From assembly GCA_017525225.1 (NCBI GenBank), contig JAFXTB010000146.1, positions 1 through 55,925 of the forward strand: DNA of 55,925 nt, written 5' to 3'. Origin of the DNA: Kiritimatiellia bacterium (lineage in GTDB: Bacteria > Verrucomicrobiota > Kiritimatiellia > RFP12 > UBA1067). Numbering within the stretch: the first letter of the stretch is position 1; every line of letters begins with the position of its first letter. Below are positions 1 to 55,925 of this stretch, one piece after another. A model generated the notes under the pieces. It ran no database searches. It was given only the letters and a program-made list of their open reading frames with translations, and was not told the origin of the DNA. The translations under genes and the position numbers were made by a program.

Positions 1-234
1 GACCGCATGTGGCGCGCGGGCGCGCACGATGGGGGCCGGCCGCTCCTGCTGCCGCAGCTTGTCTGGGACGAGCAGAAGAACGGCGAGGCGAAGTACGGCT
101 ACAAGGTGCCGCCGCTCGGGCAGTACCACGTGGTCGTGAAGGTGTTTCCGGGCGGCGAACGCTACCGCGTCTACCTCGTGGATCCGCACGACGAGGATTT
201 CCGCGTCGTGGCCGTCTACGACAGAAAGGCATAG
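1..234 (+). CDS. C-terminal end of an unidentified protein (5' end outside window)
   Basis: An open frame runs from the first base of the window to a TAG at 232-234, so only the last 77 residues are visible. The visible part is rich in beta-type sequence (QYHVVVKVFPGGERY, YRVYLVDP) and charged residues. I recognise no family. The next gene starts six bases after the stop, with the purine-rich stretch GGATAGG just before its ATG, so the two are probably co-transcribed. Given that neighbour, an exported or carbohydrate-related function is possible, but this is only inferred from context. Confidence 0.6.
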   Translation, partial: DRMWRAGAHDGGRPLLLPQLVWDEQKNGEAKYGYKVPPLGQYHVVVKVFPGGERYRVYLVDPHDEDFRVVAVYDRKA

Positions 235-240
235 GATAGG

Positions 241-3102
241 ATGATGGACCGCTTGACCAGGTGTTCCGTGGTGGCATTGGCGGCCGCCGTGTACATGGCG
301 ATGGCCGGATTTCCGGCGTATGGCGGACCTGCCGCCATCTCCTCGTTCGACGAGGTTCTCAAGGTGCCCGCCGGATATGTCTTCGAGCGCCGGGTGGAAT
401 TCGTACGACGCCTTTCATTCAGGGATTTCGACGCTGAGGTGTACTGGCAGGCGAACGGTCCCGGCACGCGGCAGCGCGTGGTGATGACCATTCCGCGGGG
501 ATGTCCCGCCGGACGGACATGTCCTGCGGTAGTCACACCGTTCTACTATGCCGAGGCGCTGATCGGGCATGAGCTGGACAGCGAATCCACGGACGCGCAG
601 TTCGGCGCGGTGCCGCTGATGGCAGAGCTGACCCGCCGCGGATACATCTGCATCAACGCCGACTGCTACCATCTCACATATCGTCCATCATCCAAGCTGC
701 GCGACGACTTCACCCGCTGGGCCGATGCCGGCGAGGCGCTGATGAAGGACTGGCCGCAATGGTCGGGGATGGGCAAGCTGCTGGCCGATACCGAGCTGCT
801 TGTGGACATGCTTATGCAAGACAGGCGCGTTGACACCAACCGCATAGGCATCGCCGGCCATTCGCTTGGCGCCAAGATGGCGCTTTACGCGGGAATGCGC
901 GATCCGCGGATCAAGGCTGTCCTGGCGAGCGACCCCAGCCTGTGCTGGGAACGGTCGAACTGGAACGACACATGGTATTTCGGCGAGAAGCTGGCGGCGA
1001 TGAAGGCCGGCGGCCTTACCCATGGCAGACTTGTCTCCGATGGCGGGGGGAAGCCGCTGTGCATCCTCGCAGGCGATGTCGACGGCGCCTGGAGCCTCGG
1101 CATGGTCAAGGGGGTCCGCAATCTCGTGTTCATCGACCCCAGGCTCGACCAGCACACACCAGTCAAGCCGGTCCTGCAGGCAGGGCTGGCGTTTCTCGAC
1201 AAGTGGCTGAAGGGGAAGGCATCCATGAGGCAGCAGGACGAAGAGCGCCTGCGCGTGCTGACGGGACTGTCCCTGTCCGACATCGTCCAGCCTGCCCAAT
1301 GTATGCCGGCGGCGGAGAAGCGCATGATGTCCAGCACCGACTACGTGCCGGAGCGCGCCGACGGCCGTACCGAGCGCACGATGACGTGGGCTCTCAGGAA
1401 GTTCAAGGAGGCGAATCCCTCCGGCATGCATCCGTATCTCAAGGACCGCGAGACGTTCCTCGGGTGGCGGAAGAAATTCCGCGCCCGTCTCGTGAAGCAG
1501 TTCACCAAGGGCATGCCGGAGAATCCCGAGTTCGCGCTGCTCAAGCGCGAAAGGCGCGAAGGCTACGAGCTGAGGACGTATGAGTGGTATCCGTTCGAGC
1601 GGCTTGCGGTGAGATTGCTGATGCTCGTACCGGACAACGCGCGGCCCGGGCGCACGCCGGCCGTCATCTGCAAGCCGGGCGGCGGCGGTTCGGTGGAGGG
1701 GCTCGCCGGGGAGAAGAACCCTTACTTCACCATGTTCCCGCTCAGGAACAGGCAGGCGTGGTGGTATGTGAAGATGAGGATGATCGCGGTGGCGGTGGAG
1801 AACACCTGCAACGCGCACTCGTGCTACGACGACATGACGTGCTACAACCACATCCGCGAATGCAACAAGCTTTTCCCGCTGGTGGGGATGGACGTCAACA
1901 CGCTCTCCACGTGGACGGTCCTTGCGAGCGTGAAGCTGCTGAAGCGGGAAGGGCTGGTCGACCCGGCGAGGATAGCGGTCTCCGGGCTTTCGCGCGGAGC
2001 CTCCATCATCAACGCGGCGCTCGTGTCGGACGAGATCACCGCCTGCAACTTCAACGATTTTCTGTGCGATCACGCGGCCCGCAAGATCTCCACCACGGAC
2101 ATTCCCGCCGGCGAGACGTCCGGCGGCGGATCGTACGTCGAGAAGGCGATCGCGTTCGCTCCAAAGCCGCTTCTCCTCAACGAGGGCGGTCCGTGGAAGA
2201 ACGTGATCGAGGATGTCAGGCGCGCGTACGAGCTGACGGGCCATCCCGAGAACCTGACGGTGCACTACTACGACCGCTACGCGGACCCCAAGGCGCGCAA
2301 ATACGACGGTGTGGACCTGAGGGACGTGACCGGGCTTACGTACGAGCGGTTCCACGAGGCGGCGAACTGCGACCCGCACGACCACAGCTTCCATCCGGAA
2401 TCGGCACTGCCATGGATAGGTAAGCTCTTCCTTGGTTCGGGCGAGCTGCCAGGGTCGCTCATGCCGGCGGTCGAGCAGGCGCACGCCGAGCGCGAGCATA
2501 CGCCCGAGCAGCTGTATCCGCCGGATGGACTCACGGGTCGCAAGGCGTGGGGCTGGTCGCATGTCACCACCGAGGCTGATTTCCTGCCGGATCGCCCAGA
2601 CGGCCGCACGGAGAAGATCCTCACGTGGCTGCGGATGGAACAGCGGCGCATCCTTGTGGAGAAGAGCCGCGCCGTCGCGGACAGGTTCAAGTTTCTGGAG
2701 ACACGTCGGCGCGACGGGTACAAGGTCGAGATCTTCGAGTTCTACCCCGACGACATCCTTGCGGTGAAGGCGTTCGTGCTCACGCCCGACAATGCCAAGC
2801 GCTGGCGTACGCCCGTGGAGATCTGCGTGGGATCGGGCGGTGCATCGATCGAGCATCTCGCCGGCGAACCCGATCCGTTCAAGACGCGGGGCGGCAGGCA
2901 CGATGCGCTTGAAGCCATGAAGAAGGGGCGCATCGCAGTGGCGCTGGCATCGCCCGGCGAGGCGAACTGCAGCATGGATGGCGTGGGGTCTGAGGACTCG
3001 CGCCGCCGCGTGCAGGGTCTTCTGGCCGGAACGGAATGGTCGATAGGCCGCCTCATCGAGCTTGAAAGCCGCATGTGCCGGGACTTCTTCGAAGGTAGAT
3101 GA
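241..3102 (+). CDS. Exported multi-domain alpha/beta hydrolase (esterase-like), third domain truncated
   Basis: This 953-residue protein has an N-terminal signal peptide (about residues 1-28, ending near FPAYG) and tandem alpha/beta-hydrolase units. Unit 1 (about 30-340) carries the nucleophile elbow GHSLGAK. Unit 2 (about 370-750) carries GLSRGAS. Unit 3 (about 770-953) repeats the opening of unit 2: DGRTE, then REGYELRTYEWYPF matched by RDGYKVEIFEFYP, then a glycine-rich GGASIEHLAGE segment. It stops at CRDFFEGR, just before the expected nucleophile elbow, so unit 3 is probably inactive. Such proteins resemble bacterial acetyl-xylan esterase/dienelactone hydrolase relatives that remove acyl groups from glycans; the substrate is not predictable. 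The gene lies six bases after an unknown partial gene and 18 bases before a beta-helix protein, suggesting a polysaccharide-processing operon. Confidence 0.75.
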   Translation: MMDRLTRCSVVALAAAVYMAMAGFPAYGGPAAISSFDEVLKVPAGYVFERRVEFVRRLSFRDFDAEVYWQANGPGTRQRVVMTIPRGCPAGRTCPAVVTPFYYAEALIGHELDSESTDAQFGAVPLMAELTRRGYICINADCYHLTYRPSSKLRDDFTRWADAGEALMKDWPQWSGMGKLLADTELLVDMLMQDRRVDTNRIGIAGHSLGAKMALYAGMRDPRIKAVLASDPSLCWERSNWNDTWYFGEKLAAMKAGGLTHGRLVSDGGGKPLCILAGDVDGAWSLGMVKGVRNLVFIDPRLDQHTPVKPVLQAGLAFLDKWLKGKASMRQQDEERLRVLTGLSLSDIVQPAQCMPAAEKRMMSSTDYVPERADGRTERTMTWALRKFKEANPSGMHPYLKDRETFLGWRKKFRARLVKQFTKGMPENPEFALLKRERREGYELRTYEWYPFERLAVRLLMLVPDNARPGRTPAVICKPGGGGSVEGLAGEKNPYFTMFPLRNRQAWWYVKMRMIAVAVENTCNAHSCYDDMTCYNHIRECNKLFPLVGMDVNTLSTWTVLASVKLLKREGLVDPARIAVSGLSRGASIINAALVSDEITACNFNDFLCDHAARKISTTDIPAGETSGGGSYVEKAIAFAPKPLLLNEGGPWKNVIEDVRRAYELTGHPENLTVHYYDRYADPKARKYDGVDLRDVTGLTYERFHEAANCDPHDHSFHPESALPWIGKLFLGSGELPGSLMPAVEQAHAEREHTPEQLYPPDGLTGRKAWGWSHVTTEADFLPDRPDGRTEKILTWLRMEQRRILVEKSRAVADRFKFLETRRRDGYKVEIFEFYPDDILAVKAFVLTPDNAKRWRTPVEICVGSGGASIEHLAGEPDPFKTRGGRHDALEAMKKGRIAVALASPGEANCSMDGVGSEDSRRRVQGLLAGTEWSIGRLIELESRMCRDFFEGR

Positions 3103-3120
3103 GCAAGACAGGGAGCTGTG

Positions 3121-5124
3121 ATGTACATGATGATGGAACCAGATGGTAGGAGCGTCCTCGTGCGGAGGGCCTGCGCGCTCGTGTGCGCGTGGACCTGCGC
3201 CGCCGGGGCCACGGTGTACTATGCCGACTCGGAGCATGGCGATGATTCTGCGGACGGTCTGAGCGAGAAGACCGCATGGCGTTCACTCGACAAGGTCAAT
3301 GAATGCGAATACTCGCTGAAGCCGGGCGACACGGTGCTCTTCAGGCGCGGATCAGTGTGGCGCGGGACGCTGTATTCCGCAAGCGGCGAGCCAGGCAACC
3401 CGGTACGGTACGGAGCCTATGGCACGGGACCCAAGCCTTGCTTCCTCGGCAGCGAGGACCGGTCCAGACCGGAGCACTGGCTGGACGATGGCGGCGGCAT
3501 CTGGGTGACGCGCCGGCAGGTTCCGCGCAAGGAACGCCTGGTCATGGACTTCAAGGACGGCGGCAAGTGGCATCCTTCGTTCCAGGAGGGCGTGAAGGGG
3601 ACCTTCCGCCGCACTACCGAGAACGGCGAGACGTTCTGGCGGGTTACATGCACCGAGCGTCCCGACAGTGCCAAAAGCAACCATCTGCAGCTGTGGGGGC
3701 CTGCCGTGGCCGACAGGAAGCCGCTCCTGTTCACGTTCAAGGCGCGTGCGTCCAAGCCGATGACCCTCACCAAGCCGGTGCAGGTGCTCGAACCAGCGTA
3801 TCCATGGAGGTCCAAGCATGTGGCGGAGATCAAGGACGGCGTGCTTCCGCCGGACGGAGCCTGGCGTACGTTTACGCTGCTGCTGCTTCGGAACGCGAGG
3901 GTCAGGCTCGACAACGCCTGCCTGCACTTCAACATTGGAAGCGACATCTCAGCCGGCACGACCTTCGACCTCATGCCCGTGTCGCTCCACGAGGCGTACC
4001 TTGATCCTTACGCCGGTTTCGACGAGAAGGATGTGGGCATCTTCATCTGCGACCATGGCAGGCGCTGGGGTGTGAAGAAGTGGGCGAGGGACCAGCTTGT
4101 CAACGAGCTTGACTTCTGGTACGACATCGATACCGACCGTGTGTTCGTAAGGCTGCCGCGCAATCCGGGGGAGATGTTCCGCTCCATCGAGCTCGCGAAG
4201 CGCATGGTGGTCATCCCCCACGTCAACCTCCACGACATCGTATGGGATTCGCTCGCGATCATGTACACCGGCGGCTTCGCCTTCGCCGGTTCCGGAGCGA
4301 AGCGGCTTACGGTGCGGAACTGCGATATGGGCTGGATCGGGGGGAGCGTGCAGCACTGGCGTACGGACGCCAAGGGGAAGCGCCATCCAGTGCGCTTCGG
4401 CAACGCCGTGGAGTACTGGAGCCCGGCGTGGAGCAACACGGTCGAACGGTGCCGCATCTGGCAGGTGTACGATGCCGCGCTCACCCCGCAGACCTCGCGT
4501 TCGCCGCACCCGATACACCACATAACCTTCCGCGACAACGTGATCTGGAAATGCGAGTATTCGCTAGAGTACTGGAACCACGACACGCGCAGCTACACCT
4601 CGGACATCGTATTCGAGCACAACACGTGCGTCGATGCTGGCGGAGCGTGGAGCCACGCCCAGCGTCCGGACCGGAACGGCGCGCACGTGCTCAGCTACAG
4701 GAACCCCGCGCCATGCACCAACATAGTAGTGCGCGACAACGTGTTCTGCCGCACCACCGAGCGGGCCGTGCGCGTTCTGGACGACTGGCGGCGCGGGGCG
4801 GTGTTCTCGCACAACCTCTACTGGGTGCCGGAGAATGGTATCTACCGCAATGACGCTCTGGACATCCCCTCCGCCAAGCGCCGGAAGATCGGCAAGGAGA
4901 ACTTCTTCTTCGAATCCGGACCGGAGGAGTTCGCCCGCTACCAGCGCGTCACTGGGATGGACGCCGATTCCTTCTACGGAGAACCGCAGTTCGTCGATGA
5001 GGCGAAGTGCGACTACAGGCTGCGGCCGGGGTCGTTCGGGACCGGTTTAGCCACGGACGGTGGACCGGTCGGGGCGCGCGACATGCCTGGCCCCGGGGAG
5101 GATCTGCCGCTCATTGCCAGGTAG
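3121..5124 (+). CDS. Exported right-handed parallel beta-helix protein (pectate-lyase-like fold)
   Basis: A protein of about 667 residues with a basic N-terminus and hydrophobic segment (RRACALVCAWTCAAGA) that reads as a signal peptide. It continues with the typical opening of secreted beta-helix proteins: VYYADSEHGDDSADGLS, then AWRSLDKVN, then LKPGDTVLFRRGSVWRG. The second half contains repeated N-x-[VIF] turns (LTVRNCDMGW, TVERCRIW, ITFRDNVIW, IVFEHNTCVD, IVVRDNVFC), as in polysaccharide lyases and epimerases. No catalytic residues can be assigned by eye. The start at 3121 is chosen because GGGAG at 3111-3115 is well spaced; a GTG at 3118 and ATGs at 3127-3133 are alternatives. It probably acts outside the cytoplasm on plant or host glycans together with the preceding esterase-like protein. 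Confidence 0.75.
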   Translation: MYMMMEPDGRSVLVRRACALVCAWTCAAGATVYYADSEHGDDSADGLSEKTAWRSLDKVNECEYSLKPGDTVLFRRGSVWRGTLYSASGEPGNPVRYGAYGTGPKPCFLGSEDRSRPEHWLDDGGGIWVTRRQVPRKERLVMDFKDGGKWHPSFQEGVKGTFRRTTENGETFWRVTCTERPDSAKSNHLQLWGPAVADRKPLLFTFKARASKPMTLTKPVQVLEPAYPWRSKHVAEIKDGVLPPDGAWRTFTLLLLRNARVRLDNACLHFNIGSDISAGTTFDLMPVSLHEAYLDPYAGFDEKDVGIFICDHGRRWGVKKWARDQLVNELDFWYDIDTDRVFVRLPRNPGEMFRSIELAKRMVVIPHVNLHDIVWDSLAIMYTGGFAFAGSGAKRLTVRNCDMGWIGGSVQHWRTDAKGKRHPVRFGNAVEYWSPAWSNTVERCRIWQVYDAALTPQTSRSPHPIHHITFRDNVIWKCEYSLEYWNHDTRSYTSDIVFEHNTCVDAGGAWSHAQRPDRNGAHVLSYRNPAPCTNIVVRDNVFCRTTERAVRVLDDWRRGAVFSHNLYWVPENGIYRNDALDIPSAKRRKIGKENFFFESGPEEFARYQRVTGMDADSFYGEPQFVDEAKCDYRLRPGSFGTGLATDGGPVGARDMPGPGEDLPLIAR

Positions 5125-5166
5125 AAGGGGGGAAGTGGGCGCAACTAAAAAACGGCATTATCCCCC

Positions 5167-5195
5167 TTGCAACTGAACGGAATATTTGGTATATT
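5167..5195 (+). promoter_or_regulatory. Promoter of rpsL-rpsG
   Basis: TTGCAA (5167-5172), a 17-base spacer and TATATT (5190-5195) form a good sigma-70-type promoter, with TGG just before the -10. A CCCCC run lies immediately upstream of the -35, as at the rpmJ promoter. The transcript would start near 5202 and carry a leader with AAGGAAAA before the rpsL ATG. Confidence 0.7.
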
Positions 5196-5232
5196 ATCCA
5201 CCCGTTTCGGAAAAACAAGGAAAAACACATTC

Positions 5233-5616
5233 ATGCCGACTATAAATCAGCTGATCCGCAAGGGGCGTCATCCCCTCGCAACGCATTCGAAATCGCCGGC
5301 GCTGAAGGCTTGTCCTCAGCGCCGCGGTGTTTGTCTCGTCGTAAAGACGATGACGCCCAAGAAGCCTAACTCCGCGCTCCGCAAGGTTGCCCGTGTGCGC
5401 CTTACCACGGGGGTGGAGGTTACCGCCTACATCCCTGGCGAAGGGCACAATCTTCAGGAGCACAGCGTTGTGCTGGTGCGCGGCGGCCGTGTGAAGGACC
5501 TTCCTGGCGTCCGCTACCACATCGTTCGCGGCGTGCTCGACTCGCTGGGCGTTGCCGGTCGCAACCGCAGCCGTTCCAAGTACGGCGTCAAGCACCAGAA
5601 GGAAGAGAAGAAGTAA
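5233..5616 (+). CDS. rpsL: 30S ribosomal protein S12
   Basis: Small-subunit protein of the decoding centre. The 127-residue product starts [12 protein letters not shown] and contains the strongly conserved segments [14 protein letters not shown] and [12 protein letters not shown], the regions in which streptomycin-resistance substitutions occur in other bacteria. The length matches the family. The ATG at 5233 fits S12 alignments; an earlier in-frame ATG at 5167 lies in the promoter and is rejected. It precedes rpsG by 12 bases. The usual fusA and tuf genes do not follow, so this is a shortened str operon. Confidence 0.97.
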
Positions 5617-5628
5617 GGGGAGTAGGAC

Positions 5629-6165
5629 ATGTCAAGACGTGCAAGAAAGATCGTCAAGCGGGTTTCCGTCGACCCCAAGTACAATTCCGAGCTTATAGCC
5701 CATGTGATCCGCGTCATAATGAAGGATGGCAAGAAGACGACCGCCGAGCGGATCGTATATGGCGCGATCGACAAGATCAAGGAGATGGTGGAGAAGGATC
5801 CCTCCAAGTTCCAGAGGACCGAGGGCGACAAGACCGAGACCATCACCGATCCCGTGGAGATATTCGCCAAGGCCATCGAGAACATGAAGCCGCAGACCGA
5901 GGTGAAGACCCGCCGTGTCGGCGGTACCACGCTCCCGGTGCCCGTGATGATCAATCCCGTCCGCCAGCTTTCGCTGGCCCTCCGCTGGATGACGACGTTT
6001 GCCGCCGGCCGTCATGGCATGGGCATGGCCGCCGCCGTTGCCGCCGAGGTGGCCGATGCGTTCCAGGGCCAGGGCAACGTCATCAAGAAGCGCGACGACG
6101 TGCACAAGATGGCAAATGCCAACAAGGCCTTCGCGCACTACGCGTGGGGTTCGAGCCGCGACTGA
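5629..6165 (+). CDS. rpsG: 30S ribosomal protein S7, with an internal insertion
   Basis: Primary 16S rRNA-binding protein of the small-subunit head. The 178-residue product has the S7 landmarks VKRVSVDPKYNSELIAHVI, DGKKTTAERIVYGA, EVKTRRVGGTTLPVPV and KMANANKAFAHYAW. Compared with the roughly 156-residue E. coli protein it carries about 17 extra, mostly charged residues near positions 53-75 (around KDPSKFQRTEGDKTETITDP), between the second and third helices. Downstream is a terminator and then a convergent hexokinase gene, so fusA/tuf are not here. The RBS is GGGGAG just before the ATG. Confidence 0.96.
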   Translation: MSRRARKIVKRVSVDPKYNSELIAHVIRVIMKDGKKTTAERIVYGAIDKIKEMVEKDPSKFQRTEGDKTETITDPVEIFAKAIENMKPQTEVKTRRVGGTTLPVPVMINPVRQLSLALRWMTTFAAGRHGMGMAAAVAAEVADAFQGQGNVIKKRDDVHKMANANKAFAHYAWGSSRD

Positions 6166-6191
6166 CCGCGAATCTCGTTTTTCCGGACGAT

Positions 6192-6227
6192 ACAGAAAGG
6201 GGTCGGCTCTGCGCCGGCCCCTTCTGT
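6192..6227. terminator. Bidirectional hairpin terminator between rpsG and hexokinase
   Basis: ACAGAAAGGGGTCGGC pairs with GCCGGCCCCTTCTGT around a short loop, giving a stem of about 15 base pairs with one bulge and one wobble. It sits between converging genes (rpsG ends at 6165, hexokinase ends at 6252). A T-run (TTTTT) lies upstream, which serves the minus-strand transcript. Confidence 0.75.
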
Positions 6228-6251
6228 CGTTCCATGAGGGCTTTAAGTGCC

Positions 6252-7559
6252 TTATTGGGCCTGGAGGAGCACGGCTGCCGCGGCGCCGACCATCGGGGCG
6301 TCATCCGGGCAGGGCGTCAGCTCGAAGGCGATGTTCCGCGGCACGAGAAGGGCATCCAGCTCGCCTTGTACCACCTTCGGGAAGGATACGGTGCGCGTCT
6401 TGTAGTATGTGGAGCCGTCTATGCAAACGGCTACCGGTGCCTCCTTGTCGGTGCCGCCGCCCGTCTGCAGGATGAAGGCGGCCAGATGGATGGCGGTGAG
6501 GATGGCCGCGCGCTCGAAGACGGGCGTCGCCAGCCGACGCGCTATCCTGCGGTCGTTCTCGTCGGCGAAGATCCTGTCGAGGGGGTTGGCGCGATCGGTT
6601 TTGATGCTGGCGCAGAAGTTGTCCAGATCCAGGGACTCCAGCGAGCCCAGCGCCATGATGCCCGCCGCCTCCTTTGAGAAGAACCCTTCGCGGGACGCGG
6701 CCTTCAGCACCTCCAGCCCGAGGCGTCCGAGATATGCGCCGGAGATCATCTTTTCGAACACCTGCTTGCCGGCATCGTGGGTCTTAGCGTCCATCGCCCG
6801 GTCGAAGGCCGACTGGCGGATCTTCCCGAAGCCGCCCGATTCGGCGTCGATCACCATTGTCCCGGCTGGATCCAGCGGCTGGGCCTTCAGGATGTTTTTG
6901 TTCTTCTCCACATACGCCACGTTGGTGCCGGTACCGAGGATGAACCCGATGTATGCGGACCGTCGCGTGCCCGGCTTTTCCATGGACTTGCCGGCGAGCA
7001 GGGTCGTAACGGTGTCGTTCAGCACGAGGATGCGCGGGGGGCGTGGATCCAGGCGCCTTGCGAGCTCCGCGCCTACCCACTGGCCGATCACATCGGGTGC
7101 CTGGATCTGCTTGGTCCAGTACAGCAGCCGACCGTCGCCTTCGCGGGACGTCTCGCAGGCGTACGAGAAGCAGAAGCCTATCGACGGATCCTTCGCGAAC
7201 GGGGCCGTGCGCCTGACATGGGCCGCGAACGCCTCGTAGAACTCATCGGGCGTCACATGGCTGGTGGCGCCTGGCATCTGGCCCTTCTCGCGGTGCTCGA
7301 TCGTGGCGCCGTCCGCCCCGGACGGGAAGCACACCGTGGCGCCGCGCAGGTTCGTGCCGCCGGCATCGAGCACGGTCACGGGGACGTCGCGCCGCAGCTC
7401 GCCCTCGGGCGAGACGTATGAAGGGATCATCTGGAGCGACGAGGGGCGTCCGGCAAGGCCCTCCTCCATCTCGCGCTGGAAGGCGGCGAGCAGGGCCGCA
7501 CGGTCCAGGGTGCGGACTTCAAAGCCATTGTCTTCGAGGAATTCTTCAGGCGTTTTCAT
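6252..7559 (-). CDS. Hexokinase (eukaryote-type hexokinase family)
   Basis: A predicted ATP-dependent sugar kinase that phosphorylates glucose or related hexoses to the 6-phosphate in the cytoplasm. The 435-residue sequence shows the actin-like ATPase phosphate-1 motif LDAGGTNLRG (about residues 64-73), the catalytic-Asp segment LVLNDTVTTLLAG and the phosphate-2 motif GFILGTGTNVAYVE, then a late glycine-rich SGGFG stretch and a C-terminal MVGAAAAVLL adenosine-binding segment. This matches the eukaryotic hexokinase family more than the short bacterial ROK kinases. The start overlaps the end of rsmA by 14 bases, so it is the last gene of a ppiC-rsmA-hexokinase operon. The exact sugar cannot be read from the sequence. 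Confidence 0.85.
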   Translation of the reverse strand: MKTPEEFLEDNGFEVRTLDRAALLAAFQREMEEGLAGRPSSLQMIPSYVSPEGELRRDVPVTVLDAGGTNLRGATVCFPSGADGATIEHREKGQMPGATSHVTPDEFYEAFAAHVRRTAPFAKDPSIGFCFSYACETSREGDGRLLYWTKQIQAPDVIGQWVGAELARRLDPRPPRILVLNDTVTTLLAGKSMEKPGTRRSAYIGFILGTGTNVAYVEKNKNILKAQPLDPAGTMVIDAESGGFGKIRQSAFDRAMDAKTHDAGKQVFEKMISGAYLGRLGLEVLKAASREGFFSKEAAGIMALGSLESLDLDNFCASIKTDRANPLDRIFADENDRRIARRLATPVFERAAILTAIHLAAFILQTGGGTDKEAPVAVCIDGSTYYKTRTVSFPKVVQGELDALLVPRNIAFELTPCPDDAPMVGAAAAVLLQAQ

Positions 7560-8394
7560 CGATGAGTCCTTTCGCTAGTTCAATCCAGTCGTCGTTTGAA
7601 AGCTGTTCGGCCCGTGCGGTAGACTGCACGATCCCCTTGAAGATGCTGCCAAGCTGCTTGCGGCGGTGCTCGAAGGCGCGCTTGACGAGACGGCGCAGCA
7701 GATCGCGCAGCGCCGCCGGGAGGGCGTCGTTGCGGTGGTGGCGCACGAGCCTTATTACGGTGGATCCCACCTGCGGCACGGGCCAGAAGCAGCTGGCCTT
7801 GACGTCGCGGACCATCTCCACGTCGTAGTCGAGCTGCGTCCAAACGCCGGCCAGTCCGCGCGTCTTGGAACCCGGGCCGGCGGCGAGCCGCTCCGCGACC
7901 TCGGTCTGCACCATCACGACGATCGTGGAGAGGGCGTCTGTGCCGGACGAGGCATCTTCGCCGCCGGGTGCGGACCTGTCGAGCCGGCGGGTAAGCTCCA
8001 GCAGGATGCGCGTACCAGACTGGTACGGCAGGTTGGAGACCATCTTCGGGAATCCGTCCAGCTCGCCGCGCTTGGCGAGATCGAGCGCGTCCGCCGCGAT
8101 CGTTGAAAGGTTCTGGGGATTTCCAAGGGCGGACGGCAGCCGTTCGGCCAGGATGGAATCCTTCTCCACGGCCGTCACCATGCCACCGCGCGCCAGAAGC
8201 CCCTGCGTTAGCGCGCCAAGCCCCGGACCGATCTCGAGGATCCGTTCGCCGGGCACGATCCCGGCGGCATCAAGAATGGCTTCGCGCGCATTCAGATCGA
8301 TCAGGAAGTTCTGCCCAAGCGTCCGATTGGGATGGAACCCGTTCGCCAGGCACCACGCCTTGACCTGGCTGGGACTGGCAGGGTTCAGGCTCAT
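7546..8394 (-). CDS. rsmA: 16S rRNA adenine dimethyltransferase (RsmA/KsgA)
   Basis: Dimethylates two adjacent adenines in the 3' hairpin of 16S rRNA during small-subunit assembly, using S-adenosylmethionine. The 282-residue product has NRTLGQNFLID (about 23-33), SAM-binding motif I EIGPGLGALT (about 54-63) and the catalytic NLPYQSG (121-127), followed by a C-terminal basic domain (VKRAFEHRRKQL). The start is the ATG at 8392-8394, which overlaps the upstream ppiC TGA in an ATGA arrangement and has GGAG five bases away. A longer upstream reading of this frame is an artefact of the ppiC gene. Confidence 0.95.
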   Translation of the reverse strand: MSLNPASPSQVKAWCLANGFHPNRTLGQNFLIDLNAREAILDAAGIVPGERILEIGPGLGALTQGLLARGGMVTAVEKDSILAERLPSALGNPQNLSTIAADALDLAKRGELDGFPKMVSNLPYQSGTRILLELTRRLDRSAPGGEDASSGTDALSTIVVMVQTEVAERLAAGPGSKTRGLAGVWTQLDYDVEMVRDVKASCFWPVPQVGSTVIRLVRHHRNDALPAALRDLLRRLVKRAFEHRRKQLGSIFKGIVQSTARAEQLSNDDWIELAKGLIDENA

Positions 8395-9356
8395 TTCTCC
8401 GGCATGGGGTAGATCTTGATGAAGGCGTTCGCCCGCAAGCGGCCCAACCAGGCGTTGTACGCCTTTGCGGCCTCTGCGCGCCGGATGTTGCGCACGATCC
8501 TGTCGTATGCCTCTGCGAAGGTGAGGGTCTTCTCGGCCGTCTCGGAATCCTTCCTGACGATGAAGCCCCAGCCGTCGAGGTCCACGAGACCCGAATGCTC
8601 GCCGACCTTGAGCGCGGCGATGGCGTCGGCGATCTCGGCGCGGAATGCCTCCTCGGGCTTCACGTCCTTCCACACCCCGCCTTCCTTCGCATGGGAGTCG
8701 GACGAGTATTCGCGAGCCAGTGCGGCGAAGTCGGCGCCGGGCGCGGCGAGCTTCTTGAGAATGGAGTCGGCCCGGTCCTTGACCGATGGCTCCCCGTCGC
8801 CGGCCGGCTTGAGCAGTATCACGCTGACCGTGGTCTTGGCGGCGTCGGAATAGCGGGAACGGTGCTCCTCGAACTCCTGGCGCATGGCGCTGGGGGAGAC
8901 ATGCTGCAGATGCTTGTCGATCATCTGGTATCGCATGCCGGCGATTATGAGGTCTTCGCGGATTATGTTGCGCCATTCGTCGAACGGGGTCTTCGTCTTC
9001 TGCAGCTCCGCCTCTAGCTCGTTGCGGTCGCCATGGAAGTTCTCCTTGACGATTTCGCGCACCCGGTTGTCGACGACCCATTCCTGCATGTCCATCTTCT
9101 TCTCGGCGGCGGCCTTGAGGATGAGCTTGCGGTCGATTATCGCGTCCACGGCCTTCTTGTAGAGTTCGGCCAGCTTGGCGCGGTCCTGGGCGGCGAGGGT
9201 GAATTCCTCGCGCACGGACGGGTTCCGGCGTACCTCGGAGAGTACATCGCCGATGGTGATGCATTCATCGTCGACCTTTGCGGCGAGACCGTCCGTGACG
9301 GCGCCGTACATTCCCATTGCGGACAGGGCCGCGATCGTCAGTAGGAGTTTTTTCAT
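8391..9356 (-). CDS. Exported peptidyl-prolyl isomerase / SurA-like chaperone
   Basis: About 321 residues with a signal peptide (MKKLLLTIAALSAMGMYGA) that sends it to the periplasm. The N-terminal half is the helical SurA-like chaperone region (DRKLILKAAAEKKMD, EWRNIIREDLIIAGMRYQMI). Residues of about 180-270 match one parvulin/rotamase domain: ILLKP, then DFAALAREYSSDSHAKEGGVW, then VDLDGWGFIVRKDS. The position next to rsmA mirrors the surA-rsmA linkage known in Proteobacteria. It probably assists outer-membrane or secreted protein folding, which would suit the many exported proteins here. The ATG at 9356 is supported by a promoter directly upstream. Confidence 0.88.
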   Translation of the reverse strand: MKKLLLTIAALSAMGMYGAVTDGLAAKVDDECITIGDVLSEVRRNPSVREEFTLAAQDRAKLAELYKKAVDAIIDRKLILKAAAEKKMDMQEWVVDNRVREIVKENFHGDRNELEAELQKTKTPFDEWRNIIREDLIIAGMRYQMIDKHLQHVSPSAMRQEFEEHRSRYSDAAKTTVSVILLKPAGDGEPSVKDRADSILKKLAAPGADFAALAREYSSDSHAKEGGVWKDVKPEEAFRAEIADAIAALKVGEHSGLVDLDGWGFIVRKDSETAEKTLTFAEAYDRIVRNIRRAEAAKAYNAWLGRLRANAFIKIYPMPEK

Positions 9357-9365
9357 GGCGGACGT

Positions 9366-9394
9366 ATGATAGCATAATGTACGCGCGCGGGCAA
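9366..9394 (-). promoter_or_regulatory. Promoter of ppiC-rsmA-hexokinase operon
   Basis: On the minus strand TTGCCC (9389-9394), a 17-base spacer and TGC-TATCAT (-10 at 9366-9371) precede the ppiC start by only nine bases. The predicted transcript therefore begins about three bases before the ATG: a near-leaderless mRNA. Confidence 0.7.
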
Positions 9395-9434
9395 GGCGAT
9401 AATCCAGTTGCTTTTCGTGAAGGACATAAAGTGG

Positions 9435-9463
9435 TTGCTTTGGCCGACGCGATAGGATAGAAT
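9435..9463 (+). promoter_or_regulatory. Promoter of Tat-exported oxidoreductase gene
   Basis: TTGCTT (9435-9440), a 17-base spacer and TAGAAT (9458-9463). Unlike many promoters in this window it yields a leader of about 95 bases, ending in an AGGAAAGAAAGGTG ribosome-binding site. It is divergent from the ppiC promoter about 40 bases away. Confidence 0.6.
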
Positions 9464-9563
9464 ATCCGGCGTCCTGCTCAAGATCGCGACGACGCCACCG
9501 GCCGAACTGAAGCAGGTCAGATGAACACGGTATGTTCCAGCCACAGGAAAGAAAGGTGATACG

Positions 9564-10973
9564 ATGAAAAGACGCATGTTCATAAAGACGGCCGCGGCGG
9601 TAGCGGCGGCACCATACGTTGCACGGGCGGCAGGCACGCTCGACAGGATACGCATGGGCTTCATCGGCGTAGGCAACCGCGGCTCGCAGCTGCTGCAGAG
9701 CTTCATGCGCATGCCGGATGTGGACGTCACCGCGCTCTGCGACGTGTACGAGCCGTATCTGAAGCGCGACCATGCGGCCATCGATCCCAAGATACTCGAA
9801 TACTGCTCGCTGGGCGGCAAGGAGCCCTGGTTCATCCCGAACCTGGACGAGAAGTTCCCGCATCCGCCCAGGCTGTACCGCGACTACCGGAAGCTGCTGG
9901 AGGACAAGGAGGTCGACGCCGTGTGCATCGCCACCCCGGACCATTGGCATGCGCTGCAGCTCGTGGACGCCGTGCGTGCGGGCAAGGACGTCTACTGCGA
10001 GAAGCCGCTCACCGCGACGGTCGCAGAAGGCCGCTTCATGGTCAACGAGGCCACGAAGTCCGGCCGCGTGGTGGCCGTGGGCATCCAGCGCCGCGCAACC
10101 GAATCGTACAAGCGCCTCAAGGCGCAGATCGACAGCGGCCGCTACGGCAGGCTTCTCGGCTGCCGCCATTCATGGGCGCACAACTACGGTCCGTTCGGCG
10201 TTGGACGCTGCGCGCCATGCGAGCCTTCCCCTGGGCTGGACTGGGATGCCTGGCTGGGGCCGCGCGCCTGGCGCGGGTTCCGCTACACGCTCGCGCCGTA
10301 CATGTTCCGCTGGGACATCGACTTCTCCAACCAGCTCGCGAACCAGGGCGTACATTCCCTGGACGCATTCCGCGCCATGATGGGCGAGACGGCGCCCAGG
10401 TACGTGACGGCCGTGGGCGGGCGGCGGTTCCTCAAGGACGACGGCAACGTGCCCGACACGATGTTCTGCGTGTGGGAGTTCGCCGACGGCCGCACGATCG
10501 ACTATACGATATTCGAGGGCGGCGGCGCCGGGCTGAACGGCGCGCGCGACCTCGAGTTCATCCTGGAGGACGGCGCCGCATACTACAACGGCTCGTCGCA
10601 GTTCCGCATCGTGCCGTCGAAGGGGCGCCTCTTCCGCAATCCGCGCGAGCCGAAGTTCGCCGAGGTCAAGGAGACGTTCAAGGATACCATCATGGGCAAG
10701 GACAACTCCTTCGTCTCCGCTACCGATGCATGCGTACGCGACTTCCTCGACTGCATCAAGTCGCGCGGCACTCCGGTGGTGTCGCTGGAGGACGGCCACC
10801 GCTCCACCTCGATGGCGCACATCGCCAACATCGCCGTGCGCCTCGGCGGACATCGTCTTGAATGGGACGGCGTCGCCGAGCGTTTCGTCGGCCATCTCGC
10901 CGACGAGGCGAACAAGCTGTTATCGTACGAGTACCGTGAAGGCTACCGACGCTATCCCGGGCTTGGATGCTGA
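9564..10973 (+). CDS. Tat-exported Gfo/Idh/MocA family oxidoreductase
   Basis: A predicted NAD(P)-dependent sugar or cyclitol dehydrogenase acting outside the cytoplasm. The 469 residues begin with a twin-arginine signal (MKRRMFIKTAAAVAAAPYVARA). A Rossmann fold follows (MGFIGVGNRGSQLLQSF), then the family motif AGKDVYCEKPLTATVAEG, whose EKP lysine is the usual catalytic residue, and the substrate domain with NQLANQGVHSLDAFRAMMG. The cofactor probably travels folded with the protein, which explains Tat export. PVC and Bacteroidetes genomes carry many such paralogues; a second one lies at 38555. Strong RBS upstream (AAAGGTG). The substrate is unknown. Confidence 0.85.
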   Translation: MKRRMFIKTAAAVAAAPYVARAAGTLDRIRMGFIGVGNRGSQLLQSFMRMPDVDVTALCDVYEPYLKRDHAAIDPKILEYCSLGGKEPWFIPNLDEKFPHPPRLYRDYRKLLEDKEVDAVCIATPDHWHALQLVDAVRAGKDVYCEKPLTATVAEGRFMVNEATKSGRVVAVGIQRRATESYKRLKAQIDSGRYGRLLGCRHSWAHNYGPFGVGRCAPCEPSPGLDWDAWLGPRAWRGFRYTLAPYMFRWDIDFSNQLANQGVHSLDAFRAMMGETAPRYVTAVGGRRFLKDDGNVPDTMFCVWEFADGRTIDYTIFEGGGAGLNGARDLEFILEDGAAYYNGSSQFRIVPSKGRLFRNPREPKFAEVKETFKDTIMGKDNSFVSATDACVRDFLDCIKSRGTPVVSLEDGHRSTSMAHIANIAVRLGGHRLEWDGVAERFVGHLADEANKLLSYEYREGYRRYPGLGC

Positions 10974-11047
10974 CGGGGAAGACGCGATCTTCATGTGTTC
11001 TGCGGTCCGGTTGCCTCGGTTGACGGGGCAATTAGGCGGCTTGGAGG

Positions 11048-11061
11048 GTTGAAATTTCAAC
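11048..11061. promoter_or_regulatory. Perfect 14-bp palindrome upstream of ribosomal operon promoter
   Basis: GTTGAAATTTCAAC is fully self-complementary and lies 25 bases before the -35 box of the rpmJ operon. It could be a regulator site or a small 3' hairpin of the preceding gene; its AT-rich core also resembles an UP element. No terminator-like T-run follows directly. Confidence 0.35.
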
Positions 11062-11086
11062 TTTGTAAATTTCTTCATTTCCCCCC

Positions 11087-11115
11087 TTGTCAAGCGGACG
11101 ATTTTTTGAGATAAT
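11087..11115 (+). promoter_or_regulatory. Promoter of rpmJ-rpsM-rpsK-rpsD-rpoA-rplQ
   Basis: TTGTCA (11087-11092), a 17-base spacer and GATAAT (11110-11115), with TGA before the -10. A CCCCCC run abuts the -35, as at the rpsL promoter. The leader of about 28 bases contains GAAAGAAGAG before the rpmJ ATG. Confidence 0.7.
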
Positions 11116-11150
11116 AACCATTCGTTCGACCACGAAAGAAGAGTAAAACA

Positions 11151-11264
11151 ATGAAAGTACGTAGTTCCGTTCGCCGTATTTGCGTGAACTGCCGCATCGT
11201 TCGCCGAAAAGGCGTGGTGCGTGTAATCTGCACAAACCCACGCCATAAGCAGCGTCAGGGCTAA
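11151..11264 (+). CDS. rpmJ: 50S ribosomal protein L36
   Basis: A 37-residue protein starting [14 protein letters not shown] and ending NPRHKQRQG. The zinc-ribbon ligands C11, C14, C27 and H32 are all present, so this is the zinc-binding (C+) form. It opens the alpha-operon, 23 bases before rpsM, as in many bacteria. It is too short for usual ORF cut-offs but unmistakable. Confidence 0.96.
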
Positions 11265-11287
11265 AAAGGAAAAGGGAAAAACAAACC

Positions 11288-11677
11288 ATGCCAAGACTGA
11301 TGGGTGTGGATGTGCCCGGTAAGAAGCATGCTCGCTATGCTTTGAGGTACATTCACGGAATCGGGCCCAAGCGCGCGGATGACGTGCTGGCCGCTTGCAA
11401 AGTCGATCCTTCCAAGAAGGCCGACGATCTGACGCAGGACGAGATCCATGCGATCGTAACGTACATTCAGGATCATTTCCGCGTGGAGGGCGATCTCCGC
11501 CGCGAGGTGTCCCAGAACATCCGTCGACTGATTTCGATCGGGTCGTACAGGGGGCTGAGGCACAAGCGCGGGCTGCCGGTGCGTGGTCAGCGCACGCGCA
11601 CGAACGCCAAGACGCGCAAGGGCGGCCGCAGGTCGTCCGCCGCGGTCATCCGCGCCGCCGCGCCGGCCAAGAAGTAA
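11288..11677 (+). CDS. rpsM: 30S ribosomal protein S13
   Basis: Head protein of the small subunit that contacts the large subunit and P-site tRNA. The 129-residue product has MPRLMGVDVPGKKHARYAL, the helix-two-turn-helix IHGIGPKRADDVL, and the basic tail GLRHKRGLPVRGQRTRTNAK followed by a short Ala/Lys end. The length is close to the family norm. AAAAGGAAAAGGG precedes the ATG. Second gene of the rpmJ-rplQ operon. Confidence 0.97.
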   Translation: MPRLMGVDVPGKKHARYALRYIHGIGPKRADDVLAACKVDPSKKADDLTQDEIHAIVTYIQDHFRVEGDLRREVSQNIRRLISIGSYRGLRHKRGLPVRGQRTRTNAKTRKGGRRSSAAVIRAAAPAKK

Positions 11678-11695
11678 TCTTCGGAGACAGATCAA

Positions 11696-12157
11696 ATGAG
11701 CGAAGAAAACATCAGTCAGGAACAGGCGGCCGCGCCGGCGCAGTCCGCCGAGGCGGCGGCGCCTGCCGCAGAGGGCGAGGCCCCTGCGAAGAAGGCCCGT
11801 CCGGGCAAGTCGATACCTCCCGGGATCGCCTTCATCCGCTCCACGTTCAACAACACGCAGGTATCCATCGCGGATGCGCGCGGCGGGGTGATTGCCTGGA
11901 GCTCGGCCGGCAAGGCCGGCTTCAAGGGCAGCCGCAAGTCCACGGCGTTCGCGGCCACGATGGTCGCGCAGGATGCCGCCCGCACGGCGTTCGCCAAGGG
12001 GATGCACGAGTGCGAGGTCCGCATGCAGGGCGCTGGCGCAGGCCGCGAGTCCGCCGTGCGCGCCATCCAGGCGGCGGGGATCAAGGTCACGATGATCACG
12101 GATACGACGCCGATTCCCCACAACGGTTGCCGTCCGCGCAAACGGAGGAGAGTGTAA
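11696..12157 (+). CDS. rpsK: 30S ribosomal protein S11 with Ala/Glu-rich N-terminal extension
   Basis: Platform protein of the small subunit. Residues from about 42 onward are classical S11: [16 protein letters not shown], then [20 protein letters not shown] and the end [15 protein letters not shown]. The first 40 or so residues form a low-complexity, alanine- and glutamate-rich extension absent from most S11 proteins. The S11 stop and the S4 start share a base (TAATG), implying translational coupling. Confidence 0.96.
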
Positions 12158-12759
12158 TGTCCAGGTATATCGGTCCAAAGTCCAAGATCGCCCGTCGCTT
12201 CGGCGAGGCGATATTCGGTCCCGACAAGGTGCTTGAGCGCCGTCCCACGCCTCCTGGCCAGCATGGAGCGCGTCGCCGCCGGAAGCTTTCCGAATACGGC
12301 GAGCAGCTGCTGGCGAAGCAGAAGGCCAAGTTCATCTACGGCATGCGCGAGCGCCAGTTCCGCCTGTTCTTCAAGCGTGCACTCGCCAAGGAAGGCAAGA
12401 CGGGCGATCTGCTTCTGCAGATGTGCGAGTCGCGGCTCGACAACGTGGTGTACCGCCTCGGCATAGCGCCCACGCGCGCGGCGGCCCGCCAGCTCGTGAC
12501 GCACCGCCACATCGTCGTGGACGGCAAGGTCCTAAACATCCCTTCCTACATCGTCAAGGCCGGCCAGACGGTCGGCGTGCGCGAGAAGGATCGTCAGATG
12601 GTGGCCATCACGAGCTCGCTCGAGCATCGTGGTGTGTCCTGTTCGTGGCTGACCTGGGACGCCCCCACGCTCACCGGCACCTTCGTGCAGGCTCCCGAGC
12701 GCGCGGAGATTCCGGAGAATATCGACGAGCAGGCCATCGTCGAACTCTACTCGCGCTGA
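12157..12759 (+). CDS. rpsD: 30S ribosomal protein S4
   Basis: Primary 16S rRNA-binding protein that nucleates small-subunit assembly; in E. coli S4 represses this operon at the translational level. The 200-residue sequence has [34 protein letters not shown] and the S4 RNA-binding domain ESRLDNVVYRLGIAPTRAAA with RHIVVDGKVLNIPSY. The N-terminal zinc cysteines of some S4 proteins are absent, so it is the C-minus form. The start is fixed by the TAATG overlap with rpsK. Confidence 0.97.
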   Translation: MSRYIGPKSKIARRFGEAIFGPDKVLERRPTPPGQHGARRRRKLSEYGEQLLAKQKAKFIYGMRERQFRLFFKRALAKEGKTGDLLLQMCESRLDNVVYRLGIAPTRAAARQLVTHRHIVVDGKVLNIPSYIVKAGQTVGVREKDRQMVAITSSLEHRGVSCSWLTWDAPTLTGTFVQAPERAEIPENIDEQAIVELYSR

Positions 12760-12805
12760 TGCGCGGGCTAGTCGTTAGTTTCGTTCATCTCAAGGGAGGT
12801 TTTAC

Positions 12806-13804
12806 ATGCCCATCCGTTTGAGTCGTTTTGAAATGCCGCGCTGCGTCGTCAAGGACAAGAGCACGGCGACCGGCACGTATGCACGGTTCACAGCCGAACC
12901 GTTCGAGATCGGATATGCCCGCACCATCGGCAATTCCCTCAGGCGAGTGCTGCTTTCGTCCATCGAGGGCTGCGCGATCTCCAGCGTGAGGATCGCCGGC
13001 GTCAACCACGAGTTCTCCACCATCAAGGGGTGCGCCGAGGATGTCACGGACATCATCCTCAACCTCAAGCGCGTCCTTCTGAAGACGTTCACGCGCGAAG
13101 CCACCGAGCTCCATCTCAAGAAGAAGGGGCCTTGCACCGTGTATGCGGGCGACTTCGCGGAGTCGAACTCGGTGGAGGTGCTGAACCCCCGCCAGGAGAT
13201 CTGCACGCTGGAGGCCGACGGGACGTTCGAGATATCGTGCGAGCTTCGCGTAGGCCGCGGCTTCTGCCTTGCCGAAGGCAACAAGACGCCGGACCAGGAG
13301 ATCGGCCGCATAGCGATCGATTCCATATTCTCGCCGGTTACGCGGGTGAACTTCCTCGTGGAGAACACGCGCGTTGGCCAGCGCACCGACTACGAGAAGC
13401 TGGTGCTGGACGTGTGGACGGACGGTCGCGTGACGCCCGATGACGCGCTCAAGACGGCCGCGGCCGTGCTGCGCCGCCATCTCGACGTGTTCGTCGACTA
13501 CTCCAACGACGAGGCGCTCGAGTTCGACGCCGACGACAAGAAGGGAGCCGACGAGCGTGAACGCCTGCGCAAGCTCCTGAACATGTCCGTCAACGAGATA
13601 GAGCTTTCGGTGCGTGCCGCGAACTGCCTGAACAACGCGAATATCACGACCGTGGGCGAACTCGCGCAGAAGACGGAGGCGGACATGCTCAAGTACCGCA
13701 ACTTCGGCCGCAAGTCGCTGAACGAGATCAAGGAAAAGATGAAGGAGCTCGGCCTCTGCCTCGGCTACAAGTTCGATGCGGATCTGCTCGAGTCCAAGAA
13801 GTAA
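12806..13804 (+). CDS. rpoA: RNA polymerase alpha subunit
   Basis: Forms the dimer on which RNA polymerase assembles. The 332-residue product has the N-terminal assembly domain (FEIGYARTIGNSLRRVLLSS, IKGCAEDVTDIILNLK) and the C-terminal UP-element-binding domain (LSVRAANCLNNANITTVGE, MLKYRNFGRKSLNEIKEKM). A strong AAGGGAGG precedes the ATG. It lies between rpsD and rplQ as expected. The region between the domains is acidic (FDADDKKGADERERL). Confidence 0.97.
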   Translation: MPIRLSRFEMPRCVVKDKSTATGTYARFTAEPFEIGYARTIGNSLRRVLLSSIEGCAISSVRIAGVNHEFSTIKGCAEDVTDIILNLKRVLLKTFTREATELHLKKKGPCTVYAGDFAESNSVEVLNPRQEICTLEADGTFEISCELRVGRGFCLAEGNKTPDQEIGRIAIDSIFSPVTRVNFLVENTRVGQRTDYEKLVLDVWTDGRVTPDDALKTAAAVLRRHLDVFVDYSNDEALEFDADDKKGADERERLRKLLNMSVNEIELSVRAANCLNNANITTVGELAQKTEADMLKYRNFGRKSLNEIKEKMKELGLCLGYKFDADLLESKK

Positions 13805-13817
13805 GGAGACTCTACCG

Positions 13818-14255
13818 ATGCGTCACCAGAGAGTAATGAAGAAGTTCGGCCGTTCCACGGCCCACCGCAAGGCCATGATGAAGAACATGGTCACGAACCT
13901 CATCCTAGCCGAATCCATACAGACGACGCTCCCCAAGGCCAAGCAGGTCCGCAAGGATGCCGAGAAGATGGTCACGATCGCCCGCAAGGGCACATTGGCG
14001 GCCCGCCGTCTCGCGGCTTCCCGCCTTTTCCAGCCCAAGGCCGTCAAGAAGCTGTTCGACAAGATCGTTCCGGCGATGGAGGGCCGCAATGGCGGCTACA
14101 CCCGCATCCTGAAGCTCGGCACGCGCAAGGGCGACGGTGCCCAGATGGCCATAATCCAGTGGGTCACCGCGCCTGAAGCGAAGGATGCTGCGCCCAAGGC
14201 CGAGGAAGCGGCGGCCGAGGAAGCCGCATCCCCCGCGGCTGCGGAAGTGAAGTGA
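13818..14255 (+). CDS. rplQ: 50S ribosomal protein L17 with acidic Ala/Glu tail
   Basis: The 145-residue protein starts MRHQRVMKKFGRSTAHRKAM, typical of L17, and contains VTIARKGTLAARRLA and NGGYTRILKLGTRKGDGAQMA. The last 30 residues are an alanine/glutamate-rich extension. The ATG at 13818 is chosen because it begins the conserved domain and has AAGGAG upstream. Its stop overlaps a possible GTG start of the following SDR. Confidence 0.95.
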   Translation: MRHQRVMKKFGRSTAHRKAMMKNMVTNLILAESIQTTLPKAKQVRKDAEKMVTIARKGTLAARRLAASRLFQPKAVKKLFDKIVPAMEGRNGGYTRILKLGTRKGDGAQMAIIQWVTAPEAKDAAPKAEEAAAEEAASPAAAEVK

Positions 14256-15046
14256 GCGCAGGCATTCTGCCAGGCGCTGAGCGCAAGAGCCAATGCCTCC
14301 ACGATGGGGCGTTGGCTCTTGGCATATCGTCATCCAGGCCCGGTCGGACCGTCCTGGTCACAGGCGGCGTGCGGCGCATCGGGCGAGCCATCTGCGAGAC
14401 GTTGGCCGCACGCGGATGGAGTGTCGTGGTGCATTCCCGCCGGGCGGACGACCCCGACGCATCCGCCCTGGCCGAGCGGCTGGGCGGCATCGCGCTTTCG
14501 GCGGACCTTTCCGAACCTCTCGCGGCGGCTCATCTCTTCCAGGCGGCATGCGACGTCGCGCCGGACATCTCCGCCATCGTGAACAACGCCGCGGTGTTCC
14601 ACCCTGGCGACGGACTGCCGCCCGAGACTGTCGCCCGGATCATGCGCATCAACGCCGAAGCGCCTGAGCGCCTGACGACGCTGCTCGGATTGAGGCTCAT
14701 GGAACATCCGCCGTTTCATGGCGCCGTGGTGAACCTGCTGGACTGCCGCGTAGTGCCGCCATCGCAGACCGCCGACACGCCGTACATGGCATCGAAGCGC
14801 ACGCTGCGCGACGCCACGCTGAAGTGCGCAGGGCTTTTCGCATCGTCGCTGCGCGTGAACGCCGTCGCTCCAGGGCCGGTGCTGCCGCCGGTCGGCGCCG
14901 GCGTGCGCGTGCCGGGCGGTGACATTCTTCTTCCTGCACGCCCCACGCCGCAGGATGTAGCCGATGCCGTCGCCTTCCTGCTGGACGCTCCATCAATCAC
15001 AGGACAGATACTTGCAGTAGATTCCGGGCAGTCGCTTATGGTATAA
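14252..15046 (+). CDS. Short-chain dehydrogenase/reductase (FolM/pteridine-reductase-like)
   Basis: A predicted NAD(P)H-dependent reductase of about 264 residues or fewer. The cofactor motif is TVLVTGGVRRIGRAI; NNAAVFHPGD follows, then the catalytic tyrosine and lysine in YMASK and the C-terminal GQILAVDSGQSL. The GG-x-RRIG variant of the glycine motif resembles pteridine reductases and FolM, but the substrate is uncertain. The GTG at 14252 overlaps the rplQ stop, yet a hairpin at 14285-14320 falls inside the first 25 codons. The true start may therefore be a TTG near 14312, just before the conserved domain. The last codons ATG-GTA-TAA coincide with the rpoN -10 box. Confidence 0.8.
   Translation: MSAGILPGAERKSQCLHDGALALGISSSRPGRTVLVTGGVRRIGRAICETLAARGWSVVVHSRRADDPDASALAERLGGIALSADLSEPLAAAHLFQAACDVAPDISAIVNNAAVFHPGDGLPPETVARIMRINAEAPERLTTLLGLRLMEHPPFHGAVVNLLDCRVVPPSQTADTPYMASKRTLRDATLKCAGLFASSLRVNAVAPGPVLPPVGAGVRVPGGDILLPARPTPQDVADAVAFLLDAPSITGQILAVDSGQSLMV
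14285..14320. terminator. Hairpin after rplQ (terminator or attenuator)
   Basis: AAGAGCCAATGCC pairs with GGCGTTGGCTCTT across a ten-base loop, giving a stem of about 12 pairs with a mismatch. It follows rplQ by 30 bases and overlaps the 5' end of the SDR frame. No T-run follows, so termination strength is uncertain. Confidence 0.5.
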
Positions 15047-15047
15047 T
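15039..15047 (+). promoter_or_regulatory. Extended -10 promoter of rpoN, overlapping the SDR stop codon
   Basis: TGGTATAAT is a perfect extended -10. The TAA at 15044-15046 that ends the SDR gene is part of it. The predicted transcription start near 15054 is two bases before the ATG at 15056, implying a leaderless or near-leaderless rpoN transcript. Confidence 0.7.
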
Positions 15048-15055
15048 ACATGCCG

Positions 15056-16549
15056 ATGCCCACTGCCGGATACAGCATGTCGCAGGGGATGGTCCAGACC
15101 CAGACCCAGACCCTGGCGCCCCAGATGAGAGAGTCGCTGAAGATGCTTCAGATGACTTCGCTCGCGCTTGCTCCGGAACTGCGCCAGCAGATGCTGACAA
15201 ACCCGGTCATAGAGGACGTACGCAACCCGACTGAACCTCTGATCTCCTCGATCACCCCGGATTCCAGGACCGGCAAGTCCGCTGCCGACAGCGACATGGA
15301 GCTGGACTTCACCCCTGAAGGTGCCGCCGCGGAGAACATCCTTGGATCCGAGGACGGACATCTGGACTATTTCCTCGGCAACATGGAATCCGCCAGCGGC
15401 GACGAAGAGGCCGCGTCGCGCAGGCAGCGCCTCTTCGATACGCAGCGCAGCACCGAGACGCTCCAGGACCATCTGATCGCCCAGATACCGTTCGCAGACC
15501 TCGATGAGGAAGACCGCCAGCTGGCCGAGATCATCATATCCAACATCAACGACACCGGCATGTTCGCAGGTTCCTATCCCGACATCGAGATGGCGACGGG
15601 TGCCGATGCCAAAAAGATAGATGCCGTGCGCCGGTGCGTGCTGAAGTTCGATCCTGTAGGTTGCGGGTGGAAGGATCCGAGGGAATGCTTGCTGGCGCAG
15701 ATGGACCGGCTCGAGGATTCGCCCTGGGAGGAGGAGGTGCGCAAGATCATCCTCAACCATCTGGAAGACCTGTACGCGCATCGTGAAGCGCTCATCTGCG
15801 AGAAGCTGAAGCTCACGCCGGAAGAGCTGGCGCAGGCGCTGGCGGCGTTCAGGACCCTCGATCCGTTTCCAGGGCGCGACAAGCGCTTCGTCTCCGCATC
15901 CGACCGCCCGGAATACGTCCGGCCCGAGGTGCATGCCGTCAAAAAGAATGGCCGCTGGATCGCGCAGGTGGATGGGCGCGATCTGCCGGAGATACGCATA
16001 TCTCCCCGATTCCTGTCCATGCTCAAAGATCCGAATGTCGACAAGGAGTCGAAGGCGTACGTGCGCGAGCGCATCCGCGCCGCCGAGGCGCTCATCGAGG
16101 CCGTGGAACGCCGCCAGGACACGATACGCGCGATCGCGCAGGAGATAGTGGATGCGCAGCAGCAGTTCTTCGAAAAGGGCTTCTCGGCCCTGCGGCCGCT
16201 CACGATGCAGGCAGTGGCGGACAAGGTGGGCGTGCATGGCACCACAGTCTCGCGCACCGTGCGCGACAAGTACATGACCACGCCCTTCGGCACGGTCGAG
16301 CTGAGGCGCATGTTCACGTCCGGACTTGAGACGGAGGGCGGCGAGCAGGTGTCGAAGACGGTCGTGCAGGAACGTCTCAAAGCGCTGGTGGCGGCGGAGG
16401 ACAAGGCGCATCCGCTCTCCGACGACCGCCTGGCCGAGCTGCTCAAGCGCGAGGGTGTGGAGATAGCCCGCCGCACCGTGGCGAAGTACCGCGATGAGCT
16501 CGACATCCCCAGCACAACCAAACGCAAGCAACGCAAGAATATGGTATAA
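15056..16549 (+). CDS. rpoN: RNA polymerase sigma-54 factor
   Basis: An alternative sigma factor that recognises -24/-12 promoters and needs AAA+ activators. The roughly 497-residue protein has the glutamine-rich activator-contact region (QTQTQTLAPQMRESLKMLQM), an acidic linker (about 60-120), the core-binding region, the helix-turn-helix near VADKVGVHGTTVSRTVRDKY and the C-terminal RpoN box ARRTVAKYRDELDIPS. I chose the ATG at 15056 over 15050 because 15050 lies upstream of the predicted transcription start. The last codons are again ATG-GTA-TAA, forming the next promoter. No sigma-54 activator is visible in this window. Confidence 0.95.
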   Translation: MPTAGYSMSQGMVQTQTQTLAPQMRESLKMLQMTSLALAPELRQQMLTNPVIEDVRNPTEPLISSITPDSRTGKSAADSDMELDFTPEGAAAENILGSEDGHLDYFLGNMESASGDEEAASRRQRLFDTQRSTETLQDHLIAQIPFADLDEEDRQLAEIIISNINDTGMFAGSYPDIEMATGADAKKIDAVRRCVLKFDPVGCGWKDPRECLLAQMDRLEDSPWEEEVRKIILNHLEDLYAHREALICEKLKLTPEELAQALAAFRTLDPFPGRDKRFVSASDRPEYVRPEVHAVKKNGRWIAQVDGRDLPEIRISPRFLSMLKDPNVDKESKAYVRERIRAAEALIEAVERRQDTIRAIAQEIVDAQQQFFEKGFSALRPLTMQAVADKVGVHGTTVSRTVRDKYMTTPFGTVELRRMFTSGLETEGGEQVSKTVVQERLKALVAAEDKAHPLSDDRLAELLKREGVEIARRTVAKYRDELDIPSTTKRKQRKNMV

Positions 16550-16550
16550 T
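16542..16550 (+). promoter_or_regulatory. Extended -10 promoter of dnaX, overlapping the rpoN stop codon
   Basis: TGGTATAAT contains the rpoN stop TAA (16547-16549). Exactly six bases (CGCCTT) separate the box from the dnaX ATG, so the A of the start codon is the expected transcription start: a leaderless mRNA. No convincing -35 is required with a TG-extended -10. Confidence 0.75.
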
Positions 16551-16556
16551 CGCCTT

Positions 16557-17954
16557 ATGGAAAAACAGGTTCACTTGGCTTTGCCCCTGAAATACCGTCC
16601 AATGACGTTCGAGGACGTCGTTGGACAGGAACATGTGGTGAAGACCCTTCGCCATGCGGTTGAACGCGGGCGCGTCGCCAACGCTTATCTCTTCGTGGGT
16701 CCGCGCGGAATCGGCAAGACCACGCTCTCGCGCATATTCGCAAAGGCTCTCAACTGCCTTTCTCCGAAAGGCGTGGAGCCGTGCGGCGAATGCGAGAACT
16801 GCCGCCAGATCGCCGAGGGACGTTCGCTGGACGTCACGGAGCTGGACGCCGCCAGCCACAACAAGGTGGAGGACGTGCGGCCAATAATCGAGTCGGTGCA
16901 GTTCTCGCCCACGTCGTCGAGGTACAAGATATTCATCGTCGACGAATGCCACATGCTCTCCAGCGCGGCATGGAACGCGCTCCTGAAGACGCTCGAGGAG
17001 CCGCCGCCGTACGTGAGGTTCATCTTCGCCACCACGGAGGGCGACAAGATGCTCGCGACGATCGTGTCGCGCTGCCAGCGCTTCGACCTCAGGCGCATAC
17101 AGACGCACCAGATCGTGGAACGGCTTTCCTACATCTGCGGCAAGGAGGGCATAAAGGCCAGCGAGGATGCGCTGCTGGCCATAGCGCGTGGCGCCGAGGG
17201 CGGCATGCGCGACGCCCTTTCATCGCTCGACCAGCTTTTCGCGTTCAAGGGCGGCGAAGTCACCGAAGAGGATGCGCTGAACGTGTTCGGGCTGGTTTCG
17301 CGCAGCGAACTTGAGGCGCTGGCCGGCGCCATCCTGACGGGCGACGCGGCAACCATCCTCAGGGCCGTGGACCGCTTCGATTCGGCCGGCAAGAACATGC
17401 GCCGACTTTCCAGCGAGCTGATGACCCACTTCCGCAACCTCGTGGTGTTCCAGTCGCTTGGCGGCAGCGCCTCGGGGCTGGAGGCCACGCCGGAACAGAT
17501 AAAGACGCTTTCGGAACAGGCGAAGCTCTGTCCGCCGGCACGCATATTCAGGGTCACCGACCTGCTGGCGGAGATGGAGGACAGACTCCGCCACGTGCTG
17601 AGCGTGCGGACGTTCATCGAGATGACGCTGCTCAGAGCGTCGCGCGTGGCGACCGTCGCCTCGATAGAGGAGCTTCTGAAGGCCGTGCGCGAGCTCAGGG
17701 CCGGCATCCCCGCCGCCTCATCCGCCACGCCGCCGCTGGATGCGCCGCCATCGAGGCCCGCTGGGTCGCCGCCGCCCGCCGCGCCAGCGAAGGTTTCCTC
17801 GGCGGATGCCGCCGCGCCGCAGGCCGAAGCCCCGCGTGCCGCCATGCCCGCCGCCGCGCCGCTCTCGCAGGAGCAGCGCCGCAAGATACTTGACGACCCC
17901 AAGTTGAACGACCTTCTCTCCGTCGTCGGCGGGCAGGTCGCCGACATCAGATAG
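16557..17954 (+). CDS. dnaX: DNA polymerase III subunit gamma/tau
   Basis: Clamp-loader ATPase of the replicative polymerase. The 465-residue product has Walker A GPRGIGKTT (about 49-57), the zinc-module cysteines C67, C76, C79 and C82 (PCGECENC), Walker B IFIVDECHM and the sensor/SRC region (ATTEGDKMLATIVSRCQRF). The C-terminus after about 385 is a proline/alanine-rich linker with a short conserved-looking end, so the product resembles a gamma-like short form without an obvious tau polymerase-binding domain. I see no slippery A-run that would programme frameshifting. No SD sequence precedes the ATG, consistent with the leaderless promoter. Confidence 0.94.
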   Translation: MEKQVHLALPLKYRPMTFEDVVGQEHVVKTLRHAVERGRVANAYLFVGPRGIGKTTLSRIFAKALNCLSPKGVEPCGECENCRQIAEGRSLDVTELDAASHNKVEDVRPIIESVQFSPTSSRYKIFIVDECHMLSSAAWNALLKTLEEPPPYVRFIFATTEGDKMLATIVSRCQRFDLRRIQTHQIVERLSYICGKEGIKASEDALLAIARGAEGGMRDALSSLDQLFAFKGGEVTEEDALNVFGLVSRSELEALAGAILTGDAATILRAVDRFDSAGKNMRRLSSELMTHFRNLVVFQSLGGSASGLEATPEQIKTLSEQAKLCPPARIFRVTDLLAEMEDRLRHVLSVRTFIEMTLLRASRVATVASIEELLKAVRELRAGIPAASSATPPLDAPPSRPAGSPPPAAPAKVSSADAAAPQAEAPRAAMPAAAPLSQEQRRKILDDPKLNDLLSVVGGQVADIR

Positions 17955-17975
17955 CAGCAATCCGGACAAAGCCAG

Positions 17976-18419
17976 ATGAAGTGCCCCAAGTGTGGAAATG
18001 ACGATGACAAGGTGCTGGACTCGCGGTCGGCCAGGGATGGCGTGGCCATCCGCCGCCGCCGCGAATGCCTGAAATGCGGATTCCGCTTCACCACCTACGA
18101 GGAGATCGACCGTGAAGACCTTTTCGTCGTGAAGCGCGACGGCCGCCGCGAGCTCTTCCAGCGCGAGAAGCTCGAGAAATCCGTACGCATCGCCTGCCAG
18201 AAGCGTCCTATACCGGAATCGAAGGTGCAGGAACTGATCAGCTCGGTCGTCTCCGAGCTTGAAGGGGAGGAGGTGCCGAGCGAGCGCATAGGGATGCTCG
18301 TCATGGAGCATCTCCACGGCATAGACGAGGTGGCGTACATCCGCTTCGCCTCGGTCTATCGCAGATTCACGGATGTGAACCAGTTTCTGAGCGCCATCAC
18401 GGAAATGGTCAGGAAATGA
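17976..18419 (+). CDS. nrdR: Transcriptional repressor NrdR
   Basis: A zinc-finger/ATP-cone regulator that represses ribonucleotide reductase genes in response to dATP/ATP. The 147-residue product has the finger ligands C3, C6, C31 and C34 (MKCPKCGND, CLKCGFRF) and an ATP-cone from about 48 to 138 (VVKRDGRRELFQREKLEKSV). It lies 21 bases after dnaX and four before rnc, so the three are likely one operon. No ribonucleotide reductase gene is in the window. Confidence 0.95.
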   Translation: MKCPKCGNDDDKVLDSRSARDGVAIRRRRECLKCGFRFTTYEEIDREDLFVVKRDGRRELFQREKLEKSVRIACQKRPIPESKVQELISSVVSELEGEEVPSERIGMLVMEHLHGIDEVAYIRFASVYRRFTDVNQFLSAITEMVRK

Positions 18420-18423
18420 CGGC

Positions 18424-19101
18424 ATGACGGATCTGGAAGAGACCATCGGATACGAATTCCGCGACCTGTCGCTGCTGGATCGCGCTCTCACCACGCCGGC
18501 GTGCCGCATGGATCGTCCAGAATGCGCCGACAACCAGCGCCTGGAATTCCTTGGCGATGCCGTGTTCGGCTTCCTTGCCGCCGATGCGCTGTATGCGATG
18601 TATCCCGACGAACAGGAAGGCCCTCTCACCGTCCGGCGCACGCACCTCGTCTCCGGCGCCACGCTTGCGGAGGCGGCGGAGCGCATCGGCCTCAGGCACC
18701 ATCTGCACCGCAACAAGGGCGCCTCCGAGCTGCCGCCAAGGGCCAAGCCGCTTTCCGACGCGATGGAGGCGTTGATGGGCGCCGTGTGGCTCGATGGCGG
18801 ACTCGATGCCGCCAGGGCCGTGTTCGCGAGGCTGGCGTTCCCGCTGGACGAGCAGTTCAACGAATGGACGGCCAATCCCAAGGGATGCCTGCTGGTCAAG
18901 GCGCAGGCGTTCCATCCGCCGCGCCAGCCCGTATACGTGGTAGATTCCGTCAAAGGACCCGACCATGCCCCGATTGTCACTGTCACCGTGAAGGTGGAGG
19001 GTCTCGGCGAGGCCACCGCCACCGCACTCTCCAAGACCGCCGCCGAGACCGCCGCCGCCGCCGCGCTCCTTGCGCAGCTGGAGCGCGGCAGCCCCTGTTG
19101 A
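18424..19101 (+). CDS. rnc: Ribonuclease III
   Basis: Double-strand-specific endoribonuclease for rRNA processing and RNA decay. The 225-residue protein has the signature QRLEFLGDAVFG with catalytic E41 and D45, the second acidic pair D112/E115 in SDAMEALMGAVWLDGG, and a C-terminal dsRNA-binding domain of about 150-220 (KAQAFHPPRQPVYVV, then ATALSKTAAETAAAAALL). It is slightly shorter and more divergent than the E. coli enzyme. It starts just after nrdR. Confidence 0.92.
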   Translation: MTDLEETIGYEFRDLSLLDRALTTPACRMDRPECADNQRLEFLGDAVFGFLAADALYAMYPDEQEGPLTVRRTHLVSGATLAEAAERIGLRHHLHRNKGASELPPRAKPLSDAMEALMGAVWLDGGLDAARAVFARLAFPLDEQFNEWTANPKGCLLVKAQAFHPPRQPVYVVDSVKGPDHAPIVTVTVKVEGLGEATATALSKTAAETAAAAALLAQLERGSPC

Positions 19102-19120
19102 CCCCCTTTTCTTGTCTCCC

Positions 19121-19147
19121 GCAAAGAACGCAAAGGACGCATAGAGC
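19121..19147 (+). repeat. Three tandem 9-bp units between rnc and the SGNH esterase
   Basis: GCAAAGAAC, GCAAAGGAC and GCATAGAGC lie head to tail. This kind of GCAAAGRAC repeat is noncoding here and falls in the 63-base gap before the esterase gene. Confidence 0.5.
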
Positions 19148-19164
19148 ACAAGAATCCATCGACC

Positions 19165-20112
19165 ATGCCCACCATCTCCACAACTACGCACCTGCCGGAT
19201 TCAGGAAGGCTGAGGTCCGCCATCGCGGCGATCGCATGCGCCCTGGCGTGCGCTGCAACTGTCTCGGCGGCGCCCGCCGCCCCAGGCGCGGCTCGCGAGG
19301 CAAGGGTGCGCGTGGCGTGCATCGGCGATTCGATAACATACGGCTTCGGCCTTGCCGACCGCTCGCAGGAGGCCTACCCCGCGCAGCTTCAGAAGATCCT
19401 CGACGGCCGATCCCCAGGAAAGTGCGAAGTGCGCAACTTCGGAAATTCCGGCAGGGGCATATACCTCGACTCCATGCGCGGCGCGGAGAAGCGCGGCTTC
19501 CGCTGGATGCCCGAGCACAAGGCCGCGCTTGCGTGGCGCCCCGACATCGTGATCTGCAACCTCGGCATCAACGACTGCCAGCCTCTCCATCCCCGCCTTG
19601 CGGCGATCGCCACGAACCGCCGTTCGCTCGAAAGGAACGGCGACTTCCCATGCTCCTGGGTAGCCAGGGAATATCCGCGCCGAAAGGACAACGTGGAAGA
19701 GGCCCGCTGGTGGCCGGTGTCCGCAATGTACGACCATGGCATAAGACGGATCGTCGAGAGCGGCATCAGGATCGATGGCATATTGTGGTACCAGGGCGAG
19801 TCGAACGCCACGACATGCGTTGCGCCCGACACGCCCACGCCCGAGGACTACCAGCTCGAGACTCTTCGCGCCATCGTCGCCGAGCTCCGCGGCAGAAGGA
19901 ACGTGCCGTTCCTGATGATGGGTCTGCCAAGGATGAACCGCCCGTGGGAACAGTACCGCGCCGTGCAGAAGAAGGTCTGCGCAGAGACCGGCGCGATATA
20001 CGTGGATGCCTTCGGCGCCGGCCTCGGCGACATGAACGACGTCCATCCGCGCGACAAGACTTCATTCGCGGAGCTTGCGATAGGCATGCTTCGAGGTGGA
20101 CGGCGCAACTGA
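19165..20112 (+). CDS. Exported SGNH/GDSL esterase, sialate-O-acetylesterase-like
   Basis: A predicted secreted carbohydrate esterase of 315 residues. The N-terminus has a hydrophobic signal segment (IAAIACALACAATVSAAPAA). The SGNH blocks are visible: nucleophile in CIGDSITYGFG (S56), glycine block NFGNSGRG, asparagine block GINDC and the catalytic DVHPRDK near the end. ILWYQGESNA is the hallmark of sialate O-acetylesterase-type members, which deacetylate sialic acids or xylan-type glycans. The ATG at 19165 lacks a clear SD, so the start is less certain. It suits an organism degrading mucin or plant glycans. Confidence 0.85.
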   Translation: MPTISTTTHLPDSGRLRSAIAAIACALACAATVSAAPAAPGAAREARVRVACIGDSITYGFGLADRSQEAYPAQLQKILDGRSPGKCEVRNFGNSGRGIYLDSMRGAEKRGFRWMPEHKAALAWRPDIVICNLGINDCQPLHPRLAAIATNRRSLERNGDFPCSWVAREYPRRKDNVEEARWWPVSAMYDHGIRRIVESGIRIDGILWYQGESNATTCVAPDTPTPEDYQLETLRAIVAELRGRRNVPFLMMGLPRMNRPWEQYRAVQKKVCAETGAIYVDAFGAGLGDMNDVHPRDKTSFAELAIGMLRGGRRN

Positions 20113-20294
20113 GGAGGCTCTGTTCGGAAAAGCAGGAGAACAAGCAGGCATAGACTGAACCAGACATAGACCCGTCGCGGCACCTTGCGCGGCAGGTCGT
20201 TCCGGTAGCGGCGCGCCGCGAGGAACAAGCCCCGGATGAGCAAAAATCCCTTGTGAAAATGAATTCGGCACTTGTGTTGGGACAGAATAAAGAG

Positions 20295-20300
20295 TATAAT
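20295..20300 (+). promoter_or_regulatory. -10 box of the AbiE operon
   Basis: TATAAT with a weak TTGTGT-like -35 about 17 bases upstream. The predicted start near 20307 leaves about 26 bases before the ATG at 20333. The 180 bases between the esterase stop and this box hold no gene I can support. Confidence 0.5.
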
Positions 20301-20332
20301 GATTGTCAACAAAACAACACAATTTTGATGAC

Positions 20333-20959
20333 ATGAGAAAGAATGTTGAGAGTCTGGCGGAACGCATAATGAAACGGGTGTCGAGAATGCCCGCTGATGC
20401 GTGCTTTTCGCGAAGCGATTTTGCCTCTCTTGGGACGCGCCTGGCGGTCTCTCAGGCATTGTCGCGGTTGGAACGCGCGGGGATTCTGTCTTCGCCAGTG
20501 AGAGGATATTATTACCGTCGCCGCATGAGCAAGTTGCTTGGAGTTGAAATGCCTCCGGATTTTGCGGCGCTTGCCGCGGCGATTGCCCGCAACTCCGGCT
20601 GGACGATTATTCCCTGTGGCGACATTGCCGCCAATGATCTAGGCTTGTCAACTCAGGTTCCCGCTGTCTGGAGCTACGTCAGCACGGGACCGTATCGAAC
20701 GTACACGATCGGGAAGATGCGCCTTGAGTTCAAGCATACTGCCAACCGCGAGCTGTTCAACATGTCGAAGATGTCGGCATTGTGCGTACAGGCAATCAAG
20801 GCGTTTGGCAAGGATGGCGTAACGCCTGAAATGATCAAGCGCCTGGAACTGGTGTTGTCCAGTCGGGACAAGGATGCGTTGACGAAAGAAACCTCGCATG
20901 TGACCTCCTGGATTTATGATGTAATCAAACGGATAGGGAAGGAGAAGGATAATGCATGA
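20333..20959 (+). CDS. AbiEi-like antitoxin (DUF6088-type winged-helix protein)
   Basis: About 208 residues. The N-terminal part (IMKRVSRMPADACFSRSDFA, LAVSQALSRLERAGILSS, VRGYYYRR) is the winged-helix/'PaREP' type DNA-binding region found in AbiEi antitoxins and DUF6088 proteins. The rest is the conserved YVSTGPYRTYTIGKMRLEFKH domain. It overlaps the AbiEii-like toxin by eight bases, the classical type IV toxin-antitoxin order. The family's antitoxins also repress their own promoter. The start is placed at ATG 20333; an in-frame TTG at 20303 is possible but falls before the predicted transcription start. Confidence 0.8.
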   Translation: MRKNVESLAERIMKRVSRMPADACFSRSDFASLGTRLAVSQALSRLERAGILSSPVRGYYYRRRMSKLLGVEMPPDFAALAAAIARNSGWTIIPCGDIAANDLGLSTQVPAVWSYVSTGPYRTYTIGKMRLEFKHTANRELFNMSKMSALCVQAIKAFGKDGVTPEMIKRLELVLSSRDKDALTKETSHVTSWIYDVIKRIGKEKDNA

Positions 20960-21968
20960 TGTCGTCCGTATGCCGCCTGCGGAACTGAAAGAGCTGTTCG
21001 CGCTAACGGCCAAGCAGATGTCCATGTCGCCCGGCATTGTCGAAAAGGACTTCTGGGTGGTGTGGACGCTTGACTACCTGTTTGCGCGGTCGCCGTGGCG
21101 GACGCAGCTCGCGTTCAAGGGCGGAACGAGTCTTTCGAAGGCTTTTGGGCTTATCAAACGCTTTTCCGAGGACATCGACCTCATTCTCGACTGGCGGCTT
21201 CTCGGCTACGGGCTGCGCGAGCCGTGGGAAAAGCGCAGCAACACGCAGCAGGACCTTTTCAACGAGGCGGCGAACGCCCGGAGCGCGGCGTTCCTCAAGG
21301 ACGTGTTCTTGCCGCGTGTAAAGACCGATCTGGAATCGGAAAGCGGGCGGACGCTTGACATCGGCATGGACACGCTTGACCCGAACACGGTCGTATTCCG
21401 CTATCCGTGCGTGTTCGGCGAATCGTCGATCTTGCGTGAGATTCGGATCGAGAGCGGCGCGCTTGCCGCCTGGACGCCGGCGAAGACATGCGACATCGTA
21501 TCGTACGCCGCCGAGTATTACCCGCAGCTCTTCAAGAATCCGGCGGCGCACGTCTACACGGTTGCGCCCGAGCGGACATTCTGGGAGAAGGTTACTATTC
21601 TTCATCGCGAGGCGATGCGCACGCCCGAGCGGGGACTTCCGCCCGGACGCTATTCGCGGCACTACTACGACCTCTGGTGCCTCTGCCAGTCCGACGTGAA
21701 GGCGCGGGCGCTCGGCGACATCCCGCTTCTCGATGCCGTCGTCGCCTTCAAGCGCAAGTTCTACCGCTGCAGCTGGGCGCATTACGAACTAGCGACGGCG
21801 GCGGCTATCTCGCTCATGCCGCCCGAACATGCGCTGTCGGCACTGGAGTCCGACTATCGGCACATGCAGAACATGATTTTCGGTTCGCGACCGCCATTCT
21901 CCGAGATCGTGGATATGGTTCGCGACCTCGAGGCGGAAATTCACGGAAAAGATGCTCTCGTGAGTTGA
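20952..21968 (+). CDS. AbiEii/AbiGii-family nucleotidyltransferase toxin
   Basis: A 338-residue member of the AbiEii toxin family (formerly DUF1814), whose studied members are nucleotidyltransferases causing reversible growth arrest and phage abortive infection. Key motifs are EKDFWVVWTLDYLF (about 31-44), the nucleotide-binding FKGGTSLSKAFGLIKRF (55-71) and the metal-binding SEDIDL (D74, D76), followed by the usual mid-protein FLPR and late TFWEKVTILHRE and RHYYDLWCL segments. RBS GGAAGGAG. It directly precedes the restriction island and could be a separate defence module. Confidence 0.88.
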   Translation: MHDVVRMPPAELKELFALTAKQMSMSPGIVEKDFWVVWTLDYLFARSPWRTQLAFKGGTSLSKAFGLIKRFSEDIDLILDWRLLGYGLREPWEKRSNTQQDLFNEAANARSAAFLKDVFLPRVKTDLESESGRTLDIGMDTLDPNTVVFRYPCVFGESSILREIRIESGALAAWTPAKTCDIVSYAAEYYPQLFKNPAAHVYTVAPERTFWEKVTILHREAMRTPERGLPPGRYSRHYYDLWCLCQSDVKARALGDIPLLDAVVAFKRKFYRCSWAHYELATAAAISLMPPEHALSALESDYRHMQNMIFGSRPPFSEIVDMVRDLEAEIHGKDALVS

Positions 21969-22043
21969 TCTGGTGTCTTATCAACGCGCTGACCTGCATT
22001 CCCGCCAGAAGGACGTAGGTGACATGCCGCCCCCATTGGAAAC

Positions 22044-22085
22044 TGGCAACATTGGAATTGGCAACATTTCCACATTGGCAACATT
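22044..22085 (+). repeat. Three direct repeats of TGGCAACATT upstream of a promoter
   Basis: TGGCAACATT occurs at 22044-22053, 22059-22068 and 22076-22085, spaced 15 and 17 bases apart, and ends 25 bases before an extended -10 box. The arrangement resembles a multi-copy regulator site. It lies in the 554-base gap between the AbiEii gene and the helicase. Confidence 0.55.
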
Positions 22086-22110
22086 CCCTCTACCCCGCCA
22101 GCGGAGATTT

Positions 22111-22119
22111 TGGTATAAT
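22111..22119 (+). promoter_or_regulatory. Extended -10 box in the helicase upstream region
   Basis: TGGTATAAT is a perfect match to the window's promoter type. The ATG six bases later opens only a three-codon frame, so this promoter would make a roughly 400-base leader or a small RNA ahead of the helicase operon. Confidence 0.5.
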
Positions 22120-22170
22120 TCAACATGCTTTGGTGAGGCAATCGCTAATCCAAGGCGACAAGCTTCGGGC

Positions 22171-22190
22171 AAGCGGCGCTTTCGCCGCTT
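22171..22190. repeat. REP-like hairpin, 8-bp stem
   Basis: AAGCGGCG, loop CTTT, CGCCGCTT. The core resembles palindromes found inside the helicase (23073) and DUF4391 (25831) genes. Confidence 0.5.
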
Positions 22191-22351
22191 TGTCCGGGGC
22201 AAACGACATAGCGTTCGGAACTGATCCGGAGCATCAACGGCCACCAAGCCGCGACATCCGCTTCCACCCCGGCGCGACCTAAATTTGCGTAACTGCAAAC
22301 TGGCGATTATCTGAAAACGTGAGAAATTTGACGAGTTGCCGAGTCTGTAGT

Positions 22352-22372
22352 GCGTGCCCATACAGGGCACGC
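22352..22372. repeat. Perfect 8-bp stem hairpin in the leader region
   Basis: GCGTGCCC, loop ATACA, GGGCACGC. It is stable and could act as a terminator or attenuator for the upstream 22111 promoter; TCTT follows but there is no long T-run. Confidence 0.5.
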
Positions 22373-22431
22373 TCTTCAACTTGGTTCATATTTCGTCAAG
22401 GCTATTCTCACGTGCCCCAGATAGATATGGA

Positions 22432-22460
22432 TTGAGGCGTTAGGGCGTTGCCCCTTTAAT
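22432..22460 (+). promoter_or_regulatory. Candidate promoter of the helicase-DUF4391-mod operon
   Basis: TTGAGG (22432-22437), a 17-base spacer and TTTAAT (22455-22460). The expected start near 22467 is followed within about 11 bases by a palindrome (22478-22493). Confidence 0.45.
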
Positions 22461-22477
22461 TTACCCAAATCCATTTT

Positions 22478-22493
22478 GATGGATCAATCCATC
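22478..22493. promoter_or_regulatory. Palindromic operator candidate upstream of helicase
   Basis: GATGGATCAATCCATC is a near-perfect dyad (7-bp arms, 2-bp centre) between the candidate promoter and the helicase start. A second hairpin (GTCCGT ... ACGGAC, 22495-22521) abuts the ATG and may hinder ribosome access. Confidence 0.4.
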
Positions 22494-22522
22494 GGTCCGT
22501 TCGCGGAAGCGCGCGACGGACG

Positions 22523-25500
22523 ATGACGATAAACACACAACAGGATTTCGCGGGAACGGAGACTCCCAAGACAATCGACAACGTGAGTTGTCGGTTGGGA
22601 GACGATATTGCCAGTTCCCTTGGGCCTGATTCGACAGTCTATGTCGCTTCCAGCGGGTTCTCGCTTTCCGCATTCGAGCATCTCGCCGACGAGCTGGAGA
22701 GGGTCAAGGCCGTCCGCTTCATCTTCACCGCGCCGACGTTCGTGCCGCAGGAAGCGGTCAAGGAGAAGATCAAGAAGGAGCGGCGCGAGTTCTTCATTCC
22801 CGGCGTGGGCGAGGCAAGCCTCCTCGGAACGGAGTACGAAATCCGTCTCCGCAACCGTCTCATGCAGAAGGCTGTCGCCAAGCGGTGCGGTGAATGGATC
22901 AGGAAAGGCAACGTCAAGTTTGCCTCCGTCGCCGAGTTCGGTCAGATTCAGGATATGTTCATCGTCGAGACGGAGGCTGGCAGCATCGTCTATATTCCGT
23001 TCGGCGGTTTCACGGCGGATACGCTCGGCTACGAGCGCGGACAGTATTCCTCGGCCATCTCCACCCGCTTATGCGGCGCTTACGCCGCGCCGTTCAGGAC
23101 GCGCTTCGGCGAGGTGTGGGCGGGCGGCGGGCTTCGGGACGTGACCGAGCAGCTTGCGGAACACATTTCCACCGTCTATCGCGACAACGAGCCGGAGCTT
23201 GTGTACTTCCTCGTCCTCAAATACCTCTTCGAGGAGGCGTTGAAGGACTTTGACGAGGACACGATGCCGAACGCCGCCGTCGGCTACGAGGACACGCTCG
23301 TTTGGAAGAAGCTCTTTGACTTCCAGCACGACGCGGCAATCGCCATCATCAACAAGCTGGAGAAGTATTCCGGCTGCATCCTCGCGGATTCCGTCGGACT
23401 CGGAAAGACATTCACCGCTCTCGCCGTGATCCGCTACTACGAACTCCGCAACAAGAACGTCCTCGTCCTCTGCCCGAAAAAGCTGGAGTCGAACTGGAAC
23501 GTGTACAACAAGCCGATGTACCGCAACAACCCGTTCGCCGCCGAGAAGCTGCGCTACGACGTCCTGTGCCACACGGACATCCAGCGCGAACGCGGACAGT
23601 CGAACGGACTCGACCTCGCCAAGGTGAACTGGGGCGGCTACGACCTCGTGGTGATCGACGAGTCGCACAACTTCCGCAACGACAAGGGCGACTACCTCGA
23701 CAAGGAGACGCGCTACCAGACGCTCATGCGCAAGGTGATGCGCGAGGGCGTGAAGACGAAGGTGCTGATGCTCTCCGCCACGCCCGTGAACAACCGCTTC
23801 AACGACCTCCGCAACCAGCTCCGCCTCGCCTACGGCGGCGGATCGGACGAGATGAACAGGACGCTGGGTGCGGGCTCGCGCACCGTGGAGGCCATCTTCC
23901 GCGACGCGGAGCGCGCGTTCGACGCCTGGACGGACGACGAGTCCGGCCCCCGGACGGCGGAGGCGCTTTTCAAGGTGCTGCCGTCGGACTTCCTCGAACT
24001 CCTCGACGCCGTGACGATCGCCCGCTCACGCAAGCACATCGAACGGTTCTACGACACCTCCGCCGTCGGCAAGTTTCCCGCCCATCTTCCCGCGCAGAGC
24101 GAGCAATGCCCGATCTCCACCGATCCGGACGCGGTCAAGATCAAGGAACTCAACGACGCGCTCATCGCGCGCTCGTTTTGCGTCTATACGCCGACGATGT
24201 ACATTCTGCCCAGCCGCAAGCAGCACTACGACGACCTCACGGCGACGCACACGCGGCGCGGCGGCACGATCCACCAGGAGGGACGCGAGTACACGCTCAA
24301 GAACCTCATGGTCATCAACGTGCTGAAGCGCCTTGAAAGCTCCGTCTACTCCTTCCGTAAGACGCTCACCGGCATACTCGCAAAGAACGAGTCGCTTCTC
24401 CGCGTGCTGGAATCCGGCGGCAGCATCGACTTCGGCGGTGGCGGCGAAGAGGCGGAGGGAATGGACGATGAGGACGAAATCTCCGCGCTCGCAGTCGGCA
24501 AGCATTCCATCGACGTGAAAGACCTCGACGTGGAATCTTACAAGCGCGACCTCAAGGCGGACATCGTTGCGTTCAGAGACATTCTCGCCAAGATCGAACC
24601 CATCGACCCCGCGCACGACGCGAAGCTGAAACGCCTGAAGGAGATCATCGCCGCGAAGGTGGATGCCCCGTTCAACGATGGCAACAGGAAACTGCTCGTC
24701 TTCTCCGCATTCGCAGACACCGCCGCCTATCTCTACCACGAGCTTGCGCCCGTGCTGAAGCGCGAGCTCGACGTCGACTGCGGCATCGTGACGGGCAAGG
24801 ACACGCCGAGGGCGACCGTCAAGCTCGACGCGCCCGACTTCCAGGAGGTGCTGTCGCGCTTCTCGCCTATGTCGAAGGAACGGCCAGATTTCAATACGCC
24901 CGACGGACACATCGACGTCCTCTTCGGCACGGACTGCATTTCGGAAGGACAGAACCTACAGGACTGCGACTGCGTGGTCAACTACGACATCCATTGGAAT
25001 CCCGTCCGCATCATCCAGCGCTTCGGGCGCGTTGACCGCATCGGCACGAAGAACGCATCCGTCAAGCTCGTCAATTTCTGGCCGGACATCGACCTCAACG
25101 AGTACATCGACCTCACCGACCGCGTGAAGAACAGGATGCAGGCGGTGAACATCGCGGGAACCGGTCACGACAACCCGCTCGCCGAGGGTGACGACGTGGG
25201 CTTCCGCGACGAACCACTATCACGTATGAAGGGCGGCGAGATCGTCGATATGGAGTCGCTCAAGACGGGCGTCTCGATAACAGACCTCGGCCTCAACGAA
25301 TACGCGCTGGCGCTCAAGAAGTACATGGAGGAGCATCCCGGCCTCTCCAGCGTGCCGCCGGGGATCAACGCCGTCATCGAGGCGAAGCCGGACGAGGGGC
25401 TTGTGCCGGGCGTCGTGTTCTTCCTGCGCAACCGCGACGAGAAACTCAGAAACGAGGCGAACTACTTTCACCCGTTCTACGCCGTGTATCTCGCAGCGGA

Positions 25501-25813
25501 CGGATCGGTCATTAAGGACTCCACGCAGGGCAAGCAGATCGTCGAGCTTCTGCGCAAGGGATGCGAGGGCAAGAGCGAACCACTCGCCGCCCTGTGCAAG
25601 GCGTTCAACAAGGAGACGAAGGACGGGTTCAAGATGGACGCCTACTCCGCGCTCCTCTCAAAGGCAATCGACGCCATTTCCGAGCAGAAGGCCGAGGGGG
25701 ACGTCGAATCGCTTTTCAACTCGACCGAAACGACCGCGTTGCAAGGCGATTGTTCGCACATCGACGCCTTCGAGCTTGTGGCATTCTTCGTGGTGAAGGA
25801 GGCCGTGGCTTGA
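22523..25813 (+). CDS. Snf2-like (superfamily 2) helicase of an expanded type III restriction locus
   Basis: A 1096-residue SF2 ATPase. Residues 1-250 form an N-terminal region resembling the phospholipase-D-like domain of defence helicases (IQDMFIVETEAGSIVYIP, then GGFTADTLGYERGQ), but I see no HKD catalytic motif. The helicase core has Walker A ADSVGLGKTFTALAV (about 289-296), motif II VVIDESHNFRN (about 379-382), motif III LMLSATPVNNRF and the C-terminal lobe GTDCISEGQNLQDCDCVVNY with QRFGRVDRIGT (about 832-842). It is followed by DUF4391 (TTGA overlap), Mod and Res, so it probably works with the restriction system, perhaps translocating on DNA. A short palindrome (23073-23088) sits in frame at about residue 184. 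Confidence 0.88.
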   Translation: MTINTQQDFAGTETPKTIDNVSCRLGDDIASSLGPDSTVYVASSGFSLSAFEHLADELERVKAVRFIFTAPTFVPQEAVKEKIKKERREFFIPGVGEASLLGTEYEIRLRNRLMQKAVAKRCGEWIRKGNVKFASVAEFGQIQDMFIVETEAGSIVYIPFGGFTADTLGYERGQYSSAISTRLCGAYAAPFRTRFGEVWAGGGLRDVTEQLAEHISTVYRDNEPELVYFLVLKYLFEEALKDFDEDTMPNAAVGYEDTLVWKKLFDFQHDAAIAIINKLEKYSGCILADSVGLGKTFTALAVIRYYELRNKNVLVLCPKKLESNWNVYNKPMYRNNPFAAEKLRYDVLCHTDIQRERGQSNGLDLAKVNWGGYDLVVIDESHNFRNDKGDYLDKETRYQTLMRKVMREGVKTKVLMLSATPVNNRFNDLRNQLRLAYGGGSDEMNRTLGAGSRTVEAIFRDAERAFDAWTDDESGPRTAEALFKVLPSDFLELLDAVTIARSRKHIERFYDTSAVGKFPAHLPAQSEQCPISTDPDAVKIKELNDALIARSFCVYTPTMYILPSRKQHYDDLTATHTRRGGTIHQEGREYTLKNLMVINVLKRLESSVYSFRKTLTGILAKNESLLRVLESGGSIDFGGGGEEAEGMDDEDEISALAVGKHSIDVKDLDVESYKRDLKADIVAFRDILAKIEPIDPAHDAKLKRLKEIIAAKVDAPFNDGNRKLLVFSAFADTAAYLYHELAPVLKRELDVDCGIVTGKDTPRATVKLDAPDFQEVLSRFSPMSKERPDFNTPDGHIDVLFGTDCISEGQNLQDCDCVVNYDIHWNPVRIIQRFGRVDRIGTKNASVKLVNFWPDIDLNEYIDLTDRVKNRMQAVNIAGTGHDNPLAEGDDVGFRDEPLSRMKGGEIVDMESLKTGVSITDLGLNEYALALKKYMEEHPGLSSVPPGINAVIEAKPDEGLVPGVVFFLRNRDEKLRNEANYFHPFYAVYLAADGSVIKDSTQGKQIVELLRKGCEGKSEPLAALCKAFNKETKDGFKMDAYSALLSKAIDAISEQKAEGDVESLFNSTETTALQGDCSHIDAFELVAFFVVKEAVA

Positions 25814-26463
25814 CGGCATTCCCCCAGAGCGCCGCTTACGGCAAGAAGATTCCTTTCGCCACGTTGAGGCGGCAGGGTATCGCACCGCGCTATGGTGACT
25901 ACATCAAGTCGCTCGTCTGGGCGTACAAGTTGAGTCCCGAGACGATGCAGCTTGCCGCGACGGATTCCGTCAAGGAAATCGAGGTGATGGATCTCGCCGT
26001 GAAGGACAAATGCTCCGGGTTGCGCTCGCTCGCCGCCGTCATTTCTGCCCTCGACAAGATCATACCGAGTCCGCTGATCTTCCGTGTGTTCGACGAAGAG
26101 GGGCGGGCGCTCAAAATCGCATTCAACCTCAAGACGTCCGGCGGCGTGGCGCATGGCGACAGCGAAGTGTTCCGGCTGTTCCACACGGATGAGACCGACC
26201 TTCCCCTGCCGCAGGGCCTTACCACGCTGGAGTCGTTCTACAAGCGCTTCGCGGTGGCGGTCGATGGCATGACGACATCTCCAGACGAATCGCTGCGCGA
26301 CCTCGACGCACGGCACTACCGCCTTGAATCGCTGAACGCCGAACTTGCGGACATCGAGAAGAAGATTTCAAAGGAAGTGCAGCTCGACCGGAAGTACGCG
26401 CTCGCCAAGGAAAAGCAGACAATTGTGAAGGAGATCAAGCAATGCCAGAACTCGAAAAAGTGA
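25810..26463 (+). CDS. DUF4391-family protein
   Basis: A 217-residue protein whose sequence (YIKSLVWAYKLSPETMQL, EIEVMDLAVKD, IPSPLIFRVF, LKIAFNLKTSGG) fits my recollection of the DUF4391 family, which accompanies Snf2-type helicases and type III methyltransferases; its biochemical role is unknown to me. The C-terminal 50 residues are a predicted coiled coil (LNAELADIEKKISKEVQLDR). The TTG at 25810 is chosen because it overlaps the helicase stop as TTGA; longer upstream readings run through the helicase gene. It overlaps mod by 22 bases. It may be an adaptor between helicase and methyltransferase (inference). Confidence 0.7.
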   Translation: MTAFPQSAAYGKKIPFATLRRQGIAPRYGDYIKSLVWAYKLSPETMQLAATDSVKEIEVMDLAVKDKCSGLRSLAAVISALDKIIPSPLIFRVFDEEGRALKIAFNLKTSGGVAHGDSEVFRLFHTDETDLPLPQGLTTLESFYKRFAVAVDGMTTSPDESLRDLDARHYRLESLNAELADIEKKISKEVQLDRKYALAKEKQTIVKEIKQCQNSKK

Positions 26464-28331
26464 AATGCTCGACGCCTGATTTCGCGAAGGAGAACGCGAA
26501 GAAGCTGCTCGCTTTGTTCCCTGAATGCGAGGGACAGAGGGGAGAGGTTGACATCGACAAGCTCCGCCAGGTGTTGTCCTCTACGGCCATCGAGGGCAAC
26601 GTGGAACGCTACCAGTTCACATGGCCGGGCAAGCGCAACGCAATGGCGGCGGCGAGCGCGGCAACCACAAAGACCCTGCGCCCCTGTGCGGCGGAAAGCG
26701 TCGGCAGGGATGGAACGCCCGGCGGCTTCGATTCGGAGAACCTCTACATTGAGGGCGACAATCTCGAAGTGTTGAAGCTCCTCCAGACGAGCTACGCGGG
26801 CAAGGTGAAGATGATCTACATCGACCCGCCTTACAACACGGGACACGATTTCGTCTATCGCGACCGCTTCTCACTTACGCAGAAGGAGCTTGATGACAAT
26901 GCCGGCGCGTTCGACGAGGACGGCAACCGATTCGAGGTCAACGACTCCGCCGAGGCGCGTTATCATTCCAATTGGTGTTCGATGATGTATCCGCGCCTGA
27001 AACTGGCACGAAACCTTCTCCGTGATGATGGCGTGATTTTCATTTCGATTGACGATAATGAGGTGGCGAATTTGCGAAAGTTGTGCGATGAGGTGTTTGG
27101 AGAGCACAACTTTGTTGCAAATTTTCTTTGGAAAAAGAAAGGAACAACGTCAAATGTTGAAGGCGCAGAGGTTAGCTCATTGACAGACGCAACACTTTGC
27201 TACAAGAAATCGGAAACTGCGCACATTCATCCACGTGTTAAATCTAAAGAATGTCGCTCTTACCCGCTTCACGATAAAGAGGGGAAATATCGACTTACAA
27301 TAATTGAGAAGAAGGATACTGGAGATTACAAGCGAGATTCAATGAAATTCCAGATTATTGGCCATGCCCCAAGAGAAGGAAAAAGATGGCAGATAGGAGC
27401 GGACAAGGCAAAGGCGCTTGAGGCGAAGGGACGATTCGTATTTGACGGCGAAAAGGTTCAACTCAAAATTTATGATTTTGAAGACAAAGATACAACATCA
27501 GCTTGGCCAAATTTGTTTGATGATTGCGGCTCGTCAGATTCTGCTTCTCAGATGGTAAATCAAGACATAATGGGAGGAGCAGGCATATTTGACACTCCGA
27601 AACCAATAGAATTACTATTAAGGATATTGCTACTTAGTTCTGATGATGATTCAATTATTCTCGATTTCTTCTCTGGTTCAGCGACGACAGCCCATGCGGT
27701 GGTGCAGTTGAACGCAGAGGACGGCGGTTGCCGCAAGTTCATAATGGTGCAGTTGCCAGAACCGTGCGATGAAGATAGCGAGGCGGCGAAGGCGGGTTAT
27801 GCGAACATCTGCGAGATCGGCAAAGAGCGCATCCGCCGTGCGGGAAAGAAGATAGCCGAAGAGAATGCGACAATCGCGCCTAACCTCGACATCGGCTTCC
27901 GCGTTTTGAAGCTCGACACTTCATCCCTCCGCGATACGTCCGCAACGGTAAGCGAGACGAATCAGGAGTTCGCCAACTTTGAACGTGTCCGTTCTGATCG
28001 TTCGGCAGAGGACTTGCTCTTCCAGATGCTGCTTGAAACGCACATCCCGCTTTCAGAGCCGATTGTGAAGGCGAAGGTGTCGGGGAACGAGGTGTTGTTC
28101 GTGGGTATGGAGGCGGCGCGCTCGGCGAGCGCGCCCTACCAAAATGCGCCGCTGGCCGCGTGTCTTGATGCGAAGGCGAAGATGACGACGGAGTTCTTCA
28201 TCGAGATCGCGAAGCTCAAGCCGGGCATCGCGTTCTTCCGCGACGACGCCTTTGTCGATGATTCCGCGCGAACGAACCTTCAGCAGGTCTTCAACCAGTT
28301 CTCGCCCACGACGAGCATTAAGGTGATTTAA
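26442..28331 (+). CDS. mod: Type III DNA methyltransferase (Mod subunit)
   Basis: Site-recognising N6-adenine (beta-class) methyltransferase of a type III restriction-modification system. In the 629 residues the catalytic motif DPPYNTG (from D128) precedes the SAM-binding motif FFSGSATTAHAV (about 408-419), the beta-class order. The target-recognition region between them (about 205-405) is clearly AT-richer than the flanks, suggesting a swapped domain. Near residues 558-570 the peptide EAARSASAPYQ is encoded by a perfect hairpin repeat followed by CTACCA, matching a noncoding copy at 34111. Strong RBS AAGGAG; overlaps DUF4391. The stop codon overlaps that of the convergent vapC. Confidence 0.93.
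   Translation: MPELEKVKCSTPDFAKENAKKLLALFPECEGQRGEVDIDKLRQVLSSTAIEGNVERYQFTWPGKRNAMAAASAATTKTLRPCAAESVGRDGTPGGFDSENLYIEGDNLEVLKLLQTSYAGKVKMIYIDPPYNTGHDFVYRDRFSLTQKELDDNAGAFDEDGNRFEVNDSAEARYHSNWCSMMYPRLKLARNLLRDDGVIFISIDDNEVANLRKLCDEVFGEHNFVANFLWKKKGTTSNVEGAEVSSLTDATLCYKKSETAHIHPRVKSKECRSYPLHDKEGKYRLTIIEKKDTGDYKRDSMKFQIIGHAPREGKRWQIGADKAKALEAKGRFVFDGEKVQLKIYDFEDKDTTSAWPNLFDDCGSSDSASQMVNQDIMGGAGIFDTPKPIELLLRILLLSSDDDSIILDFFSGSATTAHAVVQLNAEDGGCRKFIMVQLPEPCDEDSEAAKAGYANICEIGKERIRRAGKKIAEENATIAPNLDIGFRVLKLDTSSLRDTSATVSETNQEFANFERVRSDRSAEDLLFQMLLETHIPLSEPIVKAKVSGNEVLFVGMEAARSASAPYQNAPLAACLDAKAKMTTEFFIEIAKLKPGIAFFRDDAFVDDSARTNLQQVFNQFSPTTSIKVI
28115..28135. repeat. REP-like hairpin inside mod
   Basis: GGCGCGCTC, loop GGC, GAGCGCGCC, followed by CTACCA. 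The same design (9-bp stem, GGC loop, CTACCA tail) is seen at 34111-34131 outside genes. Here it is read in frame. Confidence 0.75.
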
Positions 28332-28738
28332 GGTGAGATGATGTTGAGTGATGGGAAGAGCGCGCGAAAATCATCTGCATTGCGGGTGATGAGTCCGTCG
28401 TTGGCCTGTGCGAGCGCGCCAATCATCACGTCGGCGACGGGGCGTCTCGCAGCCTTGCCGGAACGTTTGCGTTGGATATGGTTGTTCCAGGCAGCGTGGG
28501 CGAGCGAGAGATCGTCTTCACCGAGAATTGGCGGAAGGTCTATTCCAATCTCAAAAAGAAAATCGCGTTCGCGTGCCTCGTCGCCGAGAAAGGCGGGCGA
28601 AAGCTCCACATACGTGAGCGGCGAGATGATGAGCCCGCCTTCGGCGTATTGGTCGATTACTTCTGCAGATGCGACGCCGAAAGTAGGATCGCCTTGGAGG
28701 ATGTCGAGAATGACGCATGTGTCGACGACCATGCTCAT
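28328..28738 (-). CDS. vapC: PIN-domain toxin, VapC-type
   Basis: A predicted Mg-dependent ribonuclease toxin of 136 residues. The PIN acidic residues are visible: D6 in MVVDTCVILD, E45 in LTYVELSPAF, D103 in RPVADVMIGA and D122/D123 in ITRNADDFRALFP. VapC toxins usually cleave tRNA or rRNA. It is downstream of vapB with a four-base overlap and converges on mod so tightly that the two stop codons overlap (TTA/TAA). This is an intact type II toxin-antitoxin module lying inside a restriction operon. Confidence 0.9.
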   Translation of the reverse strand: MSMVVDTCVILDILQGDPTFGVASAEVIDQYAEGGLIISPLTYVELSPAFLGDEARERDFLFEIGIDLPPILGEDDLSLAHAAWNNHIQRKRSGKAARRPVADVMIGALAQANDGLITRNADDFRALFPSLNIISP

Positions 28739-28992
28739 GGCTCTTCACCCTCGCGGAGTTCCTTCATCCATTCGGCCGTTGTGCGTGGCTTGCTGTATGT
28801 CGCAGCATAGCCGAGCATGGCCCGTGCACCTTTGCGCACGGGCTTGCGGACAATCGTTATCACGCAGGTGTAGCGGTCCTGCCCTTGATTCCACAGCAGC
28901 GTCGTTCCGGGCGTCATCTGCATGGATTCACGGATTGAGGCAGGAATTGAGACCTGACCGCGTTCAGTCACTTTTGTCACCAAGGTTTTCAT
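28735..28992 (-). CDS. vapB: AbrB/MazE-type antitoxin, VapB
   Basis: An 85-residue swapped-hairpin antitoxin starting MKTLVTKVTERGQVSIPASI, the AbrB/SpoVT fold, with a C-terminal toxin-wrapping tail (TAEWMKELREGEEP). I place the start at the ATG at 28992 rather than 29004: the 29004 codon lies inside the predicted -10 box, whereas 28992 is seven bases after it, matching the leaderless arrangement seen at other genes. Antitoxins of this family autoregulate through palindromes, and an 11-bp inverted repeat overlaps the promoter. Confidence 0.88.
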   Translation of the reverse strand: MKTLVTKVTERGQVSIPASIRESMQMTPGTTLLWNQGQDRYTCVITIVRKPVRKGARAMLGYAATYSKPRTTAEWMKELREGEEP

Positions 28993-29028
28993 GCCAGACA
29001 TCATACATCATGTCTGGCATCATGTCAA
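28991..29028 (-). promoter_or_regulatory. vapBC promoter with overlapping 11-bp inverted-repeat operator
   Basis: On the minus strand TTGACA (29023-29028), a 17-base spacer and TATGAT (29000-29005) form a near-consensus promoter. ATGCCAGACAT (28991-29001) and its exact complement ATGTCTGGCAT (29010-29020) flank an eight-base centre, covering the -10 and the vapB start. This is a convincing autoregulatory operator. It ends 20 bases before the divergent res start. Confidence 0.82.
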
Positions 29029-29040
29029 GAGGGTGATTTG

Positions 29041-32000
29041 ATGAAACTTCAATTTAAGAACCAGGTGTTCCAGGAGGCGGCGACGGCCGCCGTGTGCGAC
29101 GTGTTCGAGGGGCAGCCGTACCACGACCCAAATGTGTATACGGTCGATCCGGGAAAGGTAGTGGCTAGTAGTCAGTTGTCAGTGGCTAGTAGTGAAGTCT
29201 CTCTTCCGGGGTTTGAGACATTGCAACAGGCAACACTCGAATTGCCGGATGATCCGCCGGACGTGGGGTACAAGAACGCAGAGATCGAATTGCCGTTGGA
29301 CGTATTGCGCAAGAACCTACATGCCGTACAGGATCGGCAGAATTTTGAGCATTCGGTGATTAACGCCTCGCTTCCCGAGTTGGAAGTCGAGATGGAGACT
29401 GGAACGGGCAAGACGTTCGTGTACATCAAGACGATCTTCGAGTTGAACAAGCGGTACGGCTGGTCGAAGTTCATCATCATCGTCCCCGGCATAGCCATTC
29501 GCGAGGGCGTGAAGAAGTCGCTCGACATCATGTCTGACAAGTTCCTCGCCGACTACGGCAAGACGGCGAAGACTTACGTGTACAACTCCGCGCACCCGCA
29601 GGACGTATTGGACTTCTCGACGAATGCGGACATCCAGGTGCTCGTGATGAACGTGCAGGCGTTCAACGCCAGGAGCGAAGCGGCGCGTCGCATCTACATG
29701 GAACTCGACGAATTCGCCAGCCGCAAGCCCATTGACATGATCGCGGCGAATCGTCCGATCCTCATACTCGACGAACCGCAGAAGATGGAAGGGCGGGCGA
29801 CGAACGAGATGTTGCCGAAGTTCAATCCGCTGATGATTCTGCGCTACTCGGCGACGCACAAGACGATCCGCAATCTTGTTTATCGGTTGGATGCCATTGA
29901 CGCGTTCGAGCAGAAACTCGTGAAGAAGATCGAGCCGGTGTGCATTGACGTGTCAAACCGGGCGGGCGTGTACGAGTATGTCTATTGTTCTGAGATACGT
30001 CCGGGGAAGAGTGGTCCGGAGGCGGTGCTGGAGTTTCAGGTACAGCGCAAGACGGGGCAGATCGTCAACGAGACGCGCATCGTCCGGAAGGGCGACGACC
30101 TCTATCAACTTTCCAATAAGATGACGGTCTACAAGGATCGCTACCGCGTCATCGACCTCGGCGCCAAGGACGGGTACGGGAAGATCGAGTTCGAGAATGG
30201 TCTGACTCTCATGTCGGGGCAGGTAGCGGGCGACGTTACCGAGAAGGAGCTTCGCCGCATCCAGATACGCGAGGCGGTGAAGGCGCATCTCGACAAGGAG
30301 GTGCAGCTCTTTCCGCAGGGCGTGAAGGTACTGACGCTTTTCTTCATCGACAAGGTGGCGAACTACCGCGTCTATGCCGACGACAACGAGGGAACGAGCG
30401 GCGAATACGCCGTTATGTTCGAAGAGGAATACAGGCGGGCGATAAACGAGAGGCTGTCCGTCCTTGCAGGAGTGGGCATAGACCCTGCGCTGAAGAAGTA
30501 CTGGGAGGGAATCGATGCCGCCAAGACGCACTCTGGATACTTCGCCGAAGATAAGAAGCACCGTCTCGTCGATTCCAAGGACGGCAAGGAGAGCGAAAGC
30601 GACACAAGCGCCTACGACCTCATCCTCAAGAACAAGGAACAGCTCCTGTCGCTTTCGGAACCTGTCCGGTTCATCTTCTCACATTCCGCGCTGCGCGAGG
30701 GCTGGGACAACCCGAACGTGTTCGTGATGTGTCCGCTCAAGAAGCCCGATACGGGGAACGACGTCTCCCGGCGTCAGGAGGTGGGGCGTGGTCTGCGCCT
30801 CTCGGTGAACCAGAGCGGCGAACGGCAGGACGAACCGGCGACCGTCCACGACATCAACATCCTCACCGTGGTCGCGAACGAGGAGTTCTCCACCTACGTC
30901 AACGGTCTGCAAACGGAGATCATGGCGGCATGCGCCCGGCGTCCCGTGCTTGCGGACGCGGACTTCTTCAAGGGCAAGGTTCTCAAGGCTGAGATCGAGG
31001 TCAAGAAGACCGTGGTCGAGAACGGGAAGACGGTCGAGAAGACGGAGAAGGAAATCGTCACGCACGTCGTTACCGAGGCCGAGGCGAAAGCACTCAACAA
31101 GTGGCTCTACAAGAACGACTTCATTGACGACGGCGACAACGTTCTGCCCGCTTGGCGCGAGGCGCGTGACGCGGGGACGATCCCCGAACTGCCGCCGACG
31201 CTCACGAGCCTCACGCCGTTCGCGGAAGAGGTCAAGAAACTGGTTGATTCCGTTCGCGATCCGAACGCCATCAAGAAGTTTACGGAGACAAAGCGTCCCA
31301 AACCGCTCACGACGAACAAGAACTTCGCAAAGGACGAGTTCAAGGAGCTATGGAAGCGTATCAACCACAAGGCGGCGTACACCGTGGATTTTTCGAGCGC
31401 CGAGTTGATCAAGAAGGCCATCGACGCCCTTGACAGGCAGATCGACATCCCGAAGCTCACCTACACCGTCAAGAAGGCGACGCAGACGGCGGGCAACGCC
31501 TTTGCCGCCGGCGTACACGAGTCGCACAAGGTTGATGAGCACTACACCGACACGGGAATCAAGTACGACCTCATCGGAAAGGTCGCCGAGGGAACTGTCC
31601 TCACGCGCAAGACCGTGAGAGACATCCTCGCCGGAATGCAGAAGTTCCGCTTTGACCAGTTCAAAAACAACCCGGAGAAGTTCATCGCCGAGGTGATCCG
31701 CATCATCAATGAGCAGAAGGCGACGATGATTGTTGAGCATATCCAGTACCACATCCTTGAGGACACGTATTCAAGCGACATCTTCACCAAGAACCAGATG
31801 ATTCTTCCGGCGCAGATGACGCCGATTCGCGACGACGGCAAGCCGCTCCAGAAACACATCTACGACTTCCTTACGACCGACTCGTCCGGCGAGAAGGCTT
31901 TTGCAAAGGAACTGGACAACTCGGCGGAGGTCGTGGTGTACGCCAAGTTGCCGGGTGGCTTCGCCATTCCCACGCCGCTTGGAAGTTACAACCCCGACTG

Positions 32001-32229
32001 GGCGATTGCGTTCAAGGAGGGATCGGTCCAACACGTGTATTTCGTTGCCGAGACGAAAGGCTCGCTTTCGGAACTCCAGCTCCGTGAAATTGAGAAGGCG
32101 AAGATTGCCTGCGCCAAGAAGTTCTTTATATCCCTCGGCGTCAAGGGCACGCAGTACCATGTGACGTACAGGAAGGTCGCCTCGTACACAGACCTCATGA
32201 ACATGGCCAATTCGGAGAGTAGTGATTAG
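29041..32229 (+). CDS. res: Type III restriction endonuclease (Res subunit)
   Basis: ATP-dependent restriction subunit, partner of Mod, about 1062 residues. It has Walker A METGTGKTFVYI (about 117-128), motif II LILDEPQKMEG (about 241-251), late SF2 motifs SHSALREGWDNPNVF and RRQEVGRGLRLS, and a C-terminal PD-(D/E)xK nuclease visible as NPDWAIAF and YFVAETKG (about 984-1006). Residues of about 40-51 (VVASSQLSVASS) are encoded by a tandem repeat also found over the stop codon. The ATG at 29041 has GAGGG upstream; a TTG at 29038 is adjacent. It is separated from mod by the opposing vapBC, so it needs its own transcription or read-through. Confidence 0.93.
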   Translation: MKLQFKNQVFQEAATAAVCDVFEGQPYHDPNVYTVDPGKVVASSQLSVASSEVSLPGFETLQQATLELPDDPPDVGYKNAEIELPLDVLRKNLHAVQDRQNFEHSVINASLPELEVEMETGTGKTFVYIKTIFELNKRYGWSKFIIIVPGIAIREGVKKSLDIMSDKFLADYGKTAKTYVYNSAHPQDVLDFSTNADIQVLVMNVQAFNARSEAARRIYMELDEFASRKPIDMIAANRPILILDEPQKMEGRATNEMLPKFNPLMILRYSATHKTIRNLVYRLDAIDAFEQKLVKKIEPVCIDVSNRAGVYEYVYCSEIRPGKSGPEAVLEFQVQRKTGQIVNETRIVRKGDDLYQLSNKMTVYKDRYRVIDLGAKDGYGKIEFENGLTLMSGQVAGDVTEKELRRIQIREAVKAHLDKEVQLFPQGVKVLTLFFIDKVANYRVYADDNEGTSGEYAVMFEEEYRRAINERLSVLAGVGIDPALKKYWEGIDAAKTHSGYFAEDKKHRLVDSKDGKESESDTSAYDLILKNKEQLLSLSEPVRFIFSHSALREGWDNPNVFVMCPLKKPDTGNDVSRRQEVGRGLRLSVNQSGERQDEPATVHDINILTVVANEEFSTYVNGLQTEIMAACARRPVLADADFFKGKVLKAEIEVKKTVVENGKTVEKTEKEIVTHVVTEAEAKALNKWLYKNDFIDDGDNVLPAWREARDAGTIPELPPTLTSLTPFAEEVKKLVDSVRDPNAIKKFTETKRPKPLTTNKNFAKDEFKELWKRINHKAAYTVDFSSAELIKKAIDALDRQIDIPKLTYTVKKATQTAGNAFAAGVHESHKVDEHYTDTGIKYDLIGKVAEGTVLTRKTVRDILAGMQKFRFDQFKNNPEKFIAEVIRIINEQKATMIVEHIQYHILEDTYSSDIFTKNQMILPAQMTPIRDDGKPLQKHIYDFLTTDSSGEKAFAKELDNSAEVVVYAKLPGGFAIPTPLGSYNPDWAIAFKEGSVQHVYFVAETKGSLSELQLREIEKAKIACAKKFFISLGVKGTQYHVTYRKVASYTDLMNMANSESSD
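29158..29193 (+). repeat. AGTGGCTAGTAGT-type tandem repeat inside res
   Basis: Two copies of AGTGGCTAGTAGT separated by CAGTTGTC. It is translated in frame as a Val/Ala/Ser-rich insert. A related block overlaps the res stop at 32217-32253. Confidence 0.65.
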
Positions 32230-32253
32230 TTGTTAGTGGCTAGTGGTTAGTGG
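32217..32253 (+). repeat. TAGTGGCTAGTGGTTAGTGG-type repeat over the res stop codon
   Basis: The block begins inside the last codons of res, supplies its TAG stop and ends just before the RadC gene. It shares the core TAGTGGCTAGT with the internal res block at 29158. Confidence 0.65.
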
Positions 32254-32259
32254 AGCGAT

Positions 32260-33000
32260 ATGGGCAAGAAGCTCGAAGATAAGGACAAAAACAACTTCCA
32301 GAACCTCGCGGACGAGCTGAAGCCCCGCGAGCAGATGGCGTCGTTGCCTTCGGTGACGATGATGTCCTCTTCGTCGCTTCTTGCCATCATGCTCGGCCAC
32401 GGCGTGAACGGAATCAACGTGCTGGAGCTTTCCAACCGCCTCATCACGGCGTTCGGTTCCGCAACGGAGCTTGCCAAGGCCGACTGGCGCATGGTGATCG
32501 AGCGCGTGAGGGCGTACAACGAGGAGCATCCCGAAGCGCCGATCAAGGGAATCGGCAAGGTGCGTGCGCAGACCTTGTGTGCGGCGTTCGAGTTCGTCCG
32601 CCGCGCCTACGACGCGCATGACGAGGATTTTAAGACGCGGCCCGTGACAAGCTCGGACATCGCCTACGACCTTTTCAGGCGGGCGTTGCCGCCAAACACA
32701 AGGCAGGAGACATTCTTCGTCTTGCCGCTTGACGTGAAGGGCTGTCCGCTCAGTCTGCCAATCCCGGCCACAAAGGGCGTGGTCGATCAGGCTCCCGTCC
32801 ATGCGCGGGAGATACTCAAGCACGCCATCAGCTGGGGGGCGAAGTCCATCATCGTGGCGCACAACCACCCGACCGGCGACCCGACGCCCAGCGAAGAGGA
32901 CATCGCCGTGACGGCGCAACTCAAGTCCGCCGCCGAGATAGTTTCAATCCCGCTTAAGGCACATCTGGTATTAGGGGATGATCGTTACTATGTGTTATGA
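32260..33000 (+). CDS. radC: RadC-family JAMM/MPN-domain protein
   Basis: A 246-residue RadC homologue. An N-terminal helix-hairpin-helix-like region (about 30-115, with IKGIGKVRAQTLCAAFEF) is followed by the JAMM metalloprotease-like domain: ETFFVLPLDVKG, VHAREILKHAI and the zinc motif HNHPTGDPTPSEED (H201, H203, D214). The name comes from a historic repair phenotype; the true function is unclear, and RadC genes are frequent on mobile and defence islands. It lies 30 bases after res, probably in the same transcript. Confidence 0.88.
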   Translation: MGKKLEDKDKNNFQNLADELKPREQMASLPSVTMMSSSSLLAIMLGHGVNGINVLELSNRLITAFGSATELAKADWRMVIERVRAYNEEHPEAPIKGIGKVRAQTLCAAFEFVRRAYDAHDEDFKTRPVTSSDIAYDLFRRALPPNTRQETFFVLPLDVKGCPLSLPIPATKGVVDQAPVHAREILKHAISWGAKSIIVAHNHPTGDPTPSEEDIAVTAQLKSAAEIVSIPLKAHLVLGDDRYYVL

Positions 33001-33081
33001 ACCAGATTGAAATTTGTTGAAAAGGCTTTCTATACTAATGATGTCTATGAAGAACATGTTCGGCGGAGAGAAATAATAGAC

Positions 33082-33831
33082 ATGGCGACTTTTTCACGAA
33101 AAGGATGGAGCTCTGACGGTGGTGGCTGCGGTTTGTCGACCGATGAATACGCACGTTACATGGATGACATTGATGACGCACAGTTATTGAGGCATGACCG
33201 CGGAAGTCGTCCAGGGAAGACAATACATCCGCATCCGTCGTTTAGGGAGAAAATCAATGTTGATGCAAAGGCCAAGATTGATGGCCTCATTGAAGAAGCG
33301 AAGAAGGGGAATGTCAAGGCCCAGTTTCTATTGGGTAAAGAGTATGCCCAACGAGGCGATCTGGGGCGAGCTGAGCATTGGCTCAAGAAAGTTGCAGACT
33401 TAGGAGCCTGGCCAGAAGCGGAGTCGGAACTTTCACAGGTGAGGCAGATGAGGTCGTCTCGTATTCGTTCGGGTAATCTTGCTGCGAGTATGACAGATTT
33501 CATTGAAAACCCATTTTCAGCTTTACCTCATGTTTATGGTTTTCATATATGTGAGTTGCAAACGAAGCGAGACGGGAAGAAGTATCAGGTATTGGTCGAT
33601 CTGAAAAAACGTTGTGGTCAGAGCGGGAATATAGAATCCATGGTGCAAATCCTTAGAAAAGCTGGTTATAAGGACATTATAGATCTTTTCGATACTCAAG
33701 CGGATGCGGAAGAGGCAGGATTACTTGCGTTGCGTTGTTGGGGGCGGCGCATATCGCAAGAACGGGAAGAGCGGTATCACCTTCGGGATGGCATTGCCAA
33801 ATTTATCTCGGACATTTCTATTTCACAGTAG
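33082..33831 (+). CDS. Sel1-repeat protein of unknown function
   Basis: About 249 residues. One or two Sel1-like helical repeats are visible near residues 70-115 (AKKGNVKAQFLLGKEYAQRG, then RAEHWLKKVADLG). The C-terminal half (PHVYGFHICELQTKRDGKKY, then ALRCWGRRIS) is not recognised. The gene is AT-richer than the housekeeping blocks, suggesting recent acquisition at the end of the island. The ATG at 33082 is preceded by GGAGAG; an in-frame TTG at 33007 would add 25 residues. No promoter stands out, so it may be co-transcribed with radC. Confidence 0.6.
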   Translation: MATFSRKGWSSDGGGCGLSTDEYARYMDDIDDAQLLRHDRGSRPGKTIHPHPSFREKINVDAKAKIDGLIEEAKKGNVKAQFLLGKEYAQRGDLGRAEHWLKKVADLGAWPEAESELSQVRQMRSSRIRSGNLAASMTDFIENPFSALPHVYGFHICELQTKRDGKKYQVLVDLKKRCGQSGNIESMVQILRKAGYKDIIDLFDTQADAEEAGLLALRCWGRRISQEREERYHLRDGIAKFISDISISQ

Positions 33832-34010
33832 CATTGGAAAATCTGAGGGGACAGACCCTTCGTGCGTGATGCGGTTGAGCGGGGACAGGCCTCTCGGAAG
33901 GCGGGGCGATTTGGCGTGAGGCAACTCAGTTTGGGAATTGTTTGTGCGCAGGGAGCTGACTGTCGGCGGCAAACACGCGCCTCGCGTTACCACCGGCGGC
34001 AGAGGGGCGA

Positions 34011-34213
34011 ACGGCGGTGGAACGCCGTCTACCACTGGACTTTGCGAAATGCGGTGGTGGAGGGCGGGTGGTTGAAGCGCCGCTGAGACGGCGGCTCTCC
34101 CAGTTAGCGCGGCCCGCTCGGCGAGCGGGCCCTACCACGGGAGGGCCGCAATTTATTGCGGCCGAGCAAGAGTGGCGCCGGAGGGGGAATGGTGGTCGCG
34201 CGGGAACGCGACC
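34011..34213. repeat. Cluster of four REP-like hairpins
   Basis: Hairpins at 34011-34028 (ACGGCG/CGCCGT, then CTACCA), 34111-34131 (GGCCCGCTC, GGC, GAGCGGGCC, then CTACCA), 34144-ish-34163 (GGCCGCAA, TTTA, TTGCGGCC) and 34194-34213 (GGTCGCG/CGCGACC, then CTCCCG). The 460-base gap between the Sel1 gene and 34296 is otherwise without a supportable gene. The neighbouring REP-associated transposase makes a REP/BIME interpretation natural. Confidence 0.7.
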
Positions 34214-34266
34214 CTCCCGCACGATGCCCGTTCCGAAAATGCGGTGTCGCATACGGGCGGCATATA

Positions 34267-34275
34267 TGGTAGAAT
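34267..34275 (+). promoter_or_regulatory. Extended -10 box before the AlbA_2 fragment
   Basis: TGGTAGAAT followed by a GGAGAAAAAGG ribosome-binding site and ATG at 34296, a normally led transcript. Confidence 0.5.
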
Positions 34276-34295
34276 AACGCTCCGGAGAAAAAGGC

Positions 34296-34415
34296 ATGAC
34301 AAGCGAAGAACTTGAAACCATCGTTTGCAAACACGAGATGCAGCGGATCGAGCTGAAGGAGTCGTTTGGCGTGGAGTGCATCGAGACAGCTTGCGCGTTT
34401 ACGGACGCGCAGTGA
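34296..34415 (+). pseudogene. N-terminal fragment of a Schlafen/AlbA_2-type ATP-binding protein
   Basis: Thirty-nine codons, starting MTSEELETIVCKHEMQ and containing RIELKESFG and IETACAFTDAQ, match the first strand and helix of the AlbA_2 (Schlafen-like) domain, where the family normally continues with a double glycine. A TGA stops the frame exactly there and no continuation is seen downstream. Promoter and RBS are intact, so this looks like a recently truncated gene, cut off by the repeat-rich element that follows. Confidence 0.55.
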
Positions 34416-34424
34416 GGGTTCACA

Positions 34425-34604
34425 ATGGAACACCATGACGGCAAACCGGAATTGTATCGCGTAAACGACCTGCATACTTACAGGCAGTGGTATTCGCTCA
34501 TGGAAGAATACGGGCACGTCTGGTTTTATGTCGATGGAACGTATTACTTCCTTTTCCCGGACGGGCCTGCGCCGGCGCGCAAGGCTGGAAATCCACGCCC
34601 TTAG
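34425..34604 (+). CDS. Small orphan protein (59 residues) linked to the repeat element
   Basis: An uninterrupted 59-codon frame with protein-like composition: MEHHDGKPELYRVNDLHTY, then WYSLMEEYGHVWFYVDGTYY, FLFPDGPAP and a basic end. It is aromatic-rich and I do not recognise a family. A diverged copy of its first 16 codons occurs at 38478, next to another copy of the 31-bp repeat, with mostly synonymous or conservative changes (MEYHNGKPELCRVNDL). This suggests past selection on the peptide. It may be part of the mobile unit. Confidence 0.5.
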   Translation: MEHHDGKPELYRVNDLHTYRQWYSLMEEYGHVWFYVDGTYYFLFPDGPAPARKAGNPRP

Positions 34605-34643
34605 ACAATGCCCGAAGATTTTCATCAAAATTTACAGTTGCTG

Positions 34644-34674
34644 ACCCCATTGGTGGAGTAAGAGTGGTGGAGTA
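34644..34674 (+). repeat. Left 31-bp inverted repeat of the RAYT unit
   Basis: Begins ACCCCATTGGTGGAGTAAG and ends GGTGGAGTA. The right copy (35376-35406) is its reverse complement with one mismatch; a third, five-mismatch copy lies at 38442-38472. Confidence 0.8.
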
Positions 34675-34684
34675 GGGGATTTTA

Positions 34685-34693
34685 TGGTATACT
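34685..34693 (+). promoter_or_regulatory. Extended -10 promoter of the RAYT transposase
   Basis: TGGTATACT lies seven bases before the ATG at 34701, the same leaderless geometry as dnaX and the GxxExxY gene. Confidence 0.65.
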
Positions 34694-34700
34694 GTACGGC

Positions 34701-35372
34701 ATGAGGCGACCTAGAGACTTTGTTCCTGACAGGTGCTACCATCTGACCAGCCGCATCGCGAACCGGGCGTTCTATCTTGGCGAAGACGAGCGCACCCGTT
34801 TCGTGGCGCGGGCGTGCCCCGCGGCGTACTTCTCGTGCGTCGAGGTGCTGGCGTATTGCGTGATGAGCAACCATTTCCACATCCTTGCGTACATCCCGGC
34901 TCCGCGGGACCTCTCCGAGGAAGAGGTGCTTGCGAGGATGCGGACTCTCTACTTCGGTGAGAAGCTTGCCGGGTTCGAGAGGGGATGGGCCGCGCTTGTC
35001 CGGAGCGGGGATGTCGAGCGGCGCATGCGCTTCCTGTCGCGCTTCACCAGGCGGATGTGGAACGCCAGCGGGTTCATGAAAAGACGCCGCTGGGGAGAAA
35101 TGGAGGACGCGGTGCCCGACATGATACCTCGTATCCTTGATCATGGCAGCCGCAGGATTGCGAGGGACCTGCTGGCGATTCTCGCAGACGGCCCCAGACG
35201 CCCTTCGGAGATGAGGGGAATGCTGGAGATAGCCAACGCGAACTATTTCACGGCCCGCTACATCACGCCTATGAAAGAATCCGGCCTGATTGCGCCGGTG
35301 AACGCCACGAGCCTCCATTCACCATGGCAGGCATACAGACTCACGCCCAAGGGGAGAAAGGTGCTGTCGTGA
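34701..35372 (+). CDS. REP-associated tyrosine transposase (IS200/Y1 family, RAYT)
   Basis: A 223-residue HUH single-strand endonuclease of the Y1 transposase superfamily. The N-terminus RRPRDFVPDRCYHLTSRIANR is typical of RAYTs, and the metal-binding histidine motif is SNHFHIL (about 56-62). RMRFLSRFTRRMWNASGFMKRRRW follows, but the usual catalytic tyrosine helix is hard to place by eye. RAYTs mobilise REP/BIME hairpins rather than transposing conventionally. The gene is enclosed by 31-bp inverted repeats and sits beside a hairpin cluster, so it is probably responsible for the palindromes scattered in this window. Confidence 0.85.
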   Translation: MRRPRDFVPDRCYHLTSRIANRAFYLGEDERTRFVARACPAAYFSCVEVLAYCVMSNHFHILAYIPAPRDLSEEEVLARMRTLYFGEKLAGFERGWAALVRSGDVERRMRFLSRFTRRMWNASGFMKRRRWGEMEDAVPDMIPRILDHGSRRIARDLLAILADGPRRPSEMRGMLEIANANYFTARYITPMKESGLIAPVNATSLHSPWQAYRLTPKGRKVLS

Positions 35373-35375
35373 GAT

Positions 35376-35406
35376 TACTCCACCACTCTTACACCACCAA
35401 TGGGGT
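35376..35406 (-). repeat. Right 31-bp inverted repeat of the RAYT unit
   Basis: Starts four bases after the transposase stop and is the reverse complement of the left repeat with a single mismatch (30 of 31 bases). Confidence 0.8.
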
Positions 35407-35445
35407 GTTCGCCAACCTTGCAGAATGACGATCGGAGGGAGAACG

Positions 35446-37446
35446 ATGATTAAGACATGCTGCGCGAGGTCGTCCGCGATTCTGATGACCTGCATCGCCG
35501 CTTTCGCGGGGCGCTGCGACGCCAAGACATTTCTCGAACCCGGAAGGCTCGAACTTGGCGCGAACTACTGGTCGAGCTTCAATGCCACGAAGATGTGGCG
35601 GGATTGGCGTCCCGACGAGATCGAGAAGGACTTCATTGCGCTGAAGGAGCTCGGGATGACGATGCTGCGGGTGTTCCCGACGTGGAGCGACTTTCAGCCG
35701 ATCGTAGAGGTGCATGCGAACTGTTCGCGATGGGACAAGTCCAAGGATACGCGGATGACGTTGGACGAGTACGCTCGACCGCGGACGGATGCTGGCTATG
35801 CGGGCGTGGACGAGACGATGCTGCGCCGGTTCGAGGAATTCTGCGACCTCGCAGAGAAGCACGGGATGAGGCTCGTTGTGGCGATCATGACGGGGCAGAT
35901 GACCTTTCGGCTCTTTCTGCCGCCGGCTTTGGAGAACCGCAATCCGTACTCCGACCCGTATGCACTCGCGTGGGAGGGCCGCTTCATAGAGTGCTTTGTC
36001 AATCGCATGAAGGGGAAGAAGGCGATAGTCGCGTGGGAATCTGGCAATGAATCGCGGGCGCTTGCGTCAGCGGAGTCGAAGGAGCAGGGCGAGTGGTGGC
36101 TGCGGTACATCCACTCTGTCATACGCGTCGCTGACCCAACGCGTCCCGTAGTCAGCGTGGATGGCTTCGAGATAGCGGGCGGCATGTGGCAGGTGGCCGA
36201 GAACGCGCACCTGAGCGACTACGTGCCGCATCATCTTTACGCGCTCTGGCGTCGCGAAAGCCCAGACCGCTTCGACGGCATTCGCAATCTCCTCCACGCG
36301 GCGGCATCCGTGAAGGGACTTGAGGACATTTCCGGGAAGCCGTCGTTTCTGGAGGAGCACGGCGCGCGACGGGCAGAGCAGGTGAGCCGAGCGCGGCTCG
36401 CGAAGTACATGCGGCCGATGCTGTGGAACCTTTGGGCGGTAGACGGCAAGGCGATGTTATGGTGGTGTGCCTTCGACCAGACGCGGCTTGAGATCGCACC
36501 GTACGATTGGCCCGAACCATGTCTCGAGCTGGGCATCGTGAAAGAGGATCGGACTCCTTACCCGGCGGCACTTGCGTTGAAGAGGTTCGCCGCGTTCCAG
36601 AAACGGATCGGTTTTTCGTTGCCGAGACCGAAACCAGACGCGGTCGTCTTCACGCAGGATAGGCAAGTCGAGAAGCTGGTGCATTCGAGCTACATTCTCG
36701 CGCGACAGGCGGGCATCATGCCGAAGTTCGCGAATCCGTCCGACCCGATTCCGGATGCGAGGTGCTACTTCCTGCCGTGCGCGGAAGGGCGCGCGCGCCT
36801 TTCGACGCGCAACTGGGAGGCTTTGAAGGCGAAGGTTCGCGACGGGGCGACGCTCTACCTTTCGTGGTCGGAGACGTTCCTGCCTGCGATCGAGGAAGTG
36901 TGCGGCATCGAGCTCGACTACCGCGAAACGGTTGCCGACCGGTTGGACCTCACGTTTGATCTTGGGGACGGAAAGCCGTTCAAGTACATTACGGGTGTCG
37001 CAAAGCGGCGCCGTTTCATCACGCATGGTGCGGAGGTGCTTGCAAGGAGCGCGAACGGAGAGCCGTTCTTCTTCCGCCACCGGTACGGGAAGGGTCTCGT
37101 CTATACGCTGGGGCTGCCGATGGAGATGATCGCCTACGCGAAGGCTGGCGGCTATGCAGGGAACGCCTGGCGCATCTGGCGGACGGTGTGCCCGGTGAAG
37201 CGGCTGCTCGACAGCGGATCGAGCATGGTCAACGTGTCCGAACACGGATTTGCGGACGGCAGGGTCGCGGCGGTCGTCGTGAACAACTCTCCGGAACCGT
37301 ATTCCGGCAACCCGAAGATCGCCAAAGGCTGGAAGGTGGCATCCGCTGAAACAGATGACGATTCGGATGTCAGGTGGAGCGATGGCAGGCTGGAGCTTGG
37401 CGCGAACGCCGCCGTGCTTCTCATGCTGGAAAAGGTTCCGCAATGA
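35446..37446 (+). CDS. Exported GH-A clan glycoside hydrolase (GH5-like)
   Basis: A predicted secreted retaining glycosidase of 666 residues. A signal peptide (about 1-27, ending near GRCDA) precedes a TIM barrel: LELGANYWSSFNA, LKELGMTMLRVFPTW, the acid/base segment AIVAWESGNES and the nucleophile candidate PSFLEEHGA. The C-terminal third is a glutamine-amidotransferase-like/beta-sandwich region common in mannanase- and galactosidase-related proteins. The ATG at 35446 is chosen because GGAGGGAG lies directly before it; a 35425 ATG would place that RBS inside the gene. It overlaps manA (ATGA), suggesting mannose-containing substrates (inference). Confidence 0.8.
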   Translation: MIKTCCARSSAILMTCIAAFAGRCDAKTFLEPGRLELGANYWSSFNATKMWRDWRPDEIEKDFIALKELGMTMLRVFPTWSDFQPIVEVHANCSRWDKSKDTRMTLDEYARPRTDAGYAGVDETMLRRFEEFCDLAEKHGMRLVVAIMTGQMTFRLFLPPALENRNPYSDPYALAWEGRFIECFVNRMKGKKAIVAWESGNESRALASAESKEQGEWWLRYIHSVIRVADPTRPVVSVDGFEIAGGMWQVAENAHLSDYVPHHLYALWRRESPDRFDGIRNLLHAAASVKGLEDISGKPSFLEEHGARRAEQVSRARLAKYMRPMLWNLWAVDGKAMLWWCAFDQTRLEIAPYDWPEPCLELGIVKEDRTPYPAALALKRFAAFQKRIGFSLPRPKPDAVVFTQDRQVEKLVHSSYILARQAGIMPKFANPSDPIPDARCYFLPCAEGRARLSTRNWEALKAKVRDGATLYLSWSETFLPAIEEVCGIELDYRETVADRLDLTFDLGDGKPFKYITGVAKRRRFITHGAEVLARSANGEPFFFRHRYGKGLVYTLGLPMEMIAYAKAGGYAGNAWRIWRTVCPVKRLLDSGSSMVNVSEHGFADGRVAAVVVNNSPEPYSGNPKIAKGWKVASAETDDDSDVRWSDGRLELGANAAVLLMLEKVPQ

Positions 37447-38399
37447 TCCTGCCGCTTGAATCCAACCGAGTCCGCCGCACCTACCTTGGCGGAGGGCGCA
37501 TAGACGCCTTTACGGGATCAAGGCCGGCGGCGGATGGCGTGCCTCGCCCCGAAGATTGGCTGGCGTCGACGACGACTGCGTACAACGGCACGCACGAGAT
37601 CGAGGGAGAGGGCCTTGGCAGGATCGCGGACGGAAGGCTTGTGCGGGATGTCGCCGGAACGTTGCCAATCCTTGTGAAGCTGCTTGATTCCGACGAGCGG
37701 CTTGTGGTTCAGGCGCACCCGACCGTTCCGTTCGCGCGGGCACATATGAATTCACCGGTCGGCAAGACGGAATGCTGGTGCTTCCTGCCTGGAACGGCGG
37801 CGGATGCCTGCGTGTATCTTGGATTCAGGCCGGGCGTCACGCGCGAAATGTGGCGTCACGCGTTTGAAGCACAGGATGGCCTTCTGGAGCTCCTCCATCG
37901 TGTGCCGGTCAGAGCGGGGGATTTCGTCTTTGTCGATGGCGGCGTCCCTCACGCAATCGGGGCGGGGTGCTTCATGGTCGAGCTGCAGGAGCCAAGCGAC
38001 CTAATGGTCGTCGCGGAGCGTTTCACGCCCTCTGGTCGGCGTATCCCCGACGGGAAGATCTATGGAGGCCTTGATCTTGACGGTATGCTTGATGTCTATT
38101 GCTACGATGGCGTGACGTACGGCGAACTCTGCGGGAGGTATGTGCGGCGCAGTGCGGTTTATCCTGCATCCGAACCGGCTGTGCGGATGCTTGATCCGGG
38201 CATGACGGATAAGTTCGAGATGTGGAGAATGGTGGATGGGGGAACGGTTTCATTGAGCGGAAGGTCGGCGGTGGCGGTCGTTGTGGAGGGCGACGGGATG
38301 CTCAACGGCTGTTCTGTACGCAAGGGCGACCGCTTGCTCGTGTATGCTGAACGCGAGCTTGCCGTGAAGGGCAAGGCGGTCGTATTGGTCTGCAAATAG
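37443..38399 (+). CDS. manA: Mannose-6-phosphate isomerase, type I
   Basis: A zinc enzyme interconverting mannose-6-phosphate and fructose-6-phosphate. The 318-residue product shows the zinc ligands in VQAHPTVPFA (Gln, His), KTECWCF (Glu) and GGVPHAIGAG (His), and an active-site DGKIYGG-like region. It starts inside the stop of the GH-A hydrolase (ATGA), a translational coupling that fits a mannan or mannoside degradation step followed by entry into glycolysis. It is close in length to short firmicute-type ManA proteins. Confidence 0.9.
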   Translation: MILPLESNRVRRTYLGGGRIDAFTGSRPAADGVPRPEDWLASTTTAYNGTHEIEGEGLGRIADGRLVRDVAGTLPILVKLLDSDERLVVQAHPTVPFARAHMNSPVGKTECWCFLPGTAADACVYLGFRPGVTREMWRHAFEAQDGLLELLHRVPVRAGDFVFVDGGVPHAIGAGCFMVELQEPSDLMVVAERFTPSGRRIPDGKIYGGLDLDGMLDVYCYDGVTYGELCGRYVRRSAVYPASEPAVRMLDPGMTDKFEMWRMVDGGTVSLSGRSAVAVVVEGDGMLNGCSVRKGDRLLVYAERELAVKGKAVVLVCK

Positions 38400-38441
38400 C
38401 GCTGGTATTTCAAGCCCAAGAAAGGGGATGGGGAGGGTCTG

Positions 38442-38472
38442 ACCCCATTGGCGGAGTGAAAAAGGTGGAGTA
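38442..38472 (+). repeat. Third, diverged copy of the 31-bp RAYT repeat
   Basis: Shares ACCCCATTGG at one end and GGTGGAGTA at the other with the RAYT-flanking repeat, with five mismatches in between. No transposase is adjacent; a truncated small ORF follows six bases later. Confidence 0.7.
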
Positions 38473-38477
38473 ATACA

Positions 38478-38558
38478 ATGGAATACCATAACGGTAAACC
38501 GGAATTGTGTCGTGTCAACGACTTGCAACTATCTCGGAATTGGAGGAAACCAGGATGA
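38478..38558 (+). pseudogene. Truncated copy of the 59-residue repeat-linked small ORF
   Basis: The first 16 codons match the ORF at 34425 (MEYHNGKPELCRVNDL against MEHHDGKPELYRVNDL). The frame then diverges and ends at a TGA that overlaps the ATG of the next oxidoreductase as ATGA. It may now serve only as a leader peptide for that gene (inference). Confidence 0.5.
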
Positions 38559-40006
38559 ATGCGAAAAGAAAAGACTTTCTGAAGATGTCGGCCGGTATCG
38601 TGTCGATGCCGTTTTTCAACATCGGTTGCGCCGGGTTCGGCCAGGGGCGCCCGCGGCAGATCGCGATGGGTGCGAAGATCCGCGTGGCGCTGATCGGCTG
38701 CGGATTCCGCATGCGCGAGATGATTCTGGCGGACACCTCTGAGCAGGTGGTGGCCGTGGTGGAGCCGGACGCGCCGCGCCGCCGCGACTTCATCGCGCGC
38801 GTGAAGAATACGCCTAACGCCGCCAACATCGAGGGCGTGCGGGAGTTCGACGACTACCACCCGCTCTTCGAGGAGATGGGCGACTCAATCGACGCCGTCG
38901 TGATCTGTACCTCCAACCGCCACCACGCGCCGGCCGCGATCATGGCCATGAACCGCGGCATCCACGTGTTTGTGGAGAAGCCGATGGCGTACACCGTGCG
39001 CGAAGCGCAGATCATGGGGCGGATCGCGAAGAAGATGGGTGTCGTCACGCAGGTGGGCAACTTCGGACACTCCACACGAGCGATGAAGGTGTGCGTGGAG
39101 GCGCTTCAGGCAGGCGTGCTCGGCGACATCACCGAGGTGTGGGCCTACACCGACCGCGTGAACGCGATGGGGCATCGTCCCAAGCCGGAGGCCCCGCCCA
39201 AGGACATGGACTGGAATGCCTGGTGCGGTCCGGCTGAGCTGTGCGACTACTACGGTCCGCAGAAGCCCCACCTCTTCGGACTCCACCCGCACGACTGGCA
39301 CAGCTGGCAGAAGCTCGGCAACGGCTCGATCGGCAACATGGGCACGCACGTGATGGACGCGCCGTTCTGGGCACTTAACCTCGGCGCTGCGCACCCCACG
39401 TCGATTTACTGCACATATGCTGACATTGTGGCGGAGGGATCGTGGTCCATCCGCACCGAGATGGAGTACGAGTTCCCCGAGGTCGGGAACCGCGGGCCGG
39501 TGAAGATGCACTGGACGGACGGCCTACGGTACGGTCTCGACTACGACGCGGCGGACCTTTCCAACTACGGTTACGCAAAGGCGGGCCGCGCGGACCACAA
39601 CATGCCCGAGATCATGTTCAAGCTCGAACGCGACTACCACCTCGAAAAGGCTCCTTTCCCGACTAACGGCGCGTTCTTCAAGGGTACGAAGGGCTACGCC
39701 TGGTACGGACAGCACTCGATGGTGCGCTTCTTCCCGAAGAACCTCGGCCAGGACATCCGCAAGTTTACGGGTGCGAACGCCATCGACCACATGGGCGAGT
39801 TCTTCAAGGCAATCCGCGAGGGCCGTCAGGCGAACACCGGGTTCGAGTTCTCGGTGCCGCTCGGCGAGACCGTCCTCCTCGGCGATGTGGGCATTCTCGC
39901 CGCCGGCAAGAAGCTGCTGTGGGATGGCGTTCACATCACGAACGATGCCGCATCCGATGCACGCCTTGAAGCGACATACAGGAAAGGGTGGGAGCTGGAG
40001 GCGTAA
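38555..40006 (+). CDS. Exported Gfo/Idh/MocA family oxidoreductase
   Basis: A 483-residue NAD(P)-dependent dehydrogenase relative. The N-terminus MNAKRKDFLKMSAGIVSMPF is a degenerate Tat-like signal (KR rather than RR). The Rossmann motif is KIRVALIGCGFRMREM; the catalytic lysine motif is GIHVFVEKPMAYTV. NGSIGNMGTHVMDAPFWAL and the C-terminal sheet domain follow. It resembles the 9564 gene in architecture but diverges in sequence, so it is a paralogue rather than a recent duplicate. The start is fixed by GGAGGA upstream. The substrate is probably a sugar or inositol derivative. Confidence 0.85.
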   Translation: MNAKRKDFLKMSAGIVSMPFFNIGCAGFGQGRPRQIAMGAKIRVALIGCGFRMREMILADTSEQVVAVVEPDAPRRRDFIARVKNTPNAANIEGVREFDDYHPLFEEMGDSIDAVVICTSNRHHAPAAIMAMNRGIHVFVEKPMAYTVREAQIMGRIAKKMGVVTQVGNFGHSTRAMKVCVEALQAGVLGDITEVWAYTDRVNAMGHRPKPEAPPKDMDWNAWCGPAELCDYYGPQKPHLFGLHPHDWHSWQKLGNGSIGNMGTHVMDAPFWALNLGAAHPTSIYCTYADIVAEGSWSIRTEMEYEFPEVGNRGPVKMHWTDGLRYGLDYDAADLSNYGYAKAGRADHNMPEIMFKLERDYHLEKAPFPTNGAFFKGTKGYAWYGQHSMVRFFPKNLGQDIRKFTGANAIDHMGEFFKAIREGRQANTGFEFSVPLGETVLLGDVGILAAGKKLLWDGVHITNDAASDARLEATYRKGWELEA

Positions 40007-40088
40007 TGAAGACAATAGTCGTTGCAGGTGTAGGCGTTTGGTTTAATGTCAATGGACTACTTCAGGGTGGACGGTGCAATTAGGTTTA

Positions 40089-40097
40089 TGGTATAAT
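40089..40097 (+). promoter_or_regulatory. Extended -10 promoter of the 1440-aa repeat protein
   Basis: TGGTATAAT, with transcription expected near 40104. The leader of about 44 bases includes the hairpin GGACG-AGGAA-CGTCC and GGAG before the ATG at 40148, so this gene uses the common -10 but has a conventional leader. Confidence 0.65.
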
Positions 40098-40147
40098 GCC
40101 CACGCAATGGACGAGGAACGTCCGTTGTCGACACGGAGATACTGCGC

Positions 40148-43100
40148 ATGAAACTGAGAAAATCGGTCCTTCGCATGGGAAGGGGTGAATTAGGGATTCT
40201 GATGGGCATGGCATTGTCCATATTGTCCGCATCAGCCGACCTTTGCCAGTGGAAGGCCAATCCCGCAGATGGCGTATTCGCCAACTCCGCGAACTGGGAG
40301 GATGGAGCCGTTCCCGGCGCAAATGATACCGCCGACTTTTCCGCGGCGACAGGCGATACGACCATCACGCTCGCGGCGGCGGCAACTGTTGCGCGCATCG
40401 TCTACGAGCCTGCCGTCTCGGGCAATACGACAAACAAGCTGACGCTCGCCGGGCAGACGCTCACCTTCAAGCCAAGCGGCATCACGGTAGGCGAGCAGGC
40501 GATATTGGAGACGGCCTGCGACGTTCTGACGACAGACAGTTTCGTGCGAGACGGCGCCGGCGAATGGAGAATTTCCGCGCTTCTCGGTAGCACATCGGAT
40601 GGCAACAGGTATCTCAACCAGTACGCCGGGCGTATCACGCTCGCCTCCGGCGGCAAATTCGATCGCATAAGGTACAATCCCGGCCAAGCGGTCGAATCGC
40701 CGGCTCCAACGGAATTCGTGATGGAGGAAGGTTCGATCGTCGATCCGATAAAATGCGGCGACTGGCAGCCGCCGCAGACGGCTGGTTCGAGAAGCCGGAT
40801 CGATATCAAGGGCGGCACGTTTCTCGTAAACAATTTCAAGAACGGCGGATGCTTCCTGAACGGTTTTCAGGCGTATTCATACGGCGAGATGAATATCTCC
40901 GGCGGTGTCATGGAAGGCGACCTGAAAACACTTCATGCCGCGTTCAATGGTACTGGCGTCGTCAACCAGACGGGCGGCGTGATGAGGTGGAAGAACATAT
41001 ATGTCAGCAGCAACAAGACCGACGACTATGGCGCGTACAATCTTCTTGGCGGCGAACTTTGGCTTGGCGGCTCGTTGGGAGGTATTATCTACATGTATGC
41101 CGCCAGCGAGTTCCGGGCCGCTGGAGACGCGAAGATGGTGGTCACGGCAGATCTGACCATCCAGACGGCAGGCAAGTTCCATGTCGACGGCAGGCTTGAA
41201 ATGGATGTCACCAATTCGGCCAGTACATGCCAGTTCCAACATCCGTTCGATGGGTCGGGTGAAATAGTGAAAACGGGCCCCGGGACGCTTAGCCTCAACG
41301 GAAACGCGAAACGCGCGTACACGGGGCCTATCACCGTGAGCAACGGCACGGTTACGGTGAATGTCGCCGCGCTTTCGGGGACGAACGACATTACCGTGGC
41401 GGGCGGCTCTTTCGCCGCGCTCACGCCGGTTGCGATCAAGTCGCTCACCGTCTGCGGGACAGGCGTTCTGACAAGCTCGTCCTCGGCGATGCTGACACTT
41501 CCCGCCGATGCGAGGATCGTCCATGCGCGCGACAATGGCGTACTCGATTTCACGGGCGGGAAGTGTTTTGCGGAGGATGTCGCATTCGCGCTTGAAGACA
41601 ATGCGTCGATCCGCATCGCCGCCGGATCGGTCATGGCCATCAAGAGCCTTACGACTAACGGCGTACAGGTCGCCGACGGACTGTATCCCGCATCGGAATA
41701 CGGATTCGTGCAGGGTGGAACGCTCCTTGTGGGTGGCAAATGCATCTGGACTGGCGGCGCGGCGAACGGACTCTGGTCCGATGCCGGCAACTGGGCGGGC
41801 GGCATAAGGCCCAGCGACGTGACAGCAGGCGGCGCCGATTTCTCCGCGACGTCCGGAGTGTTGACGCAGGACGTCTCGCCTACCGTCGGTGATATCCTCT
41901 ACGCGCCTGGCACGGGGGCGGTGCTTTCCAACAGGTCCTCGTCGGTGCTGGCCTTCAGCGAAGATGCCGTGATCACGGTGGGCGAGGGCGATACGTTCGT
42001 CCTCGATGGCCCCGTCAGGATCGACAGCACGTTCCTCGTCAAGCGCGGCAAGGGCGATCTGGTGATATCGGGCGATCTCTATGCGAAGGAGGTCTCGACA
42101 ATCCCGATGGCATATCTGTACGTGCAGGAGGGCAGGTGCTTCATCGAGGGCGCTGTCACGAACGTCGCGATCGCGTCGGCGCAGATGGAGGAGAAGCGCG
42201 ATGAAGGCACGCCCGAGGTCGTGTTCCGCAATGGTTCCTCGTTCGGCGGATCGTGCTACATCTGCACAACATACAACAACCACGCCAAGTTCGACAACAT
42301 GGGGAACGGACTTTTCACGCAGCTGGGCGGTACTGTCAGGCCGGGCTGCAAGGGCTGGGGCACGGCGGTGGAGCTTGGGGCGTCCCCCTCCTCGCATCTC
42401 GCCGCCACGGGCACGTACCATCTTGTGGACGGCACGTTCGAGATCGCCGCCGGCAATATTCTGCGCTTCGGGCCCAGCTACGGCATCTTCGGCGTCTTCA
42501 TCCAGTCCGGCGGCACAAGCTACATCGGCGGCTACAACAGCAGCTACGGGCGCATCGAACTGCATGGCGGGACGATGTGTACGAGGGGCAGGGGGGATGC
42601 CGTCCCTGTCACGCTGGATCTCTACGGTGGAACGTTCTCGACATACGACGACGATGCGTCGGTCGGTGGCGCGTGGACGCTGCACGGCGAGACGACGTTC
42701 GACATCCCGCAGGACAGGGCCATGTCGTTCGTTCGGCCTGCGCTTGGAACGGGTACGGTGGTCAAGACCGGCCTCGGCACCTTCACGGCGACATTCATCC
42801 AGACGAACGACATGGTGGTTTCGGCGGGTACGATGGTGTTGAACGGTTCGGTGCTTGGCAGCCTTGCGCTTGCGGAAGGGGCCACGCTCGATCTGCCGGG
42901 CACCATCTCGGTGCGGCAATTCTCCTACGGCGGCACATCGTATCCAGACGGCATGACTGTAACCAAGGACGAATGTGCGGGCATCAAGGGCGCCGGTGCC
43001 GTGGTCATAGGCGATGTGACCATCGGGCAGTGGACGGGCAACGCCTCCGACGGCAGCTGGAATTCGCCCGCCAACTGGTCTGGCGGAATGCGTCCTTCCG

Positions 43101-44470
43101 GCGCATCGGTCAGCGTCGATCTCTCCGCCGCCACGGGGACGCTCGCATACGATTACGGAAGCATCACGCTGGGGGGCATCACCTACGCGCCTCTCGCATC
43201 CGGGCAGACGCTCACCAACTCGTCCGAAGTCAATTCCCTCACCCTTGCGGCGGATGGCGTGATAACGGTCGGCGAGGGACAGACGCTCGTGATCGACCAC
43301 GCGCTTCTGATGGGCGGCCAGTACGCCTACAAGCGTGGCAAGGGCACGCTCATACTGCGGCGCGGCATGGCGGCGACATCCGCGCGCGCCGGCAGCGACA
43401 ACTACTTCAGCATCGAGGCCGGGCGCGTGATCACGGAAGGGTGCGTCACGAACATCATACCGGAGACGGGTGCGCGCGACCGCAGCGATCCGGACAACGT
43501 GCCGGAGTTCGTGGTCAAGGGCGACAATGCGTCGCTTCTTGGCAGGACCTTCCTCACGGCGATGAACAACGTCGCCCCTTCGCCGACCGATCCTGGAAGC
43601 GGACTCTTCACGCAGGATGGCGGACTTGTAAGCCCGAACCATACCTGGGGCAACCAGGCGAACATCGGCTGGGGAGACAGCAACGCCACCTTGGGCGGTA
43701 CGGGCACCTACCATCTCGTGAGCGGTACCCTGCGGTTCCCTGCCAACAAGCAGTTCGTCCTGACGAGCGGACGCGCCTACGGCCTGTTCATCCAGGACGG
43801 CGGGCTTTTCGAGAACAACGGTTCCTTCCATGTCCAGAATGGCAGCGTGTACCTGAACGGCGGGGAAATGCGTCTCAATGCCATGGCAGGGAACCAGAAC
43901 ATCCTGATGTACTTCAAGGGCGGCACGTTCCATCCGCTCGCCCAGGATTTCACGAGCGCGGTCTGGATCGAGCTTGACAGCAACGGCGTGTTCCAGGTGG
44001 ACAAGGACTGTACGCTCACCCTTACCAGGAACAACGTGTTCAGCGGCAGAGGCGAGCTGAACAAGGAAGGCGAGGGGACCATGGTGGTGCAGACCGTATC
44101 GCAATACTACTACGGTCCGGTGAACGTGAGGGAAGGCACGCTCGATTTCGCGGGATCTATTCGCGACGGCGACATGACGGTCTCCCCCGGCGCGACGCTG
44201 AGGCTGGCTTGCGGGGAGACATCCCAGTTCAACCCGGCGTGCTCGATAAAGGTCGAGCGGAACGGCAGGCTGGTCCTGAACGGCACAGGTTCAATCTCCG
44301 TCGACTCCCTCATGCTCGGCGACTTCCCGCAGCGCGGACATGGCAGGCGGTATGGCTCCTCCGACCATGTGGGCGAGGTGGACGTGGTGAACGACGTCTA
44401 CTTCTCCGGCCCGGGCGTCCTGGTCGTCACCGGCAGGACCAGGTCCGGCACCTTGATAAAGCTTAGATAG
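40148..44470 (+). CDS. Giant exported autotransporter-associated beta-strand repeat protein
   Basis: A 1440-residue surface or secreted protein with a signal peptide (MGMALSILSASA near 19-30). It consists of three long homologous modules, each opening with a WTG/WK-x-NW signature: QWKANPADGVFANSANW (about 34), IWTGGAANGLWSDAGNW (about 533) and QWTGNASDGSWNSPANW (about 960). Each continues with ITVGEG, GGTFS- and GTGTYHLV-type beta strands as in PATR/autotransporter passenger repeats (GPGTLSLNG). No C-terminal beta-barrel or PEP-CTERM anchor is visible, so release or another anchoring route is implied. Similar families are abundant in Kiritimatiellota and Verrucomicrobia. A likely adhesin or glycan-binding scaffold (inference). 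Confidence 0.8.
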   Translation: MKLRKSVLRMGRGELGILMGMALSILSASADLCQWKANPADGVFANSANWEDGAVPGANDTADFSAATGDTTITLAAAATVARIVYEPAVSGNTTNKLTLAGQTLTFKPSGITVGEQAILETACDVLTTDSFVRDGAGEWRISALLGSTSDGNRYLNQYAGRITLASGGKFDRIRYNPGQAVESPAPTEFVMEEGSIVDPIKCGDWQPPQTAGSRSRIDIKGGTFLVNNFKNGGCFLNGFQAYSYGEMNISGGVMEGDLKTLHAAFNGTGVVNQTGGVMRWKNIYVSSNKTDDYGAYNLLGGELWLGGSLGGIIYMYAASEFRAAGDAKMVVTADLTIQTAGKFHVDGRLEMDVTNSASTCQFQHPFDGSGEIVKTGPGTLSLNGNAKRAYTGPITVSNGTVTVNVAALSGTNDITVAGGSFAALTPVAIKSLTVCGTGVLTSSSSAMLTLPADARIVHARDNGVLDFTGGKCFAEDVAFALEDNASIRIAAGSVMAIKSLTTNGVQVADGLYPASEYGFVQGGTLLVGGKCIWTGGAANGLWSDAGNWAGGIRPSDVTAGGADFSATSGVLTQDVSPTVGDILYAPGTGAVLSNRSSSVLAFSEDAVITVGEGDTFVLDGPVRIDSTFLVKRGKGDLVISGDLYAKEVSTIPMAYLYVQEGRCFIEGAVTNVAIASAQMEEKRDEGTPEVVFRNGSSFGGSCYICTTYNNHAKFDNMGNGLFTQLGGTVRPGCKGWGTAVELGASPSSHLAATGTYHLVDGTFEIAAGNILRFGPSYGIFGVFIQSGGTSYIGGYNSSYGRIELHGGTMCTRGRGDAVPVTLDLYGGTFSTYDDDASVGGAWTLHGETTFDIPQDRAMSFVRPALGTGTVVKTGLGTFTATFIQTNDMVVSAGTMVLNGSVLGSLALAEGATLDLPGTISVRQFSYGGTSYPDGMTVTKDECAGIKGAGAVVIGDVTIGQWTGNASDGSWNSPANWSGGMRPSGASVSVDLSAATGTLAYDYGSITLGGITYAPLASGQTLTNSSEVNSLTLAADGVITVGEGQTLVIDHALLMGGQYAYKRGKGTLILRRGMAATSARAGSDNYFSIEAGRVITEGCVTNIIPETGARDRSDPDNVPEFVVKGDNASLLGRTFLTAMNNVAPSPTDPGSGLFTQDGGLVSPNHTWGNQANIGWGDSNATLGGTGTYHLVSGTLRFPANKQFVLTSGRAYGLFIQDGGLFENNGSFHVQNGSVYLNGGEMRLNAMAGNQNILMYFKGGTFHPLAQDFTSAVWIELDSNGVFQVDKDCTLTLTRNNVFSGRGELNKEGEGTMVVQTVSQYYYGPVNVREGTLDFAGSIRDGDMTVSPGATLRLACGETSQFNPACSIKVERNGRLVLNGTGSISVDSLMLGDFPQRGHGRRYGSSDHVGEVDVVNDVYFSGPGVLVVTGRTRSGTLIKLR

Positions 44471-44479
44471 GGTTGAACC

Positions 44480-46687
44480 ATGAAAAGACTGATAGCCATC
44501 GCGGCGGTTGTCGCATCCTTCGCGTCTGTAGCGGACAGGCCGCCGCCTTCGCTGCTGGTCGACGTCGATTTCTTCGACACGGTGAGCGGCGTAAGGCCGT
44601 ATTGCGGCTCCAACTGGATCGACCGCTTCTTCGCCGATTGTAAATCCAACGGAGTCAAGAGTGTCACGTGGCGGAGCGTCTGCCAGATCGCGAACTTTCC
44701 GTCGAAGCTCAACCACGAATGGGCCACGCTCCACCTGGTGCCGTCCGCCGCCGACGAGCGCCGGTTCGACGGGGCGTTCGCCGCCAAGGTGGGGGTGGGG
44801 CCGCAGCCGAAGGGTAGGGCGTTCGGTGGCATCCGCCAGAAGATCGAGCCGAAGGGACGCCAGAGCTACATGATGCGTGCGATGGTGTCGTCGGACGTGC
44901 TTCCCTCCGGCGCATTCATCGCCGCGATCGATGCCGAAAGCGGCAAGGTGCTCGCCAGGAGCGAGGAGGTGCGCTCGTACGGGATGGTGCGGCGCGAGAT
45001 ACGCTTCACCGCCGAACGGCCGTTCTATGCTGGCGCGTTCTCCGCCGGCGCGGAGGGCACGCACGTGTTCGTCGTCGATAACATGTCGCTCCGTCCGGTC
45101 GATTCGCCAGATACGGAGCTCTTCATGAACGGCGACATGGAGAGCGTCGACGAACTAATGGAGCCTGCCAACTGGCAGCAGGACGGCACGCGCTTCGTGA
45201 CGCTGAACGGCGACGTGTCGATCTACCCGTTCGAGACGCGCAAGAAGATGTTCCCGAACATCGCTTCCTACCAGATTCTCGATAGGCGCACGGGGCTTGC
45301 GGATACGCGCATTCTGCGCGCCTCGGAGGATGGCGACTCGCTCGCGCTCGCTGGGAAGGCGGCGAAGAAATACGGCATCGGGCTCTACGTGTGGTTCGAT
45401 CCGTTCGACGACGGAAGGCGGTGCCTGCCGCCCGTGAAGGTGTGGACGAGCCGCTTCCACGAGGAGCATCCCGAATTCCGGTGCCAGAACAAGGAAGGGC
45501 GTACGAGATGGGGGCTGCTGTGTTTCGCCTGTCCCGAGGTGCGCGCGTACAAGACGGCCGTCGTGCGCGAGCTGCTGTCGTACGAGGGCGTTACGGGCAT
45601 CGCGCTCAAGACCCACTACCAGCACAACACCCTCTGGGGAATGTCGCAGGCCGTGCTCGGCGACTGCATCTACCATCCCGCTATCCTTGAAAGGTACGAT
45701 GCGCGTTGGGGGAAGCCAGCGGACGGCAGCTACAACCATTTCCGCCTGCGTCGTCTGCACGGCGAGGCGGTGATGGAATGGCTCGCCGAGATGCGCCCCG
45801 TGTTCAAGGAGGCGGGTGCGCGGCTCTGTATGTTCCAGGCGCCGACGGATTTCCTCGATGGCAACGGCACCAGCCGGTGGTATCTGCCGCCCGAGGAAAT
45901 CATAAGAAGGCGCCTCTGCGACGACTTCCTCATCGAACCGCGCTGGCGCGACGGCGACCATCTGAAGCATTTCCAGAACGCCCATTCCGTCAAGAGGTTG
46001 ATCAACGCCTGCCGCGAGTCCGGCGTGAGGGTGGGTTTCGATTTCTACTACACGGCGGTATGCAGGAACTGGGACGTCAAGGCGCGCCGCGAAGAGATGG
46101 TGCGGCAGCTGGCGGGGCTGGCGAAAGAGGATGTGGACTTTCTCGGAATATACGAGGAGCGCAACATGGCGGGGGACTGGCCGTACGTGAGGCGTGCCGC
46201 CGATGCGATAGCGAAACTGCCGCCGCGCGCAGCAACCGTGCCGTACGAGACCGCGCCGAAGAGCGTCATTTCGCTTGAGACATGCAGGGATGCGATGTTC
46301 GTGTCCGCCGCCGGCGAGAAGCTCGCCGCCGAATATCTGCTGACCGATGTGGGCGAGCGCGATGGCGTATGCGTGCATGGCGGGGGTACTTCCGTTCTCA
46401 CGGTCAATTTCCTGAATCCGCTCTCCCTTGAGGAGGTGAACGTCTATTCCGGGCATATCACATGGAAGGACAAGTGCTCCGCGGAGGATTTCACGCTTGA
46501 AGGGTTCTCCGGCGGCGCATGGAAGGCGCTTGGCGCGGTCAAGGACGGCAACACGCTCAAGGCGAAGGACGTCTTGACGCCGAACACCATGCGCTTCGAG
46601 CGTCAGACGCTCGAAGCGATACGGATTTCGTTCACGCGAGGCATCAATCCCAAGTACCTTGTCGTGCGCGCCATCACGGGAAGATGA
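44480..46687 (+). CDS. Exported putative glycosidase (TIM-barrel) with C-terminal beta-sandwich
   Basis: A 735-residue protein with a signal peptide (MKRLIAIAAVVASFASVA). A carbohydrate-binding-like beta-sandwich of about 80-215 is followed by a TIM-barrel-like catalytic region (YGIGLYVWFDPFDDG, HEEHPEF, VRAYKTAVVRELLSYEG, VDFLGIYEERNMAG) resembling family-10-like glycosyl hydrolases, and a discoidin-like C-terminus (LEEVNVYSGHITWKDK). No catalytic pair can be confidently assigned. It follows the giant repeat protein by nine bases and may share its transcript. Confidence 0.6.
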   Translation: MKRLIAIAAVVASFASVADRPPPSLLVDVDFFDTVSGVRPYCGSNWIDRFFADCKSNGVKSVTWRSVCQIANFPSKLNHEWATLHLVPSAADERRFDGAFAAKVGVGPQPKGRAFGGIRQKIEPKGRQSYMMRAMVSSDVLPSGAFIAAIDAESGKVLARSEEVRSYGMVRREIRFTAERPFYAGAFSAGAEGTHVFVVDNMSLRPVDSPDTELFMNGDMESVDELMEPANWQQDGTRFVTLNGDVSIYPFETRKKMFPNIASYQILDRRTGLADTRILRASEDGDSLALAGKAAKKYGIGLYVWFDPFDDGRRCLPPVKVWTSRFHEEHPEFRCQNKEGRTRWGLLCFACPEVRAYKTAVVRELLSYEGVTGIALKTHYQHNTLWGMSQAVLGDCIYHPAILERYDARWGKPADGSYNHFRLRRLHGEAVMEWLAEMRPVFKEAGARLCMFQAPTDFLDGNGTSRWYLPPEEIIRRRLCDDFLIEPRWRDGDHLKHFQNAHSVKRLINACRESGVRVGFDFYYTAVCRNWDVKARREEMVRQLAGLAKEDVDFLGIYEERNMAGDWPYVRRAADAIAKLPPRAATVPYETAPKSVISLETCRDAMFVSAAGEKLAAEYLLTDVGERDGVCVHGGGTSVLTVNFLNPLSLEEVNVYSGHITWKDKCSAEDFTLEGFSGGAWKALGAVKDGNTLKAKDVLTPNTMRFERQTLEAIRISFTRGINPKYLVVRAITGR

Positions 46688-46706
46688 CAAGCCAGGAGCA
46701 TATGCG

Positions 46707-47576
46707 ATGAAGATTTCAAGCATTCTGTCCGGAGGCGGACCATTCGTCTCGCTGGAGGTGTTCCCTCCGCGCAAGGACGCCCCGTTCGGTCCGGTGAAGG
46801 AGGCGGTGGCGCAGATGGCGGAGCTCAAGCCCGCCTTCATCTCCGTGACGTACGGCGCATCTGGCAACGCGCAGGCCAACACCGCCGAGATCGCCTCGTT
46901 CGTGCAGGCGTGCGGCACGCCTGCCCTTGCGCACCTCACCTGCCTCACATCCTCGCGCGAGCACATAGCCGATGAGATCGCGGATCTTCGTGCGCGCGGC
47001 ATCGAGAACATCCTCTGCCTGCGCGGCGACAGCCCGGCGGACGCCTCCGCAGCGTCTGGGCCTGCGCCGTCCTTCGCGCATGCCGTGGACCTGGTGCGGG
47101 CGCTGAGGCCGTCGCCGTTCTGCCTGGGCGGCGCCTGCTATCCGGAATGCCATCCGGAGTGCGCGCACATCGAGGAGGACATCGCCCATCTCAAGGAAAA
47201 GGTGGATGCCGGGCTGGACTTCCTCACCACGCAGATGTTCTTCGACAACAACGTCTATTTCCGATATCTGGCTCGTCTGCGCGCGGCCGGCATCACAGTG
47301 CCCGTCCTGGCCGGTATAATGCCCGTCGTGAACGGACGGCAGATCACGCGCATCTGCCGTCTTTCAGGCACGCATCTGCCGCCGAGGTTCCAGTCCATCG
47401 TGGACCATTTCGGCGACGATCCGGAGTCGATGCTTGATGCGGGCGTGGCGTATGCCACGGAGCAGATCGTGGATCTCTTCGCCAATGGCGTGCCGGCGGT
47501 GCACGTGTACACGATGAACAAGCCCGAGGTGGCCAGCCGGATCATGGGCAACCTGCATGGAATTGTCGCTCGCTGA
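46707..47576 (+). CDS. metF: Methylenetetrahydrofolate reductase
   Basis: Reduces methylene-THF to methyl-THF with FAD, supplying the methyl group for methionine synthesis. The 289-residue TIM barrel has SLEVFPPRKD, PAFISVTYGASG, LAHLTCLTSSREHIADEI, ENILCLRGDSP and DFLTTQMFFDNNVYF, all characteristic. The ATG at 46707 is preceded by CAGGAG. It overlaps the following gene by 20 bases, and that gene encodes the reactivation domain of methionine synthase, so the two clearly serve one pathway. Confidence 0.95.
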   Translation: MKISSILSGGGPFVSLEVFPPRKDAPFGPVKEAVAQMAELKPAFISVTYGASGNAQANTAEIASFVQACGTPALAHLTCLTSSREHIADEIADLRARGIENILCLRGDSPADASAASGPAPSFAHAVDLVRALRPSPFCLGGACYPECHPECAHIEEDIAHLKEKVDAGLDFLTTQMFFDNNVYFRYLARLRAAGITVPVLAGIMPVVNGRQITRICRLSGTHLPPRFQSIVDHFGDDPESMLDAGVAYATEQIVDLFANGVPAVHVYTMNKPEVASRIMGNLHGIVAR

Positions 47577-48123
47577 GATAGCCCCCTACATGCGCATGGG
47601 CCGCAACGTGCCGGAGGGCGCGCTTGCAGCCCGCGTGGCGGAGCTGCGCGACGAAGCCCTGGCCAATGCGATCCGTCCGGCGCGCATCTGGTGGCGTACG
47701 TCCCTGCCGTTCCACCCTGAATCCCGCACCCTCGCAAGGCACCTTGAAGGATGCCGCGCGGCGTATCTCGTCTGCGGCACGCTCGGTGCCGGGTTCGATG
47801 CGATGCACCGGCGCGTCTCCGCGGTGTCCGGCGCGGATGCGCTGATCTTGCAGGCTATCGGCGCGGCGGCGATCGAGAAGTGGATGGATTCGGTGGAGGA
47901 CGAGATCCGGCTGGAGCTTCTGCCTGGCGAGATGCTGCGCCCCAGGTACTCGCCTGGCTATGGGGATTTCCCGCTTGAGGTCCAGCGCGAGATGGTGACG
48001 GTGCTGGACACTGCCCGTAAGATCGGGGTTTCGCTCACGGACTCGCTTCTCATGACTCCGTCCAAGTCCGTAAGCGCGGTGATAGGCGTTGATCCCGGCG
48101 CTGGAACGGGGACGGCCCTGTGA
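47557..48123 (+). CDS. Stand-alone MetH reactivation (SAM-binding) domain protein
   Basis: A 188-residue protein corresponding to the C-terminal vitamin-B12-dependent methionine synthase activation domain. It has AAYLVCGTLGAGFDAM, the SAM-binding RPRYSPGYGDFPLEVQ and LTDSLLMTPSKSVSAVIG. In E. coli this domain is part of MetH and allows reductive methylation of oxidised cobalamin. Here it is separate, overlaps metF, and implies a split methionine synthase whose catalytic part lies outside the window. The stop overlaps the GTG start of the next gene (GTGA). Confidence 0.9.
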   Translation: MELSLAEIAPYMRMGRNVPEGALAARVAELRDEALANAIRPARIWWRTSLPFHPESRTLARHLEGCRAAYLVCGTLGAGFDAMHRRVSAVSGADALILQAIGAAAIEKWMDSVEDEIRLELLPGEMLRPRYSPGYGDFPLEVQREMVTVLDTARKIGVSLTDSLLMTPSKSVSAVIGVDPGAGTGTAL

Positions 48124-49439
48124 AGAGGAACGGATGCCTTCTCGCGTTCGTGCTGGCGGTCGCCCTGGCGCTCGCATGGGCGTGCGGTCCGGCGCGGTCT
48201 CATCCGACCGTCGCCGAGGCTTCGTCCACATCGTGCCAGCCGTTTTCGGACGAGGATCTCGCGGCTTTGCGGTGGCTGGAGCACGTGACGGGCCCTCTTT
48301 CGGCCGCCGAGGAGAAGGAATGGTGGAACGTTGGCGGCGGACAGTTCGGAATCTTCTCCAAACGCTACAACATAGCCTTCTGCGGATACGCGGCGGCGGC
48401 GTTCGGAATCCGCGGCGACGCCGACTGCCGGCGGCGGGTGGCGCAGATACTCGGGCGCTGCATCGAGCGGTATCTCCGGCGGGACGTATGGGCGTACGCG
48501 ATGGCGAAGAGCTACTGGGGGCGATGCCCCTGGGCGCCTGATCCATGCTACCGCGAGAACGTGATGTACACGGGGCATCTTCTGCAGCTGCTCGCCCTGT
48601 ACGAGGCGTTCTCCGGAGACAGGCGCTACTGGAAGGAGGGGTTCGACTTCAAGTGGAAGGATGGTCGGAGCGTACACTATGACGTCCAGAAGCTGATCGA
48701 CGTGACGGTCTTCCAGATGCGATGCCATTCGGGCGGCGGGGTGTGCTGCGAGCCAGGACTGATGTTCTTCCCATGTAACAACCATCCGCATGTGGCGTTG
48801 AAGCTCTTCGCTCGCCTTGGACATGGCGACTGGACCGCCGATGCCCTCCGGTGGGAGAAGTGGGCGCTGGCCCACTATGTCGATCCGCTGTTCGGCGGAG
48901 GGGCGTTCAACCTCATGCACCATGTGCGCTCCGGCCTTTTCTGGCCGCGCGGCATCAATGGCCTCGATGGTTGGTCGCTTCTGTGGTACGAACCCTGGGC
49001 CGAGGATCGCGGTACGGCGCTGGCCATCTGGAGGAAGGCCGCGGACCGGATCGACTGGAAGGCGCTCGAGGGTGGGCCGGACAAGTGTTCGGGCGATGGT
49101 TCGTGCTGCTCGCCGGTGGATGTGCCCGCGATCGCCACGGCCACCTTCCTCGCCGCCGCCGCGCGCGCATGCGACGATCCTGATACGGCGGCGCGGCTGG
49201 AGGGGATCGCTGCGCGGAACCTTGTGCGACGCGATGGCATGGCCTATCTGGACGTGGGTCGCGAATGGCGTATCGGCGCGACCGCCAACTATTTCATCTC
49301 CCGCGCCATCGCCGGCGGCACCAGCTTCCGCAGGTTCCTTCAACGTGGCGGCGGTGATTTCACGGTAGCCTCATCGGCTGTGGACCAGGTGCACCTGTGT
49401 TTTTCACCCATCACGGAGAGAAACTCCGAAGGCTGGTAA
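48120..49439 (+). CDS. Exported linalool-dehydratase/isomerase-like alpha/alpha-barrel protein
   Basis: A 439-residue protein with a signal peptide or lipoprotein-like N-terminus (FVLAVALALAWACG). The core shows YNIAFCGYAAAAFGIRGD, YRENVMYTGHLLQLLALYEA and GGVCCEPGLMFFPCNNHPH, segments resembling the linalool dehydratase-isomerase family (an alpha6/alpha6 barrel with cysteine active sites). Membership is judged from memory. The family is broader than terpene metabolism, and this copy, coupled to metF and the MetH reactivation domain, could do something quite different. The GTG start overlaps the preceding stop. Confidence 0.55.
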   Translation: MKRNGCLLAFVLAVALALAWACGPARSHPTVAEASSTSCQPFSDEDLAALRWLEHVTGPLSAAEEKEWWNVGGGQFGIFSKRYNIAFCGYAAAAFGIRGDADCRRRVAQILGRCIERYLRRDVWAYAMAKSYWGRCPWAPDPCYRENVMYTGHLLQLLALYEAFSGDRRYWKEGFDFKWKDGRSVHYDVQKLIDVTVFQMRCHSGGGVCCEPGLMFFPCNNHPHVALKLFARLGHGDWTADALRWEKWALAHYVDPLFGGGAFNLMHHVRSGLFWPRGINGLDGWSLLWYEPWAEDRGTALAIWRKAADRIDWKALEGGPDKCSGDGSCCSPVDVPAIATATFLAAAARACDDPDTAARLEGIAARNLVRRDGMAYLDVGREWRIGATANYFISRAIAGGTSFRRFLQRGGGDFTVASSAVDQVHLCFSPITERNSEGW

Positions 49440-49541
49440 AAAGGCTTCACTAACGTTACGCCTGACGCTTCGCGAGATTCAGCCACCTGCAAATGGTCCA
49501 ACAACAAATATGTCTTAGAGGCATCTAGGATGCCAAGTATG

Positions 49542-49550
49542 TGGTATAAT
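49542..49550 (+). promoter_or_regulatory. Extended -10 promoter of the GxxExxY gene
   Basis: TGGTATAAT followed by seven bases and ATG at 49558; no SD sequence is present, so the transcript should be leaderless or carry one extra base. Confidence 0.7.
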
Positions 49551-49557
49551 ACGCGGC

Positions 49558-50064
49558 ATGACTCTCAGGGACAATCCAAGGGCGTATGCCATAATGGGGT
49601 GCGCGAAGCGTGTACACGCCACGCTTGGATTCGGTTTTCTCGAGTCTGCGTACGGTGACGCGATGGAGATCGAATTCGCGAAGGCGGGCATACCGTATGT
49701 GCGGGAAGACCAGGTTCGCATCTATTATGACGGGAAGCCGCTGCCAACGGTCTGGCGGGCCGACTTCACGTGCTTCGACCGCGAGTTCATCGTGGAGCTG
49801 AAGGCCATAAAGACCATAACGAAGATCGAATGGGCGCAAGTCGTGCACTATCTCCGCGCCACGCGCATTCCGCATGCCCTGCTCGTCAACTTCGGTCGCC
49901 CGACTTTGCAGTACGACACGTTTGATCTGGACAGGCTCCCTTCTGGAGCGGCGCCAGACACACCAGCCCACTGCGGCGGAGCCGCAGCCACAAACATCGC
50001 TCTCCAAGTGGAAAGCGGTTCCATGGCGCGAAGCGTAGGCGAAGCGTTAGCGGAGCCCCTTTGA
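49558..50064 (+). CDS. GxxExxY family protein with repeat-derived C-terminal tail
   Basis: A 168-residue member of the GxxExxY family, which is predicted to have a PD-(D/E)xK nuclease-like fold. The signature is GFGFLESAYGDAM; VWRADFTCFDREFIVELKAI carries the candidate nuclease residues, and HALLVNFGRPTLQYDTF is the usual end of the domain. About 45 further residues (PSGAAPDTPAHCGGAAATN and beyond) are encoded by palindromic and tandem GC-rich sequence, including CTGCGGC-GGA-GCCGCAG, and are absent from typical members. No function is established. Solitary, with its own leaderless promoter. Confidence 0.85.
   Translation: MTLRDNPRAYAIMGCAKRVHATLGFGFLESAYGDAMEIEFAKAGIPYVREDQVRIYYDGKPLPTVWRADFTCFDREFIVELKAIKTITKIEWAQVVHYLRATRIPHALLVNFGRPTLQYDTFDLDRLPSGAAPDTPAHCGGAAATNIALQVESGSMARSVGEALAEPL
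49971..49987. repeat. Perfect hairpin inside the GxxExxY tail
   Basis: CTGCGGC, loop GGA, GCCGCAG. A further GCGAAGCGTAGGCGAAGCGT tandem follows before the stop codon. Confidence 0.55.
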
Positions 50065-50147
50065 CAACCTCGGAGTTTGATTTCATCTTGAACAGAAATG
50101 GTACGCGGTGAATTACGCCCCTGTAGACCCGTGTGCCGGGATTTTCC

Positions 50148-50177
50148 TTGCGGAAGGGGGGGCTTCTGTGGTATCAT
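50148..50177 (+). promoter_or_regulatory. Promoter of the NagA-like gene cluster
   Basis: TTGCGG (50148-50153), an 18-base spacer and TG-G-TATCAT (-10 at 50172-50177). The leader of about 20 bases contains AAGGAAAGGTGG. Confidence 0.6.
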
Positions 50178-50203
50178 GCACTCTGCAGTCAAGGAAAGGT
50201 GGA

Positions 50204-51214
50204 ATGTCCATGACAGGGAGAAGGGAATTCATCGGCGGCGTCGTGGCAGTGGCCGGATGCAAGTCGATCGGCGGATCAAAGTGCAAGGCGCAGTGGATCG
50301 ACCTGCAGGTCAACGGACGCGTGGGCGTTTCGTTCACCGACAGCGAACTCACGGAGGAGGGCGTCCTCAAGGTGGTGGAGACGCTGCGCGACGGCGGCAC
50401 CGAGGGCTTCCTCGCGACGATCGTCACGTGCTCGGACGCGACAGCGGTCCACGACCTCGTGGTGATCCGCCGGGCGATGAGGAAATACCCCGAATGCGCG
50501 AAGCGCATCATCGGCTTCCACATGGAGGGGCCGTTTCTGTCGAACGTGCCCGGCTACAGCGGCGCCCACAATAAGAAGTATACGCGCGATTGCGACACCG
50601 CCACGTTCGACAGGTGGATGGACGCTTCCGACGGGCTGATCAAGATCGTGACGATCGATGGCGACAGGAAGAACGCGGTGGAGTTCACCCGCCATGCCAC
50701 GGCCGCCGGCACGGTGGTGTCGCTGGGGCATACCACCACCTGGAAGACGGAGGACCTCAACCGGCTCGCGGACGCCGGCGCGAAGACGTGTACCCACCTC
50801 GGCAACGCGCTCCCCAACGAGCTGCCCCGCCACCACAACATGATCTGGACGGCGCTCGCGAATCCGCGCTACACGCCGATGTTCATCTCCGACGGCTTCC
50901 ATCTTCCCAAGGAGATGCTGCACTGCTACGTGCGGGCATGCCCCCTCGACAGGCTCGTGACGGTCTCCGACTGCTCGCGTATCGGCGGACTGCCGCCCGG
51001 AAGATACGAACGGCATGGACACGTCTCCATCCTCGAACCCAACGGCTTCATCCGCTCGCCGGCCACGAATTCCCTCGATGGATCGTCCTGCCTGATCGGC
51101 CAGTGCGTGGAGACGCTGATGTCGCCGGAGGTGGGGCTCTCGTTCGCCGACTGCCGGAAGATCGCACACGACAATCCGCTCCAGCTCATCGGCATGTCCG
51201 GATGGAAAGCGTAA
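50204..51214 (+). CDS. NagA-like amidohydrolase with lipoprotein/Tat-type signal
   Basis: A 336-residue relative of N-acetylglucosamine-6-phosphate deacetylase. Its motifs are IGFHMEGPFLS (metal-binding Glu), VSLGHTTT (His), THLGNALPN (His) and LVTVSDCSRIGG (late Asp). The N-terminus MTGRREFIGGVVAVAGC combines a twin arginine with a lipobox-like VAGC, which is odd for a normally cytoplasmic enzyme and suggests envelope anchoring. The usual first HxH metal site is replaced (IDLQVNGRVG), as in other NagA proteins with one metal. The start at 50204 follows AAGGTGG; 50210 is an alternative. It heads a cluster with two exported putative glycosidases. Confidence 0.75.
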   Translation: MSMTGRREFIGGVVAVAGCKSIGGSKCKAQWIDLQVNGRVGVSFTDSELTEEGVLKVVETLRDGGTEGFLATIVTCSDATAVHDLVVIRRAMRKYPECAKRIIGFHMEGPFLSNVPGYSGAHNKKYTRDCDTATFDRWMDASDGLIKIVTIDGDRKNAVEFTRHATAAGTVVSLGHTTTWKTEDLNRLADAGAKTCTHLGNALPNELPRHHNMIWTALANPRYTPMFISDGFHLPKEMLHCYVRACPLDRLVTVSDCSRIGGLPPGRYERHGHVSILEPNGFIRSPATNSLDGSSCLIGQCVETLMSPEVGLSFADCRKIAHDNPLQLIGMSGWKA

Positions 51215-51238
51215 TGTAAAAAGAAAGGAAACAGTGAA

Positions 51239-52849
51239 ATGAATACCGATATGTCAAGAATGCTCACCCTGGCTTCCGTATCGATCATCCTCGCCGCCTC
51301 CGCCGCGCCAGTGGACGTTGGCCGCAGCTTGCAGGTGCTGTGGGACGACTTCGTGGTGGACACGGCCAAGACCACCGCTTCGCGCACCGTGCACCAGCCC
51401 GAGTACGCGGGGATCGCCATGACGCATGACCGCCAATGGGAAGGCGACGGTTGCGACTACCACTGCATCGTGCCCGACCGGGACGAAAAGGGCGACTTCC
51501 TGCGAATGTACTACAACGGCGTGGCCATTGGCTGCGGCTGGAAGGACGTTCGCAAGCAGTTCTCGGCGGATGGCGTGCGCGTATGCTACGCCGAGAGCCG
51601 CGACGGCGGCATCACATGGAACAAGCCGAACCTCGGACTCGTGGAGTTCCGCGGTTCCAAGGACAACAACATCATCCTCGACCGCCGTTCCATGGATAAT
51701 TCCTGGGACAACTTCTTCGTGTTCAGGGACGACAACCCTGCCTGTCCGCCGGACGAACGCTACAAGGGGATCGGCTCGTACGCCATCGCCTTCAATCCCG
51801 ACGGTTCCGCCCCCATGCCGCCGGAGATGGGCAAGCCGGTGGTGTCGGTGAGGAATGGCAAGAAGTACGACCGCGGGCTCTGGTGCTTCCTCTCCGCCGA
51901 CGGCGTCAGGTTCCGCAGAGGCTGGCTTCTCACCCGCGCCGGTGCGTTCGATACGCTGAACGTGGGCATCTGGGACCCGGGTCGCGGGGTATACCACCTC
52001 TACATCCGCGGATACCACCATGTGAATTCGGAGCGCAACGGAGACCTGAGCGTGCGTGATGTGCGGCACTGCACGTCGAAGGACTTCCATACCTGGACCA
52101 AGCCGGAGTTTCTGGACTTCGGCAAGGACGCGGAGGACTATGCGCTCTACACCAACGTGATCGAGCCGTACATCCGCGACAGCTCCGTCTTCATCGGCTT
52201 CCCGTCGCGCTACGTGGAGCGCAAGGAATGGACGCCTAACTACGACAAGCTCCCGTCGCCCGAGAAGCGCAAGTGGCGCATGGAGCACGGCCACAAGCGC
52301 TACGGGCTTACGCTCTCGGACTGCATCTTCATCTTCTCCCGCGACGGGCTGCACTTCCATCGCACCGACGAGGCGTTCATGCGTCCTGGTCCGGAGAATC
52401 CGGACAACTGGGTCTACGGCGACTGCTACCCGGCGCGGACCCTCGTGAAGACGCCGTCCCCGTTCGGCGGCGACGACGAACTTTCCATCTACACGTTCGA
52501 CCGGCACTGGACCGGTCTGCCGTCGCGCCTGCACCGCTACCGCATCCGCCAGGACGGATTCGTATCGCGCCAGGCCTCGTACGCCGGGCAGAAGGTCGTC
52601 ACCAAGCCGATCGTCTTCCAGGGCGGCGAACTGCTCGTCAACTTCTCCACATCCGCACGCGGAAGGATGTTCGTGACTCTCGCCGACGAGGCCGGGAAGT
52701 CGATCAGGAGCGTCGAGCTTTTCGGCGACAAGGTGGACCGCGTGGTGGATTTCGCATCCGACGGTAAGGTGGGGGATTTCGCCGGCCGGCCCGTGACGCT
52801 GGAGTTCGACATGTCGGACGCCGATCTCTATTCATTCAGGTTCAGGTGA
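51239..52849 (+). CDS. Exported beta-propeller protein, GH32/GH43-like or sialidase-like
   Basis: A 536-residue protein with a signal peptide (MLTLASVSIILAASAAP). An Asp-box-like YAESRDGGITWNKP and repeated blade motifs (WDDFVVD, RMYYNGVAIG, IWDPGRGVYHLYIRGYHH, IFSRDGLHFHR) indicate a five-bladed propeller as in GH32/GH43/GH68 or related families. The C-terminal 100 residues form a beta-sandwich (TKPIVFQGGELLVNFSTS). Catalytic acids are not assigned. It lies between the NagA-like protein and a DUF6259-like protein with short gaps, so amino-sugar or fructan-type glycans are possible substrates. Confidence 0.65.
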   Translation: MNTDMSRMLTLASVSIILAASAAPVDVGRSLQVLWDDFVVDTAKTTASRTVHQPEYAGIAMTHDRQWEGDGCDYHCIVPDRDEKGDFLRMYYNGVAIGCGWKDVRKQFSADGVRVCYAESRDGGITWNKPNLGLVEFRGSKDNNIILDRRSMDNSWDNFFVFRDDNPACPPDERYKGIGSYAIAFNPDGSAPMPPEMGKPVVSVRNGKKYDRGLWCFLSADGVRFRRGWLLTRAGAFDTLNVGIWDPGRGVYHLYIRGYHHVNSERNGDLSVRDVRHCTSKDFHTWTKPEFLDFGKDAEDYALYTNVIEPYIRDSSVFIGFPSRYVERKEWTPNYDKLPSPEKRKWRMEHGHKRYGLTLSDCIFIFSRDGLHFHRTDEAFMRPGPENPDNWVYGDCYPARTLVKTPSPFGGDDELSIYTFDRHWTGLPSRLHRYRIRQDGFVSRQASYAGQKVVTKPIVFQGGELLVNFSTSARGRMFVTLADEAGKSIRSVELFGDKVDRVVDFASDGKVGDFAGRPVTLEFDMSDADLYSFRFR

Positions 52850-52868
52850 TTCAGTGGAGTTGACGAAG

Positions 52869-54959
52869 ATGGGGAAGACCGCCAGTTCGGCCAGGGCATC
52901 TGGCCTGTTCGCACTTTCGATCGCGCTATGTGCCGCCGCCGCACCCGGGATGCCGTCCGGAAGGTGTCCGCTCGGCGGCGCGATGGTGGGATTCGAGCTG
53001 AGGCTCGGTTCGGCGGCGGAAAAGGCGCCATCGCGCGTGGTGGCCGCGTCCGACATGAAGTCGTTCTCCATGGCGACGAATGCCGACGGCCGCATATCAT
53101 GCGTGTGGAAGGGGCATCCGCTGCTTGGCGCCGGCTTCAATGCCGTCGCCGTCTTCGAGCCGCAGCCTTCTGGCGGCTGGACGTACCGCTTCCTCTATTG
53201 CGGCAATGCGTCCGGCCTCGACGTGGAGGAGATCGTGTTCCCGGTCGTGGAAGTACCGCGCACGGATGGAACGCGCTTCCTCTATCCCCGGCAGACCGGT
53301 CTTCTCGAGCTGCCTTCCTGGCAGACGGCGAAGCCAGGCGCGCGCGTTGTCACGTTCGGGCCGCGCTTCGTGGGGTTCCGCTTCGCGGCGGTCATGGACG
53401 AGACCCTTGGAAACTGGTATGCCGACGCGCGCGATGAAGCCCGGCGCTGGCCGGTGTCCTTCAACCTCTATAACGGCAAGGGATCCTCGCCCACTGCGTC
53501 GTTCTCGCTTTCCTGCGCCATGCCCTGCGAGCCTGGCACCACCGCCGGCGCGCTGCCGTACGGTGGAACGATCCGTCCGTTCCGCGGCGACTGGTTCGTC
53601 GCCGCCAGCATCTATCGCGACTGGGCGGCGCGCCAGCCGTGGTATGCCGCCGCCACCGCGCTCCGTGCCTCCGCGCCGCGCCTTCGCGACATCGGCCTCT
53701 GGCTCTGGAACAGGGGCCGCTGCGATACCGTCACCGGCATAGTGGACCGCGTGCTCGCCGACACGGGCGCGAAGATCGCGCTTGACTGGTACTGGTGGCA
53801 CGACATACCCTATGGCGCACAGGCGCCGCACTACTGGCCGCCACGCGAGCCGTACCAGCTGTTCAGCCGTACGATCGCCGCGATGAAGGCGAAGGGCGTA
53901 TACGTGCAGCACTACATAAACGGCATGTGCTGCGATGCGGATGATCCTCGCTGGACCGCCGCCGACCAGGCGGAGACCGCGGTGCTGCGGAACGGCAGCT
54001 ACATGACGAGCCTGTTCAACCGCTTCTTCGGCCACCGCTCCGCCTGGATGTGCGGAAACGCACCGATTTTCAGCGATCGCATATCCATGGTGACGCGCAA
54101 TCTCGCCGGCGCGGGCGGGAACTCGATATACGTGGACATGATCGCGAACGACGCCTGCTATGCGTGCTGGAGCCCGTCGCACGGCCACCCGCGCGGCGGC
54201 GGAACGCACGTGACGGATGGATACCACCGGCTGGTGGAGCGGCTGCGCCGCGAGAATCCGGGCGTCCACCTGTCGAGCGAGGAGGAGACGGAGGCCTTCC
54301 TGGACGTGTTTGAATCGCTGATAGTCCTGTACGGCGGCTATGAACGCTTCGGCTTCAACGAGAAGAAGGAGATGCTGCCCGTCTATCCCGCGATATACCA
54401 TACGGCGACGACGCTCTACGGATCCTATGCCACCATCGACAACGTGCCGCCGTGGGACGAGAAATGGCCTGCGGACAAGATGCGCCACGAGACGAGGGAT
54501 CTCGTCGCGGACTTCCCCGACCATTTCGCCGTGGAGCTGGCGCGTCCGGTCGTCTGGGGCATCCAGCCGTGCGTCCACAACCTTCTGGCCAGGCACGCGG
54601 AGGAGCGTCGCCTCGCGGCGGACTACCGTTTCCTCTGCGACACGGTGAAGTTCTACTGGAACAACCGCGATCTCCTCTACGATGGCGAGATGTGCGCGCC
54701 GGGCCGGATCGAGACGGCCAGGACGACAGCCGAGTTCCTGATGCGCGGAACGTATACCGCCAACGGCGTGTACTTGACCAATACGCATGCCGACATGCCC
54801 ACGGTGTTCCACAGCGTCTGGCGCGCGCCGTCCGGCAAGGTTGCCGCCGTGCTTGTCAACTGGACCCGTTCGCCGCAGCGCTACCGCCTCGAGACTCCCG
54901 ATCTCGGCACGCTCTCCGGCGAGCTGCCGCCACGTAGCTGGGTCCGCCGCGTAAGGTAG
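52869..54959 (+). CDS. Exported DUF6259-like putative glycoside hydrolase
   Basis: About 696 residues with a signal peptide (LFALSIALCAAAAPGM). The TIM-barrel part has ALDWYWWHDIPYGAQ, GVYVQHYINGM, NSIYVDMIANDACY, SHGHPRGGGTHVTDGYHRL and HLSSEEETEAFLD, which resemble DUF6259 proteins related to alpha-galactosidase-type hydrolases. D in YVDMI and E in SSEEE are plausible catalytic positions. The ATG at 52869 is chosen because GGAG at 52856 is well placed; GTG 52854 is the alternative. It ends the NagA-like/propeller cluster. Confidence 0.6.
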   Translation: MGKTASSARASGLFALSIALCAAAAPGMPSGRCPLGGAMVGFELRLGSAAEKAPSRVVAASDMKSFSMATNADGRISCVWKGHPLLGAGFNAVAVFEPQPSGGWTYRFLYCGNASGLDVEEIVFPVVEVPRTDGTRFLYPRQTGLLELPSWQTAKPGARVVTFGPRFVGFRFAAVMDETLGNWYADARDEARRWPVSFNLYNGKGSSPTASFSLSCAMPCEPGTTAGALPYGGTIRPFRGDWFVAASIYRDWAARQPWYAAATALRASAPRLRDIGLWLWNRGRCDTVTGIVDRVLADTGAKIALDWYWWHDIPYGAQAPHYWPPREPYQLFSRTIAAMKAKGVYVQHYINGMCCDADDPRWTAADQAETAVLRNGSYMTSLFNRFFGHRSAWMCGNAPIFSDRISMVTRNLAGAGGNSIYVDMIANDACYACWSPSHGHPRGGGTHVTDGYHRLVERLRRENPGVHLSSEEETEAFLDVFESLIVLYGGYERFGFNEKKEMLPVYPAIYHTATTLYGSYATIDNVPPWDEKWPADKMRHETRDLVADFPDHFAVELARPVVWGIQPCVHNLLARHAEERRLAADYRFLCDTVKFYWNNRDLLYDGEMCAPGRIETARTTAEFLMRGTYTANGVYLTNTHADMPTVFHSVWRAPSGKVAAVLVNWTRSPQRYRLETPDLGTLSGELPPRSWVRRVR

Positions 54960-54962
54960 ACC

Positions 54963-55019
54963 CCGCTCGGCGAGCGGAGAAACTGCGGTTTTTATCATTC
55001 CCTCTTGCGGGAAAGAGGG
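54963..55019. terminator. Two hairpins between the DUF6259-like gene and pckG
   Basis: CCGCTC-GGC-GAGCGG (54963-54977) has the same CTC-GGC-GAG centre as the REP-like hairpins and is followed by a T-run, so it may terminate the upstream operon. CCCTCTT-GCGGGA-AAGAGGG (55000-55019) overlaps the pckG -35 region and could be regulatory. Confidence 0.5.
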
Positions 55020-55033
55020 TAATGGTGTAAAAT
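55005..55033 (+). promoter_or_regulatory. Promoter of pckG
   Basis: TTGCGG (55005-55010), a 17-base spacer and TAAAAT (55028-55033) preceded by TGGTG. A leader of about 50 bases ends in AAGGAG and AGAGG before the ATG. Confidence 0.65.
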
Positions 55034-55091
55034 ATCTAGAAACTTTTTCGCCGGGCCGTGCCCGGTAAACATCAAGGAGTAAAAGAGGATA

Positions 55092-55925
55092 TGGCCAAGA
55101 CGCCGAAATTCGCCAACGCGAAGGTTTTCGCGTGGGTTGACAAGTGGAACAAGATCTGCACGCCCGACAAGATCGTGGTCGTGAAGGGTACTAAGGCGGA
55201 GCATACCGCCATTTGCGAGATGATGGTCAAGAAGGGCCAGTTCATCAAGCTGAGCGCGAAGAAGCGTCCGGGCTGCTACCTCGCCCGCTCGCACGAGAGC
55301 GACGTGGCGCGCGTGGAAGGGCGCACGTTCATCTGCTCGAAGCGCGAGATCGACGCCGGCCCCACGAACCACTGGATGGACCCCGTGGAGATGAAGAAGC
55401 GGATGGAGAAGGCGTACAAGGGTTCGATGAAGGGCCGCACGATGTACGTGATCCCGTTCGCGATGGGTCCGATCGGCAACCCGATCACCCAGTACGGCAT
55501 CGAGATCACGGATTCGCCGTACGTCGTCGTCAACATGAACATCATGACGCGCACGGGCGACGCCGTGATGAAGCATCTCGGCAAGGACGGTTCCTTCATC
55601 CCCTGCATCCACTCCGTGGGCGCGCCGCTCAAGAAGGGCCAGAAGGACGTGGCATGGCCCTGCGCGAAGAACATCGAGGACAAGTACATCACGCAGTTCC
55701 CTGAGGACGGCGAGATCTGGTCGTTCGGCTCCGGCTACGGCGGCAACGCGCTCCTCGGCAAGAAGTGCTTCGCGCTCCGCATCGCGTCGAAGCTCGCGAA
55801 GGACCAGGGCTGGATGGCCGAGCACATGCTCATCCTCACGCTCACCTCGCCGGAGAAGAAGCAGTACCACGTGACGGCGGCGTTTCCGTCCGCCTGTGGC
55901 AAGACGAACCTCGCCATGATGCTGC
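55092..55925 (+). CDS. pckG: Phosphoenolpyruvate carboxykinase (GTP), 3' end outside window
   Basis: Converts oxaloacetate and GTP to phosphoenolpyruvate, or the reverse in fermentative organisms. The first 278 residues are present and uninterrupted to the window end. Typical GTP-PEPCK segments are [59 protein letters not shown] and the P-loop [13 protein letters not shown] at the very end. The ATP-type enzyme lacks this architecture. AGAGG sits immediately before the ATG. In gut anaerobes this enzyme often fixes carbon dioxide towards succinate; the direction here cannot be told. Confidence 0.95.

Follow-up and report, generated by a model that had tools for sequence, protein, structure and literature searches.

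What does a Snf2-type helicase gene, together with a gene for a DUF4391 protein, do in one operon with mod and res? Type III restriction-modification systems are marked by an asymmetric recognition site, methylation of one strand, cleavage about 25 bp away and a requirement for two sites. The operon was analysed in a 55,925-nt stretch of DNA from a Kiritimatiellia bacterium (contig JAFXTB010000146.1; referred to as the window), and its relatives were collected from other genomes, plasmids and viral contigs.

Organisation of the operon

The window is one entire contig of a 4.2 Mb genome assembly in 180 contigs. An expanded type III locus had been placed at 22044-33000 by the original prediction, which was made from the DNA letters. 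The quartet of helicase, DUF4391, Mod and Res genes was present as claimed, all on the forward strand (22523-32229), but the operon begins at 22523, not at 22044.

The first gene (22523-25813, +) encodes a Snf2-type SF2 helicase of 1096 aa, in agreement with the earlier description. It matched the PADLOC ‘HKD+Snf2’ profile (E = 8e-124, aligned only from profile position 164 onward), and its motor motifs were intact (Walker A GLGKT, DESH, SATP and QRFGRVDRIG). The DUF4391 protein (25810-26463, +; 217 aa) is translated from a TTG start that sits within the helicase stop as TTGA, giving an overlap of 4 nt, and its reading frame overlaps that of Mod by 22 nt; both overlaps were exactly those noted before.

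Mod (26442-28331, +; 629 aa) matched the PADLOC MTase_III profile (E = 3e-195) and has the DPPY and AdoMet motifs by which it was assigned to the beta-class N6/N4 amino-methyltransferases. Its target-recognition region spans aa 216-405 (27087-27656, +). Res (29041-32229, +; 1062 aa), the type III restriction subunit, comprises an ATPase and a C-terminal PD-(D/E)XK nuclease, and matched the REase_III profile (PADLOC, E = 2e-278) and PF19778, with the motifs GTGKT, DEPQ, QEVGRGLR and PD...ETK intact. Its start was assigned to an ATG one codon past the listed TTG. Both genes are on the same strand and are neighbours but for a 0.7-kb vapBC insert.

Since Mod and Res retain all of the type III motifs tested, the locus is, as judged from its sequence, a type III restriction-modification system in a widespread variant with four genes, and present evidence does not suffice for the earlier suggestion of a distinct defence system.

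Conservation across genomes

Helicase and DUF4391 would look like unrelated genes if they rarely accompanied mod and res, and co-occurrence was examined from three starting points. In 388 genomes of the phylum, DUF4391 was searched with E < 1e-20 taken as a strong hit, and the surroundings were examined for a same-strand helicase (up to 2 kb away) and for Res (up to 11 kb away). Twenty strong hits were obtained, 17 with the helicase beside them and 19 with Res near. The other three were accounted for by a helicase split over two frames, by a decayed locus with mod in pieces and by an incomplete DUF4391 close to the end of its contig. Starting from Res in the same genomes, about half of 53 Res places had a helicase or DUF4391 nearby; the remainder were ordinary-looking Mod-Res pairs, some of them near contig ends. 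Mod-Res has no general need for the pair, because about half of the Res loci in the phylum do without it.

With the helicase as the starting point, 156 loci were collected (80 from genomes and 76 from viral contigs), of which 117 were complete enough to judge. These loci were picked by similarity to type III-linked helicases and measure gene order rather than frequency. The order helicase-DUF4391-Mod-Res was found in all 117, and helicase and DUF4391 overlapped by exactly 4 nt in 53 of them. According to record titles, hosts belonged to about ten phyla, among them Pseudomonadota, Actinomycetota, Bacillota, Bacteroidota, Verrucomicrobiota, Kiritimatiellota, Planctomycetota, Acidobacteriota (Pyrinomonadaceae), Thermodesulfobacteriota and Campylobacterota. 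The same quartet was present on annotated plasmids and on the chromosome of E. coli CFT073; it occurs in named cultivated hosts, among them Methylotuvimicrobium alcaliphilum 20Z (NC_016108.1), where its genes can be removed singly. In a tree of Res sequences the helicase-linked members clustered (3 label changes; shuffles averaged 8.5), the tree having been built by a quick method and including one ‘unlinked’ row that lies at a contig end.

Because the same order is kept across about ten phyla, the two extra genes belong to the restriction machine as far as gene neighbourhood and sequence can tell, and the prediction that they are a conserved part coupled to mod and res held up. The quartet or its helicase was also common on plasmids and viral-classed contigs (L032, the 112 kb IncFIB plasmid pLAO18 of E. 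coli; H213-H215; IMG/VR L226-L301) and was present in a few phage records. Two Mod genes stood in tandem ahead of one Res in L186, L204, L207, L214, L231 and L294, an arrangement that may give double specificity.

The closest relative found was locus L146, from a Kiritimatiellae MAG of goat omasum, with a helicase 97% identical to that of the window. Between the two loci dN/dS was 0.09 for the helicase, 0.15 for DUF4391 (aa 1-195), 0.15 for Res and 0.08 for Mod outside aa 216-405. These low values indicate that all four genes are maintained. The recognition region of Mod was swapped between the two, with identity down to about 5 residues per 30-residue block in mid-region. Helicase and DUF4391 are under purifying selection and tolerate a change of Mod specificity. 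At L146:12891-13307 DUF4391 ends differently at its C-terminus and is separated from Mod by about 340 additional bp, so that the 22-nt DUF4391/Mod overlap is absent although the helicases are 97% identical.

The helicase N-terminus

The helicase had been described as having an N-terminus that resembles PLD domains and apparently lacks HKD. This domain (about aa 20-245; 22580-23257, +) has lost the H and the K of HxK. In an alignment of type III-linked relatives the two positions were mostly Q and F, and none of 150 helicases with a downstream Res, that of the window among them, had HxK/GSxN. A sister lineage, whose N-terminus can be aligned with that of the window helicase, has the classical motif intact (‘LHGKMYH...GSSNFTVxGLGL...ELNL’); it was present in 12 of 12 sister helicases with a very large Eco57I-type methylase ORF downstream. 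For residues 1-260, the structure prediction (mean pLDDT 76.6) had SauUSI and the NgoAVII R-protein as its top PDB matches (Foldseek probability 1.00). The absence of the motif from all 150 helicases, taken with these matches, indicates a predicted PLD fold without the catalytic motif throughout the type III branch. Both parts of the earlier description were thereby upheld, HKD loss by sequence and the PLD fold by predicted structure.

The DUF4391 protein

The DUF4391 protein of the window scored 76.6 bits against PF14335 (Pfam gathering cut-off 29.9). It is a divergent member: of the residues conserved in the family (P5, K16, E56, D82, K106, E189 and Q191), the invariant K16 is replaced by F and the conserved K106 by N. 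The AF2 model (mean pLDDT 85.6, pTM 0.78) consists of an alpha/beta domain followed by a long helical hairpin and had no confident match in the PDB. Foldseek gave weak, scattered matches, a few of them to restriction-endonuclease-like folds (best E = 0.019), VIA-align gave matches mainly over the helical hairpin, and a search of the viral structure library returned nothing under E = 0.001. A nuclease role is not claimed for DUF4391, given the weak and scattered Foldseek matches and conserved residues that give no clear PD-(D/E)XK signature.

The N-terminus of the sister methylases scored weakly as DUF4391 in Pfam (E = 4e-4 and 8e-3). When this region was compared with DUF4391 by hhalign, the probability was 80-83% (E about 1e-5), against at most 9% for control comparisons with other methylase windows and with parts of the helicase, Mod and Res. 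With moderate confidence, these profile comparisons point to a remote homology between DUF4391 and the N-terminus of the sister methylases. One branch has DUF4391 as a free protein next to the helicase and the other has it fused to a methylase, which suggests that it links motor and methylase.

One further fusion was noted at L163:13270-15432 (+), where a DUF4391 domain (aa 11-221) is joined to a stretch of about 500 aa that matched nothing in Pfam. In plasmids of Listeria, DUF4391 carries only the annotation ‘hypothetical’ but was detected by Pfam and by the family profile. A search of the open-access literature for ‘DUF4391’ returned one paper, by its title and abstract unrelated to restriction, and a description may exist outside the texts covered. 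The quartet gives this domain of unknown function a functional setting.

Comparison with known systems

The type III enzyme EcoP15I is reported to have the architecture Mod2Res1 (PMC4490356). The window locus shares with it Mod and Res genes that are adjacent, on the same strand and complete in all tested motifs; it differs in the addition of two conserved upstream genes, for the predicted nuclease-dead PLD-Snf2 helicase and for DUF4391.

Extra helicases in type III loci have been reported. Murray et al. (2021) described an additional helicase encoded 5' of mod in two three-gene m4C type III systems, Eco86II and BspHIV; the Snf2-type helicase is assigned no role there, and the arrangement is noted in >500 genomes (PMC8259958). 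The same paper gives a helicase-mod spacing of only about 140 bp for BspHIV and describes the helicase of this class as dispensable for methylation and undetected in a partially purified fraction of Eco86II that cuts (PMC8259958). In strain NCTC86, a helicase-Mod-Res locus was located at 5046030-5055447 and presumably represents Eco86II, given the strain and the gene order. It encodes a DrmD-like helicase without a PLD domain and a Mod of 1040 aa, and no DUF4391 was found in this interval. An extra Snf2-type helicase gene 5' of mod is shared with the window. However, in Eco86II and BspHIV the helicase directly precedes mod, whereas DUF4391 intervenes in the window, and the PADLOC families differ: MTase_III PDLC03646 and REase_III PDLC03654 at the presumed Eco86II locus, and PDLC01075 (helicase), PDLC03634 (Mod) and PDLC03647 (Res) in the window. 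Membership of the window system in the Eco86II class was ruled out on these grounds. The different families and DUF4391 together make the four-gene system a second, separate class of type III systems with an extra helicase, one with a dedicated partner, DUF4391. Annotation tools, whose present output is a type III pair plus a stray helicase, could call a single four-gene subtype.

SauUSI and NgoAVII/CglI are described as ATP-dependent PLD restriction enzymes that combine a PLD domain with an SF2 helicase (PMC4267653). The window helicase likewise joins a predicted PLD-fold domain to an SF2 motor, but it is without the catalytic HxK, and cutting is presumably left to Res.

The sister pairs of an HKD-Snf2 helicase and an Eco57I-type methylase (PADLOC C3a139 ‘HKD+Snf2’) are closer. 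Their helicase is homologous over its full length and their methylase has the DUF4391-like N-terminus; in contrast to the window, the PLD motif is intact, the methylase is of the gamma class (NPPY), Mod-Res is absent and the DUF4391-like domain is fused to the methylase. PADLOC may also name an ‘RM type HNS’. The sister loci (L115, L118, L122, L125-L129, L276, L277, L281 and L291) encode methylases of 1200-1610 aa; genes for Fic, Schlafen or DUF1016/YhcG often separate helicase and methylase or lie next to them.

DISARM (DrmD) and Type-2 BR also pair a Snf2 helicase with a methylase, and Type-2 BR further resembles the window in an N-terminal HKD domain on the helicase and a small DUF protein (PMC12839542). 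The partners are different: DrmA/DrmB in DISARM, a DUF499 ATPase and DUF3780 in Type-2 BR (PMC12839542). The window helicase scored 127 bits against the DrmD model (cut-off 610), and a scan of ten window proteins for DISARM partners gave no DrmB and, for DrmA, just a weak match to the helicase. Searches of the open-access literature on HKD-Snf2 combinations and on accessory helicases of type III systems returned context papers only; a description may lie outside the texts searched.

Proposed mechanism and alternatives

The best explanation overall, to which we assign a probability of roughly one half, is that Mod and Res act as a type III enzyme and that DUF4391 docks the nuclease-dead helicase on Mod as a second motor. 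A short site would be recognised and methylated by Mod, and unmethylated DNA would be cut by Res through its ATPase and PD-(D/E)XK nuclease, as in EcoP15I. DUF4391 most likely tethers the helicase to Mod in a physical complex, with DUF4391 as the adapter. In this way Mod would bring in a second ATPase, able to move on the bound DNA or to remodel it. The helicase would influence restriction either by aiding cutting by Res or by enabling the cutting of targets that Mod2Res1 handles poorly. Helicase and DUF4391 probably derive from an independent two-gene module, a PLD-helicase nuclease with a DUF4391-methylase fusion, which would have joined Mod-Res, ceded cutting to Res and lost its nuclease while retaining motor and adapter. 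Evolution presumably ran in this direction, from PLD-helicase module to type III quartet, and the sister helicases that still carry the nuclease motif are a plausible source.

The second-motor reading is favoured by the conserved order, the coupling, the loss of the PLD motif, the DUF4391-like domain of the methylases, the selection on the genes, the clustering in the Res tree and the Mod2Res1 architecture. Against it count the Res loci without a helicase (about half in the phylum) and, by analogy, the Eco86II-class helicase, which is reported as dispensable for methylation and undetected in the cutting fraction. The lack of the family residues K16 and K106 in the window DUF4391 and the remoteness of its probable homology to the methylases also count against it.

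A more specific form of this reading can be put forward only tentatively. Mod would serve both Res, the cutter, and a DUF4391-docked, nuclease-dead Snf2 arm that senses or clears DNA states that Mod2Res1 alone cannot restrict (single sites, ends, protein-coated or replicating phage DNA), the arm having evolved from a complete restriction-modification module by loss of its nuclease.

Alternatively, helicase and DUF4391 could be a separate defence or DNA-damage-sensing module (HamAB- or DrmD-like) that shares the operon, with methylation by Mod as nothing but the self mark. This would suit the sister lineage, in which this kind of helicase can work with another methylase and without Mod-Res, and the many Mod-Res loci of the phylum that do without the pair. 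We consider it unlikely, since no complete stand-alone helicase or DUF4391 was encountered in the type III branch, the helicase no longer carries its own nuclease and DUF4391 has no recognisable effector fold.

The pair might also control Mod-Res, by limiting self-damage or by tuning methylation against restriction, for example by clearing stalled Mod-Res from host DNA. A nuclease-dead Snf2 motor is suited to remodelling, the pair comes first in the operon, and it is conserved while the recognition region of Mod is swapped, a moment at which host DNA is unprotected. Descent from a PLD-helicase nuclease points to restriction rather than control, however, and many Mod-Res pairs lack helicase and DUF4391, so a controlling role also appears improbable.

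That the two are unrelated passengers is hardly credible: their absence from about half of the Res loci of the phylum and the tendency of the operon to gather such genes are outweighed by the order in 117 of 117 loci from about ten phyla, the 4-nt coupling, the purifying selection and the Res-tree clustering.

Passenger genes and neighbours

Of the 117 loci, 65 had additional genes within the operon; most of these genes sat between Mod and Res, and almost all shared the operon strand. They include Schlafen AlbA_2 with HATPase_c_4, RhuM, GmrSD, Fic, Abi_C and BRO-N. The vapBC pair of the window (28328-29004, -), unusual for its opposite strand, is one such insert; it consists of a VapC-like PIN toxin gene (28328-28738, -) and a MazE/AbrB-like antitoxin gene (28735-29004, -). 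A RadC family protein is encoded next to Res (32260-33000, +). Both had been counted as members of the locus, and both were ruled out as parts of the system: among 156 related loci, VapC was found in 1 (L146) and RadC in 6. Immediately 5' of the operon (20303-21968, +) is a DUF6088/AbiEi-like and AbiEii pair, a type IV toxin-antitoxin of the phage abortive-infection type.

A search for repeats within the locus gave one short repeat and no others. It is of the type AGTTGTCAGTGGCTAGT, with 2 matches against 0.03 expected; one copy lies inside the Res frame (29166-29193, about aa 43-53) and the other across the Res stop (32220-32247).
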